Part shown: piece by piece, positions 1 to 47,070 of the stretch | How positions within the stretch are numbered: position 1 is the first letter of the stretch | Layout of the letters: every line of letters begins with the position of its first letter | From: an uncultured Hyphomicrobiaceae bacterium | GTDB taxonomy: Bacteria; Pseudomonadota; Alphaproteobacteria; Rhizobiales; CALHAX01 | Reading direction: 5' to 3' | Assembly: GCA_937931785.1 (NCBI GenBank) | Contig: CALHAX010000061.1 | Coordinates: 1 to 47,070, forward strand | DNA length: 47,070 nt | The notes under the pieces: generated by a model | What the model was told of the DNA's origin: nothing | Databases searched by the model: none | What the model saw: only the letters and a program-made list of their open reading frames with translations | Translations under genes and position numbers: made by a program

Positions 1-1043
1 TTCTGGATCAATCCACCCCGCCTGTTGGCATGGCCTTGGTCCAACGCTTTGCAAAACATCTGGATGTCTTCGGCTCTGTTGGAAAATCGACTGAAATCGA
101 GAAAAAGCTTGTTGGCTACGAGGCTGGTGAAGATGAAAATGTCCACTATCACAATTTGCGCAAGGAAAGCCTGACGTCTGAATTCTGGTATGGCAAAGAC
201 GGGGAAGGACGTGTTCGCTGGTATGCTCCGCTGGGGGCCGAAGTTGAACGGGAGTGGAAAGCACAGGGACGCGGACCTCTACTCGAGATCGACGACAACG
301 AGCGGGACGAAACGCGTCAGGCGTTGGCCCAGATGTTCGGCCTCCCAGAGGATGCGTGGTTCGCCTGTCTCCACATGAGAGAACCCGGATTTCATGCTGA
401 TTGGCACAAGAAACACCCAGGCACACGCCATGTCGACATCTCGACCTACAACGAGGTTATCGATTTTGTGACTGAAGCTGGTGGATGGGTCATTCGCCTC
501 GGCGACCACTCCATGACCCCGTTGGCACCACGCGAAAATGTCATCGATTACGCTGTCAGCTCGCACAGGAACTTCGAACTCGATGTCCTGCTGTGTGGTT
601 TGTGTTCATATTACATAGGAACCAATTCAGGCTTGAGTATTTTACCTCCTTTGTTTGGAAAAAGATGCACTCTTACGAACTGGTCTCCCATTGCAATACC
701 CAACTGGTACCTTGATGATCTCTATATACCAAAACTTGTCCGTAACGTTGCGGAGGACCGTTACCTGACGTTTTCTGAAATGTATGGCTCAAAAGCCGGT
801 TGGACCCAGTGGCAACGTGACTACAAGCCTGGTGTCGAGGAACTGGTGGACAACAGCACCGACGATCTCGTGGACGCCGTCAAGGACATACATGAAGAGG
901 TCTTTGATGCGCGTGCACTTACTTCCGAGGAGCAGGAACTCGTTCGGCGTTTCAATGCGATTGCCGTTGCGGGAGGCAGCTACGTTGGCAGTCGCATCAG
1001 CACACGCTTTATCCGCAAATATGCGCATTTGCTTGATGACTGA
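1..1043 (+). CDS. TIGR04372-type putative glycosyltransferase, 5' end outside the window
   Basis: The frame is open to the left edge (codons from position 3 read LDQSTPPVG before the first Met at 30), so this is probably a partial gene. At least 337 residues are visible. The core reads LHMREPGFH, then RHVDISTY, GGWVIRLGDHSMTPL, VIDYAVSS and YIGTNSGLSILPPLFG, the signature order of the TIGR04372 family of putative glycosyltransferases found in polysaccharide loci. No membrane segment or signal peptide is visible, so it should be cytoplasmic. It lies upstream of an ABC-type polysaccharide exporter, which fits transfer of a sugar to a growing glycan. Donor and acceptor cannot be inferred. Family call fairly sure, activity inferred. 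Confidence 0.7.
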   Translation, partial: LDQSTPPVGMALVQRFAKHLDVFGSVGKSTEIEKKLVGYEAGEDENVHYHNLRKESLTSEFWYGKDGEGRVRWYAPLGAEVEREWKAQGRGPLLEIDDNERDETRQALAQMFGLPEDAWFACLHMREPGFHADWHKKHPGTRHVDISTYNEVIDFVTEAGGWVIRLGDHSMTPLAPRENVIDYAVSSHRNFELDVLLCGLCSYYIGTNSGLSILPPLFGKRCTLTNWSPIAIPNWYLDDLYIPKLVRNVAEDRYLTFSEMYGSKAGWTQWQRDYKPGVEELVDNSTDDLVDAVKDIHEEVFDARALTSEEQELVRRFNAIAVAGGSYVGSRISTRFIRKYAHLLDD

Positions 1044-1066
1044 CACCATGGCGTGCCATGTCTCAG
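1040..1066 (+). terminator. Weak hairpin at the end of the glycosyltransferase gene
   Basis: CTGA and ATGG pair with CCAT and TCAG around the stop codon, with an internal mismatch. There is no T-tract, so termination activity is doubtful. The 218-bp stretch 1044-1261 before the permease has no convincing gene and probably holds the promoter of the ABC exporter genes. Confidence 0.25.
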
Positions 1067-1261
1067 TTCGGCCACGCGGTTGAAGCAATCCTGTGTTTCG
1101 CGGACATCAGACGTTGAGTTGCAAGCTGTTGCAGCGCAAGACGTTGTCTGGTTTCAAGCGTGTTATATGCGCGCTTTTTTCGCGTTCTGCTCATGCTTCG
1201 GAAGATTGTCCCGATATGTGCGTTCACTTTGCAACTGTTCCCTTAACTCGGTAGCATAACA

Positions 1262-2056
1262 ATGGCCGCAGCTTTTCGCATCGGTTTATCCGATTTCGTT
1301 GAAAGCCTGATGCTTTACCGACTATGGTTGCATCAGGGTCGCGCATCAGTTTTGCGACAATATCAACGTACTGTTCTCGGACCGATCTGGCATACCTTGT
1401 CGATTGCGCTGTTCGTTGTTGTGATGGGTATCATCTGGTCCACCATCATGAAGGTCGAGTTCTCGCGCTACATGACATTCCTGCCGGCCGGGCTTGTCAC
1501 GTGGGGTATGTTGTCAGGCTATGTGCTTGAAGGATCTACCATGCTGGTTGCCATGCAGGGGCAAATCCTTTCAACGCGCACGTCCTACCCGATGCTCGCC
1601 ATGGCACTTGTGTGGAAACTGTTCCTGGTTTTCCTCCACCAGATTCCGTTGTGCATCATTGCAGCCCTTATATTTGGTGGGCAAGTTACCTGGGCAACGG
1701 CGCTGATCTTGCCTGGGCTTGTCATTGTCTGCATCACAGGCGTGTGGATGGCGTTGTTGTCATCGCTGCTGACGCTCAAGTTCCGTGATGCGCAAACCGC
1801 AACGGCGACCCTTATGCAAGTCCTGATGTTCGCTACACCGATTTTCTGGAGCAAGGATCTCCTTGGAAAGAAACTTGCCCATCTTGCTGACTGGAATCCG
1901 ATGTTCCATCTTGTCGAGTTGATACGTCAACCGGTATTGGGGCATGCGCCGAGCCTGATCAACTATCAGGTTGCCATCGCGTGGATGATCATTGGCATGT
2001 TGGTGACAATCCTCATATATGGGCATGTACGTCGGCGCATTGCCTACTGGTTCTGA
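1262..2056 (+). CDS. ABC-2 type polysaccharide export permease (Wzm/KpsM-like)
   Basis: 264 residues, the normal size for a Wzm/RfbA/KpsM permease. It has an amphipathic N-terminus with the family-typical RQYQRTVLGPIWHTLS stretch, followed by about six hydrophobic segments. A short re-entrant-type C-terminal part contains WNPMFHLVELIRQPVLG, a motif shared by O-antigen and capsule permeases. It would form the inner-membrane channel that moves an undecaprenyl- or lipid-linked glycan, working with the ATPase encoded 18 bp downstream. The start is an ATG after an unremarkable ribosome-binding region. The exported glycan (O-antigen or capsule) is not determined. Confidence 0.88.
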   Translation: MAAAFRIGLSDFVESLMLYRLWLHQGRASVLRQYQRTVLGPIWHTLSIALFVVVMGIIWSTIMKVEFSRYMTFLPAGLVTWGMLSGYVLEGSTMLVAMQGQILSTRTSYPMLAMALVWKLFLVFLHQIPLCIIAALIFGGQVTWATALILPGLVIVCITGVWMALLSSLLTLKFRDAQTATATLMQVLMFATPIFWSKDLLGKKLAHLADWNPMFHLVELIRQPVLGHAPSLINYQVAIAWMIIGMLVTILIYGHVRRRIAYWF

Positions 2057-2074
2057 ATCCGGGGACGTCCTCCA

Positions 2075-3127
2075 TTGGCCCATATACAGCTCGATAATGC
2101 ATCGGTCGATTTCCCGATTCCGGTTCGTATGCGCGACATGCTCAAACGCACCGGCAAACGCATGCTCGGCGCACGGATCAATCATGGAACAAAGACCATT
2201 GGTGCGCTGCGAAATATTTCACTCGATGTGCGTGACGGCGACCGGTTGGGGATTATTGGACATAACGGCGCCGGAAAGACAACACTTCTTCGCGTTATGG
2301 CGGGCATCTACGAACCAACAAGCGGGTCCGCACAGATCAAGGGGCACGTCTCCACACTGATTGATGCTGCGCCTGGCCTCAATGCCAACAACACCGGACT
2401 TGAGGCGATCCGGACATGCGCTCTGCACCTCGGCATGTCCCGCAGTGAGATCAACGACAGCATCGATGAAATCGCAGAGTTCTCAGAGCTTGGCGAATAC
2501 CTTGAAATGCCGGTGCGGATCTATTCGAGTGGCATGGCGACGCGTCTCAGTTTTGCGATCGCAACATCCATTGCTCCTGAAGTTCTTATCCTCGACGAAG
2601 GTCTTGCGACCGGAGATGCTGCCTTTGCTGCAAAAGCGCAGCAGCGCATCAAAAGCCTCATCAACAGATCAGCAATTGTTGTGTTCGCCTCACATTCACC
2701 AACCATGTTGAAGGGCATGTGCACACGCGGCATTGTGCTTGAGCAGGGCAACGTCGTTGAGCAGGGCAGTGTTTCGGACATTATCACCGCCTATCAGAAG
2801 CGCGTTGTCGCAGCAGCTGCCCAAGGAGATAAAAAACAGCAGGATGCAGCGTACAACATTGCACGAGATCTTGTAAAAAGAGGCGAAGCCGTTCCGCTTG
2901 ACGTTGAAGAGCAGGCACTCTACGCCGCAGTGGCGCGTGTTCCTGACGATATTAACATGAAAGCCAGATTGGCGCGCATTCTGGCGAAGCAGGGCAAACC
3001 CGTACCTCCTGAACTACGTGTCGTCGAACTTGAACAGGCCGCAATTTCGAAACCAAACAATCAAGCTGTACAAAAGGAACTGGCGGAACTCCGCGCCCAA
3101 GGCTACGGCTCGGACCCGACCACCTGA
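2075..3127 (+). CDS. ABC polysaccharide exporter ATPase (Wzt/KpsT-like) with helical C-terminal tail
   Basis: 350 residues from a TTG start 18 bp behind the permease stop, with GGGGACG as a plausible Shine-Dalgarno. Walker A GHNGAGKT is at residues 62-69, signature SSGMATRLS near 151-159, Walker B LILDE at 171-175 and the H-loop His at about 207 (FASHSP). This is the O-antigen/teichoic/capsule exporter type of nucleotide-binding domain and powers the adjacent permease. The ABC domain ends near residue 235. The last ~115 residues look helical and charged (repeated Ala/Arg/Lys/Glu), unlike the beta-sandwich glycan-binding domain of classical Wzt, so terminal-sugar recognition may work differently or be absent. 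Confidence 0.88.
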   Translation: MAHIQLDNASVDFPIPVRMRDMLKRTGKRMLGARINHGTKTIGALRNISLDVRDGDRLGIIGHNGAGKTTLLRVMAGIYEPTSGSAQIKGHVSTLIDAAPGLNANNTGLEAIRTCALHLGMSRSEINDSIDEIAEFSELGEYLEMPVRIYSSGMATRLSFAIATSIAPEVLILDEGLATGDAAFAAKAQQRIKSLINRSAIVVFASHSPTMLKGMCTRGIVLEQGNVVEQGSVSDIITAYQKRVVAAAAQGDKKQQDAAYNIARDLVKRGEAVPLDVEEQALYAAVARVPDDINMKARLARILAKQGKPVPPELRVVELEQAAISKPNNQAVQKELAELRAQGYGSDPTT

Positions 3128-3157
3128 CGACAACGCTAATTTTACGGGATTATTATC

Positions 3158-4057
3158 TTGACTGAAACAGCTTCTCCCTTACCCAGCATCCGCCGTGTTG
3201 TCGTTTTCGGACACACCGGTTTCATCGGGAAACGTGTTCTGGCGCGCGTGGCAGCCAACCACCCAGACGTCGAGACGGTTGGATTGTCGCTCTCCGACAT
3301 TGACCTTACAGACCCCGCAAGCACGCAGGCCATTGCAAAACACCTCACACCGGATACGGCCGTCGTGATGTCTGCAGCGATCAAGCGACAATTGGGGGAC
3401 AGCCCCGACATCTACCTGCAAAACACAGCCATGCTTGTGAATTTCGCTAATCTGATCACGAATAATCCTGTTCGGCGTGTCGTCTATCTCAGCTCTGCGG
3501 CAGTGTATGGCGAAGACATCGAGAATCTTTCCATCACCGAAGCGTCACCAATCAATTGCCGGACATATTACGGCCTGTCCAAACACACGGCCGAGTGGAT
3601 GCTGAACAAGGTGGCTGACGGGGAGAACAATGTATCGATTGGTCATGTGCGCCCGGCAACTATTTATGGTCCGGGTGACCTTGGTACCGCGTATGGTCCG
3701 TCCGGATTTCTGAACAAGACCATGGCCGATGAGGAGATTACGCTTTGGGGTGACGGATCGGAGCTTCGCGAGTTTCTTTATATCGACGACGTTGCCGCGA
3801 TGCTGGCGCGCTATGTGTTTCTCGATCATCACGGCCCGGTCAATCTGGTCTCCGGCAACAGCTATACCTTCCAGGATTCCCTGGAAGCCATCGCCAAGGC
3901 GACGGGCAAGACGCCTGATGTCAACAGCCGCGAACGCTCCAAGGATAAAGTCGACAACAAGTTCGACAATACTTTGCTGCGACAGCTCATGCCCGATTTG
4001 TCTTTTACCTCACTCGAAGACGGCGTTCGTCTGATGTACGACGCCACTCAATCCTAG
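3158..4057 (+). CDS. NAD-dependent sugar epimerase/dehydratase (extended SDR)
   Basis: 299 residues from a TTG start. The N-terminal Rossmann motif VVVFGHTGFIGKRV gives the NAD(P)-binding GxxGxxG-type site. The active site is visible as LSSAAVYG followed by YYGLSKHTAEW, the YxxxK pair. The C-terminal substrate part includes VRPATIYGPGD and a FLYIDDVA motif typical of nucleotide-sugar epimerases and dehydratases. It probably modifies a nucleotide sugar for the glycan exported by the upstream ABC genes. The next gene starts about 20 bp later, suggesting co-transcription. Whether it is a 4-epimerase, reductase or dehydratase cannot be read from the sequence. Confidence 0.85.
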   Translation: MTETASPLPSIRRVVVFGHTGFIGKRVLARVAANHPDVETVGLSLSDIDLTDPASTQAIAKHLTPDTAVVMSAAIKRQLGDSPDIYLQNTAMLVNFANLITNNPVRRVVYLSSAAVYGEDIENLSITEASPINCRTYYGLSKHTAEWMLNKVADGENNVSIGHVRPATIYGPGDLGTAYGPSGFLNKTMADEEITLWGDGSELREFLYIDDVAAMLARYVFLDHHGPVNLVSGNSYTFQDSLEAIAKATGKTPDVNSRERSKDKVDNKFDNTLLRQLMPDLSFTSLEDGVRLMYDATQS

Positions 4058-4078
4058 TTTCAATCAGGAAAGCTCATC

Positions 4079-5293
4079 ATGCAGTGTCACGTTTGCCGTT
4101 CTGATTCCGTGAAGGCGGAGCTTGATGCCGGATCGCATCCGGTTTCGACATTTTTTGCTCCCTCGAAAGACACCACCGAAGCGAATTACCCTCTCGTGAT
4201 GGCGCAGTGCACGAATTGTGGCGTGATCCAGTTGACCAAACCGGTGCCACACACAGCGCTTGTGCCGCCCTACGACTGGTTGTTCGCAAGAGAACCCGAA
4301 GAACATCTCGATATGGTGGTCGATCAGTTGATGGCGCTGCCGGGCATCTCAAAGGACAGCGTGATCGTCGGTCTGACGTCAAAGGACGACACGACACTCG
4401 ATCGGTTCCGCACCCACGGTTTTTCGTCTGTTTGGCGTGTCGATGTGCAAAACGACCTGGGTGTCGCCAATCCTTGCGCGAACATCGAGACGGTGCAGCG
4501 TATGACCGAGCCCGCACGGATGACAAAGATCGCGGATAAGCGTGGTGCAGCAGACATCCTGATCGTGCGCCATATCATCGAACACTCGGAAGACCTGCAG
4601 GCCTTTGTTCAGGGATGCGCCGCGCTTGTGAAACCCGGTGGCTACATCATGGTGGAGCTACCGGATTGCACGACCTCTCTTGAGAAGAACGACTATGCGA
4701 TGATCTGGGAAGAGCACTCGCTGTACTTTGTGCCGGAAACATTCGATGGCGTGACGGCGTATGGTGGGTTCGAGAAGCTACGTACGGATGTTTATCCGCT
4801 CCCGTTTGAGAACTGCATTGTCGAGATTGCGCAAAAAACTGGTGAACCCAGCATTCCGCGACCGAACGCAGCGGGTAAGGCAACAGTCGGGCAACTCTCG
4901 ACATACGCGGCTGCATTTCCGAAGATCACCGGCGGTCTCAAGGTGGGACTTACAAAATGGCGCGACGAAAAGGGACCAATCGCACTGTTTGGGGCCGGGC
5001 ACCTGGCCTGCGCGTTCGTGAATTTTCACGACTGCGGCGACCTGATCGATTTTGTTGCAGATGACACGCCACAGAAGCAGGGACTGTTTCTTCCCGGTGC
5101 GAAGCTGCCGATTGTCCCATCCAGCGAACTCGTTGATCGTGGTGTCACACTCGCGCTGCTGGCGCTTTCGATTCAGAACGAGGATAACGTGATTGCACGC
5201 AATACCGCGTTCACGGATGCGGGTGGCCAGTTTGCGTCTGTGTTCGCCGCGAGTTCACGATCGGTGCGGGATCTGTTCGATTTGCAGAGCTGA
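4079..5293 (+). CDS. Sugar C-methyltransferase-like SAM-dependent methyltransferase
   Basis: 404 residues. The N-terminus has two CxxC pairs (C3/C6 and C44/C47), matching the zinc-binding N-terminal domain of nucleotide-sugar C-methyltransferases. A central SAM-dependent methyltransferase region follows, with IVRHIIEHSEDLQ and GGYIMVELPD. A C-terminal Rossmann-like domain contains ALFGAGHLACAFVNF and FVADDTPQKQG. This three-part layout is that of TylCIII/NovU-type enzymes, which methylate a keto-deoxysugar carbon. It starts 21 bp after the epimerase gene, so the two probably act on the same nucleotide sugar. The glycine-rich SAM motif is weakly conserved, so a degenerate or altered active site is possible. 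Confidence 0.78.
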   Translation: MQCHVCRSDSVKAELDAGSHPVSTFFAPSKDTTEANYPLVMAQCTNCGVIQLTKPVPHTALVPPYDWLFAREPEEHLDMVVDQLMALPGISKDSVIVGLTSKDDTTLDRFRTHGFSSVWRVDVQNDLGVANPCANIETVQRMTEPARMTKIADKRGAADILIVRHIIEHSEDLQAFVQGCAALVKPGGYIMVELPDCTTSLEKNDYAMIWEEHSLYFVPETFDGVTAYGGFEKLRTDVYPLPFENCIVEIAQKTGEPSIPRPNAAGKATVGQLSTYAAAFPKITGGLKVGLTKWRDEKGPIALFGAGHLACAFVNFHDCGDLIDFVADDTPQKQGLFLPGAKLPIVPSSELVDRGVTLALLALSIQNEDNVIARNTAFTDAGGQFASVFAASSRSVRDLFDLQS

Positions 5294-5302
5294 GAATCAA
5301 CC

Positions 5303-5896
5303 TCAGGTCTGCGACCCGTCGAAACGCTTTGCCAATGCACTCGGAATCGCCACGCTGATACGCTCAAGCTGACGTACATTCAGCGCGTCGCGCCACTCGT
5401 CCTGGAGACCGGTTCGATAGTGTGAACCCATGGTTTTCTCTGGTGCTCCATATGTATGCACGCTTTCCGGGATGTCGAGAAACTCCATCACCTTGCGCGT
5501 ATAGGCGTCATCATCTTTGCGAAGTTCCGCGTATTCGGTGAGCAGGATTCGTTCGGGCATCAGGTCGGCCACGTCTACCCATTTCTGGATCCATTGGATC
5601 ACTGACGGGAAAAAATTATCGATATGCCAATCAATACGCCGCTCGAATGACCACGCATGGAGTGCTTCAGGTGGCACGGGGAGAACCCTGAACAATTCTT
5701 TTACGCGGCCTTCCGTCGCAAGCCGCCCGACATGATGCACCCAACTCAGAAGCACCGAACGCGGATCGCGGAAATGGACCACCCACTTTGGAACGAAGGC
5801 CTTCAGGAGCTGAGGATTCATGGCACTTGGATCGATATGTGCCGATGAAATATCGTCGGCCTGATCATGGAAGTGCAGTTCGTCGAACTGTACCAA
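5303..5896 (-). pseudogene. Sulfotransferase remnant lacking the 5'-PSB P-loop half
   Basis: About 197 residues remain. WVVHFRDPRSVLLSW is the 3'-phosphosulfate-binding segment, and MGSHYRTGLQDEWRD matches the C-terminal RxGxxxxW-type PAPS-binding loop. The N-terminal P-loop (PxSGTTW-like) that every active sulfotransferase needs is absent. Upstream the frame has only a TTG, then runs into TGA at 5966-5968. Homology seems to stop around 5850-5866, exactly where the opposite-strand FkbM remnant begins. It is probably inactive. Read as a 5'-deleted gene rather than a short functional protein; only the junction position is uncertain. Confidence 0.65.
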
Positions 5897-6565
5897 AACA
5901 TACCGCGATTTGCTGATGTTGCCCGATGGCTCGAAGACCGTGGATTTTATTTCACCGGGTTTGCGTCAATTATAAATTCACACGCGTCGGCTCAACCTAT
6001 TGGACAGCGCTCCGACGGATTTCCGGTTGCAGGCGATGCCGTGTTCTCAAGCCGTTCCGACAGGTTCGATATGCTTGATGGAAAGCCTCGAGATCTTCAA
6101 CTTGTCAAGTTTGCTTTTTCCAGTCTCTGCACCGGCCATCTGGCGCATTGCTTCGCTTCTCTCAACGCTTGTGGTTCGCTGCCAGACCGCGAAGCGTCCT
6201 ACGCATGGCTGAGCCTTCTTCATGACTTGCAAGATGCGCGGATGTCCAGCCAGAGTCTATCTCCGCCCCGGTTCCCTGATGTGTTACCTGACACCGCAGT
6301 CAAATCTTTCAGCGGGGCTGCCTCTCCCGCTGCCTGGCTGCATATCCTGGATGTAACAAACTGGCGCGCTTCGTGCGGGATTCCGAACGATGAAATTGAC
6401 GGACTATTGGACCACCTTCAGTCGAAAGATGATTCCAGGATTGAGCACGTACTGCGGAAGGCAGGTTTCGTGGCTCTGGCGGATAAAACGAACCTGATGC
6501 GGCGCGACCACGCCAGCAAACTCAGCCAGTTTCTGGAGCAATCCGAACGGGGTGTGGAGCAGTAG
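5867..6565 (+). pseudogene. FkbM-family methyltransferase remnant lacking its SAM-binding half
   Basis: 232 residues beginning MEVQFVELYQNIPRF, then LEDRGFYFTGF and GDAVFSSR. This corresponds to the last strands of an FkbM methyltransferase domain (pattern LEVxFxxLYxxxPxFxxxxxxLxxxGF...DALF), followed by a C-terminal helical extension. The SAM-binding motif and the LKIDVQG-type catalytic segment that should precede it are missing: the frame opens only at 5849, after TGA at 5846-5848. It overlaps the sulfotransferase remnant on the other strand by about 30 bp. FkbM enzymes normally O-methylate sugars; this one is probably inactive. The long extension leaves a small chance that the C-terminal part is still used. 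Confidence 0.6.
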
Positions 6566-6667
6566 CCTTAGCGGGTCGGCACAAGCAACATCATCATGCT
6601 AAGAGACGCGCAACATACCACGCGCTCATAACGCTCGAATGCGCAGCCACAGACAAGAAAGTCAGAC

Positions 6668-7675
6668 ATGATTGAACTGGATTTCCACAGATACTTCAAC
6701 GATCCGACTTACGAGAAACCTGTGCCTGAGAAGCTTATTGAAGAGGCAGACATTATTGCTGACTCGGATCACAGGGCGGCGGTTGAGCACTTTACAAATT
6801 TCATCCCCCTCAAGCTCAGCACAAGTCGGAACGACGCCTACTACGCGAACGTCTACAACTATATTAAAGCGTTGATTTACGCGCGCAATGTTCAACCAGA
6901 AGAAGCCAACATCGCGATGGCCAACTCAGGAATGTTACCTGGTTCAGGTGGGGAAAAATATTTCACCGACGCACTTGAAGAGGGGGTTGCGCACGCATTG
7001 AAACAGGATGCTGCTATTGAGAGAGGGGTGCCTTCTATTTTTCTCTCTTCCATGCCACGGGCCGCGAGCGCTTCACTCGTGCTAACAATTTCCAATTATC
7101 TGCAAGTGCCAGTCTTCCGCGTCAGTGTCGGTTCCTTACCGTATTTCCAACTCGTCGACTGCTTTGTAAAGCGCTTCGTTCGAGGTGGCGGCTTGCTTCA
7201 CGATCACTTTACTGCCTGGGATTACAATCTCAAGATCTTGTCTGACAATAACATCAATGATGTTCTGGTTCTTGTACGTGATCCACGTGCTGCTGCTGCC
7301 TCATTGGGCGTGATGAGAAATACGCACTACGGCGATCCAACAACTGAAAAACTCATACTCGACAACTACCGCAAGGCATACCTCCCATGGTTGCGGAATT
7401 GGATCGAGGCCGACACGCAGGGCAAGGTCAAGGTGCACTGGATCCGGTCATCTGACGTCACGCGAGATGCGGAGTCTTTCACCGCAGTCATGGCACGGAT
7501 TTTTGAGGTTGCGGGAATTCCAGAACCGAAAGGCGGGCTCGGCACGGTCGAGATCCAGTCTGCGAATTTTGTGACGGGTAAGGCAGATGCGTGGAAAGAG
7601 CATGTCAGCGAAGACGCGCAGAAGATCATGCTTGAAGAGATGCCGAGCGAAATGCGCGACATGCTGAAGATCTGA
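6668..7675 (+). CDS. Sulfotransferase-like protein
   Basis: 335 residues. IFLSSMPRAASASLV at about 124-138 is a variant 5'-phosphosulfate-binding loop, and VLVLVRDPRAAAAS around 200-213 is the 3'-phosphosulfate-binding segment. The C-terminal NFVTGKADAWKEHVS matches the conserved GxxGxWK PAPS-binding loop. All three PAPS-binding elements are present, unlike in the neighbouring remnant. About 120 residues precede the P-loop, an extra N-terminal region of unknown role. It probably transfers sulfate from PAPS to the surface glycan; the acceptor is not known. It starts at an ATG behind AAGAAAG, about 100 bp after the FkbM remnant. Confidence 0.72.
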   Translation: MIELDFHRYFNDPTYEKPVPEKLIEEADIIADSDHRAAVEHFTNFIPLKLSTSRNDAYYANVYNYIKALIYARNVQPEEANIAMANSGMLPGSGGEKYFTDALEEGVAHALKQDAAIERGVPSIFLSSMPRAASASLVLTISNYLQVPVFRVSVGSLPYFQLVDCFVKRFVRGGGLLHDHFTAWDYNLKILSDNNINDVLVLVRDPRAAAASLGVMRNTHYGDPTTEKLILDNYRKAYLPWLRNWIEADTQGKVKVHWIRSSDVTRDAESFTAVMARIFEVAGIPEPKGGLGTVEIQSANFVTGKADAWKEHVSEDAQKIMLEEMPSEMRDMLKI

Positions 7676-7754
7676 TCCTCAAGGGAGGGGAAGGCGTGTC
7701 ACAACGCACTTCAGATACAATGTGCCAGCCGTCAAACCGGCTTGCCGAGCCCGC

Positions 7755-8108
7755 CTATCTGACCACGTTTGAAGAAACTGCCGTGTTGCCACGGTAGAAG
7801 AACGAGATCACAGGTTGCGTGGACTTGCAGTACGAAAAGAATTCTTTCGCGCGTTTGAGGCAGCGCGCTTCATTCTTGTCGGCGTTGTCGTGCGTGTCGA
7901 GCAGGAGATTGTCACGACCGATCTTGAACACGTTCGGGCGTGCCGGGCACTTCTCGGCAGTGAAGTGTATTTCGCAGCGCGTTATCGCATTGGCGACACG
8001 TGGTTGATCGTCAAACACGTCGTAAGCTGAAGATACTGCGAGGAACCCAAGCAGAGCTCCCACGACAACACCTGTTACAAGAACGACCTTCTGAACGGGA
8101 CTGAACAT
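7755..8108 (-). CDS. Small membrane-anchored hypothetical protein
   Basis: 117 residues, family not recognised. The N-terminus MFSPVQKVVLVTGVVVGALLG is a single hydrophobic segment (signal anchor or uncleaved signal). A hydrophilic part follows with four cysteines (TRCEIHF, EKCPARP, EARCLKRA, SYCKSTQ) that could form two disulfides in the periplasm. It is transcribed away from the ligase-like gene; the 136 bp between them (8109-8244) must hold both promoters, though none is clear. Coding status is plausible from the membrane segment and spaced cysteines. Function unknown. Confidence 0.5.
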   Translation of the reverse strand: MFSPVQKVVLVTGVVVGALLGFLAVSSAYDVFDDQPRVANAITRCEIHFTAEKCPARPNVFKIGRDNLLLDTHDNADKNEARCLKRAKEFFSYCKSTQPVISFFYRGNTAVSSNVVR

Positions 8109-8244
8109 GTCATACGCACCGTCGGATTGCTTCTGCCTGCGCTCCAGCGTAGATCACGTCGTGTGACAAACGCAAAGACTGCATGATCTGCCTTTCAATG
8201 TCAGACATGCCGTCTTCCCGCAACGCAATGGGCTGACAATCCAC

Positions 8245-9558
8245 ATGATACTACGTGGCCAAACTGTTGCGGCCCGCGCGGCGGCAGGTTCCAGGTTTGC
8301 AAAGCTGGTGTTGTTCATGACCAACAGCGTGGCGATGCGTCTTTTGCTCGCGATGAGTATTGTGGTGATCCTTGTTCTGGTGCCGCGCCCATCACAACTT
8401 ATGGTCGTGTTCGTTGCTCTTGCTGCGACGCTTTTCATTCTTGCCCATCGGCCAGATGCTGCGTTTTCGTCAACGTTGCGGGGTGTGCTGCGTGCGACCT
8501 GGCCACTGTTTGCCTTGTTTCTTTGTGCTGCATTGGTTGCAGGTTTCACTGCGTTCGCGCCAGGCGTGCATTTTGAACAGCTACCCAAAATACTCGGACT
8601 CCAATTTGCGGTCCTGGTTCTGTATTGCCTTGGCCGACTTGCCGGACCCGTGCCGTGGAGCACCTTGCTTGCCTGGATTTTTGGCATCCTGGTGGTCTCG
8701 ACACTACTGCTGCTTGTCGAAGAGGGGCGGTTTGTGATCCATCAAACGCTCGGGATTATCGATCTTGGCAATCCGGCCAACTATGCCGCGCTCAATCGGG
8801 CATTTCTGATGCTCACATTGGCGCTTGTTTTTCTGGCTGTCACGGCCGTGCAACTGAAAGCGTGGATGTGGTGTGGCTTGTGCGTTGTGCTTGTCGCAAT
8901 GATCACGGTTGCGACGCATTCGGATTCTGCCCGACTGGTTGCCGTGCTTGCTATGGTCGGACTCTTGCCGTGGGTTGGATTGCATCGCACCTTACTTTCG
9001 ACGGCCTTTGCTGGCGCCGTGATCGCGATGCTGGCGGGGCCCTTCGTCTACGATTCGCTGTTGTCCGCATGGCAGGCCGGACCGTTGACCGATTACAAGG
9101 TCGGGACGTTTCTCAATCGCCTGGAGACCTACGCCGACTTCAGCGCGTTGATCCGGGAGAGTCATTTTCTCGGACGCGGCTTCAATGTCTCGAAACTGAT
9201 CGCCAATGAGCCGTCCCTGTTTGCAATGCCGAACAGACCGTGCGGACAACCGGGCGTGTTCTGCCCCTGGCATCCACACAACGCAGGACTGGAAGTGACG
9301 ACGGATCTGGGTGGCCTGGGAATACTCTGGTTGTCGCTGGTGCTGTGGTCCATCCGCAGTTTGGTGCTCCAGCTCGCCGCGTGGCAGCAGCCAGGCACCA
9401 TCGCACTGGTGGTAGGGTTCCTGGCGGTATCGTTTGTGGCCGACGGTTTATGGCAAGCCTGGTGGTGGATGGTGGCTGGGCTGATTGCCATGTGGATCGG
9501 CATTCTGACAGCCAATCCGGATCGACCGTTGCTGTTTCAACGCGATGGTGCGCGATAG
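8245..9558 (+). CDS. O-antigen ligase/polymerase-like membrane protein (WaaL/Wzy superfamily)
   Basis: 437 residues with roughly ten to twelve membrane segments. A large periplasmic loop contains the family signature: SHFLGRGFN, then FCPWHPHNAGLEVTTDLGGLGI. The HPHN and distal Gly-rich segment mark the Wzy_C/O-antigen ligase superfamily. Such proteins polymerise undecaprenyl-linked repeat units or attach glycan to lipid A core; sequence alone does not separate the two. The start at 8245 lacks a clear Shine-Dalgarno and an ATG at 8317 just before the first membrane segment is an alternative. It converges with the MurJ-like gene, overlapping it by 22 bp at the 3' ends. Confidence 0.82.
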   Translation: MILRGQTVAARAAAGSRFAKLVLFMTNSVAMRLLLAMSIVVILVLVPRPSQLMVVFVALAATLFILAHRPDAAFSSTLRGVLRATWPLFALFLCAALVAGFTAFAPGVHFEQLPKILGLQFAVLVLYCLGRLAGPVPWSTLLAWIFGILVVSTLLLLVEEGRFVIHQTLGIIDLGNPANYAALNRAFLMLTLALVFLAVTAVQLKAWMWCGLCVVLVAMITVATHSDSARLVAVLAMVGLLPWVGLHRTLLSTAFAGAVIAMLAGPFVYDSLLSAWQAGPLTDYKVGTFLNRLETYADFSALIRESHFLGRGFNVSKLIANEPSLFAMPNRPCGQPGVFCPWHPHNAGLEVTTDLGGLGILWLSLVLWSIRSLVLQLAAWQQPGTIALVVGFLAVSFVADGLWQAWWWMVAGLIAMWIGILTANPDRPLLFQRDGAR

Positions 9559-11033
9559 ATCAGGGCCGCGGCAGCAAGCGTGCCGGCGCACCACAATGCG
9601 CCAAGAACAACGTCAAATGCGACCATGGTGGGCAGAACCGTACCGAGACTGATAACCAATCCGCCAACCGCGGTGGCCGCTCCGACAAGCTTCGCAATTT
9701 GTCTGTTGAATCCGAAATCGCCGACGTGCCAGCCCATGACACGTGTACCGCGGATGGCAAACACAAACCATCCGACAAGATACCCAACAGCCAAGGCTAC
9801 CATCAGGCCCGGCAATCCAAGTGTTGGACGCAGCCCCCACGCCGTGATCAACAAGATCCCCAATGCCAATGCAGAAGTCGACAGGACAGTGCGCTGCAAG
9901 TTCGCTGCATTGAGAACAGACATGCAGTGAGCGATCGCGCCCTGAGCGGGGATTGCCAGGAACGCGATGGTGGCCAGCGATGCAATACGCTGCAGGTCAA
10001 CCGGCTCGATCCCGGTCCAACCATAGAGGATGGCAACAACGCTTGGCGCAAACCACGCAGCGGGCAAGGCAATCGAAAGGGCCACGGCGAGCGTTGCGAA
10101 CAAAGACGCACGGCTCATCTCCTGTGCGTGCCCGGGTGCTCCACGATCAAGCGCATCCGTCATGCGCGGTAACAACATGAGGGGGAGAACTGTGATTGCG
10201 ATGCCGAGAGGCAGGTCGGCAAGTTTTATGGCGTAGTTGAAAACTGCAATGCCACCGTCCGTCGCCGACGCGAACGCACGCGCTATAACGGGAAACAGAA
10301 GAAACAACCCGCCTGCCAGCAAGGCTGTCAGATAGCGTGCCCCTATATTCCAGTCGATGACGCCTGCTTCCATGGTCCGCGGTTTGCGGCTCGGCTTGAG
10401 TGCAACCACCTGACTGGCGTATCTCAATGCGCCGCCCAGAAGCAGAGCGCAGCCAACTGAGAGGAACGGACGGCTTGTCCACATGACAGCAAGCAAGCCC
10501 CCAATCAAAGCCAGATTGAGGATGATCGTTCCGAACGCAGGAAGAAAAAAACGCTCCCTGCTCTGCAACCAGGCCGTAGAAATGCTTGTGAGTCCAGTGA
10601 TCGGAGCAAGAAGCAGAAAGAGAGGCAACGCCCAGGCCATGGCAGCCAGTTGCCCATCGGAAAACCCTGGTGCGAAAAGATAAAGCGTCGGCGTTGGAAA
10701 AATAAATCCTGCGACCAGAGCTACGCTGCCGAGCAAGGCGACAACATAGAGGCTTGCCTGACGAAACAGCGCATTTGCGCGGCCTGCACCGCTGCGGCGA
10801 AACTCCGGCACCAGCACATAGAGCATGGCCCCCGTTGTCAGCAGGTTTGTCAGGATATCGGGTAGCGTGAGCAGAACGATCAACTGATCTGCCGTTCGCT
10901 CTGCACCGAATTGCGCAGCGATCAGAAGCTCACGTACGAAACCGGTAACACGACCAAGCAGAAGCACAAGCGACAAGCCGATGCCAGCGGCGAACCACTT
11001 TGCCAGAGGAAACCTTGCAGAGCTGGCGTTCAT
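9537..11033 (-). CDS. MurJ/MviN-like MOP-superfamily lipid-linked saccharide flippase
   Basis: 498 residues with about 13-14 membrane segments. The N-terminal GRVTGFVRELLIAAQFG and the charged MLYVLVPEFRRSG after the second helix are MurJ hallmarks rather than Wzx hallmarks. It would flip a lipid-linked saccharide across the inner membrane. It is the last gene of the - strand run and sits in a polysaccharide cluster rather than beside murein genes, so it may be a glycan-dedicated paralogue rather than the essential lipid II flippase. Its start is 77 bp behind asnB. Assignment to the MOP superfamily is firm, substrate is inferred. Confidence 0.85.
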   Translation of the reverse strand: MNASSARFPLAKWFAAGIGLSLVLLLGRVTGFVRELLIAAQFGAERTADQLIVLLTLPDILTNLLTTGAMLYVLVPEFRRSGAGRANALFRQASLYVVALLGSVALVAGFIFPTPTLYLFAPGFSDGQLAAMAWALPLFLLLAPITGLTSISTAWLQSRERFFLPAFGTIILNLALIGGLLAVMWTSRPFLSVGCALLLGGALRYASQVVALKPSRKPRTMEAGVIDWNIGARYLTALLAGGLFLLFPVIARAFASATDGGIAVFNYAIKLADLPLGIAITVLPLMLLPRMTDALDRGAPGHAQEMSRASLFATLAVALSIALPAAWFAPSVVAILYGWTGIEPVDLQRIASLATIAFLAIPAQGAIAHCMSVLNAANLQRTVLSTSALALGILLITAWGLRPTLGLPGLMVALAVGYLVGWFVFAIRGTRVMGWHVGDFGFNRQIAKLVGAATAVGGLVISLGTVLPTMVAFDVVLGALWCAGTLAAAALIYRAPSR

Positions 11034-11109
11034 TGGCTCAACGCCGCAGAGACTCGCATGCCGCGATAAGTGACGACCATGGTCCCGTCTCCGATGCCTC
11101 CTGCACGTG

Positions 11110-12846
11110 TCAGTGTGCCATCCATACGGATGTGGTCAAAAGCGTCCGTAGTTCCCGCGTGTTGTTTGCCTCTCCCGCAATATGGTTCTCCAGCAGGGTT
11201 CGTGCGTTCGCGACCTGATAGCGTGACGGGTCAAGACCAGCAATCGTGTCGTGCGCCCAGTCCTTCAACGGACCCTTGATCCATTCCCCGATTGGTAAGG
11301 TGGGCATCGACTTCTTGCGGAACATGAAATCCTTCTCGAAGTGGCGCAGGCCGAATTTCTTGAGGAAATACTTGCTGACATCGCCATTAAAACGCTGCTC
11401 CATGGGCATTAACGTCATGAGCTCGCTCATGCGATGATCGAGAAACGGCGAACGTCCTTCGATGGACAGACCCGCGCCCATGCGATCGGTCTTGATGAGG
11501 TTGTTACCCGGGCCAAGGATTGCTGCTTCGTAGGATGCGATCTGATCGATCGCGCTGAGATGCGCATAGGGATCCATGAGGCCACGGAATGCGGCCATGG
11601 GGTCTGGCAGTGATCTCGCAAAATCTGCATCCAGCAGGATCGACCGCTTTTCCGTCGGCAAATAGGTGATGCGTTTGAAATAGTCCGGAAGCGGAAGTGC
11701 GGAGCCGCAATGTTTCATCAGGAAATCCTGATTGTGCGTAAAGCCGGAGAGAATTTCATCCGGACCGTCCCCATTGAACGCAACAATGACGCCCGCGTCA
11801 TGTGCGGCCTGACATAGTTTTCGGATCAGCATGAACGAAAAATCGCCATGCGGCTGATCCGCGTGAAACAGAAAATTCTGAATATTGTCCGTAACGATAC
11901 TTTCGTCATAGGTGACCGGCGTCACGTTGACACCTATGGCTTTCGCCGCTTGCTTTGCGTACTCAAACTCACCGTATCCAGGAACCGTGCAATCCAGCCC
12001 GAAGCACAGCATGTCCGGCTCGTTCCATTGCTTCTTCAGGTGCGCACCAATAATGGATGAATCAACGCCCCCAGAGAGAAACAGACAGCCTTTGACGTCG
12101 AAACGCATCTGCAAGCGGATCGCGTCGTCGAGAAGTGTTGCAAATTCCTCTTCGGAAACATGACGTTTTTCCTGATCCATGGACCACGACCAGTAGCGCT
12201 TGACCTCACGCTTTCCGTTGCCATCGATCAACCAGCAAGTTCCGGGCTCGACGTGCTGAATACCCTTGTAGCAGGTCCGGGGTGGTGGGCAGTAATTGAA
12301 CGTATGGACGAGATTGAGCCCCACATCATCAATCTCCGGCTCAACGCCTGGAAGGCTCAGGATTGTCTTGATTTCGCTCCCGAACGCAAAACCGTCATCG
12401 ATATCCATAAAGTAGCATGGCTTGATGCCCTGACGATCGCGCGCGAGCATACCCTTGTTCTGTTTGGTGTCCCAGATAAAGAACGCGAACATGCCGATCA
12501 GGCGTTGCAGCATGGCGTCGCCTTCTTCGCGCCAAAGATGAACCAGAACCTCCGTGTCGCAACGGGACTTGAATTTGTATCCCTTTGCTTTCAGCTCCTC
12601 GCGCAGCTCGATGAAATTGTAGATCTCACCGTTGAAGACGACCCAAACGGTGTCGTCCTCATTCGACATCGGCTGCTTGCCATTCTCCGGATCAACAACG
12701 GCGAGACGCGCGTGGCCAAGAACGGCTGGACCCACTTTAATCGCTCCTTGCTCATCCGGGCCGCGATAGCGAATGCAGCCGATCATGTCCTCGACATTCT
12801 CGACAGTGAAACGTGGGACGTTGAAGACACCTGCTATTCCGCACAT
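11110..12846 (-). CDS. asnB: Asparagine synthase (glutamine-hydrolysing) family protein
   Basis: 578 residues, standard length. It opens MCGIAGVFN, so Cys2 becomes the N-terminal nucleophile of the glutaminase domain, with RYRGPDEQG, HARLAVVD and FNGEIYNFIELR supporting. The synthetase domain has the ATP-pyrophosphatase loop SGGVDSS at 258-264 and SIEGRSPFLDHRM further on. Biochemically it makes an amide from glutamine, ATP and a carboxylate. In O-antigen and capsule loci such genes are often thought to amidate uronic acid or amino-acid groups on sugars, so free asparagine may not be the product here. The 92-bp gap to the sugar-transferase gene fits one operon. Confidence 0.9.
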   Translation of the reverse strand: MCGIAGVFNVPRFTVENVEDMIGCIRYRGPDEQGAIKVGPAVLGHARLAVVDPENGKQPMSNEDDTVWVVFNGEIYNFIELREELKAKGYKFKSRCDTEVLVHLWREEGDAMLQRLIGMFAFFIWDTKQNKGMLARDRQGIKPCYFMDIDDGFAFGSEIKTILSLPGVEPEIDDVGLNLVHTFNYCPPPRTCYKGIQHVEPGTCWLIDGNGKREVKRYWSWSMDQEKRHVSEEEFATLLDDAIRLQMRFDVKGCLFLSGGVDSSIIGAHLKKQWNEPDMLCFGLDCTVPGYGEFEYAKQAAKAIGVNVTPVTYDESIVTDNIQNFLFHADQPHGDFSFMLIRKLCQAAHDAGVIVAFNGDGPDEILSGFTHNQDFLMKHCGSALPLPDYFKRITYLPTEKRSILLDADFARSLPDPMAAFRGLMDPYAHLSAIDQIASYEAAILGPGNNLIKTDRMGAGLSIEGRSPFLDHRMSELMTLMPMEQRFNGDVSKYFLKKFGLRHFEKDFMFRKKSMPTLPIGEWIKGPLKDWAHDTIAGLDPSRYQVANARTLLENHIAGEANNTRELRTLLTTSVWMAH

Positions 12847-12938
12847 CGGCGTGGCTCCGTAGCTGCGTGGTGTTACGACTTGCGCGACTCATAGCGCGCG
12901 CCGTGACGAATTGAAATCGTTATGGCGCATGCGGGAGA

Positions 12939-13490
12939 TCAGTTTGACGCGGAACGACGCAGCGTGATGACGGTTTGAAGCAGGAGCGTGATATCGCCCA
13001 AAAATGTGTGAGATCGCACATACTCCAGATCGTACGAGAGCACCTGCTCGCGGGTTCCGGTGGACCGGACTCTCACCTGTGCGAGACCGGTGATTCCCGG
13101 CCGAACTGAATGGCGTTCGGCCCATGCTGCGGCATCGTAGTCGCTCTCCTGAGCCGGCACGTAAGGCCGCGGCCCGACGAGCGCCATGTCGCCTTTCAGA
13201 ACGTTCAGCAGTTGCGGCAATTCATCGATGCTGCTCTTGCGGATAAAGCGGCCGATTGGCGTGATGCGCGGATCGCCTTGCGCAGTCGAAAAACCCGATT
13301 TTTCAGCCCCAAGCGCCATGCTGCGGAACTTGTACATGACGAAGGTCTTGCCCCAACGACCAACGCGTTGCTGCGTATAGATGGCAGGGCCAGGGCTTGT
13401 ACAGCGGATCGCGATCGCGACACAGATCAAAATGGGCAACAAGGCGATGAGTCCTAGCGCTGCACATACGAAATCAAACACGCGTTTCAT
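12939..13490 (-). CDS. Polyprenyl-phosphate sugar-1-phosphate transferase (short PglC/WecP-like)
   Basis: 183 residues, the short monotopic form. One N-terminal re-entrant membrane helix (FDFVCAALGLIALLPILICV) precedes the catalytic domain. The domain carries KFRSM, SIDELPQLLNVLKGDMALVGPRP in two adjacent blocks, and PGITGLAQVR. These are the bacterial sugar transferase motifs; the Asp-Glu pair in the DELPQ block is the catalytic dyad of PglC. It loads the first sugar phosphate of a repeat unit on undecaprenyl phosphate. Start and preceding stop overlap as ATGA, so it is translationally coupled to the HpcH-like gene. Given the PglE-like aminotransferase upstream, a diamino- or acetamido-sugar is the likely first sugar (inference). 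Confidence 0.88.
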   Translation of the reverse strand: MKRVFDFVCAALGLIALLPILICVAIAIRCTSPGPAIYTQQRVGRWGKTFVMYKFRSMALGAEKSGFSTAQGDPRITPIGRFIRKSSIDELPQLLNVLKGDMALVGPRPYVPAQESDYDAAAWAERHSVRPGITGLAQVRVRSTGTREQVLSYDLEYVRSHTFLGDITLLLQTVITLRRSASN

Positions 13491-14323
13491 GAACGCACGT
13501 CGCCCGCCGCCATGATGTCCTTAACGGATCGACGCACCGCAAAATCAAAGGAGACCCGACTCTTCGTCCAATCTTCAGCACCCCAACTTTCCACATCGCG
13601 GCATACGGCACGTAATGTAGCGATCTCTTCTGCGAGGTCGACGCGAGAGATCATCTGATCGAGTGTCTCAGCACCGCGATGGAAGGTGCGTGAGAGAATC
13701 ACAGCACGCGCACCACGTCGCGTGATTTCTTGCAAAACCATGCGGCCCGACACGACCCCCTCATCACAACGGGCAACACCGCCAATGCCAAAAGGAATTC
13801 CAGCCGTGGACAAACTGGCAATTGCGGCGTCGAGTTTACCTTCAACCAGGGGTTCAAAAATAAACGTATTTCCGTAAGCAATATGGAGATCATTGAGCCC
13901 AAAGTGGTACGAATCAACAGCCGCAATACGCGCCAGGGCGGCATGATCTGCCAGCGCCTCGGGTGTTTCGATGAGTGGGCACACTTTCGCACGTCCCGCC
14001 ACAAGTTCGCAGTATTGCTCGACGTCAGCTGCTGTCTCAAACATCGGCAGCATCAGGCAGTCCGCGCCCGCGTCGATAGCAGCGTCAATCTCCTCGCGAG
14101 ATTTTTGGTGTAGCGGGTTCGTTCGCACCAACAATTCGTTGCTTCCAATTGCAGCGCGCACAGCGGCAATGTCCGCAATACTGTGGTTGCTCTTGACCGT
14201 GTTGACGTGCCCTTGGCGGGCTTCCTTGCCCATCTTTTCCAGATCGACAAAGATCGTGTCCACGCCCGATGATACAGCATGATGCGCGATGTCAGGCGCA
14301 TTGGTGATGAGCATCAACTTCAT
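13487..14323 (-). CDS. HpcH/HpaI aldolase/citrate lyase-family enzyme
   Basis: 278 residues from the ATG at 14323 (MKLMLITN); the frame extends 23 residues further upstream but those look non-coding. It has a PEP-utilising TIM-barrel pattern: DTIFVDLEKMGK, LLVRTNP, ADCLMLPMFETAADVE, VCPLIETPEAL and FGLNDLHIAYG. These fit the HpcH/HpaI family, where the Arg, Glu and Asp of such segments bind a divalent metal and a pyruvate-like carbonyl. Members sit in several sugar loci with unknown role; it may form or cleave a C-C bond on a keto-acid sugar precursor. It overlaps the next gene by 4 bp. Substrate unknown. Confidence 0.78.
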   Translation of the reverse strand: MKLMLITNAPDIAHHAVSSGVDTIFVDLEKMGKEARQGHVNTVKSNHSIADIAAVRAAIGSNELLVRTNPLHQKSREEIDAAIDAGADCLMLPMFETAADVEQYCELVAGRAKVCPLIETPEALADHAALARIAAVDSYHFGLNDLHIAYGNTFIFEPLVEGKLDAAIASLSTAGIPFGIGGVARCDEGVVSGRMVLQEITRRGARAVILSRTFHRGAETLDQMISRVDLAEEIATLRAVCRDVESWGAEDWTKSRVSFDFAVRRSVKDIMAAGDVRS

Positions 14324-14443
14324 AGGGTGTATCGAACCTGGAGCGCGCACCAACGACTTGTGCCGACCAAACCTGCAGGACGCAATCGCCACGCGCTTGC
14401 ATCACACACACGGCGTTGCACGAGAAGGCACGGATTTCAATGT

Positions 14444-15562
14444 CTATGTGAACGTTGTGTGGGTGAGTGTGCGCGCATCCGATTGTCGCAAAACCACTAA
14501 GGACTGCATATACTGAACAATTGCTTCCACCGCACGCGCGCAAAGCAAGATAAGGCCAACCAGAGCGAGCGTTGCACCTGTATAGCCAACAACCATGAAC
14601 GGCAGCGGCAACAGCGTCAACACGACAGGCGCACGTTGTGTATTCACAAAGTTCAAGATCAACTGGATCATTGCTCGCTTCGCTATAGCGAAAATCGCCA
14701 TCAGGCAGCACATGAATGCAATGACAATCAACGCAACCGGCCAAGCTTTCGCAATAAGTTCACCCGCACCGTGCGTCGCAATGCCTGTGATGAATCTGGT
14801 ATCCCATCCATAGAAAAGGCCGAGCCGATATACCAGAAACGCACTGTACACTGCTCCGCATCCAGAGATTGCGATATTGATCCACTGCAGGGCTTGCTTA
14901 TCTTCATAGACGGGGGCGTCGTGGGTCGTTCCCCTCAACCATAGTCCCAGCGAGGTCAGGTTGCTCAACACGAAAAATGAAAATCCGACTATAAACAAAC
15001 CGGACGATGTCGTGCAAAGCACCAACCCCAGAGACGATACCAGGCCAAGGCGCAGCGGCGCAGACTCATTTCCTTCACGCGTCACAGCCCAAGCCAAAAG
15101 CGCATACCCCAGGAAAGCTGGCGCAGCACGGCCATTCATCATTGCAAAAACTGAAACGCATAACACTGCAATCGTCAGTAAACCTAAATTCGAGACGGTT
15201 GAGCCAAAGCGGATACCAAGACGCAACATAAGCCCGACAAACAGTGTCATGATCACGATGATCTGAAACGGAAAAACCGCACTAACGCTGGTTCCGAGAT
15301 AATCGGCCAATTTGAATGATGGATGAAAAATATAATATCGCGGAGCCCACACGATGCGTTCTGCATAACGGATCACCGAGCTGTCAACTCGTTTAGCAGA
15401 TTGCTTTTCGCTTTGATTCTGCTGTGACGGATAATCTTCCGCCATCATGGCGCGATACTCAAGCGCGTGGTGAAATATGGTATAATTCTTGGCTCCGACC
15501 AGAACACTCAAGAGCCCTACAATCAGGGCAAACAGTGTGAAAGTGCGAAGAGAACCTGACAT
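14444..15562 (-). CDS. Multi-pass membrane protein, possible polysaccharide polymerase
   Basis: 372 residues, family not recognised. An N-terminal membrane segment is followed by a hydrophilic loop of about 70 residues (rich in Gln, Ser, Tyr). Then come roughly eight to nine further hydrophobic segments and a short polar tail. The layout, a large early loop plus about ten helices, is compatible with Wzy or EpsG-type polymerases, and its place between aminotransferase and HpcH-like genes supports a glycan role. No catalytic motif could be identified. Base composition is lower in G+C than the neighbours and the upstream 211 bp is very A+T rich, which suggests later acquisition. Confidence 0.6.
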   Translation of the reverse strand: MSGSLRTFTLFALIVGLLSVLVGAKNYTIFHHALEYRAMMAEDYPSQQNQSEKQSAKRVDSSVIRYAERIVWAPRYYIFHPSFKLADYLGTSVSAVFPFQIIVIMTLFVGLMLRLGIRFGSTVSNLGLLTIAVLCVSVFAMMNGRAAPAFLGYALLAWAVTREGNESAPLRLGLVSSLGLVLCTTSSGLFIVGFSFFVLSNLTSLGLWLRGTTHDAPVYEDKQALQWINIAISGCGAVYSAFLVYRLGLFYGWDTRFITGIATHGAGELIAKAWPVALIVIAFMCCLMAIFAIAKRAMIQLILNFVNTQRAPVVLTLLPLPFMVVGYTGATLALVGLILLCARAVEAIVQYMQSLVVLRQSDARTLTHTTFT

Positions 15563-15645
15563 AGAAACCGCTCTGAATGCGTTTTGTCGTAAATCGCTTC
15601 TGATTTTTCAGATATACAAACACTATAAATTCGAAAGAATTAAAC

Positions 15646-15662
15646 CGAGTAATAAATACTCG
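15646..15662. repeat. Perfect inverted repeat in A+T-rich intergenic region
   Basis: CGAGTA and TACTCG flank ATAAA. It lies about 85 bp upstream of the membrane-protein start (15562, - strand), within the A+T-rich gap 15563-15773 that holds no gene. Possible regulator site or small hairpin. Confidence 0.35.
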
Positions 15663-15668
15663 TATAAG

Positions 15669-15681
15669 CAGTATTATACTG
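15669..15681. repeat. Second short palindrome beside the first
   Basis: CAGTA-TTA-TACTG, 6 bp from the previous inverted repeat and in the same promoter-like A+T-rich gap. The pair could be tandem operator sites, but chance is hard to exclude in such A+T-rich DNA. Confidence 0.3.
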
Positions 15682-15773
15682 TTGCAATATTTGTGCGCAA
15701 GCTATCGAAACTGATTTGCTTTTATTTTCCACACGAATTTTATCCGGCAGCATTCCACGCTGCCTCTGTTGCT

Positions 15774-17237
15774 CTATGCTGTGCAGTAGCGCTGGATCAC
15801 GTCAACCACACGCTCGATGTCACCGTCCAGATTGTTCGTGCCAGAAGGAAGACACACACCTTCTTCAAACAAGACATCAGAGACGGACTGGTTGTGGCCA
15901 TGAGTGAAATAGGGGCAGTCTGCAAAAACCGACTGGCGGTGCATCGGTTTCCATAGCGGTCGCGCCTCAATGCCATGGTTGGCAAGGTGCGCTATTAATC
16001 CCAAAGGAGTTCTGCCGCTGTCTTCGCCGACCCGCATGACCGACAGCCATCGTGTGGAATGATAGCCATCCGGTTCCGGCATGAAGGAGAGGCCCGCGAT
16101 ACCGCCAAGCCAATCATGGTACGTCGAAAATATCTCGCGGCGCTTGCGCACGCGTTCGTCCAGCACCTGGAACTGTCCCCGGCCAATACCTGCCAGCACA
16201 TTGCTCAGGCGATAGTTGTACCCAATTTCCCGGTGCTCATAATGCAAAACCGGCTCACGGGCCTGCGTAGAGAGATATCTCACCTTGTCAGCGATCGCCT
16301 TGTCGTCCGTCACCAGCGCGCCGCCGCCGGAGGTGGTAATGATCTTGTTGCCGTTGAATGAAAAAACGCCAATTCGCCCGAAGGTCCCGCTGGCGCGCCC
16401 CTTGTATGTCGCACCAAGCGACTCTGCCGCATCTTCCAATATAGGAATGCCGTGGGCGTGCGCGATTTCCAGAAGCGGATCCATGTCTGCGGACTGACCA
16501 TAAAGATTTACCACGACCATCGCTCGGGGCGTCACGCCTGATGCGAGGCAATCATCGATCGCTGCCTGCAGGGCCAACGGCGACATGTTCCAGGTGTCCG
16601 GTTCGGAATCGACGAAGACCGGTGTGGCCCCCTGATACCGGATGGGGTTTGCGGACGCTGCGAACGTCAGCGCGGAGCACAGCACAGTGTCTCCCGGCAC
16701 GACGCCGAGTGCGATCAGACCAAGGTGGATCGCGGCCGTTCCCGAGGACAATGCCACCGCATGGCCCGAGCCCGTATAGTCCGTGATGGCCCTTTCGAAA
16801 CCATCCAGGTTTGGTCCGACGGGTGCAATCCAGTTGGTATCGAAAGCTTCATTGACGAACTTGAGCTCATCGTCGCCAAGATGCGGCGTCGACAGGAGAA
16901 TGGGTTTGAAGTCTTGGGCGTTGTGCAAGCCGACCGGCCGCCGCGCGGCGTCGAGTATCGGTATCTGATCGATCTTGTGTGCTGCGAACAATTTTTCAAC
17001 TTCGCTGAATGGCGCGCCTTCGTGCACGTAGACCGACTTCTTGAGCGGGAGTAATTCAAGCGTGTCACCGAGTGCGCATCCGTCCAGCAGAACACGGCGG
17101 ATATCCCCCTGCGTCACGACGCGTTCGAATGCGCCAAACCGATCGACCAGCAGCAACATCTGCCCACCGCTCGCGTTGAAGCGACGCAGGGCATCCTGCA
17201 CTGTGTTCGATCGCGTCAGTATATCCTCGAAGTCCAC
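15774..17237 (-). CDS. CBS-domain / DegT-DnrJ-EryC1-StrS aminotransferase fusion (PglE-like)
   Basis: 487 residues from a GTG start behind GTGAGG. Residues 1-112 form two CBS motifs (DILTRSNTVQDALRRF...VVTQGDIRRVL and LKKSVYVHEG...DQIPILDAARRPVGL). Residues 113-487 are a full PLP-dependent sugar aminotransferase: TNWIAPVGPNLDGFE, SSGTAAIH at 164-171, EDAAES with the PLP-ring Asp at about 269, and FNGNK with the Schiff-base Lys at about 298. The start of this domain closely resembles PglE/LegC-type enzymes that aminate UDP-4-keto-6-deoxy-HexNAc. CBS pairs usually bind adenosine ligands, so allosteric control is inferred. It is first in the - strand glycan run. Partner dehydratase and acetyltransferase genes are not in this window. 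Confidence 0.87.
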   Translation of the reverse strand: MDFEDILTRSNTVQDALRRFNASGGQMLLLVDRFGAFERVVTQGDIRRVLLDGCALGDTLELLPLKKSVYVHEGAPFSEVEKLFAAHKIDQIPILDAARRPVGLHNAQDFKPILLSTPHLGDDELKFVNEAFDTNWIAPVGPNLDGFERAITDYTGSGHAVALSSGTAAIHLGLIALGVVPGDTVLCSALTFAASANPIRYQGATPVFVDSEPDTWNMSPLALQAAIDDCLASGVTPRAMVVVNLYGQSADMDPLLEIAHAHGIPILEDAAESLGATYKGRASGTFGRIGVFSFNGNKIITTSGGGALVTDDKAIADKVRYLSTQAREPVLHYEHREIGYNYRLSNVLAGIGRGQFQVLDERVRKRREIFSTYHDWLGGIAGLSFMPEPDGYHSTRWLSVMRVGEDSGRTPLGLIAHLANHGIEARPLWKPMHRQSVFADCPYFTHGHNQSVSDVLFEEGVCLPSGTNNLDGDIERVVDVIQRYCTA

Positions 17238-17324
17238 GTCGCCTCACCTGAGCTGTCGTCGGCCGTACCACCAGGATGTCCAGTGTCGTGCATCAATTTC
17301 AAACGGGTCGCGCGTCATACCACT

Positions 17325-17361
17325 ATAGCGCCGGGCTTATAATGTGTTGCGGCGGCGCTAT
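17325..17361. repeat. 9-bp inverted repeat over the NDUFA9-like stop codon
   Basis: ATAGCGCCG at 17325-17333 and CGGCGCTAT at 17353-17361 are perfect complements across 19 bp; the right arm contains the stop of the - strand NDUFA9-like gene. There is no T-tract, so it is only a candidate terminator or mRNA-end hairpin between that gene and the aminotransferase gene. Confidence 0.4.
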
Positions 17362-18317
17362 CCTCGATAGTGCGAATATTGACCTTTGGGCATAAAGCGT
17401 TCGAGATACTGCGGGACGACCGCGTCGATATATTGCGGATCGTTCACTCCCAAATCATCCAATGTCCGATGCTCGGACATTGCTGCGTCTGACACGATCG
17501 AATCCTTCTGGAGCAATCGCACCTGATCGACAGTGAGCGGACGCTTGGGGAGCGGCCACGTCAACGCCGCCTGAATTTTCGCCAGCCAGAAAGGCAACGA
17601 GACATAGCCGCGATCACGCCCCGTGTACCGTTGCACCCGATCCAGGCACTCGCGGAACGTCAGCGTTTCCGGCCCGCCGAGCTCATAGATTGTGCCGCCA
17701 TGTGCCAAACCATCGACCGCTGCCCTGATCGCACGAGCCACGTCACCGACGTAGATTGGCTGGAACTTCGTCTTGCCACCACCGATCAACGGGAGGACCG
17801 GTGCCATCGCTGCCATGCCAGCAAACCGGTTGAAGAAATCATCTTCCGGGCCGAACACCACCGACGGACGCAGAACGACGGCTTCGGGAAATTCTTTCAG
17901 TACGGCTTGCTCGCCTGCAGCCTTGCTGCGTGCGTACTCCGAGCGGCTTTTGAGATCGGCGCCAAGACCGGAAACCTGAACAAAGTGCGACACGCCCGCA
18001 GCCTTTGCGGCGCGTGCCACAGCGCGGGCACCGTCGATGTGGAGTGCGTTGAATGATTGCTTTCCACTGCTCTGGAGCACGGCAACAAGGTTCACCACCG
18101 CATCGGAACCGGCCACTGCCGCTTCAACAGACGCAGGGAAGCGGATGTTTGCCTGTACCGCGTGGATCTGGCCAACTGTACCCATGGGTTGCAGATGCCC
18201 CGCAAGGTCCGGTCTACGCACCGCAACGCGCACCCTGTACCCGGCACGCGCCAGTTCACGCACCGTGTGCCGACCGATAAAGCCATCGCCCCCGAACAGG
18301 GTCACCAGTTTCGCCAT
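17358..18317 (-). CDS. Complex I NDUFA9-like NAD(P)-binding protein
   Basis: 319 residues from the ATG at 18317 (MAKLVTLFGGDGFIGRHTV); the frame runs 65 residues further upstream but without family-like sequence. The N-terminal GGDGFIG is an atypical-SDR dinucleotide-binding loop. VNLVAVLQSSG, FVQVSGLGAD and a YARSK segment follow, then VLRPSVVFGPEDDFFNRFA. This order is typical of the alphaproteobacterial proteins related to the mitochondrial complex I accessory subunit NDUFA9. A role in complex I assembly or stability or in quinone metabolism is assumed from homology, not shown. It is divergent from the tRNA-Leu and rnd genes. Confidence 0.85.
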   Translation of the reverse strand: MAKLVTLFGGDGFIGRHTVRELARAGYRVRVAVRRPDLAGHLQPMGTVGQIHAVQANIRFPASVEAAVAGSDAVVNLVAVLQSSGKQSFNALHIDGARAVARAAKAAGVSHFVQVSGLGADLKSRSEYARSKAAGEQAVLKEFPEAVVLRPSVVFGPEDDFFNRFAGMAAMAPVLPLIGGGKTKFQPIYVGDVARAIRAAVDGLAHGGTIYELGGPETLTFRECLDRVQRYTGRDRGYVSLPFWLAKIQAALTWPLPKRPLTVDQVRLLQKDSIVSDAAMSEHRTLDDLGVNDPQYIDAVVPQYLERFMPKGQYSHYRG

Positions 18318-18590
18318 GGGATCGCGCTCCGCTTCCGCGCCGGATCTTGTGGCGCTGATGGAGCAGATAGCGCCGATAGCGCCGTCTGTGAAGCTGTCAG
18401 GTGTGCGGCTTACCGGTCTTTGAACAGGCTGGCATCCGAAATTGCTGAACGCGCAAGCACTGTGCATTCGGATTCCGCACGGACAAGCACACGGTTTCCC
18501 TGTCACAGTCAAAAATTCGCCTCTCGAATGATTGTCGAACCCGCCCCTGTACAGCGGGTTTCGAACGCGCTATTCAGCGCGCTCGAAATG

Positions 18591-18677
18591 CCCAGGTGGC
18601 GGAATTGGTAGACGCGCTGCGTTCAGGTCGCAGTGACCGCAAGGTCGTGGAAGTTCGAGTCTTCTCCTGGGCACCAT
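18591..18677 (+). tRNA. tRNA-Leu (anticodon CAG)
   Basis: 87 nt including an encoded CCA. The acceptor stem GCCCAGG pairs with CCTGGGC at 18667-18673, followed by A-CCA. The D-arm contains GGTAGACGC, the anticodon stem CTGCG/CGCAG encloses TTCAGGT giving anticodon CAG. A long class II variable arm (GACC-GCAA-GGTC) is followed by the T-arm GTTCGAGTC. The long variable arm and anticodon make leucine certain. It reads CUG codons. Confidence 0.97.
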
Positions 18678-18829
18678 ACCGTATCGCCAGCATCGCGCTG
18701 GTGGAAAATGCTTCGAGGCCTTGCCTCCAGACGATGATTCCCTTTCGTGGATCACGGGTTGATTACGGACCTGCTACTGGTGATCGGCCATCTTCGCCCT
18801 CATTTGATTCAAAATTGAGTTGGTCCTTC

Positions 18830-19444
18830 ATGACAATCCACTTGCACAAGAACGACCTGCCGGATGGCATCGATTTCGGCAGCAGCGTCGCAATCGACAG
18901 CGAAACACTTGGTCTTAATCCGCATCGTGACCGGCTATGTGTCGTACAGTTATCTGCGGGCGACGGGACCGCACATCTCGTTCAGTTCGCTGCCGGGCAG
19001 TACGATGCACCCAACCTGAAAGCGCTGCTTGGAAACCCGGGCGTGACAAAGATCTTTCACTTTGCCCGGTTCGATCTGGCTGTGCTCTACGCCTACCTCG
19101 GAGTCATGGCTCGGCCAGCGTATTGCACGAAAATCGCGTCAAAGCTGACGCGAACCTACACGGATCGTCATGGCCTCAAGGACATTTGCCGCGAGTTGCT
19201 TGGCGTCGATTTGTCAAAAGAACAGCAAAGCTCTGATTGGGGCGCGCCAGAATTGAGCGCGAACCAACAGGCCTATGCAGCATCCGACGTGCTCTATCTT
19301 CATGCGCTCAAAGACGTTCTGGACGAGCGACTTGCCCGCGAGAATCGCACAGCCTTTGCAGACGCTTGTTTCGATTTCCTGCCAACCCGAGCACAGCTCG
19401 ACCTTGCCGGGTGGCCGGATACGGACATTTTCGCGCATTCATGA
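18830..19444 (+). CDS. rnd: Ribonuclease D-type 3'-5' exonuclease
   Basis: 204 residues from the ATG at 18830; the frame upstream runs through the tRNA gene and is not coding. The DEDDy exonuclease residues are visible: AIDSETLGL (Asp, Glu), FHFARFDLAVL (Asp) and YAASDVLYLHAL (Tyr, Asp). It is short compared with E. coli RNase D (about 375 residues) because the HRDC domains are absent, as in many alphaproteobacterial homologues. It would trim 3' ends of tRNA and other RNAs in the cytoplasm. It stands between a tRNA gene and the lpt genes; the gap to lptC is 111 bp. Confidence 0.88.
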   Translation: MTIHLHKNDLPDGIDFGSSVAIDSETLGLNPHRDRLCVVQLSAGDGTAHLVQFAAGQYDAPNLKALLGNPGVTKIFHFARFDLAVLYAYLGVMARPAYCTKIASKLTRTYTDRHGLKDICRELLGVDLSKEQQSSDWGAPELSANQQAYAASDVLYLHALKDVLDERLARENRTAFADACFDFLPTRAQLDLAGWPDTDIFAHS

Positions 19445-19555
19445 GCCGATTTTGGTGCTTCAGATGCGCCACGAACCCATTCTGCCCAACTTTCAGTGCA
19501 ATGCAGTCCCGCACCCCATGGACAGCGGCGGCATGACAAGGGCATCTTCGACAAC

Positions 19556-20308
19556 ATGGACGGATCATACCGCGCTGCGGCGGCCGCAAACTTCGGCCAC
19601 GCAAGCGACACGACAACAGGCATCGGAGCCGGATCGGCGACTGCTTCCACAAGCGGTCTGCCGTTCGTGCGTCGTGCTGATCGCGCGAAAGCCTACAAAG
19701 CGGCGCGACGGCATACGATGCTTGTGCGGGCGCTTCGGTTGATCCTGCCTGTTTGTGCTGTGGGTACGGTTGGTCTCTATGCCCTGAACGCACAAATCAG
19801 CGTCAACCTCGGCAAGGGCAAGGCAACGGTCGAACGAGTCGAACTCTCAACCGATAACCTGCGTATGGTGACACCTCGCCTTGAGGGTGTCACGGACGAT
19901 AATGGACGTTATGTCGTGTCTGCCAAAGCCGGAACACAGGAATTCGATTCTCCCGACATCATCAACCTTGAAGAAGTGGATGCCCGGGTGGCGCGCCCAA
20001 ATGACGAGTGGGTGCATCTTGTCGCCGATACCGGACGCTTCGAGACGAAAACGGATAAAATGGAACTGAAGGGGAATATTCGCATCGTGGCGCACAATGG
20101 CATGGATGCGCATCTGAGCAGTGCGCGGATCGATGTCAAAGGCAATCGCGTCGTCTCAATGGAACCCGTCCGGATTGACATGCCCAATGGGCAAATTGAC
20201 AGCCAGTCGGTGTTGATTGACACCGGAGCAAAGACAATCAGTTTTGTGGGCAAGGTCCGGGTTAAGTTATTCAAACGTCCGCAACAGACATCGGTGGCTG
20301 GACAATGA
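19556..20308 (+). CDS. lptC: LPS export protein LptC
   Basis: 250 residues from the ATG at 19556; an upstream ATG at 19496 is possible, but the family region begins near RAKAYKAARRH. One membrane segment (LVRALRLILPVCAVGTVGLYAL) is followed by a periplasmic beta-jellyroll with VTPRLEGVTDDNGRYVVSA, ETKTDKMELKGNIR and SQSVLIDTG. These are LptC (DUF1239) features. The protein bridges the LptB2FG transporter to LptA in LPS transport. Its stop overlaps the lptA start as ATGA, so translation is coupled. LptF, LptG and LptD are not in this window. Confidence 0.9.
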   Translation: MDGSYRAAAAANFGHASDTTTGIGAGSATASTSGLPFVRRADRAKAYKAARRHTMLVRALRLILPVCAVGTVGLYALNAQISVNLGKGKATVERVELSTDNLRMVTPRLEGVTDDNGRYVVSAKAGTQEFDSPDIINLEEVDARVARPNDEWVHLVADTGRFETKTDKMELKGNIRIVAHNGMDAHLSSARIDVKGNRVVSMEPVRIDMPNGQIDSQSVLIDTGAKTISFVGKVRVKLFKRPQQTSVAGQ

Positions 20309-21033
20309 ACCTCTGGAAAGAACGGGCTGGTGGTGCCATGCGTCACTCAACAGACCCGTGGCGCTTACTCGCGGTTGCTGTCGCGTTGATATTTCTCTCT
20401 CCTGGCGTCGCACAGGGTCAGGCCATAACAGAAGCGTTCGGTGGGTTTGCCACGAGCCCCGATCAACCGATCGATATTCAGGCCAGCCGTCTGGACGTGG
20501 ACGATAATGCCAAGCGTGCCGTGTTCACGGGACAGGTCGTCGCGCGTCAAGATACGTTCGTGATGAATTCGAGCACTCTCGAAATCAAGTACGGTCCACG
20601 TGCCGGAGCTAAAAAATCTGCGTCCGGATCGTCCAGCGCTCTGGGGGGTGGTTCCACGGAAATCACACACCTTACGGCGCGGGGTAAGGTGTTCATCCAG
20701 TCGCTCAAGGAAAACACCCAAACCGCGGAAGGCAACTGGGCCGAGTTCGATGTGAAAAAACGGATCATCACCATGGGTGACCTTGTAACACTCAAGCAGG
20801 GTAAGAACGTTATTCGCGGCACACGACTGGTGATCAATCTGGTAACAGGGCGGAGTTCTGTGCAATCCGGTTCGCCGGCGGGTTCAACCCAGAGGGGGGG
20901 GCGTATCCGGATGGTAATCACACCTGACAAGGCATTGCGCAGCGGCCTTGGCAATCGCGGCACCTCCAAGCCGAAGCGACGACGCAAAACCAGCATTGGA
21001 CAATCGTCCCGCACAACACGCGGAGATCAATAG
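20305..21033 (+). CDS. lptA: Periplasmic LPS-transport protein LptA (OstA-like)
   Basis: 242 residues. After a signal peptide (hydrophobic stretch LLAVAVALIFLSPGVAQGQA) the OstA-type repeats are seen: PIDIQASRLDVDDNAKRAVF, TGQVVARQDTFVMNSSTLEI, ITHLTARGKVFI and GNWAEFDVKKRIITM. A basic C-terminal tail rich in Lys and Arg follows. The N-terminus could begin at 20305 or at the ATG encoding MRHSTDPW twelve codons later, which gives a tidier signal peptide. It forms the periplasmic bridge carrying LPS from LptC toward LptD. The stop overlaps the lptB start by 1 bp. Confidence 0.9.
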   Translation: MNLWKERAGGAMRHSTDPWRLLAVAVALIFLSPGVAQGQAITEAFGGFATSPDQPIDIQASRLDVDDNAKRAVFTGQVVARQDTFVMNSSTLEIKYGPRAGAKKSASGSSSALGGGSTEITHLTARGKVFIQSLKENTQTAEGNWAEFDVKKRIITMGDLVTLKQGKNVIRGTRLVINLVTGRSSVQSGSPAGSTQRGGRIRMVITPDKALRSGLGNRGTSKPKRRRKTSIGQSSRTTRGDQ

Positions 21034-21932
21034 TGACACGCATCGTTCCTATCGGGGCTCCGCCGCCTCACGCTCTTGACGACGGGGCGGTTTATGACCT
21101 CCAGCAACCTACCGACAACGCATACGCACCCCACCAGCATGCCCCTGCACGTCAACCGGCACCATCGTCGCAAAGCGCAAACGGTGGGCATTTTGCTCCG
21201 CACGTGAATGGCGAGGGCTGGTTGACTGTCAACGACATCCACAAGGCGTTCAAACGCCGCAAGGTCGTGAAGGGTGTCAGCCTTGCTCTCAAAACAGGCG
21301 AAGCTGTCGGGCTGCTCGGGCCAAACGGCGCAGGTAAAACGACCGTGTTCTACATGATCACGGGTTTGATACCCGCCGACAAGGGACAGATTTCCATCGA
21401 CGGGCACGATGTGACCAAGTTGCCGATGTATCGTCGCGCGCGCCTTGGCATCGGATATCTACCGCAGGAGGCGTCCATTTTTCGCGGCCTTTCCGTCGAA
21501 CAGAATATCATGGCCGTTCTGGAGCTGACAGAGAAAAACAAGACGGTGCGTCGCGACCAACTGGATGCGCTGTTGCGTGAATTTCGCATTGAACATTTGA
21601 GGAAATCTCCCTCTATCGCCCTTTCAGGCGGAGAGCGCAGACGTTGCGAAATTGCCCGAGCGCTGGCCTCTGGCCCCTCCTATATGCTTCTGGATGAACC
21701 GTTTGCCGGTATTGACCCACTCGCGATTGGAGATATCCAGGCCCTTGTTGGTCAGCTCAAGGAGCGCGGCATCGGCGTTTTGATCACTGATCACAACTGG
21801 CGCGAAACACTGGATTTGACGGACCGGGCGTACATTATTTATGACGGTCAGGTTCTGACACACGGTAACCCTTTGGAAATCATAAACAACAAAGACGTGC
21901 AACGGGTCTACCTTGGTGACCAGGTGGGTTAA
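21033..21932 (+). CDS. lptB: LPS export ABC transporter ATPase LptB
   Basis: 299 residues from a GTG that shares one base with the lptA stop. The first ~60 residues are a low-complexity Pro/His/Gln-rich extension not part of the ABC fold, so an internal start (for example the ATG near residue 20 in another alignment) cannot be excluded. The ABC domain has Walker A GPNGAGKTT, Q-loop LPQEASIFRGLS, signature LSGGERRRCEIARAL, Walker B MLLDEPFAGIDP and H-loop ITDHNWRETL. The LptB-specific RRARLGIGYLPQ and FAGIDPLAI blocks make it LptB rather than a general ABC ATPase. It powers extraction of LPS from the inner membrane. Confidence 0.95.
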   Translation: MTRIVPIGAPPPHALDDGAVYDLQQPTDNAYAPHQHAPARQPAPSSQSANGGHFAPHVNGEGWLTVNDIHKAFKRRKVVKGVSLALKTGEAVGLLGPNGAGKTTVFYMITGLIPADKGQISIDGHDVTKLPMYRRARLGIGYLPQEASIFRGLSVEQNIMAVLELTEKNKTVRRDQLDALLREFRIEHLRKSPSIALSGGERRRCEIARALASGPSYMLLDEPFAGIDPLAIGDIQALVGQLKERGIGVLITDHNWRETLDLTDRAYIIYDGQVLTHGNPLEIINNKDVQRVYLGDQVG

Positions 21933-21997
21933 GCGTCCTTAAATGACAACCTGCTACGACAGATGCACTGGGAGAAATATAACAGGGTTCAGATAAG

Positions 21998-23536
21998 ATG
22001 GCACTCGGTGTAAAACTGGAGTTGCGGCAAAGCCAGGCGCTGGTCATGACGCCTCAACTGCAGCAGGCCATTAAACTCCTGCAGTTGTCCAACATCGAAC
22101 TCAACGAATTCGTTGAGGAGGAGTTGGAACGGAACCCGATTCTCGAACGCCGCGATGACGTTGATACTCCTGTCGAAGCGACTGACCCACAATCGAATGA
22201 TGACGCCACACCGGCTGCCGAGACTGCGGAAACATGGTTGGAGAGCGGCTCTGCGGCGGGAGATCCTGCGGGTGAACTCGATACGGACTATTCCAACATC
22301 GATCCTGACGCGAGCGTTGCGGATCGCCAGGATGTGACACCAGACGGGCCGCGTGATGACTGGATGTCTGCGAGCAACGGGTCCTCCGGCGTGTCCGAAG
22401 GTTACAACCTTGAAGCGTTCGTAAGCGAAGACAAATCGCTTCATGATCACTTGCACGAGCAGCTCAATCTCTCGATTTTCGATCCGGTGGACAACCTCAT
22501 CGCTCTTCACCTTATCGATCAGGTGGACGATGCAGGCTATATGCGCGGTCATACTTCCGAGATCGCTGAAAAACTTGGCGTGGCGCACGATCGTGTTTTG
22601 AGTGTTTTGTCGACACTGCAGACATTTGATCCGGTTGGCGTTTGCGCCCGCGATCTCGGAGAATGTCTGGGACTGCAACTCCGTGACCAAAATCGCTTCG
22701 ATCCGATGATCGAGTCTCTGCTCGACAATCTCGATCTTCTGGCAACGCACAATTTACCAGCGTTGCGGCAGGCGTGCGGTGTCGCCAAGACCGAGCTGGC
22801 CGAAATGATCATGGAAATCCGGGAGCTGGATCCAAAACCCGGGTTGCAGTACGGCAGCATTGCGGTTCAACCTGTCGTGCCCGACGTGATCGTACGGAAT
22901 CGGTTGGACGGTTCATGGCAAGTGGAACTCAACAACGACACTTTGCCACGCGTTCTCGTCAACCAAACATATTTTGCTCTTGTCTCGAAGACAGCGAAAT
23001 CTGACCATGACAAGGACTACCTCGGCAATTGCCTGCAGACCGCAAACTGGCTTGCGAAGAGCCTCGATCAGCGCGCTCGCACGATCCTGAAAGTCTCCGA
23101 GGAAATCATTCGCCAGCAGGATGCCTTCCTGACGTACGGCATCGAACATATGCGTCCGCTCAATCTCAAGACGGTGGCGGATGCCATATCCATGCATGAG
23201 TCGACAGTCAGCCGCGTCACGTCCAACAAGTACATGGAAACGCCACGCGGGATCTTCGAACTGAAGTATTTCTTCACATCATCAATCCCCTCGGCGGGGC
23301 AGGGCGAAGCGCATTCGTCGGAAGCTGTGCGGCATCGCATCCGAACCCTTATTGACAATGAAAACGTTAAAGCGATCCTCTCGGACGACAAGATCGTGGC
23401 GCTGCTCAAGCAAGACGGCATCGACATCGCTCGCCGCACTGTAGCGAAGTATCGGGAAGCCATGCATATCCCTTCTTCAGTGCAACGCCGTCGTGAGAAG
23501 AAGATGTCATCGGCAATGGCGGAACTGGCCGTTTGA
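21998..23536 (+). CDS. rpoN: RNA polymerase sigma-54 factor
   Basis: 512 residues, full length. Region I begins MALGVKLELRQSQALVMTPQ and continues with QLQQAIKLLQLSNIELNEF, the Gln/Leu-rich activator-response region. An acidic region II (about residues 50-125) follows, then the core-binding region. The C-terminal DNA-binding part contains the RpoN box ARRTVAKYRE at about 478-487. It directs transcription from -24/-12 promoters with enhancer-binding ATPases. The place directly after lptB and before hpf and ptsN is the conserved proteobacterial arrangement. Confidence 0.97.
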   Translation: MALGVKLELRQSQALVMTPQLQQAIKLLQLSNIELNEFVEEELERNPILERRDDVDTPVEATDPQSNDDATPAAETAETWLESGSAAGDPAGELDTDYSNIDPDASVADRQDVTPDGPRDDWMSASNGSSGVSEGYNLEAFVSEDKSLHDHLHEQLNLSIFDPVDNLIALHLIDQVDDAGYMRGHTSEIAEKLGVAHDRVLSVLSTLQTFDPVGVCARDLGECLGLQLRDQNRFDPMIESLLDNLDLLATHNLPALRQACGVAKTELAEMIMEIRELDPKPGLQYGSIAVQPVVPDVIVRNRLDGSWQVELNNDTLPRVLVNQTYFALVSKTAKSDHDKDYLGNCLQTANWLAKSLDQRARTILKVSEEIIRQQDAFLTYGIEHMRPLNLKTVADAISMHESTVSRVTSNKYMETPRGIFELKYFFTSSIPSAGQGEAHSSEAVRHRIRTLIDNENVKAILSDDKIVALLKQDGIDIARRTVAKYREAMHIPSSVQRRREKKMSSAMAELAV

Positions 23537-23803
23537 TCGTTTGATCGCACGCGTGAACTGAACCATAAAACAGCTCATGGTTGTTTCTTTGTTTCTCAAG
23601 ACTCTCACACCCGTTCATGAGCGCGAATACTCTTGCAATGCAAAATTGACTTGCACGTGCTGATCCGCTAGCTTTTAGCACTGGTTGGGAGGCCAGTTGA
23701 GATAATCGAGCCTCCTGAGCGAGCCTCCCCACGTTGTCAGTAATTTCACCTTCGATCCGGCATTCGACCGGGTTGAAAGCGGTGTTTTGGACATGGTGCA
23801 TTA

Positions 23804-24391
23804 ATGAGCATTCGGATTACCGCCAAGAACCTGGATATCGGCCAGTCTCTGCGAGACTACGTCGACGACCGGGTTCATGAATTATCTGAGAAGTACATGG
23901 GGGCACCGCTCGCTGGCCATGTGACCGTAGAGAAAGTGCGAACGAACTTCGTTACAGGGTGTAATATTCAACTGCGTACAGGATTGATCCTGCAAGCGCG
24001 CGGCGAGGCGGCCGATGCTTACGCGAGCGCCGAAGCAGCCTTCGAAAAACTTGAAAAACGTATCCGGCGCTACAAGCGGCGCCTTAAAGACCACCACCAC
24101 GGTCAAAACTCCGAAGTGCCAGAACCGAATGCGACTGATTATGTCGTCCAAGGCGCTGATGATGATGCTGCTGAAGACGTCCCTGAGAACGATCCGCCGC
24201 TGATCATTGCCGAAACGCGCATGACGGTTCGGGAAATTGCCGTCAGTGAAGCGGTCATGCAACTCGACCTTGCTGATGCCCCAATTGTCGTCTTTCGCAA
24301 TGCGGGTCACGGGCGATTGAATGTCGTCTACCGGCGTGAAGACGGACACGTTGGTTGGATTGATCCAACTGACGCGACAGCATTATCCTGA
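23804..24391 (+). CDS. hpf: Long-form ribosome hibernation-promoting factor (HPF/YfiA)
   Basis: 195 residues. The N-terminal S30AE domain is about residues 1-105: RITAKNLDIGQSLRDYVDDR, then VTVEKVRTNFVTGCNIQL and FEKLEKRIRRYKRRLKDH. A linker of about 30 acidic residues follows. The C-terminal dimerisation domain is MTVREIAVSEAVMQLDLA...VFRNAGHGRLNVVYRREDG. Having both domains makes it the long form that pairs 70S ribosomes into 100S particles in stationary phase or stress. The 267-bp gap 23537-23803 before it contains no gene and probably carries its promoter, but no clear -24/-12 site could be assigned. Confidence 0.93.
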   Translation: MSIRITAKNLDIGQSLRDYVDDRVHELSEKYMGAPLAGHVTVEKVRTNFVTGCNIQLRTGLILQARGEAADAYASAEAAFEKLEKRIRRYKRRLKDHHHGQNSEVPEPNATDYVVQGADDDAAEDVPENDPPLIIAETRMTVREIAVSEAVMQLDLADAPIVVFRNAGHGRLNVVYRREDGHVGWIDPTDATALS

Positions 24392-24459
24392 CGAAACTGG
24401 CAACCAGTCACACAATTTGACCGATACTCAGTTCAGTGTCGGCGGAAAGTTTGGGAACC

Positions 24460-24927
24460 ATGGATCTAGGCGATCTGATCACACCTGATGCTGTGGCCGT
24501 CTCTATCAAGGCGAACAGTAAGAAGCAGGTTATCCAGGAACTCGCAACACGCGCAGCGAAAGAGACCGGCTGCGATCAGCGTGAGATCTTCGACACCTTG
24601 TTGCAGCGCGAACGGCTCGGCTCGACGGGTGTCGGGCGTGGGGTTGCGATTCCCCATGGCAAATTACCGTCGATCGACAAGATTTTCTGCCTGTTTGCAC
24701 GGCTTGAGCAACCCATCGATTTCGACACAGTCGATGACGAACCCGTTGATCTTCTCTTTGTCTTGCTCGCTCCAGAAAGTGCGGGTGCAGATCATCTGAA
24801 AGCTCTGGCGCGTATCTCACGTCTTTTGCGCGAACCGGGTGCCGTCGAAAAGTTGCGCGGCACACATGAAGCAAGCGCGATCTATGCTGTGCTTACGGAA
24901 CCTATGGAATCTTCAAACGCTGCCTGA
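24460..24927 (+). CDS. ptsN: PTS IIA-like nitrogen-regulatory protein PtsN
   Basis: 155 residues from the ATG at 24460 (MDLGDLITPDAV), which matches the usual N-terminus; a GTG eight codons upstream is an alternative. EIFDTLLQRERLGSTGVGRG is followed by VAIPHGKLP, whose His is the phosphorylation site of EIIA-Ntr. VDLLFVLLAPESAGADHLKALA and ISRLLREPGAVEKLR complete the PTS_EIIA_2 domain. It receives phosphate from NPr in the nitrogen PTS and regulates potassium transport, carbon/nitrogen balance and sometimes sigma-54-linked processes. It follows hpf by 68 bp and closes the conserved cluster. Confidence 0.94.
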   Translation: MDLGDLITPDAVAVSIKANSKKQVIQELATRAAKETGCDQREIFDTLLQRERLGSTGVGRGVAIPHGKLPSIDKIFCLFARLEQPIDFDTVDDEPVDLLFVLLAPESAGADHLKALARISRLLREPGAVEKLRGTHEASAIYAVLTEPMESSNAA

Positions 24928-24944
24928 GGCGATAAAGATGCAGC

Positions 24945-24964
24945 CTTGGTGAATTAACGCCAAG
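24945..24964. terminator. Hairpin between convergent ptsN and DUF1150 genes
   Basis: CTTGGTG and CGCCAAG form a 7-bp stem (one G-U on the + strand RNA) around AATTAA. There is no T-tract on either side. Its place between two convergent genes favours a weak bidirectional terminator. Confidence 0.35.
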
Positions 24965-24980
24965 AGCTCCCCCAGACAAA

Positions 24981-25250
24981 TCAATGTACACTGGCTACGT
25001 CGAGTTCGCCTTCCACGGCGTGGGCAACGGCGGCTGAACGCGTGTCGGTCAATGCGAGTGGCGTTCCGTCGGCCGCTGTCAGAGCATAGAGATTGATACC
25101 GACAGGAATTCCATCGAGGCCGGGAAACAAACCGTCTGCTTCGCCTGGCTCCAACTGCTTAATGTACGCCACCTCGCCATCGCCAAGCTGGCCCAGTTCA
25201 AATTCGCTCATGATTTCGGTTGCGCTGACCAAATTACGTTGAGTGTTCAT
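24981..25250 (-). CDS. DUF1150 family protein
   Basis: 89 residues. GDGEVAYIKQLEPGEADGLFPGLDGIPVGINLYALTAADG is split here over two blocks of the conserved DUF1150 core, and the start MNTQRNLVSATEIMSEFELG is typical; no membrane segment is seen. It follows the hsp20 gene by 39 bp on the same strand, the arrangement found in many alphaproteobacteria, so both should be heat-induced on one transcript. The C-terminal half contains LALTDTRSAAVAHA. The biochemical role of DUF1150 is not established; a function linked to the small heat-shock protein is inferred from context only. Confidence 0.85.
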   Translation of the reverse strand: MNTQRNLVSATEIMSEFELGQLGDGEVAYIKQLEPGEADGLFPGLDGIPVGINLYALTAADGTPLALTDTRSAAVAHAVEGELDVASVH

Positions 25251-25289
25251 TTTGAGCTCCTTTCAAACCATGACACGCAGTGCGTGACT

Positions 25290-25718
25290 TTACACATTGC
25301 CTGTTCCGATCTCGACCCGCTGCACAATGCGCTCAGGTGTTGGGCGAATAAAATCGATGATCAGCAAACCGTTTGCGAGATTTGCCTTCTCGATCTGAAT
25401 GCCATCCGCCAGAACAAAAACCTTCTGAAACTGGCGGGCAGCAATGCCTCTATGAAGATACGTGCGCTCTGTGTCGTCAGTTTGTTTACCGCGGATCATG
25501 ATCTGGTGATCTTCTATGGTGATCTCCAGATCCTCACGTTTGAAACCGGCCACAGCTAACGTTATGCGAAGGCATTCACCGCCTTCCTCACGATGCAGGC
25601 GCTCGATGTTGTAGGGCGGATATCCGTCACCAACTCCCTGGGTGATCTGGTCAATCAGGCGCTCGATCTCATCAAAACCGAGCAGGAGCGGGTTTTTCAG
25701 CACGGAAACGCGCGCCAT
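25290..25718 (-). CDS. Small heat-shock protein, Hsp20/IbpA type
   Basis: 142 residues. The alpha-crystallin domain covers about residues 38-130: YNIERLHREEGGECLRITLAVAGF is the first part (two strands), then REDLEITIEDHQIMIRG, YLHRGIAARQFQKVFVLAD and KANLANGLLIIDF (the A-x-x-x-N-G-L-L pattern). The N-terminal FDEIERLIDQI is the IbpA-like class A motif of rhizobial small heat-shock proteins. It is an ATP-independent holdase in the cytoplasm that keeps unfolding proteins soluble. Its start has AAGGAC 8 nt upstream, inside a ROSE-like hairpin (separate entry), so translation is probably opened by heat. Confidence 0.92.
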   Translation of the reverse strand: MARVSVLKNPLLLGFDEIERLIDQITQGVGDGYPPYNIERLHREEGGECLRITLAVAGFKREDLEITIEDHQIMIRGKQTDDTERTYLHRGIAARQFQKVFVLADGIQIEKANLANGLLIIDFIRPTPERIVQRVEIGTGNV

Positions 25719-25790
25719 CTTTCATGTCCTTATACAAAGCAACGTACTCGGCATTCCGTGTCCCCAGTTGGGCAACACGACCTCGCCATA
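25719..25790 (-). promoter_or_regulatory. ROSE-like RNA thermometer in the hsp20 leader
   Basis: Read on the - strand, GTTGCTTTGTATAAGGAC (25743 to 25726) folds so that UUGCU pairs with the AGGA of the Shine-Dalgarno. It does so through U-A, C-G, a G-G opposition and U-A, closed by an extra G-C with one bulged U. This is the UYGCU/AGGA geometry of ROSE elements. A second hairpin upstream has GTGT...ACAC and CCC/GGG arms (25758-25778). A CCCATATT at 25804-25797 resembles a heat-shock -10 box, which would give a leader of about 72 nt. Structure is inferred by eye. Confidence 0.65.
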
Positions 25791-25960
25791 GCTCCAATAT
25801 GGGTATGCACTTTCCTGGTTGCAATGCATCAGTTTGAGACGCGCCAGCGCTGCGATCTTCAGAGCCCCCAGCGTTTAACGTAAAATTAACCAAACACTAA
25901 TAAGTTGTAATTTCGCAAAATAACCCACTTAACACAACCATTGCCTGTCTGGAGTCAAAG

Positions 25961-26701
25961 ATGCGATCTCGCGCCTGGCTGCCCCTTGGCTGTTTCATAC
26001 TGATTGGGTGCTCTGCACCCGGCCATGCGGAATCCTCTGCGCTGACGGCACGTGGCATCGTTCGCGCGAGCATTGAAACTACAATTTCGACTGAACTGAT
26101 TGCTGCTGTCGAGAGCCTTCCGTTCAAGGTTGGCGAAGCGTTCAAGACTGGTTCCATTCTCGTCACGTTTGATTGTGCACGCTACAACGCTGAACGCCGC
26201 GCTGCGGTGGCTGAGAAAGACACGACTCGACTTGAGGTTGTCGCAAACGAAAAACTTCTTCGACACAACGCCATCGGTGGAGTCGAGGTCGAGATCTCGC
26301 GCGCCCGATATCAGCAGATGGTTGCAAGGGTTGAAGCGCTGGAGGTCCGAGAACGGCAATGTGCGATCAAGGCTCCATTTGATGGCCATGTGGTTGAACG
26401 TCAGATCCAGCCCTTCGAAATGTCGAAACCGAATACTCCCTTACTGAAACTTGTGAACCACGAACTGGAAGTGCACCTCATCGTGCCGTCGCAGTGGCTC
26501 AACTGGTTGCGGCGTGGCGCCTCCTTCACCTTCCAGATTGACGAAACAGGCGCAACACTGCGTGGTGATGTGACTCGTATCAGCCCTGTTGTCGATCCGA
26601 TCAGTCGAACAGTCCGCGTGATTGGTTTATTTTCCTCTCCCCATGGCCTGGTTATTCCGGGAATGAGCGGCGCCGTTCTTTTCACGACACCGGAGGGATG
26701 A
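25961..26701 (+). CDS. HlyD-like periplasmic adaptor, probable lipoprotein
   Basis: 246 residues. The N-terminus MRSRAWLPLGCFILIGC has a lipobox-like LIGC (Cys17), so it may be lipid-anchored in the periplasm. The body is that of a membrane-fusion adaptor: a first lipoyl half (VESLPFKVGEAFKTGSILVTFD), a short coiled-coil hairpin (NAERRAAVAEKD to QMVARVEALEVRE), and a second lipoyl half (CAIKAPFDGHVVERQIQPFE). A beta-barrel part with ISPVVDPISRTVRVIG, an RND-adaptor motif, ends it. The start has GGAG six bases upstream. It is the first of three tightly spaced genes; the next starts 3 bp after its stop. Confidence 0.8.
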   Translation: MRSRAWLPLGCFILIGCSAPGHAESSALTARGIVRASIETTISTELIAAVESLPFKVGEAFKTGSILVTFDCARYNAERRAAVAEKDTTRLEVVANEKLLRHNAIGGVEVEISRARYQQMVARVEALEVRERQCAIKAPFDGHVVERQIQPFEMSKPNTPLLKLVNHELEVHLIVPSQWLNWLRRGASFTFQIDETGATLRGDVTRISPVVDPISRTVRVIGLFSSPHGLVIPGMSGAVLFTTPEG

Positions 26702-26704
26702 CTC

Positions 26705-28132
26705 GTGGCCAGCGCTGCAATCAAACATACGCACCAATCACCGGACACCGCTGACGCAATGGCCACTCAAGACCGGTCCCCTGCGATGCCTTTCAAGGCA
26801 ACACAAGCAGAGCATAGTGGATTGCGGCGGCTGCTCGCGTTCGAAGACCGGATACGAGCGTGTGAAACACGTCTTGAACTTGAACACACCCTTGCCAACG
26901 AATTGCGTGGGCTTGTCGGTGCGCGACAGGTTATCGTTCTGCATAGAAAAACGCTTTCGAAGTGGCGCTTGTCCTGCATTTCGAGCATGCCGAACAGGGA
27001 ACGCGATGCGCCTCTGGTTCGCGCAATTGAGCACTTTGTTTGTGCGCAGGCCGCAACCGCCGATCCTGAAACAGCATCGCTATGCTATCTCGATGCCATT
27101 GCAACCGAAAATCAGGACCTGATTTCAGCCTATCCCTTTCGCGAAGCCATCTGGCTGCCAATTCGCTTTCGCAGCGGCGAGATATTTGCCGGACTTCTTC
27201 TCTTGCATGAGAAACCATGGAATGCCTCGTCATGCGAATTGCTCCAGCGTCAGGCGCCGATGATCTCGGACACCTGGTGCGCCATTGCCGGACGACGCAG
27301 CCTGCGACCGTCGACCGGACGAAGGCGTGCGCTCGGTTTGGTTGCGTGTTCTCTTGCCCTTGCCTGTATGGCGCTACCCGTGTCCATGACAACACTTGCT
27401 CCAATCGAAATCGTTGCACGCGATCCGGTGCTTGTGACCGCACCCATCGACGGTGTGATTGATGTTATTCATGCCTCCCCGAACAGGAAAGTCATCGCAG
27501 GGCAACCCTTACTCAGTTTTATCGATACGGAATTACGCAACGCGTTTGAATTGGCCCAACGCGAAGCTGATGTCGCCACTTCACGTTACAGCCAACTCTC
27601 GCAAGCCGCATTCACGGATGAAAAATCACGCCATGAGCTTGGCATAGCCAAAACCGAGATGAAATTGCGACTAGCGCAACGTGATTACGCAAAAGAGCGA
27701 CTTGACCTCATTGTCGTTCGCGCTGACCGGGACGGATTGCTCATCTACCAGGACAAGAGCAGGCTTCTTGGGCGACCGGTTGCCGTTGGTGAGCGGCTGA
27801 TGCGGATCGCGCAACCAGGCAAGGTTTATGGTAAAATTTCTCTTCCGGTGGCTGATGCGATTGCTCTAACGCGTGGTGGGCAGGCACGCTTTTTTCTTGA
27901 TGCCAACCCAACGCGATCACTCACGGCAAAGGTGGAAACGGAGAGCTACCATGCAGAGCCAGACGCAACCGGAGCGCTGGTTTATTCCGTTCGTGCGGCC
28001 CTTGACGCGGATCAACCGGTGCCACGCATCGGATCACGGGGAACAGCGCAGCTCTTCGGAGGGGATGTGCCTCTTGGATTTTTCCTGTTCCGACGCCCTA
28101 TCTCATGGGTACGACAAAAATTCGGTCTGTAA
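26705..28132 (+). CDS. GAF-like domain / HlyD membrane adaptor
   Basis: 475 residues from a GTG start with CGGAGGG upstream. Residues about 40-195 are cytoplasmic and GAF-like (LLAFEDRIRACETRLELEHT...LRGLVGARQVIVLH, IWLPIRFRSGEIFAGLLLLHE). One membrane segment lies at 209-226. The rest is periplasmic: lipoyl halves VLVTAPIDGVIDVIHASP and VVRADRDGLLIYQDKS, with a coiled-coil hairpin of about 70 residues between them. So it could couple a cytoplasmic ligand or interaction to an envelope assembly. No ABC or RND pump is adjacent. The GAF call is from fold-like pattern and is less certain than the HlyD part. Confidence 0.72.
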   Translation: MASAAIKHTHQSPDTADAMATQDRSPAMPFKATQAEHSGLRRLLAFEDRIRACETRLELEHTLANELRGLVGARQVIVLHRKTLSKWRLSCISSMPNRERDAPLVRAIEHFVCAQAATADPETASLCYLDAIATENQDLISAYPFREAIWLPIRFRSGEIFAGLLLLHEKPWNASSCELLQRQAPMISDTWCAIAGRRSLRPSTGRRRALGLVACSLALACMALPVSMTTLAPIEIVARDPVLVTAPIDGVIDVIHASPNRKVIAGQPLLSFIDTELRNAFELAQREADVATSRYSQLSQAAFTDEKSRHELGIAKTEMKLRLAQRDYAKERLDLIVVRADRDGLLIYQDKSRLLGRPVAVGERLMRIAQPGKVYGKISLPVADAIALTRGGQARFFLDANPTRSLTAKVETESYHAEPDATGALVYSVRAALDADQPVPRIGSRGTAQLFGGDVPLGFFLFRRPISWVRQKFGL

Positions 28133-28138
28133 ACTGAT

Positions 28139-30259
28139 ATGACTGAATTTGAAGCACACACATTACCAGCACTTCGCCAGGAGCTTGAGCTCATACCTGG
28201 TGCATCCAATCCCTCCGGCGCAAGCCAATGGTTGATCTACGACCCCCTACGGCACAAGTATTTTGCGGTTGAAACCGATGCTGCAACACTTCTCGGATTA
28301 TGGGCAGAAACGAGTGAAGACGCATTCATTGCAAAAGCCAGCGCGCGACTGTGCCGTCCCGTTACACGGGACGAAGTCGCGGAACTTATCTATTTTCTCT
28401 ACAGCAACACCCTGACGGAACAGGCGCCAGACGGAAACGCCCGAAGCTACGCTGATCAGGCCCGGGCAGCACATCGCAGCCTCCTGAGCCAAGCGGTTCA
28501 TAGCTACCTGTTCGTTCGCATCCCGCTCGTTCGCCCCAACCGACTCCTGCAAGCAACATTACCATTCGTGTTGCCCTTCTTTGCACGCGCCACCTGGATT
28601 ATGATCTCTCTGTTCGGCATCCTCGGAGTCTATCTTGTATCGCGCCAATGGGACGTTTTTGTTGCGACGTTTCTGGATTTCATCTCGCTTGATGGTCTCA
28701 TGGCCTACGGGCTCGCACTGGTTTTAATCAAAGTGCTCCATGAGCTGGGCCATGCCTATGCCGCAACCTATCATGGGGTTCGCGTGACCAGCATGGGCGT
28801 CGCTTTCATGGTGATGATGCCCTTGCTCTACACAGATGTTACGAATGCCTGGCGTCTTCGATCGCACGCGAAGCGGATGCAGATCGATGGTGCGGGGATC
28901 ATGGTGGAGCTTGGCCTTGCCTGTCTTGCCACATGCTTATGGATTTTTCTCCCTGATGGCCCACTACGATCTGCTGCGTTTGTGACAGCCACAAGTAGCT
29001 GGATCATTTCACTTGCGGTGAACCTCAACCCGTTCATGAAATTCGATGGCTACTACCTGCTGAGCGACGGTCTTGGCATTCCGAACATTCACACACGTGC
29101 GTTTGCGCTCGCACGATGGCATCTGCGTGAAGTGCTTTTCAAGCTGGGGCATCCGCAGCCTGATACATTCCAACCTGCCACGGCACGGGCGCTTGTTTTT
29201 TACGCATGGGGCATCTGGATTTACCGGCTTATTCTTTTTATTGGCATCGCTTTGCTTGTCTATCACCTGTTCTTCAAGCTGCTTGGTGTCATCCTGTTTG
29301 CCATCGAGATCGTCTGGTTTATCGCACTGCCAATTGGGAAAGAAATTCGCGTTTGGTGGGCTTTGAGGAGTGAGATCATGACTCGCAAACGTACGCTTGT
29401 GTCCGTAGCCATTCTGGCAAGTTGCGTCGCGCTTCTTGTGGTACCCATGCGGTGGCCAGTTGTGCTGCCCGGTATCATTGAATCAAGCAACGAAGTTGCG
29501 ATTCACGTGCCCCGCGCTGCGCAGGTCACTTCCTGGAAGATCCAGGAAAGTCAACGTGTGGCCTCTGGACAGATTCTTGCGGTCCTACGTGCTCCGGAAC
29601 TGACGCACGAGCTCAACCAGACATCCCATACGATTGCGCTATTGGATCTTAGGCTAGCCCGTATTGCGGGCGATAGCGCCGATCTCTTGCACCGTTCGAC
29701 AATTTTGCAGGAACGGCGGGCACGCCTCGAAGAATATGCAGGGTATAAGCGCCAGATTGACTCACTTGTGGTGAAAGCGCCGTTCGCTGGTGCACTCCGC
29801 GACGTCGATACGGATCTGCACGCAGGAGCATGGGTCGGCAAACCACAACGGCTGACACGTCTCGTGCAGATGGATAGACCATCCGTTCGCGCCTACGCCA
29901 GCGAAGATGTTCTCTGGAAACTAGCGGTCGGAAGCGTTGGGGTTTTTATCCCCGATGATCCGCAACTCGGCGCTATTCAAGTTCGCCTCAATGAAACTTC
30001 GCAGACTGGTGTCGAACAGCTCGACATTCGCTATATCGCCTCGGTTCATGGTGGCCCTATTTCATCGGAGCGGGACGGGGACGGCAAGATTCGCCCACGC
30101 AAAAGTCAGTATCTTCTGCGATTAAGTCTGACAGGAGATGCACCCAAAATGCGACGTGTGCTCCGCGGTGTGGTTCATCTTCCCGGGAGGGCCGAATCGC
30201 TTGGATCCGCGATCTGGACGCAGGTCTTTCGCGTTTTTATTCGTGAGGCCGGCCTTTGA
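28139..30259 (+). CDS. M50 site-2-protease-like membrane protein with lipoyl/HlyD C-terminus
   Basis: 706 residues, start 6 bp after the GAF-HlyD gene. Residues about 15-95 (WLIYDPLRHKYFAVETDAATLLGLW) resemble a PqqD-like domain. The membrane core has the zinc motif HELGH at 201-205 and the distal NPFMKFDG at 297-304, the metal-ligand Asp motif of site-2 proteases; both motifs are intact, so proteolysis is possible. About eight hydrophobic segments span 145-435. The periplasmic C-terminus (about 440-700) has HlyD-type lipoyl halves (EVAIHVPRAAQVTSWKIQES, LVVKAPFAGALRDVDTD). Such M50-HlyD proteins occur beside adaptors of unknown export systems; the substrate is not known. Confidence 0.8.
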   Translation: MTEFEAHTLPALRQELELIPGASNPSGASQWLIYDPLRHKYFAVETDAATLLGLWAETSEDAFIAKASARLCRPVTRDEVAELIYFLYSNTLTEQAPDGNARSYADQARAAHRSLLSQAVHSYLFVRIPLVRPNRLLQATLPFVLPFFARATWIMISLFGILGVYLVSRQWDVFVATFLDFISLDGLMAYGLALVLIKVLHELGHAYAATYHGVRVTSMGVAFMVMMPLLYTDVTNAWRLRSHAKRMQIDGAGIMVELGLACLATCLWIFLPDGPLRSAAFVTATSSWIISLAVNLNPFMKFDGYYLLSDGLGIPNIHTRAFALARWHLREVLFKLGHPQPDTFQPATARALVFYAWGIWIYRLILFIGIALLVYHLFFKLLGVILFAIEIVWFIALPIGKEIRVWWALRSEIMTRKRTLVSVAILASCVALLVVPMRWPVVLPGIIESSNEVAIHVPRAAQVTSWKIQESQRVASGQILAVLRAPELTHELNQTSHTIALLDLRLARIAGDSADLLHRSTILQERRARLEEYAGYKRQIDSLVVKAPFAGALRDVDTDLHAGAWVGKPQRLTRLVQMDRPSVRAYASEDVLWKLAVGSVGVFIPDDPQLGAIQVRLNETSQTGVEQLDIRYIASVHGGPISSERDGDGKIRPRKSQYLLRLSLTGDAPKMRRVLRGVVHLPGRAESLGSAIWTQVFRVFIREAGL

Positions 30260-30265
30260 CGGTTG

Positions 30266-31138
30266 TCATCCACCGAACGCCAGAACAGCGACACAGGCAA
30301 AGATCAGTACAACGCCGAGTCCTTGCAACCGGGTCATCCGCTCCCCAAGAATGATCCAGGCCAGAACCACGGTGATCACGCTGAATGTGGACGCAACCAC
30401 AGCTGTCACCTCATCATAACTTCCGCCGCTCCCACGCAAAAGGAATAAAAGACCAACTGAATCCAATACGCCGTGGAGGCAAAAAAATGGCCACCATCGC
30501 ACCGGGAGCGTCAGACGTTCTTTCGTCACCGGGAACACCACAAGTACCGCACCGAGGCCGAACAACCGCCCAAGCCAAAGCGTGACGATTTCGTCGTTCA
30601 AGGGGGCGGCATTCTGGGCTGCAATTATCGCGCCGGCATAAACGACGCTTGCGAGAAGAGCGCAGACGAGCACACTCGCATTTAAACGCTTCGTGTTAAC
30701 GTCGCTTTTTTCTGGATGAGAGGTGACGTAACCAACAGCCCCCACAATTATGACACCAAGGATTATTCCGGCCATTGCCAGAAATTGAATCGTACCGGGG
30801 CGAGATCCCGTGGCAAGTGCAAACAACAGAATGAAAACAGGATGGGCCGCGATGATCGGGGCAACCACGTTGATCGGACCAATCGTCATTGCATGAAAGA
30901 ACAGCAACAACGCATATGACATCAGGATGCCGTGCAAAGCTGCAATCCAGATCCCCGGGCCTGCCGCGTTCCAGATCGCGCCCGTCGACCAGCCATAGAC
31001 CGTCAACACAACTGTGCTGACCAGCAACATACCTGCCAAACCGCGCAACGCGCCGAGACGCTGCCCGCTTTGGCTTCCCATGAAATCGGCAATGCCAAAA
31101 GCAACCGCGCTGACCGCGCCCATTAAAACCTGATGCAT
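30266..31138 (-). CDS. DMT-superfamily (EamA) transporter
   Basis: 290 residues from the ATG at 31138 (MHQVLMGAVSAVAFG), with CGGGGC upstream; the frame extends 52 residues further but without membrane-protein character. About ten hydrophobic segments in two EamA repeats are seen, the second ending TAVVASTFSVITVVLAWIILGERMTRLQGLG, split here from its neighbours. That last stretch, with GER after the helix, is the EamA signature. Substrates of the family range from amino acids to nucleotide sugars and cannot be predicted. Its stop lies 6 bp from the convergent M50 gene. Confidence 0.85.
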   Translation of the reverse strand: MHQVLMGAVSAVAFGIADFMGSQSGQRLGALRGLAGMLLVSTVVLTVYGWSTGAIWNAAGPGIWIAALHGILMSYALLLFFHAMTIGPINVVAPIIAAHPVFILLFALATGSRPGTIQFLAMAGIILGVIIVGAVGYVTSHPEKSDVNTKRLNASVLVCALLASVVYAGAIIAAQNAAPLNDEIVTLWLGRLFGLGAVLVVFPVTKERLTLPVRWWPFFCLHGVLDSVGLLFLLRGSGGSYDEVTAVVASTFSVITVVLAWIILGERMTRLQGLGVVLIFACVAVLAFGG

Positions 31139-31283
31139 GTTGCCCCGTTCAAAGACCTCTGCCGATCCGGAATCATTTTCCAATAAATCATGCAGACCGT
31201 GACGGCACACGGCAAGCTGTGGTAGCGATCCGCCCAACTGCAAACGCACCGACCACCGAGGCCCCAAGTTGCGAGGCAACGCC

Positions 31284-31454
31284 ATGGATGACAAACACTA
31301 TCAGCTTGCCGGACTTGTTGGCTTTATTATAGCGGGCCTTCTGTTTGTCGGTGTCGGTATCAAATTCGGTGATCCCCTCACGATTGCCGGCAGCGTCGTA
31401 TGGATTGTTTCATGTCTGATATGGATGATCCCGCTCTTGAAACCAAAATCCTGA
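31284..31454 (+). CDS. Small two-helix membrane protein
   Basis: 56 residues from the ATG at 31284, with GCGAGGC upstream. Two hydrophobic helices are obvious (YQLAGLVGFIIAGLLFVGVG and TIAGSVVWIVSCLIWMIPLL) joined by KFGDP and closed by a basic KPKS tail. The tidy helix-loop-helix layout and the Shine-Dalgarno support a real gene. It is divergent from the EamA gene and convergent with tex. Function unknown; not recognised as a named family. Confidence 0.55.
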   Translation: MDDKHYQLAGLVGFIIAGLLFVGVGIKFGDPLTIAGSVVWIVSCLIWMIPLLKPKS

Positions 31455-31519
31455 GCGTGATGTTCGATCCAGCTTTCCACGCTGCAGCCACAGTGCCCCA
31501 GATGCACATTTGATCGTCG

Positions 31520-33832
31520 CTAGCGATCCCCTTGCGCACGACGCAATGCAGCGGCAAGAGCGGACTCAGGCTCTGCACCGCGCGCCGGGACGCCATGCCT
31601 GTCTTGTGGTGATGGGACCGGTACCCGCTGTTCCGCCTGTTCAACGCGAACAGTGTCTGGTCCCCTGGACGCAGACTTCATACTGAGTGCGATCCGCTTT
31701 CGCGCCACATCAATCTCCTTTACCCGCACGCGCACCACATCACCCGCTTTCACAACCTCGTGCGGATTCTTGATAAAACGATCTGCCATTTCTGACACGT
31801 GGACCAACCCGTCCTGATGCACGCCGACATCCACGAATGCCCCGAATGCGGTGACATTGGTCACCACACCCTCGAGTGCCATCCCGGACCTGAGGTCAGA
31901 AATTTTCTCCACCCCGTCTTCGAACACGGCTGTCCTGAACTCCGGGCGTGGATCACGTCCTGGTTTTTCCAACTCTGACAGAATGTCCGTGATTGTCGGA
32001 ACACCGAACGTCTCATCAGCAAACTCATTTGGCTGGACGGATCGCAGGAACGCGGTGTCGCCAATCATCGCTTTGACCGGTTTGCCGCTGACCTTGGCGA
32101 TACGTTCCACAATTGGATAGGCCTCGGGGTGAACTGCGGATCCGTCCAGTGGATTTGGCCCTTCCATGATCCGCAGAAAACCAGCAGCTTGCTCGAACGC
32201 CTTCGGGCCCAGCCGTGCGACTTTCTTGATCTCCGTGCGTTTCCTGAATGCGCCGTTTGTGTCTCGATGGGAAACAATGTTCTGGGCAATCGTCGCGTTG
32301 AGCCCGGCAACCCGAGCAAGGAGAGGGGCGGATGCCATATTCACATCCACACCCACTGCATTCACGCAATCTTCGACCGCCGCGTCCAGGGAACGGGCCA
32401 GTGCCGCCTGATCAACATCATGTTGATATTGTCCAACACCAATCGCCTTTGGTTCAATCTTCACCAACTCCGCCAATGGATCCTGCAACCGGCGCGCAAT
32501 CGACACTGCGCCACGCAAGCTGACATCAAGGTCGGGGAATTCATTCGCTGCGAGCTCCGACGCCGAGTAGACGGACGCTCCCGCCTCCGACACCATCACC
32601 TTGACCGGTTTTGCAACCGTGTCAGGCAACTGCTTTATCAGGTCACTGGTCAACTTGTCTGTCTCGCGACTGGCGGTTCCGTTACCGATCGCGATCACTT
32701 CGATTTTATGCCGTGTGCACAATGCGGTCAGCGTTGCCAACGATCCCGCCCAATCCTTGCGCGGTTCGTGCGGATACACCGTCGCGGTATCCAGAAGCTT
32801 GCCCGTCTCATCAACAACGGCGACCTTGACCCCCGTACGAATTCCCGGATCAAGCCCCATCGTCGGTCTCGGCCCTGCCGGTGCAGCGAGCAGCAGGTTC
32901 TTGAGGTTCGTCTTGAACACGTCGATGGCCGCGTCGTCCGCACGCTCTTTCAACCTTGTGAGCAAATCTCCGGTCAAAGACTTGTGCAGCTTTGATTTCC
33001 AGGTCTGCTTTACGACATCTCCCAGCCAGATGTCCGCCGGTTGACGAGTTTGCGCGATGTTGCACGCCATCTTTATTTTCCCCTCGGCCGGATGCGGGCG
33101 TGCCGGATCCGCCTCCACATCCAGATCAAACCGGAGAACGCCTTCGTTATGACCGCGCAACAACGCAGAGGCACGATGCGGTGGCAAATCCTTGATTGGT
33201 TGGCGAAAATCGAAGTAGTCCGAGAATTTCTCGCCTTCCACGTCTTTTCCTTTGCGAACCTTTGAGGCAAGACGTCCGGCGGTCCATTGCCATTCGCGCA
33301 AGTCGCCGACCAACCTGGCATTTTCCGCAATGCGTTCGCTAACAATCATACCGGCACCGGCGAGTGCGGTTTCAGCATCGTTCACATCAGCATCTGCATT
33401 GAGATATTTGGCAGCCTCCGCAACCGGATCAAGTGCCGGGTTTGCGAGCAAAAGATCGGCCAATGGTTCAAGTCCAGCTTCGCGCGCGATCTGTGCTTTC
33501 GTCCGACGCTTCGGCTTGTAGGGTGCGTAGAGATCTTCAAGCTCGACCTTGTTGTCCACAGCTGTGATCGCCTGCCGCAACTCTGCCGTGAGCTTGCCCT
33601 GCTCCTCGATCGTCTTGAGCACGGTGGCGCGGCGATCTTCCAGTTGCCTCAGGTAAGACAAACGCTCTTCAATCTTGCGAAGCTGCGTATCGTCCAGTCC
33701 GCCCGTCTTCTCCTTGCGATAGCGCGCAACGAACGGCACAGTCGCGCCTTCACCGAACAGAGTCACAACGGCGTCGATCTGGTGGACCAGAACATTGAGT
33801 TCATCTGCGATCCGAGCTTCGATACGTGTCAT
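31520..33832 (-). CDS. tex: Tex-family transcription accessory protein
   Basis: 770 residues from the ATG at 33832 ([12 protein letters not shown]), with AGGAAA upstream; a longer frame adds 17 residues without support. The N-terminal Tex domain reads [22 protein letters not shown] YqgF/RNase H-like domain ([21 protein letters not shown]) follows, then helix-hairpin-helix repeats ([19 protein letters not shown]) and a C-terminal S1 domain ([20 protein letters not shown]). This is the complete Tex layout. It binds nucleic acid and affects transcription; precise biochemistry is unsettled. The gap 33833-34160 to the imelysin gene (328 bp) holds no convincing gene. Confidence 0.95.
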
Positions 33833-34160
33833 CGTGGTTTCCTGAATAGCCGCATTCGTTGCTCGTCTATATCGCGGCAGCACAGATTCTTCACGGTCGA
33901 ATTTTGCCCAACGCGCACTGTTGCAAGTGATCGCGTTTGCTGATGTTGATGGATGAATGCTGATTGTCTGATAGGCGTTGCGTTATTGCCCGCGTTGACC
34001 AACTGGATCCGTCAACAGGCCCCCATGAATCCATCCACGGTGGCGTCTTTACATCTTCATGTTGTTGTTGATCGAGGGGCACAAGCGACAGCCCAAAAAA
34101 TGCAATACTGAAACAATTGCCTACCGAATCACTGCCCAGTCGACCGTTCCCATTCAAAAT

Positions 34161-35432
34161 TCACTGCACGGCACCGGGATTGTCGAGACTGTCTGACCCT
34201 TCGAACGTGATGTCTTTTTGATCAACGACAGCCACAGCGCGTTCAATGGCTTTGGTTTGCACGAGTAATGCATCGATGGCCGCCTGCACGACAGCATTTC
34301 CTTCCGTGTTGCCTTCGCCAATCATCTGATCGTACGCCTCGCCACCTTCGGCGCGCGCCACCATGGCTGACATCTTCGTCATTGTGCTTTGGAGTGCTGC
34401 GCGAAGCGCAGCGTCGGTTCTGGCAGACTTGGTTTTGACGAGATCCGCCATGCTCGCACCTTCAACCATTGAACTGTCGATCCGTTTGTAACGACCGAGG
34501 TAGACATTCTGGATGCCCAGTGCGTCATAGTAATGCGAGTTGTGTGTGTTGTCGGCGAAGCAATCGTGCTCCTCCTCCGGGTCGTGGAGAAGGAGGCCGA
34601 GTTTCATGCGTTCGCCAGCGAGTTCTCCGTAGGAAAGCGACCCCATGCCCGTGAAGAGCGCGCGGATCAGATCTTCCGGTTGACCGTTGACCAAACCATT
34701 TCGTGCTGCTCCGTTTTCAGCCCATTGTACGACCATCCATTCGAGGTCATCGATCAGCAAATCTGTCGCTGTCACGAGATAGGCAGCACGGCGTGCGCAA
34801 TTGCCACCGGTGCAGTTCTTTGTATCATAGTCCGTTGCTGGACGGTTCCCGGCACCTGCGTCTGACCCGTTCAAATCCTGTCCCCAGAGAAGGAACTCGA
34901 TTGCGTGGTAACCTGTCGCGACATTGGCCTCGATGCCACCCGCTTCCTGTAAGGTTTCGGACAAAAGTGCTTTGGTGATCGTGCTGGTATCGACGGTTTC
35001 GCCACCAACTTTCAGACTCCTGTTGGCAATCACGTTTGCGGTGTAGAGACTGTTCTCCTCGGACTCCGTGCCATAATCTCCCGCGACGTAGTCAATCAAC
35101 CCCTCGTCCAGTGGCCACGCGTTCACCTTGCCTTCCCAGTCATCCACAATGGCATTGCCGAAACGGTAGACCTCGGTTTGTTGATACGGAACACGTGCCG
35201 CCAACCAGCTCTTGCGCGCCGCATCCAATGTTGCCTGCGACGGTGCTGCAATCATAGCTGCGATTGCAGCTCGCATCGTCTTCGCAGTGGTCAGTGAATC
35301 TTCGTACCCGGCCTGTGCTATATCTGCATACGTCTTTGCGACAGCCTTGACGCTTGGCGCCTCGGCATAGGCCGGTGTCAGTGTGAGCGCCATTACAGTG
35401 GCTATTGACGCAAGTCGGGAGAACGGATGCAT
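34161..35432 (-). CDS. Imelysin-family (M75) iron-regulated periplasmic protein
   Basis: 423 residues from the ATG at 35432, with GAGAGGC upstream; this gives a clean signal peptide (LASIATVMALTLTPAYAEA). Imelysin motifs are present: WPLDEGLIDYVAGDYG, and GYHAIEFLLWGQD, which holds the HxxE pattern of the family. A C-terminal helical repeat region follows. Imelysins such as IrpA are periplasmic and iron-regulated. Despite the M75 peptidase name the family is regarded as a metal or haem/iron uptake factor without proven proteolysis. It follows the Cys-rich gene by 37 bp and lies in an iron region with an FbpA/FbpB pair and a DUF4856 protein. Confidence 0.9.
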   Translation of the reverse strand: MHPFSRLASIATVMALTLTPAYAEAPSVKAVAKTYADIAQAGYEDSLTTAKTMRAAIAAMIAAPSQATLDAARKSWLAARVPYQQTEVYRFGNAIVDDWEGKVNAWPLDEGLIDYVAGDYGTESEENSLYTANVIANRSLKVGGETVDTSTITKALLSETLQEAGGIEANVATGYHAIEFLLWGQDLNGSDAGAGNRPATDYDTKNCTGGNCARRAAYLVTATDLLIDDLEWMVVQWAENGAARNGLVNGQPEDLIRALFTGMGSLSYGELAGERMKLGLLLHDPEEEHDCFADNTHNSHYYDALGIQNVYLGRYKRIDSSMVEGASMADLVKTKSARTDAALRAALQSTMTKMSAMVARAEGGEAYDQMIGEGNTEGNAVVQAAIDALLVQTKAIERAVAVVDQKDITFEGSDSLDNPGAVQ

Positions 35433-35469
35433 TGCGTGCCTCTCGTCTGTTTGAATCAGATTGATGTGG

Positions 35470-36024
35470 TTAGTGTTTGAGATGTGCGCCGCTTTGACCG
35501 TCAAACGTTTCGGCACTCATGAGGGCTGCGGCGTTCACAACGTCTTGTGTTGCGAGAACGATACCTTCACCCCGAAGCGTTGCAGCGAACTTCAACCCGG
35601 TTTCCATCGGCTCATCGAGTTCGTTTGTTTCCAGTAATGCATAAGCGCAGGCGCGCATCGCCGGACAGACATCGTTCTGGCCAGCGGCGATCATGGAAAT
35701 GGCAAGACATTCATCCCGACAGAAGCCCGGGCAATGTGTTGGAAATGTTTTCAGCGTGCGTCCTGCCGCTGAGCGTAACGTCTTGACCCAGCAGGAGAGG
35801 TCATTGACAGCTTTTTTTGCTCCGGTTGTGCCGAGGGTCGAGGAGAACTGACTCCAGCACATTTCCCAACTGGAAATATCGCCCGTTTCGAGACCACGCA
35901 TCCAGCAGCGAAATCCGAAACCTACGAGAGCTTTGCTCGGATCTGGTTCGCTCTCGAAACCATCGGGCCGAAGAACAGAACTGGACAATTGCGGTCTGGT
36001 ACTTGTGTTTCGTTTAATTGGCAT
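35470..36024 (-). CDS. Cysteine-rich hypothetical protein upstream of imelysin
   Basis: 184 residues from the second of two adjacent ATGs, chosen because TCGGAGG ends five bases before it; longer upstream starts lack a Shine-Dalgarno. Family not recognised. No signal peptide, so likely cytoplasmic. Cysteines are unusually dense and cluster: FRCWM, WEMCWSQF, LSCWVKTL, then HCPGFCRDECLAI (CxxxCxxxC), DVCPAM and RACAY. This looks like a metal- or cluster-binding protein. The tail HLKH ends near the imelysin start, so both are probably co-transcribed. An iron-related role is inferred from context only. Confidence 0.6.
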   Translation of the reverse strand: MPIKRNTSTRPQLSSSVLRPDGFESEPDPSKALVGFGFRCWMRGLETGDISSWEMCWSQFSSTLGTTGAKKAVNDLSCWVKTLRSAAGRTLKTFPTHCPGFCRDECLAISMIAAGQNDVCPAMRACAYALLETNELDEPMETGLKFAATLRGEGIVLATQDVVNAAALMSAETFDGQSGAHLKH

Positions 36025-36264
36025 CATGGCCTCCGACATGCGAAAGCGCTGCGCCATGAAGCACAAAAATGCGGATGGGTTGCGTTGCGATGATTGGTCG
36101 GCATACCTGAGCGCACCGTGCACTCATCAGGGGGATGATCATGTCTGGCTCCAATATCCGAGGTTAAAGGCCTCGGGATCGGTATCGATCTTACCGGCCA
36201 CACAGAGGGCCGTCCAAGTCAGGAAGCGTGAAATCCAAGCACATGTCAACGCCTGAGCGAAAGA

Positions 36265-36285
36265 TTGGAATTAGTCTAATTCCAA
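36265..36285. promoter_or_regulatory. Perfect 21-bp palindrome, likely operator
   Basis: Arms TTGGAATTAG and CTAATTCCAA flank a single central T with no mismatch. It sits about 240 bp upstream of the Cys-rich/imelysin unit, in the gap 36025-36380 that holds no gene and lies behind the end of the permease gene. A TTATGA / TAGACT promoter-like pair (17-bp spacing, - strand) would overlap it. It does not match the Irr, RirA or Fur consensus, so the regulator is unknown. Confidence 0.5.
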
Positions 36286-36380
36286 ACAAACCAGGTCATA
36301 AAACTCTAGAAGCCTGAACAGGGATTCCATGTGGGAAGGACGCAAAATATTTCATTCCCGATCACACATCGCCTTCACTT

Positions 36381-38039
36381 TCACCGGGTCATCCGAGCGA
36401 GCGCTGTATTCATGACAATGACTGGAATGATACCCGTCGCGACGATGGCAAGGGCGGGTAGTGCCGCCTCCTCAAGTAACTCGTCCTTGGCGAACTGGTA
36501 GACATATGTCGCAAGCGTTTCGAAGTTAAATGGTCGCAGCAAAAGCGTCATAGGTAATTCCTTCATGACGTCTACGAACACAAGTAATCCACCCGCCAAC
36601 AGCGACTTCTTGATCAACGGCAGGACAATGATGCGCAAACTCTCCCCAAACCCTCGACCCAAAGTCCTGCTCGCATTCATCATGTTTGGTGGCAGACGTT
36701 CCAGCCCCGTCGATACGGCACCGTACCCGATGGCTTGAAAGCGAATGACACACGCAAGGATGACCAGTCCCAAACTCCCTGTCAGCCATCCTTCATAAGA
36801 AACGCCCAACGTTGATTGCAGAACGTTGGCGAGTTGTGTGTCCACAATTCCGCCGGCGGTCACAACGCCGATGGCGAGTATCGTTCCCGGGAACGCGTAC
36901 CCCACAGACGCCAGCTGTGCCGCACGTTTCAAACGGACCCCGCCTTGATAGGTCGCGATGATTCCCATGAACGCTGCAGCAGCCATGATGACGAAAGCTA
37001 CGACAAAAGCCAGGAAGAATGAATTGAAGGCCGCTGAAAGCATCTGACTGTCAAAGTCCAGTGAATACCCGCTGAGTACAAAATCAAGCAACACACCGAC
37101 CGGCAACAGGAAACCGATGGCAATTGGAAGCACACACACCAGTGCATAGCCGACGGCCGCGAAACCACCTACGCGTTGCCTGGCGAGTGTCTTCGCCCGT
37201 CGTGTCGTATCCTTGTACTGCCGTCGTGCTCTCGCGAGTTGCTCCACGATCAGTAGAGCAATAATGAACAGAAAGCACAGCACCGAGATTTGCGCTGCTG
37301 CCGGAAGGCTGTTCATGCCAAGCCACACGTTGAAAATTCCAAGCGTGAGCGTCTCGATGGCAAAATACTCCACGGTCCCGAAATCAGAAATAGTTTCCAT
37401 CAAAACCAAGGCAAGTCCTGCAACGATTGCAGGACGCGCCATCGGAATTGCCACCAATCGAAATACGTCACGGTTGGTCATCAAACCAACTTCGAACAGT
37501 GACGCCGGAGTCAGAACAAAGGCCGTACGCGCCATCAAGTAAACATAGGGATACAATACAGCGCCCATGACGAGAACAGCCCCGTGCATGGAACGAATTT
37601 CCGGGAACCAATAATCCCGAACACTTTGCCAACCAAATAGTGAACGCAACGCACTTTGAACCGGTCCCGCGAATTCAAGAAAATCGGTCAGCGTGTACGC
37701 AACCAGATAGGCAGGCACAGCCGCAGGAAGAAGCAGCATCCATTCAATGACTCGGCGTCCGGGAAACTCATAGCGAAAGACGATCCAGGCTGTCGTTATA
37801 CCGAACACCAGGCTCACGAGACCGACACCAAGCATCAAAACAAGCGTGTTGCCCACATAGCGCGGCAACACGGTTGTAAAGAGATGCGCCCACAGATCTC
37901 CGCTGTCGCCGGTCGCTGCAACAAAAATCGCCAGTACCGGCGCAATGAAGATGCCGACAAGAATGAGTGTCAGCACCATCCAGAGATTGATTGCGTATGG
38001 CGGTTTGTTTCGACGCGCCTGCGAGCCGACAGCTACCAT
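36381..38039 (-). CDS. Ferric iron ABC transporter permease (FbpB/FutB-like)
   Basis: 552 residues with about twelve hydrophobic segments, i.e. two fused permease halves as in FbpB/SfuB. Each half has an EAA-like loop after GR: VFRLVAIPMARPAIVAG in the first and LRIIVLPLIKKSLLAGG in the second. FAIETLTLGIFNVWLG is also typical. It would carry ferric ion across the inner membrane, fed by the binding protein encoded just upstream (overlap 7 bp, so translation is coupled). No ATPase gene follows; transcription ends in the 356-bp gap before the Cys-rich gene. The ATPase must come from elsewhere if the system works. Confidence 0.88.
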   Translation of the reverse strand: MVAVGSQARRNKPPYAINLWMVLTLILVGIFIAPVLAIFVAATGDSGDLWAHLFTTVLPRYVGNTLVLMLGVGLVSLVFGITTAWIVFRYEFPGRRVIEWMLLLPAAVPAYLVAYTLTDFLEFAGPVQSALRSLFGWQSVRDYWFPEIRSMHGAVLVMGAVLYPYVYLMARTAFVLTPASLFEVGLMTNRDVFRLVAIPMARPAIVAGLALVLMETISDFGTVEYFAIETLTLGIFNVWLGMNSLPAAAQISVLCFLFIIALLIVEQLARARRQYKDTTRRAKTLARQRVGGFAAVGYALVCVLPIAIGFLLPVGVLLDFVLSGYSLDFDSQMLSAAFNSFFLAFVVAFVIMAAAAFMGIIATYQGGVRLKRAAQLASVGYAFPGTILAIGVVTAGGIVDTQLANVLQSTLGVSYEGWLTGSLGLVILACVIRFQAIGYGAVSTGLERLPPNMMNASRTLGRGFGESLRIIVLPLIKKSLLAGGLLVFVDVMKELPMTLLLRPFNFETLATYVYQFAKDELLEEAALPALAIVATGIIPVIVMNTALARMTR

Positions 38040-40042
38040 CCAACCCGGTCGATCAACTTTTGAGCATCAGGTGCCAACTCGGCGATGCGTGAGATAGGCA
38101 TCTGATCCTCCTTGAAGTCGCCCCAGGACTTGAGTTCCGCTGACGGCTCGATTGCGGGGTTGACCGGATACTCGAAATTGATCTCTCCGTACAGGTCTTG
38201 CGCTTCCTTCGAGGTCAGGAATTCGAGAAAACGAATGGCTTCTGCCTTGTTTTTGGAATACCTGGCAACACCACCTCCCGAAATGTTTATGTGCGTGCCG
38301 CGACCGTCCTGGTTTGGGAAAATCAACCTGACAGCCTCGGCCCATTTCCGCTGTGCAGGCTTGTCGGAGGCTTTGAGTTTCCCGAAGTAGTAATTGTTGA
38401 TGATCGCAATGTCGCACACACCTTCGTAGATGGCTTTGACCTGCGCGCGGTCGTTTCCCTGCGGACGGCGCGCGAGGTTGGACACGACGCCACTCGCCCA
38501 CTTCTCGGCCTCGTCGATGCCGGACGCATTGATTAATGACGCAATCAGGGCACGATTGTAGATATGACTGCCGGGCCGGGCGCAGATCCGTCCCCGCCAC
38601 CTGGCGTCAGCCAACGCTTCGTATCTCTGTATCCCGAGCGCGTCTTGAGCGCGTTTGGCAACAACGATAACGCGGGCGCGCTTGGAAAGAGCGAACCAGG
38701 TGTTCTGTGAAGAACGAAGATGCGACGGCACGTTCGCTTCAAGCGTTTTCGACACAACTTCAGCAAGCAAGTTCTTATCGGCATAGACACTCAAACGCGC
38801 AATATCGACTGTCAGGATCACGTCGGCCGGACTGCGTTTTCCTTCTGCCTGAAGACGTTGCGCCAACCCCTTGGAGGCGAAAACAACATTGATCTTTGTT
38901 CCGGTCTTTGCCGTGTACGCCTCCAGGAAGGGTTTGATCAGGAAGGGTTGTCGGTGTGAGTAGACGTTCAATTCCTGCGCAGATGCCGGGAGTGCGAACA
39001 CAGTGACGAGCAATGCCACGACCACAGCGCCGACAATCGGCCAGCGTTTCGAGAAAGACGAAATGGAAGCACGCATATGCGCAAACCCCTTTGAAGCATG
39101 TATGACGGTGATACGAAAAGCATTACGAAACGGATCGAGGTAGAGCGTTTTCAATGCGTGTGGTGCCGTGTTTCCTGTTGTAACGCCGAAAGCTGTCGGT
39201 TTGTTGTCATCTGCGAGACACAGACTTCCCCCCATTCGATCCCAAACCGCCAGGACGGCACCAAAATTCTGGTCGTAGTGCCGGTCTTCGATCGAGTGGT
39301 GGATTTGGTGTTGTGCTGGCGAGATCAACCATCGCTCTACGATTGACCCGTATGAAATCCAGATATGGGAATGTCGCAGATTTGAACCAGCAACATTGAA
39401 CAGAAACAGAAACGCATTGGCACCGAGGATCGCAACGAGTTCAGCGCGACTGCCAAAAAAGAACAAGAAGCTGGCAATAATGACAGCCTGCACCAGTACC
39501 GATCTCAAGGCGAAGATCACGCCTTCGACCGGATGGGTTCGATAAACTGTCACCGGCGTCAGAACTTCAGCGCTGTGGTGAACTTGATGAAAGCACCACA
39601 GCAGCGGCCAACGATGCAGAGCGCGGTGAACCAGATACTTCGTGGCATCATCCAGAAGGAACAGCACCATCGTGAAAGCTACGGCAATCGCCCAACCGGG
39701 CACAGACGGCCATAGCGTAATGCGCCCATCAAACCAGATATGAAACGAGTGGAATAGCAAGGTCGCGACCGCGAGACGCGATACGAGTCGAGGAAGGACA
39801 CCCATCATGACAAGCTTGTTCAAAAGCAGGATCTTGTAGTCGCCACGTGCTGAGGATGAAAACCAGACCCGAGAGGAAAAGAACGTCTTCAGCGTTCGAC
39901 CGGGCGACCACTTCGCAACGGCGAACTGCACAACGAGTGCGACAAGAATCGCGGACAAAAAATATCCGACGAAGATGCGCTTCTGCGGATTGAGAACTGG
40001 ACCGATCAGCTGGTCGAAATACTCTGAAACAATTGTGTCCAT
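38033..40042 (-). CDS. Sterol desaturase-family domain fused to FbpA/FutA-type iron-binding protein
   Basis: 669 residues from the ATG at 40042. Residues about 1-310 are a fatty-acid hydroxylase/sterol desaturase-type membrane domain with its di-iron His motifs: HRALH, HQVHH, RHSH and HQIHH. About residue 323 starts MRASISSFSKRWPIVGAVVV, a complete signal peptide ending ALPASAQE. The remaining 347 residues match a Fe(3+) ABC binding protein (ELNVYSHRQ, ASKGLAQRL, INNYYFGK with the iron-ligand Tyr pair). The ATG at 39076 has AAGGGG upstream, so the binding protein may also be made alone. There is no stop between the two parts. The permease gene overlaps its 3' end. Confidence 0.8.
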   Translation of the reverse strand: MDTIVSEYFDQLIGPVLNPQKRIFVGYFLSAILVALVVQFAVAKWSPGRTLKTFFSSRVWFSSSARGDYKILLLNKLVMMGVLPRLVSRLAVATLLFHSFHIWFDGRITLWPSVPGWAIAVAFTMVLFLLDDATKYLVHRALHRWPLLWCFHQVHHSAEVLTPVTVYRTHPVEGVIFALRSVLVQAVIIASFLFFFGSRAELVAILGANAFLFLFNVAGSNLRHSHIWISYGSIVERWLISPAQHQIHHSIEDRHYDQNFGAVLAVWDRMGGSLCLADDNKPTAFGVTTGNTAPHALKTLYLDPFRNAFRITVIHASKGFAHMRASISSFSKRWPIVGAVVVALLVTVFALPASAQELNVYSHRQPFLIKPFLEAYTAKTGTKINVVFASKGLAQRLQAEGKRSPADVILTVDIARLSVYADKNLLAEVVSKTLEANVPSHLRSSQNTWFALSKRARVIVVAKRAQDALGIQRYEALADARWRGRICARPGSHIYNRALIASLINASGIDEAEKWASGVVSNLARRPQGNDRAQVKAIYEGVCDIAIINNYYFGKLKASDKPAQRKWAEAVRLIFPNQDGRGTHINISGGGVARYSKNKAEAIRFLEFLTSKEAQDLYGEINFEYPVNPAIEPSAELKSWGDFKEDQMPISRIAELAPDAQKLIDRVGW
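39076..39110 (-). promoter_or_regulatory. Internal start and ribosome-binding site for the iron-binding protein
   Basis: On the - strand CAAAGGGGTTTGCGCAT precedes ATG at 39076. AAGGGG is spaced about 9 bases from the start, and the codons that follow encode a normal signal peptide. This favours independent translation of the 347-residue binding protein even though the upstream desaturase frame reads straight through. Confidence 0.55.
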
Positions 40043-40111
40043 GTGCAACCCGTTTTGGACACTGCAGGCTGCGCCAGTTGAGAAACGCAAAGCCCGCAGT
40101 TCCGGATAAGT

Positions 40112-41536
40112 CTAGTCGTTCTCTGCGCCAGAACCGCCACCAAGCGCTTTTGCAAGTACAGCGATATCACCGTCGATCGCGTTGCTCATTGCACTGATGC
40201 CGAATTTGTCGACCATCAGCTTCTGCACCTTGGCCATATGGAGCATGTACTCCCCCCAGGCGACGGTTTGATCGCGGACATAGTTGCCCTTGCTGTCGAT
40301 ATCGACAACCTGGCTGGCGTTCAACAACAACGGACCGGCACCGATCAGGCGGTTGAGCTTCGTTGCGGTTTCGCCAAGGTTGTCCTTGCCGGTTTGCAAG
40401 GCGAGGCTGAAGCCTTTCAACTCTCCCCAGTGCTTGATGTACGTGCCATTCATCTTGGACGTATTACCGTTGGCATCCATGATGATCTTGAGCTTTTCCA
40501 TATCTTTATAGACCGACCCGGCATATTTGAACGTCGCTTCCGCGAGAACCATCTGCCAGTTCTTTGCAATCGTTGCGGCATGCTCCTTCAACGACGCGCG
40601 CTGGGCATCGGAAAGTTTTTCACCTTTTGCACTTGCGATCAGCTTGCGCCCATCGAGGAACGCTTTGGTTATGGTGTGCAAGTACCGGGTCTTGCCCCCC
40701 TTGTCGGAAGCGGCGGCGTAGTATGCAGGCCCAAAAACATATTCAGACTTGAGGTCGATTTTACCATCCCCGTTTGCGTCAGCGACAGCAAATACCTCTT
40801 CTTTTTGCTTGGCAATGGCATATGCCTGTTTCGGGTTGATTGCGAGTGTGTGTGCGGGAGTTCCGAAATATCCGAAAGCTTCGTCCCAGACATGCTCCTT
40901 GCCCGTGTACGGTGCCCCGTCGCTGTAAGGTTTGTCGTTTGGTTTCGTATCTGCGCCCAATCCTTCATCGAGGTAATTGTCAACGGCCTGATTGTACGAC
41001 ACTGCACCCATGATGAACTTGGAGATCAATTGCGGATAATTGTACCCATTTGCGACGTCGACGCCACCGTTTGCTTCCGAAGCCTTGTCAATCCAGAACG
41101 CGACGAGTTCGACGCCCGTCATGTTGTTCGGCATGCCCGTGATCGTGCCTTTGAACGTCTTATCCGCGAGATTCTTCTTCTTGCTGAGACCATCGATACC
41201 TGATTGCTTGACGATGAACGGCCCCTTGCTCGACGGCGCGATGATCGCGCGACCGGCATCCTTGCCAGCGAAGTAGGACATCATTTGTGCTTTGAGGTCC
41301 GGATTGGAATTGCCGTTCCCCTTGCCCGCCAACTTCTTGAGCGAGTCATGCAACGCATGGCGTGCGATCTGACCGGAGTAGGAAACAGAGTTCTTCTTGT
41401 CACCGCTGTACTCTTTGACGGTTACCGGAAAGCCTGAGTAGCTCATGTCGTCAGCCACTGCGGCGACGGGCGATCCGGTAACGATTACGGCGGTCCACAT
41501 CGCGGTTGAAAGTCGCGATCTGATATCTCCTGTCAT
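40112..41536 (-). CDS. DUF4856 domain-containing secreted protein
   Basis: 474 residues from the ATG at 41536, chosen for AGAGGAA upstream and a clean signal peptide (STAMWTAVIVTGSPVAAVADD). The mature part has SYSGQIARHALHDSLKKLAG, GVELVAFWIDKASE and WDEAFGYFGTPAH, as in DUF4856 proteins. VADANGDGKIDLKSEY contains a near-EF-hand DxNxDGxI calcium loop with the last acid one place late. DUF4856 proteins are often found with imelysin genes, and imelysin is nearby. It is first in the unit, 69 bp before the desaturase/FbpA gene, and downstream of candidate Irr and RirA boxes. Probably a periplasmic iron- or calcium-linked protein; function unproven. Confidence 0.82.
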   Translation of the reverse strand: MTGDIRSRLSTAMWTAVIVTGSPVAAVADDMSYSGFPVTVKEYSGDKKNSVSYSGQIARHALHDSLKKLAGKGNGNSNPDLKAQMMSYFAGKDAGRAIIAPSSKGPFIVKQSGIDGLSKKKNLADKTFKGTITGMPNNMTGVELVAFWIDKASEANGGVDVANGYNYPQLISKFIMGAVSYNQAVDNYLDEGLGADTKPNDKPYSDGAPYTGKEHVWDEAFGYFGTPAHTLAINPKQAYAIAKQKEEVFAVADANGDGKIDLKSEYVFGPAYYAAASDKGGKTRYLHTITKAFLDGRKLIASAKGEKLSDAQRASLKEHAATIAKNWQMVLAEATFKYAGSVYKDMEKLKIIMDANGNTSKMNGTYIKHWGELKGFSLALQTGKDNLGETATKLNRLIGAGPLLLNASQVVDIDSKGNYVRDQTVAWGEYMLHMAKVQKLMVDKFGISAMSNAIDGDIAVLAKALGGGSGAEND

Positions 41537-41616
41537 CTTCAATTCCTCTTGTTCAAGCAGCACGGCATTGTTTTCTAACCGCGCGTCGGCATCGCGGGCG
41601 AGTGTAACGGGCGCAG

Positions 41617-41633
41617 TTTAGAACGAATCTAAA
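41617..41633. promoter_or_regulatory. Irr box (ICE element) upstream of the DUF4856-iron operon
   Basis: TTTAGAACGAATCTAAA matches the rhizobial iron control element TTTRGAAYNRTTCYAAA at 16 of 17 positions. It lies about 80 bp before the DUF4856 start, downstream of a TATATT (- strand, 41660-41655) that could be a -10 box. Irr binding there would be repressing under iron limitation or could tune the operon with RirA; direction is not shown. Confidence 0.65.
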
Positions 41634-41673
41634 AAGAAGACCTTCAAACTCCACAATATAACCAGACACCAAA

Positions 41674-41692
41674 CTTGACTTTTTTTGTCAAG
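41674..41692. promoter_or_regulatory. RirA box (IRO) upstream of the DUF4856-iron operon
   Basis: TGA and TCA are separated by exactly nine bases (CTTTTTTTG), with arms CTTGAC and GTCAAG; this is the iron-responsive operator pattern TGA-N9-TCA of RirA. It lies about 140 bp upstream of the DUF4856 start and next to the Irr box. The rest of the gap, 41700-42024, has no assigned site apart from a doubtful small frame at 41855-42007. Confidence 0.6.
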
Positions 41693-42024
41693 ATTAATGT
41701 TTGAACCCACACCGCAGAGTCCGCGTCAAAAGAGACCGTCTGCATCCACATCCTGAGAGCTTGGCGCGCCTGACTCCGAGATTGCAGCGCCGTGTCGGAC
41801 GAAAAAACAAAGACGTTGTACTTTCACGATTTGGGGTACTCTTCTACGTGGTCGCTACGAACTCTTAAAGTTCTCCTGTTGTTCTACCCCTACCGAATCA
41901 GCGAGACTCGTAATGCTGCCGTCAGAATACGGAAGCGCTGCGAGCTCATAGGCATCGTGAAATCGTGAGCGATCAGCTTTCGAGGGATCGAAGATAACCA
42001 CTCGCATTACTCCGGGGGCAGGGC

Positions 42025-42546
42025 ATGGCAGCAGTTGGAAACAAGGTCGTTCGCATTCTTGGTATCGACCCGGGGCTACGCCGTACGGGCTGGGGCGTTA
42101 TCGAGAGTGACGGGGTCCGCCTGAGCTACGTCGCGAGCGGCATCGCCAAATCCGACTCGGCGAACGACCTCGCCACCCGGCTCGTCGAAATCCACGATGA
42201 GCTTCAGGAGGTCATGAAATTCTACAAACCTGCTGAAGCCGCCGTCGAGGAAACTTTCGTCAACAAGGACGCTCGCGCCACGCTGAAACTCGGACAGGCG
42301 CGCGGAATTGCGCTTCTGGTCCCGGCGGTCAATCGCGTGCCCGTATCGGAATACGCCCCGAACAAGGTTAAGAAAACCGTCATCGGTGCGGGCCACGGAG
42401 ACAAGAAACAGATCCATGCCATGCTCGGTTACCTGTTACCGAAAGCCAAGCCGCAAAGTGATGACGAAGCCGATGCGTTGGCCATTGCGATCTGTCATGC
42501 CCATAACCGTCACGTAAGCGCGGTTACTGCACGGGCACTGGCGTGA
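42025..42546 (+). CDS. ruvC: Crossover junction endodeoxyribonuclease RuvC
   Basis: 173 residues, normal length. The start ATG follows GGGGGCAGGGC. Catalytic acids are visible: [14 protein letters not shown] (Asp15), VEETFVNKD (Glu75) and [15 protein letters not shown] (Asp147, Asp150). [10 protein letters not shown] is the family helix. It resolves Holliday junctions made by RuvAB branch migration during homologous recombination. The ruvA gene lies 167 bp downstream on the same strand; the gap (42547-42713) contains no clear gene. Confidence 0.97.
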
Positions 42547-42713
42547 TGCTGGCTTTCCCGCCACAACGTTATTATATCGCCATGCCTACCAGACTTTCGA
42601 AGCTCGCAGAGTGCAGGGAGGCACATACGTGGTCCGCAAGTGTGCCGGATGCGCCAACGCAAGCGGGACGACGCATGACATTCTGTTGGGGGACGTAAAA
42701 TGGAGAAAAAATC

Positions 42714-43358
42714 ATGATCGGCAAATTGCGTGGTTTGGTGGATTCTCTCGGTGACGATTTTGTCATCCTCGACGTGAATGGCGTTGGGTATGAGGTCCAC
42801 TGCTCATCGCGCGTGCTGGGCAGTTTGCCTGGCATCGGCGAAACCGTAGCGCTATCGATCGAAACCCATGTCCGCGAAACCGAAATTCGCCTGTTTGGAT
42901 TTTCCTCCGAACTGGAACGCAAATGGTTTCGTCTGCTTCAATCGGTTCAGGGGGTTGGAGCGAAATCAGCCCTCGCGCTTCTCTCTGTCCTCACCACTGC
43001 CGACCTGACCAACGCCATAGCGCTGCAGGACAAGGCTATGGTCTCCCGCGCTCCTGGCGTTGGACCGAAAGTCGCACAGCGCATTGTGACGGAACTGCAG
43101 AACAAGGCTCCGGCCCTTACGGCGAGCGGTGCCGATATGCCTGCAGGCGAGGGGAGTGCGGGCGGCGCGTCATCGGAAACCGGCATCATCGATGTTCCGA
43201 AAGGTGCCCACGCATCCGACGCAATCTCCGCGCTCGTCAATTTGGGCTACCAACAAAATCACGCCGCGAGCGCTGTCTCTGCCGCCATGAAAAATGCCCC
43301 CGAAGACGCCACCACCGAAGATCTCATCCGGTTGGGTTTGAAAGAACTGGCGCGTTAA
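42714..43358 (+). CDS. ruvA: Holliday junction branch migration protein RuvA
   Basis: 214 residues. [30 protein letters not shown] is in the N-terminal OB-fold (quoted here as two halves: the first ends at SLGDD, the second begins FVILD). Tandem helix-hairpin-helix motifs follow ([18 protein letters not shown] and [18 protein letters not shown]). A flexible linker and the C-terminal RuvB-binding domain end it ([20 protein letters not shown]). It binds four-way junctions and loads RuvB. In related genomes ruvB follows directly, but here the next sequence is a tandem repeat and an opposite-strand gene, so ruvB must lie elsewhere. Confidence 0.96.
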
Positions 43359-43372
43359 GTGATCGCTTGTGT

Positions 43373-43462
43373 CTATAGCGTGTCTAATTCTAATGGAACC
43401 ATGACGCGACGGTCCAGATCGCTCCACAGACATCACGGCGCATCTCCTTCGTCGAAGCCGCC
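43373..43462. repeat. Tandem 90-bp repeat, copy 1
   Basis: Begins CTATAGCG and ends CTTCGTCGAAGCCGCC. About 80% identical to copy 2, which follows without a gap. CTTCG-T-CGAAG inside the end can form a small hairpin. Confidence 0.85.
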
Positions 43463-43552
43463 CTATAGCGCGTCTGAAGCAGATGGACTCATGACGCGAA
43501 GATCCAGATTACCCCACAAGCATCCCGGCGCCTCTCCTTCGTCGAAGCCGCC
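43463..43552. repeat. Tandem 90-bp repeat, copy 2
   Basis: Begins CTATAGCGCGTCTGAA and ends CTTCGTCGAAGCCGCC, directly abutting copy 1. By eye about 17 differences from copy 1, most in the first half. It separates ruvA from the convergent sunset-domain gene. Confidence 0.85.
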
Positions 43553-43567
43553 TAAGTCGGACACAGC

Positions 43568-44407
43568 CTAATCAGCCGAGGCACTCTGCGGTTCTGCCTT
43601 CGGTATATCGGGAGGTGACGCAGACTCTCCTGGCGTGTCATTTAGGACCAGGGGGCACACCAGCGGCTCACGAGCATTTTTGGGTTCGCGCCATCCCGAT
43701 GCCTCTGCCTCTTGCCGAGAGCAAAACCACCGCTCACCGCGAGCCTGGGTCACTTGCGTCTCGGCGTAATAGTACGATCCCAGAACATGATAGATTTTTC
43801 CGGATCGACTGATATTGCCTTTGATTGTGCATCCAGGCGGACGCGAAGGAGCTTCGGGCACGACACAATCTTTGGCGTCGAGGCGTGATTGTCCGGCCAG
43901 GTATGTACCGGCTTTCTCGAACCCTGCAGCATGCGCCTCTTGCTCGCTACAGAACCATTGATCTCCGTCCACTTTGCTGACTTTTGTTTCGGCATAGTGA
44001 AGTGTGCCCCGCATATGGTAGCGGCGGGCATCCCGCGAAACATTTCCTTTGATGTCACAGCCCGGCTTTTCGATCCCAGTTGGGACGACATAGTCGGCGG
44101 TATCGTGAATGGGTTGTGTCCATTTTCTACGCTTGGATGCAGGCGCCGCGGTCCATCCTGCAGCACGAGCCTCTGCCTCGGTACAGAACCATCGTTCACC
44201 TTTACGATTGATCTTCACCTGTTTGTAGGAGCGGTGCGTAGCGATGTAATACAATCGCTTCTTTTTGCGCGCGATGTTGCCCTTGATGATCGTCGGACTG
44301 GTTGCGCACGCTGCAGGTTTAGGCACCTCGAACCGGGCAGCGTCAACTTTTGAGGGACCGACAAGTGTAAGGATGAATCCCATGAATACTGAACGCAAGA
44401 GATGCAA
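43568..44407 (-). CDS. Secreted protein with three sunset-type domains
   Basis: 279 residues from a TTG start, preferred to the ATG at 44383 because it gives a basic n-region before the signal peptide (HLLRSVFMGFILTLVG...VDA). Three copies of one small domain lie at about 34-85, 117-163 and 193-240. Each has Cys...IKGN(I/V)(A/S)R, (Y/H)-Y...ET(Q/K)V and GERWFC or GDQWFCSEQEA..AG(W/F). This matches the sunset domain often seen at the C-terminus of thermonuclease-like and excalibur-type envelope proteins. No nuclease domain is present. The family's binding target is unknown; a cell-envelope location is inferred. Confidence 0.7.
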   Translation of the reverse strand: MHLLRSVFMGFILTLVGPSKVDAARFEVPKPAACATSPTIIKGNIARKKKRLYYIATHRSYKQVKINRKGERWFCTEAEARAAGWTAAPASKRRKWTQPIHDTADYVVPTGIEKPGCDIKGNVSRDARRYHMRGTLHYAETKVSKVDGDQWFCSEQEAHAAGFEKAGTYLAGQSRLDAKDCVVPEAPSRPPGCTIKGNISRSGKIYHVLGSYYYAETQVTQARGERWFCSRQEAEASGWREPKNAREPLVCPLVLNDTPGESASPPDIPKAEPQSASAD

Positions 44408-44510
44408 AGAATTTTGTCCACCCGACTATCAAGTAAGGGCAAGTTAGTTCATTTGCGATCTGCCCGTAAGGGAACCAACTGGGAACGTGACGCATTTTAG
44501 CAAAGCGCCG

Positions 44511-45605
44511 CTACCCCCCGACTGCCGCCGTCAATGCAGCACCGAATGCACTTGCCAACACGTCCGAGCGCTCTGGCATGTCGGTTCCGTCGGGGTTTGC
44601 TTCAGTCTCGTAGTTGAGGACGTAGCTCGCACCGCTATCAAGTTTCACCACGTGCACATGACGGACTGTCACGCTCGCCTTGCCCCTGCACATGCTGACG
44701 ACAGCGGCATGCGCACCGCCCTTGAGCGGCTGGACCATCAGCGGCAATGTCAGAACGCTGTCGGTACATTGATCTGGCCGAATAGCCAATCCGGCAGCAT
44801 ATGCTCCGGCCGACTGAGATTGCTCGATCACTGTGGCTGCGCCGGAGGTGATGTCATCGCCATACGACCATTGCAGAACACCACTGTCGAATCGGGTGAC
44901 GCGAAAATCTGGACGACCAATCTTCAAAGAGAAATTGTGTGCAAGGGTCTTGAGCTGGCGAGCGTCAGCCAGCGGCACTGCACTGCTCGGCAGAACATCG
45001 TGCGTTACTATCGGGTTTTCAGCTTCCACCGTTACGGCTGTTTCAAACGCCGGAGTCTCAGTTTCGCTGGCAGCAATCTGCAGATCGAGCCCGGCGCACT
45101 TCTCGACAGCAGCCATGGCGGCTTCTGCGCCATCCATTGGAAAACGGGCGATACGCTTGCCGTCCATTGACACGCTCCAGCCACGGCTCGCGGCCACCTG
45201 TTGGCGCGTATCGTTACCGTTCAGCGCAAACAGCACCTCGGAATCCTTGTAGCGAATGCTTCCAGAGTAAAGTTGCCTTTCGCTGCTCACAATGTCGAAT
45301 CGCCCGACACCTTCGCCTTTCAGGAAGTCGCCATTCCCACGCAGCAGAACGATCAGGCTTTCAGGCCATGCAATAATATTGATGCGAAAACGTCCGTCGC
45401 CCTTGTTTGCCAGGAAGAAGCGCTCCATCGAACAGGCGAGAAATTTGCCGTCTGCATTGGTCCGGGATTTTATGTTCCAGCCTTCGACTGTCGCAATCGT
45501 CTTGGTGTTGGCGGCATACGTGACCGTTGGCGCGAGCGTTATGCACGCCGCGATCATAACAAGCCATGATCGTAAAAGAACCAATGACACCGCTTCGCCC
45601 CACAC
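44511..45605 (-). CDS. Secreted hypothetical protein
   Basis: 364 residues, family not recognised. The start is uncertain: GTG at 45605 gives MWGEAVSLVLLRSWLVMIAAC, and later GTG/TTG codons are alternatives, but all place a signal peptide before AANTKTIATVEGW. The mature part has a first domain with SLIVLLRGNGDFLKGEGVGRFD and Cys in KFLACSMERF, resembling invasion-associated-locus-B-like folds only loosely. A second domain has four spaced Cys, including DQCTD and SMCRGK. A role in the envelope is inferred. It is divergent from the outer-membrane gene across the 316-bp gap 45606-45921, which holds promoters but no gene. Confidence 0.55.
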   Translation of the reverse strand: MWGEAVSLVLLRSWLVMIAACITLAPTVTYAANTKTIATVEGWNIKSRTNADGKFLACSMERFFLANKGDGRFRINIIAWPESLIVLLRGNGDFLKGEGVGRFDIVSSERQLYSGSIRYKDSEVLFALNGNDTRQQVAASRGWSVSMDGKRIARFPMDGAEAAMAAVEKCAGLDLQIAASETETPAFETAVTVEAENPIVTHDVLPSSAVPLADARQLKTLAHNFSLKIGRPDFRVTRFDSGVLQWSYGDDITSGAATVIEQSQSAGAYAAGLAIRPDQCTDSVLTLPLMVQPLKGGAHAAVVSMCRGKASVTVRHVHVVKLDSGASYVLNYETEANPDGTDMPERSDVLASAFGAALTAAVGG

Positions 45606-45921
45606 TATTTCGAGTCAGCCAAGCGAAAAGTGATGGATTGGTCAAGCACAGGTGTGCAAGCAGGGCCGTACGTCTGTGTGTTTTCTTTGGCAGGCGTGTT
45701 CCAGATGACGCGATTACAGGCCATGCCTGCCTGCAAATGATGCATACGGTTTTCACGATTTGTTAAATTCCATGAACGCGGCGTTAAGATGCGTATTTTT
45801 TTGACGCATTAATCTTGGCTTAAATTTTGTTCCCTAGTGTCTCGTATTGAAACACAAGCGAGTCAGTAGTTTCGGTTCCGGTTGTTCATCCGAGAACCGT
45901 GAGTTCATAAGGGTAAAGTAC

Positions 45922-46866
45922 ATGTACAGTCGCAGTACGCTTTTTTTGGCTGCCGCCATTTTTGCAGGCAGCGCTGCATCCGCCGGGGCCTCTGACGTTT
46001 ACGAAGGTGACCTCAAGGGCAGCATCAAGGACAACGCAATCGAGACGATCCTTGTTCCTGAAGCCGTAGAAATTCCAGAAACAATGTCATGGTATCTACG
46101 TGGTGATATTGGTTACGGCGTGTCATCCAGCACAGATATTTCAACCAACACGCCCGGTGTCTTCGGCCCGGACGACAAGGAAGCATATAGCTTCGGATTC
46201 GGGCGTTATCTTTCGCCAAATTTGCGGACCGACTTCACGTTCGACTATCGCAACGACGACAAGATTTATCAACTGTCAGGAAATTTCACGGAGTCGATCT
46301 TCCGTCCAGGTACTGTAACGATCCCGAATACTCTCACGGCAGACCCGAACGACACCATAGATGTGCAAGACATCATTCGTTTCGATGTCAACTCTACAGG
46401 ATCGGAAGTGATCTCGTTTCAGGATCACACGCTTCTTGCGAACCTCTACTACGACATCGGTCAATTTGGCATCTTCCGCCCCTACGTCGGCGGTGGGGTT
46501 GGTGTATCGATTTATGAAATCGAGACGTCTCGCAACACCAGCTTTGTGGATTGTGCAGCTTACTCGACGGCAGGCAATGCGCCGGGTGTCTATAGTCAAC
46601 TTGCAAATTGCAACATCGACCAATCGGACATTGATCGTGCAAACGAGCCGCGCGGCGACGACACAGTGGCCCTGGGTTTTTCCGCATCAGCGACAGTCGG
46701 TGCGAGCATGGACATCAGTGATTCGACCAAACTCGATATGAACTACCGTTACACATATCATGCAGGTGATGTCGTGACAGCGATCGGTGGTGTGGGAGAC
46801 ACGTTGAGTGTTGGTTCTCGTCAGGAACACGACCTGCGCGTTGGTGTTCGTTACGACATCTGGTAG
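45922..46866 (+). CDS. Outer-membrane beta-barrel protein (OmpA/Omp25-like)
   Basis: 314 residues from the ATG at 45922, with AAGGG upstream; a signal peptide (STLFLAAAIFAGSAASAGA) ends before SDVYEG. The mature part alternates polar and hydrophobic residues with barrel strands such as WYLRGDIGYGVSS, FGFGRYLSPNLRTDFTFDY, GIFRPYVGGGVGVSIYE and LDMNYRYTYHAG. It ends HDLRVGVRYDIW, and a final aromatic residue is typical of barrel proteins assembled by BamA. Probably an eight-stranded porin-like or structural barrel; it carries two Cys (DCAAYS, ANCNID) in a long loop. TTGACG at 45801 is a possible -35 box. Confidence 0.82.
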   Translation: MYSRSTLFLAAAIFAGSAASAGASDVYEGDLKGSIKDNAIETILVPEAVEIPETMSWYLRGDIGYGVSSSTDISTNTPGVFGPDDKEAYSFGFGRYLSPNLRTDFTFDYRNDDKIYQLSGNFTESIFRPGTVTIPNTLTADPNDTIDVQDIIRFDVNSTGSEVISFQDHTLLANLYYDIGQFGIFRPYVGGGVGVSIYEIETSRNTSFVDCAAYSTAGNAPGVYSQLANCNIDQSDIDRANEPRGDDTVALGFSASATVGASMDISDSTKLDMNYRYTYHAGDVVTAIGGVGDTLSVGSRQEHDLRVGVRYDIW

Positions 46867-46941
46867 GGCTTCATGTTCGCAATTCGTGTTCCGTTGTTCC
46901 GACGGCTTGTGTATTGAGGGACGATAATCAACTGCAAAGTG

Positions 46942-46968
46942 GGCGGGTCTTCGGACCCGCCTTTTTTT
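46942..46968 (+). terminator. Rho-independent terminator after the outer-membrane gene
   Basis: GGCGGGTC and GACCCGCC form a perfect 8-bp stem around a TTCG tetraloop, followed by seven T residues. It ends transcription of the beta-barrel gene 75 bp downstream of its stop. The remaining 102 bp to the window end show no gene. Confidence 0.93.
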
Positions 46969-47070
46969 GTTTAGTGAACGCAAGCTCTTCTCCTGTCGCA
47001 TACCCTCCCCTCCGAAAGTTCATTTGTCTTTCTGTCATTATCCCGCTAGACGCATAGGTGGGACACACCA

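What the first reader, a model, noticed from the sequence alone, without database searches (positions are those of the whole stretch)
38033..40042. In-frame fusion of a sterol-desaturase-type enzyme with a periplasmic iron-binding protein
Seen: a desaturase domain with four His motifs (HRALH, HQVHH, RHSH, HQIHH) reads without a stop into a full FbpA/FutA-like protein that keeps its own signal peptide, ATG (39076) and AAGGGG site. Known: both domains use iron, but one is a membrane oxygenase and the other a secreted ABC binding protein. Inference: either stop-codon loss gives a dual product (free binding protein plus membrane-tethered version), or the fusion anchors the iron donor at a membrane di-iron enzyme.
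Basis: partly seen in the sequence, partly recalled or inferred. Interest (0 to 1): 0.68.

Follow-up and report, generated by a model that had tools for sequence, protein, structure and literature searches.

The report
Fused enzyme–iron-binding gene with inner start
In this bacterium and a group of relatives, the gene for a membrane enzyme runs without a stop into the gene for the protein that catches iron for uptake, yet the second protein keeps its own start and export signal, so one gene probably makes both a joined and a separate form.

Summary
Window 38033-40042 (-) is one open frame of 669 aa: an FA_hydroxylase-type di-iron enzyme, then a FutA/FbpA-type Fe(III)-binding protein with its own signal peptide. 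It is not a sequencing slip: the same fusion occurs in 15 of the 80 related loci kept and in 3 further genomes of a 385-genome class search, 40-68% identical. In 38 of the 80 the two genes are separate neighbours; in 24 no such gene was found behind; 3 stop at a contig edge. A DUF4856 gene precedes the enzyme in 77 of 80, and in the window an Irr-box-like palindrome precedes that. In the window's clade the junction has no invariant residue; its best-kept position is an inner ATG (M323) with, on average, a Shine-Dalgarno-like site. Signal peptide and spacing match those of the separate relatives; no tether was added. I favour a two-output gene: free periplasmic iron-binding protein from the inner start, plus a read-through precursor, most likely cut by signal peptidase. 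Membrane anchoring as an iron donor is not supported but not excluded. Translation and cleavage are inferred, not measured.

The parts
39125..40042 (-). Membrane FA_hydroxylase/sterol-desaturase-type domain (about residues 1-306 of the fusion), His motifs 139-143, 152-156, 223-226, 245-249
   Evidence: Pfam PF04116 E 1.1e-23; 86 of 305 positions invariant in 13 fusions of the clade
39077..39124 (-). Read-through linker (about residues 307-322) between the enzyme and the inner start
   Evidence: stop-free in the 11 fusions of the clade tested; EA..C at its start kept in 10-11 of 13, otherwise variable
39086..39092 (-). AAAGGGG, Shine-Dalgarno-like site 9 nt before the inner start
   Evidence: sequence; duplex energy -7.8 kcal/mol
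39074..39076 (-). Inner ATG (M323), probable second translation start
38978..39076 (-). Signal peptide of the iron-binding protein (residues 323-355), ending in an ASA cleavage-type motif
   Evidence: simple hydropathy and -3/-1 rule; no trained predictor available
38033..38974 (-). FutA/FbpA-type Fe(III)-binding domain (residues 357-669 and stop); Y361, Y495, Y551, Y552 invariant in 14 aligned fusions
36381..38039 (-). ABC permease (552 aa, two BPD_transp_1 stretches); its ATG overlaps the end of the fusion frame by 7 nt
40112..41563 (-). DUF4856 protein, conserved upstream partner of the enzyme (first start codon 41563; likely start ATG 41536)
   Evidence: Pfam PF16148 E 2.5e-10; a relative lies upstream of the enzyme in 77 of 80 loci
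41617..41633 (.). Irr-box/ICE-like palindrome, 1 mismatch to TTTAGAANNNTTCTAAA (consensus recalled)
   Evidence: the genome's only other site (0 mismatches) lies before an MbfA gene; Irr encoded
34161..35516 (-). Imelysin (Peptidase_M75) gene downstream, probably iron-related
   Evidence: Pfam PF09375 E 1e-82; membership of the same transcript not shown

Best explanation
The gene is a naturally fused pair from a conserved iron operon (DUF4856, membrane di-iron enzyme, FutA/FbpA-type Fe(III)-binding protein, ABC permease). SHOWN: one open frame, the same fusion in relatives, separate but adjacent genes in others, and in the window's clade a conserved inner ATG with, on average, a Shine-Dalgarno-like site. 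INFERRED: ribosomes starting at M323 make an ordinary preprotein, exported and cut after ASA to give free periplasmic iron-binding protein in excess. Ribosomes starting at M1 make the enzyme followed by the same signal peptide, which crosses the membrane N-in/C-out and is most likely cut at the same site, leaving the enzyme with a short membrane tail and releasing more binding protein. The fusion would thus behave as a polyprotein with a built-in second start.
For: Fused frame in 15 of 80 loci kept and in 3 of the 384 other genomes of the class search. In G000, G502, G771 and G652 the fused copy is the only FutA-type protein found at E<=1e-6, so it has to supply the transporter if this uptake route is used. 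Window's clade (11 in the first set): inner ATG 34-38 codons before the mature domain in 11 of 11; mean SD energy -5.56, against -2.56 at random in-frame positions (7 of 20000 draws as low) and -3.99 for synonymous recodings (3 of 1000). Two clade members found later (L164, L165) carry it too. Every one of the 11 clade rows that has the binding gene behind the enzyme is open through the linker and none is split (shuffle product 1e-5 under independence). Cleavage-type motif in 19 of 19 fused and 38 of 38 separate; core-to-domain spacing 9.2 against 9.3. Of 36 separate pairs with an ATG to score, 17 overlap by 4-20 nt, so a start of the binding gene inside the end of the enzyme gene is common without fusion.
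Against: No expression, ribosome or proteome data. SD energy is weak in L076 (= G231; -0.4) and, outside the clade, in L093 (-2.2) and L100 (0.2); no single clade member is significant by synonymous shuffles (smallest p 0.065), so the signal is a clade mean. L166 has no ATG, GTG or TTG near its signal peptide (only ATG 46 codons before, SD -0.4), and L140 shows only a TTG among ambiguous bases, so an inner start is not universal. The cleavage rule is permissive (every fused and separate protein passes). The stop-free product treats related sequences as independent and looks only at rows still having both genes side by side. L081 counts as fused although its frame leaves the binding-protein similarity after residue 624 of 793. 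Cleavage of an internal signal in this protein is untested.
Confidence: 0.66

Rival explanations
1. Membrane-anchored iron donor: the fusion stays uncut, holding the iron-binding protein on the periplasmic side of the di-iron enzyme to hand over iron or to dock at the permease.
For: Both halves are iron-protein families; in the window's clade no split neighbour pair was seen; L166 lacks a clear inner start while its genome G652 has no other FutA-type protein.
Against: The enzyme's iron site is expected on the cytoplasmic side (recalled for the superfamily), the binding domain on the periplasmic side; no flexible tether and a cleavage-type motif in 19 of 19 (permissive rule); inner start kept in the window's clade.
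Confidence: 0.13
2. Pure polyprotein: only the long frame is translated and signal peptidase makes both proteins, as recalled for FbcH (cytochrome b/c1) of Bradyrhizobium; the inner ATG is a relic.
For: Same architecture; L166 lacks an inner start near its signal; weak SD in L076, L093, L100.
Against: M323 is the best-kept junction position and its SD-like site is stronger than synonymous recoding gives as a clade mean; binding proteins are usually needed in excess (general knowledge).
Confidence: 0.16
3. Artefact: a missed stop or frameshift error in the assembly joins two genes.
For: In the gamma cases fused and separate copies differ in length by 1 nt at the junction (L100 v L096, L104 v L123), so single MAGs there could be errors.
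Against: Same open frame in 13 sequences of the window's clade, window included, among them a single-contig genome (G771).
Confidence: 0.03

Closest known systems
FutA/FbpA/SfuC-type Fe(III)-binding proteins (Mannheimia FbpA 1q35, Trichodesmium IdiA 6g7n, Synechocystis FutA 2pt1; organisms recalled or from titles)
   Same: Near whole-domain similarity, invariant tyrosines, adjacent ABC permease
   Different: Those solved entries are of the binding protein alone; here the domain is the second half of one frame with a membrane enzyme
SAR11 sfuABC iron operon (PMC2864753, passages read)
   Same: In two loci titled Pelagibacteraceae/Pelagibacterales (L121, L125) DUF4856, enzyme, binding protein and permease stand in the same order; sfuC rose 16-fold (mRNA) and 27-fold (protein) under iron limitation
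   Different: In those loci the genes are separate, overlapping by 11 and 20 nt. 'Desaturase' does not occur in that paper's main text; I did not check whether its strain has the enzyme gene
FbcH cytochrome b/c1 fusion of Bradyrhizobium (recalled; searches found no text on it)
   Same: Membrane protein and secreted protein in one frame, joined through an internal signal peptide
   Different: Unrelated domains; no conserved inner start is known to me there
Desaturase-creatininase fusion in the same genome (G000:C36)
   Same: Related FA_hydroxylase half (35% identity) joined through a hydrophobic segment to a second domain
   Different: Second domain is creatininase, not an iron-binding protein

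Membership tests
FutA/FbpA-type Fe(III)-binding proteins | Full-length similarity to characterised members | tested here: met
   28 solved sequences at E<=1e-3, best 2.7e-88 over residues 1-313 of the 315 given
FutA/FbpA-type Fe(III)-binding proteins | Iron-ligand tyrosines (mapping to FutA Y13/Y143/Y199/Y200 recalled) | tested here: met
   Y361, Y495, Y551, Y552 invariant in 14 aligned fusions; the mapping itself was not tested on a structure
FutA/FbpA-type Fe(III)-binding proteins | Free periplasmic protein | not testable with these tools
   signal peptide and cleavage-type motif present; product not measured
FA_hydroxylase superfamily (PF04116) | Profile match and His clusters | tested here: met
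   His residues 139, 143, 152, 155, 156, 245, 248, 249 invariant in 14 fusions
FA_hydroxylase superfamily (PF04116) | Di-iron lipid oxygenase activity | not testable with these tools
   substrate not assigned
Ornithine lipid hydroxylase OlsE (NF052566) | Score over the curated cut-off | tested here: not met
   40.9 bits against 475
Gene with inner in-frame translation start | Conserved start codon with ribosome-binding site | tested here: met
   as a clade mean (window's clade); weak in L076, L093, L100; not in L166, unclear in L140
Gene with inner in-frame translation start | Initiation observed | not testable with these tools
   no ribosome data
FbcH-like polyprotein (recalled) | Membrane protein and secreted protein in one frame with an internal signal peptide | tested here: met
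FbcH-like polyprotein (recalled) | Cleavage by signal peptidase at the internal signal | not testable with these tools
   motif only

The most novel reading that the evidence does not exclude
A repeatedly evolved, selected two-output gene in which one ribosome-binding site gives a membrane-linked enzyme-iron-carrier and the inner site gives free iron carrier, with the uncut form physically coupling iron capture to an iron-dependent, oxygen-using membrane enzyme, perhaps as an iron or oxygen sensor of the uptake operon.
Probability: 0.12. Interest if true: 0.75.

Novelty: new variant of a known kind. Interest (0 to 1): 0.5.

Why it matters
The iron-binding protein of a widespread iron uptake operon (its SAR11 form was proposed as an iron-limitation marker, PMC2864753) is encoded as the tail of a membrane enzyme in 15 of the 53 loci here that have both genes side by side. 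Annotation and proteomic surveys could name or count such a protein by one half. The loci also form a natural series (separate, overlapping, fused with an inner start, fused without a clear one) in which the making of gene fusions across the membrane can be tested, and they tie an unstudied DUF4856-enzyme pair to iron.

Tried and rejected
Sequencing or assembly error: rejected for the window's clade, left open for single gamma MAGs. Fusion private to the window: among 60 other genomes of the order no listed match spanned both halves, which looked like a private event until the enzyme half was searched. G107's 528-aa frame was an upstream extension of an ordinary binding protein. DUF4856 fold: the AlphaFold model (mean pLDDT 78.8) had no PDB match at E<=0.001 (182 at E<=10), so its function stays open. 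The fusion model (pLDDT 75.5, pTM 0.49) is confident only in the binding domain and was used only for the helix and linker layout. Transporter ATPase: none beside the permease in the window; the best of 33 matches in the genome is 45% identical and on another contig, so the partner is not established. The promoter scan found 1 site against 5.1 expected in shuffles, nothing usable. The random-position SD control was spoiled by N bases in one locus and was redone. Genome-wide the Irr-box pattern is no commoner than its backward control (2 forward and 2 reverse each); the argument rests on position.
Full report
WHAT IS THERE. On the minus strand, 40042-38033 is a single 669-residue frame. Residues 125-272 match Pfam FA_hydroxylase and 367-636 match solute-binding families. 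The second half aligns almost end to end with solved Fe(III)-binding proteins, best Mannheimia FbpA 1q35 (organism recalled). The frame's end overlaps the start of a 552-aa ABC permease gene by 7 nt. A DUF4856 gene lies upstream and an imelysin gene downstream.

IS IT REAL. With the whole protein as query, no listed match in 60 other genomes of the order (mostly one per family) spanned both halves; the list was cut at its weak end. Searching the enzyme half in 397 genomes of the order (38 with a match at E<=1e-25) found one genome of another family, G231, with the same fusion, 67% identical over the full length with one gap. Long frames of other hits (G008, G042, G082, G237) were not opened. 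Of the 80: 15 fused; 38 with a separate binding-protein gene behind the enzyme (mature domain 52-210 nt past the enzyme's stop in 37, 596 nt in L155); 27 with none found within 2.5 kb. Of these 27 I set aside L089, L122 and L135, where the contig ends at the enzyme, leaving 24; in L084, L090 and L141 only 0.6-0.9 kb follows. L076 is the G231 locus (same 17,465-base contig length and sequence). L081 is counted as fused, but its frame leaves the binding-protein similarity before the end, so it may carry a frameshift. A class search (385 genomes, E<=1e-110) found three more fusions, G502, G771 and G652; a 60-residue identity check found none of them among the earlier loci. Identity of the aligned fusions to the window is 40-68%.

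SURROUNDINGS. A DUF4856 gene ends 14-266 nt before the aligned enzyme part in 77 of 80 loci; exceptions L080, L154, L155. The permease follows in 13 of 15 fused and 35 of 38 separate loci. Ten neighbours that I picked by eye were checked by Pfam: four ABC ATPases (behind the permease in L087 and L093, convergent behind it in L102, divergent before DUF4856 in L094), three ferritin-like, two Fur-family, one subtilase. An imelysin gene was seen near the operon in one of the 80 loci, L078.

HISTORY. On a tree of 81 enzyme domains the fused label needs 7 changes, as many as strongly supported branches force. With L164-L166 added and the three contig-edge rows left out of the count it again needs 7 (6 forced, quick tree), or 5 when only fused and separate are compared. 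Changes cannot tell gain from loss. Fused rows lie in at least four places: the window's clade; L094+L140 beside separate L101; L104 beside separate L123; L093 and L100 around separate L096. L166 has a long branch and an unsure place. In L096/L100 and L123/L104 the copies differ in length by 1 nt at the junction, besides substitutions; these are single MAGs, so error is not excluded there. Three clade rows (L084-L086) end the enzyme with a stop and have no binding-protein gene found behind.

THE JUNCTION. Across 13 fusions of the window's clade the enzyme half has 86 of 305 invariant positions, the binding half 138 of 313, the 51-residue junction none. Its best-kept position is M323 (12 of 13; in L080 the ATG is two residues on), beside an EA..C motif at the enzyme's end (10-11 of 13). 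In the 11 members of the first set the mean SD duplex energy before this ATG is -5.56, against -2.56 for random in-frame positions (7 of 20000 draws as low) and -3.99 for synonymous recodings of the same peptides (3 of 1000). The strength is uneven: window -7.8, L076 only -0.4; no member alone is below p 0.065. L164 and L165, found afterwards, have it too (-6.4, -7.8); L165 is a close relative of L088, so it is not fully independent. Outside the clade it is weak in L093 (-2.2) and L100 (0.2), moderate in L094 (-3.4) and L104 (-4.8), unclear in L140 (ambiguous bases, only a TTG), and absent near the signal in L166. The linker before M323 is stop-free in 11 of 11. Being fused implies this for each row; the informative part is that no clade row with both genes side by side is split. 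The shuffle product of 1e-5 assumes independence, which related sequences violate. Cleavage-type motifs occur in 19 of 19 fused and 38 of 38 separate proteins by a permissive rule, and the hydrophobic-core-to-domain distance is 9.2 against 9.3 residues on average. Of 36 separate pairs with an ATG to score (2 of 38 had none), 17 overlap by 4-20 nt.

WHAT IT PROBABLY DOES. In G000, G502, G771 and G652 the fused copy is the only FutA-type protein found at E<=1e-6; G231 has a second, free one. The uptake system of the four therefore probably depends on it. Together with the intact export signal, the absence of a tether and the conserved inner start, this favours free periplasmic binding protein, made from M323 and probably also by cutting the long precursor. 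That the long form is made follows from the open frame and its preservation; it is inferred. Where an inner start seems to be missing (L166), cutting or anchoring of the long form would be the only source. Why the enzyme is there is open: its steady partner is DUF4856, whose predicted fold matched nothing solved. The ornithine-lipid hydroxylase model is the best NCBIfam hit but far below its cut-off.

IRON REGULATION. Upstream of DUF4856 lies a palindrome with one mismatch to the recalled Irr-box consensus. It is the only window site at up to 3 mismatches (0.74 expected), and 0 of 100 shuffles had one at up to 1 mismatch. The genome has one other such site, 40 nt before a gene over the NCBIfam cut-off for iron exporter MbfA (532 against 450 bits; Pfam Rubrerythrin and VIT1), and an Irr protein over its cut-off. 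The backward control pattern is equally frequent genome-wide, so the position is what argues for function. PMC3413700 (passages read) states that mbfA is one of two Rhodobacter sphaeroides genes with a predicted Irr-box; PMC4902296 (passages read) that Irr represses mbfA in Bradyrhizobium. Among 18 other loci examined, with approximate DUF4856 starts, L078 and L102 have a 1-mismatch site and L076 a 2-mismatch site; the other 15 have 4 or more mismatches. Several of those show sequences that look like Fur boxes (recalled, not tested). In SAR11, SfuC rose 16-fold in mRNA and 27-fold in protein on iron limitation (PMC2864753, passages read). PMC13271415 was seen as one passage; 'desaturase' does not occur in its main text.

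PRINT. Searches were seen as listings only (10 of 10, 0, 8 of 14 and 8 of 13 papers listed); no listed title or abstract start concerns this fusion, and none held DUF4856 together with iron. The library holds open-licence papers only, so this is not proof of absence. FbcH is recalled; one search found nothing and search 76 one unrelated paper. Inner in-frame starts in bacteria as such are known (search 77, listing only).

Noticed in passing
G000:C36, L002:589-2538 (-): The same genome has a second long fusion: a related FA_hydroxylase domain joined through a hydrophobic segment to a creatininase domain (649 aa). Similar long frames in G008, G042, G082 and G237 were not opened.
   Followed up: partly
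window 41617-41633: Irr-box-like palindrome; the genome's only other site at up to 1 mismatch lies 40 nt before an MbfA gene.
   Followed up: yes
L078, L102 upstream of DUF4856: Irr-box-like sites also in a Filomicrobium-titled locus and in a locus that groups with Pelagibacterales in the tree, while other loci seem to have Fur-box-like sites: the same operon may have swapped regulators.
   Followed up: partly
L077, L082, L083, L093: Ferritin-like (L077, L083, L093) and Fur-family (L082, L083) genes lie near the operon.
   Followed up: partly
L037-L041 and the 24 loci without a binding gene: DUF4856 and this enzyme subfamily are paired even where no iron-binding gene follows, which suggests a shared function of their own.
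   Followed up: partly
window 35470-36123 (-): 217-aa frame between permease and imelysin, no Pfam or NCBIfam match; a related frame upstream of DUF4856 in L078 (45% identity) and weak matches in L077 and L082.
   Followed up: no
window 25961-30259 (+): Cluster of HlyD-like and large membrane proteins (judged by eye only).
   Followed up: no
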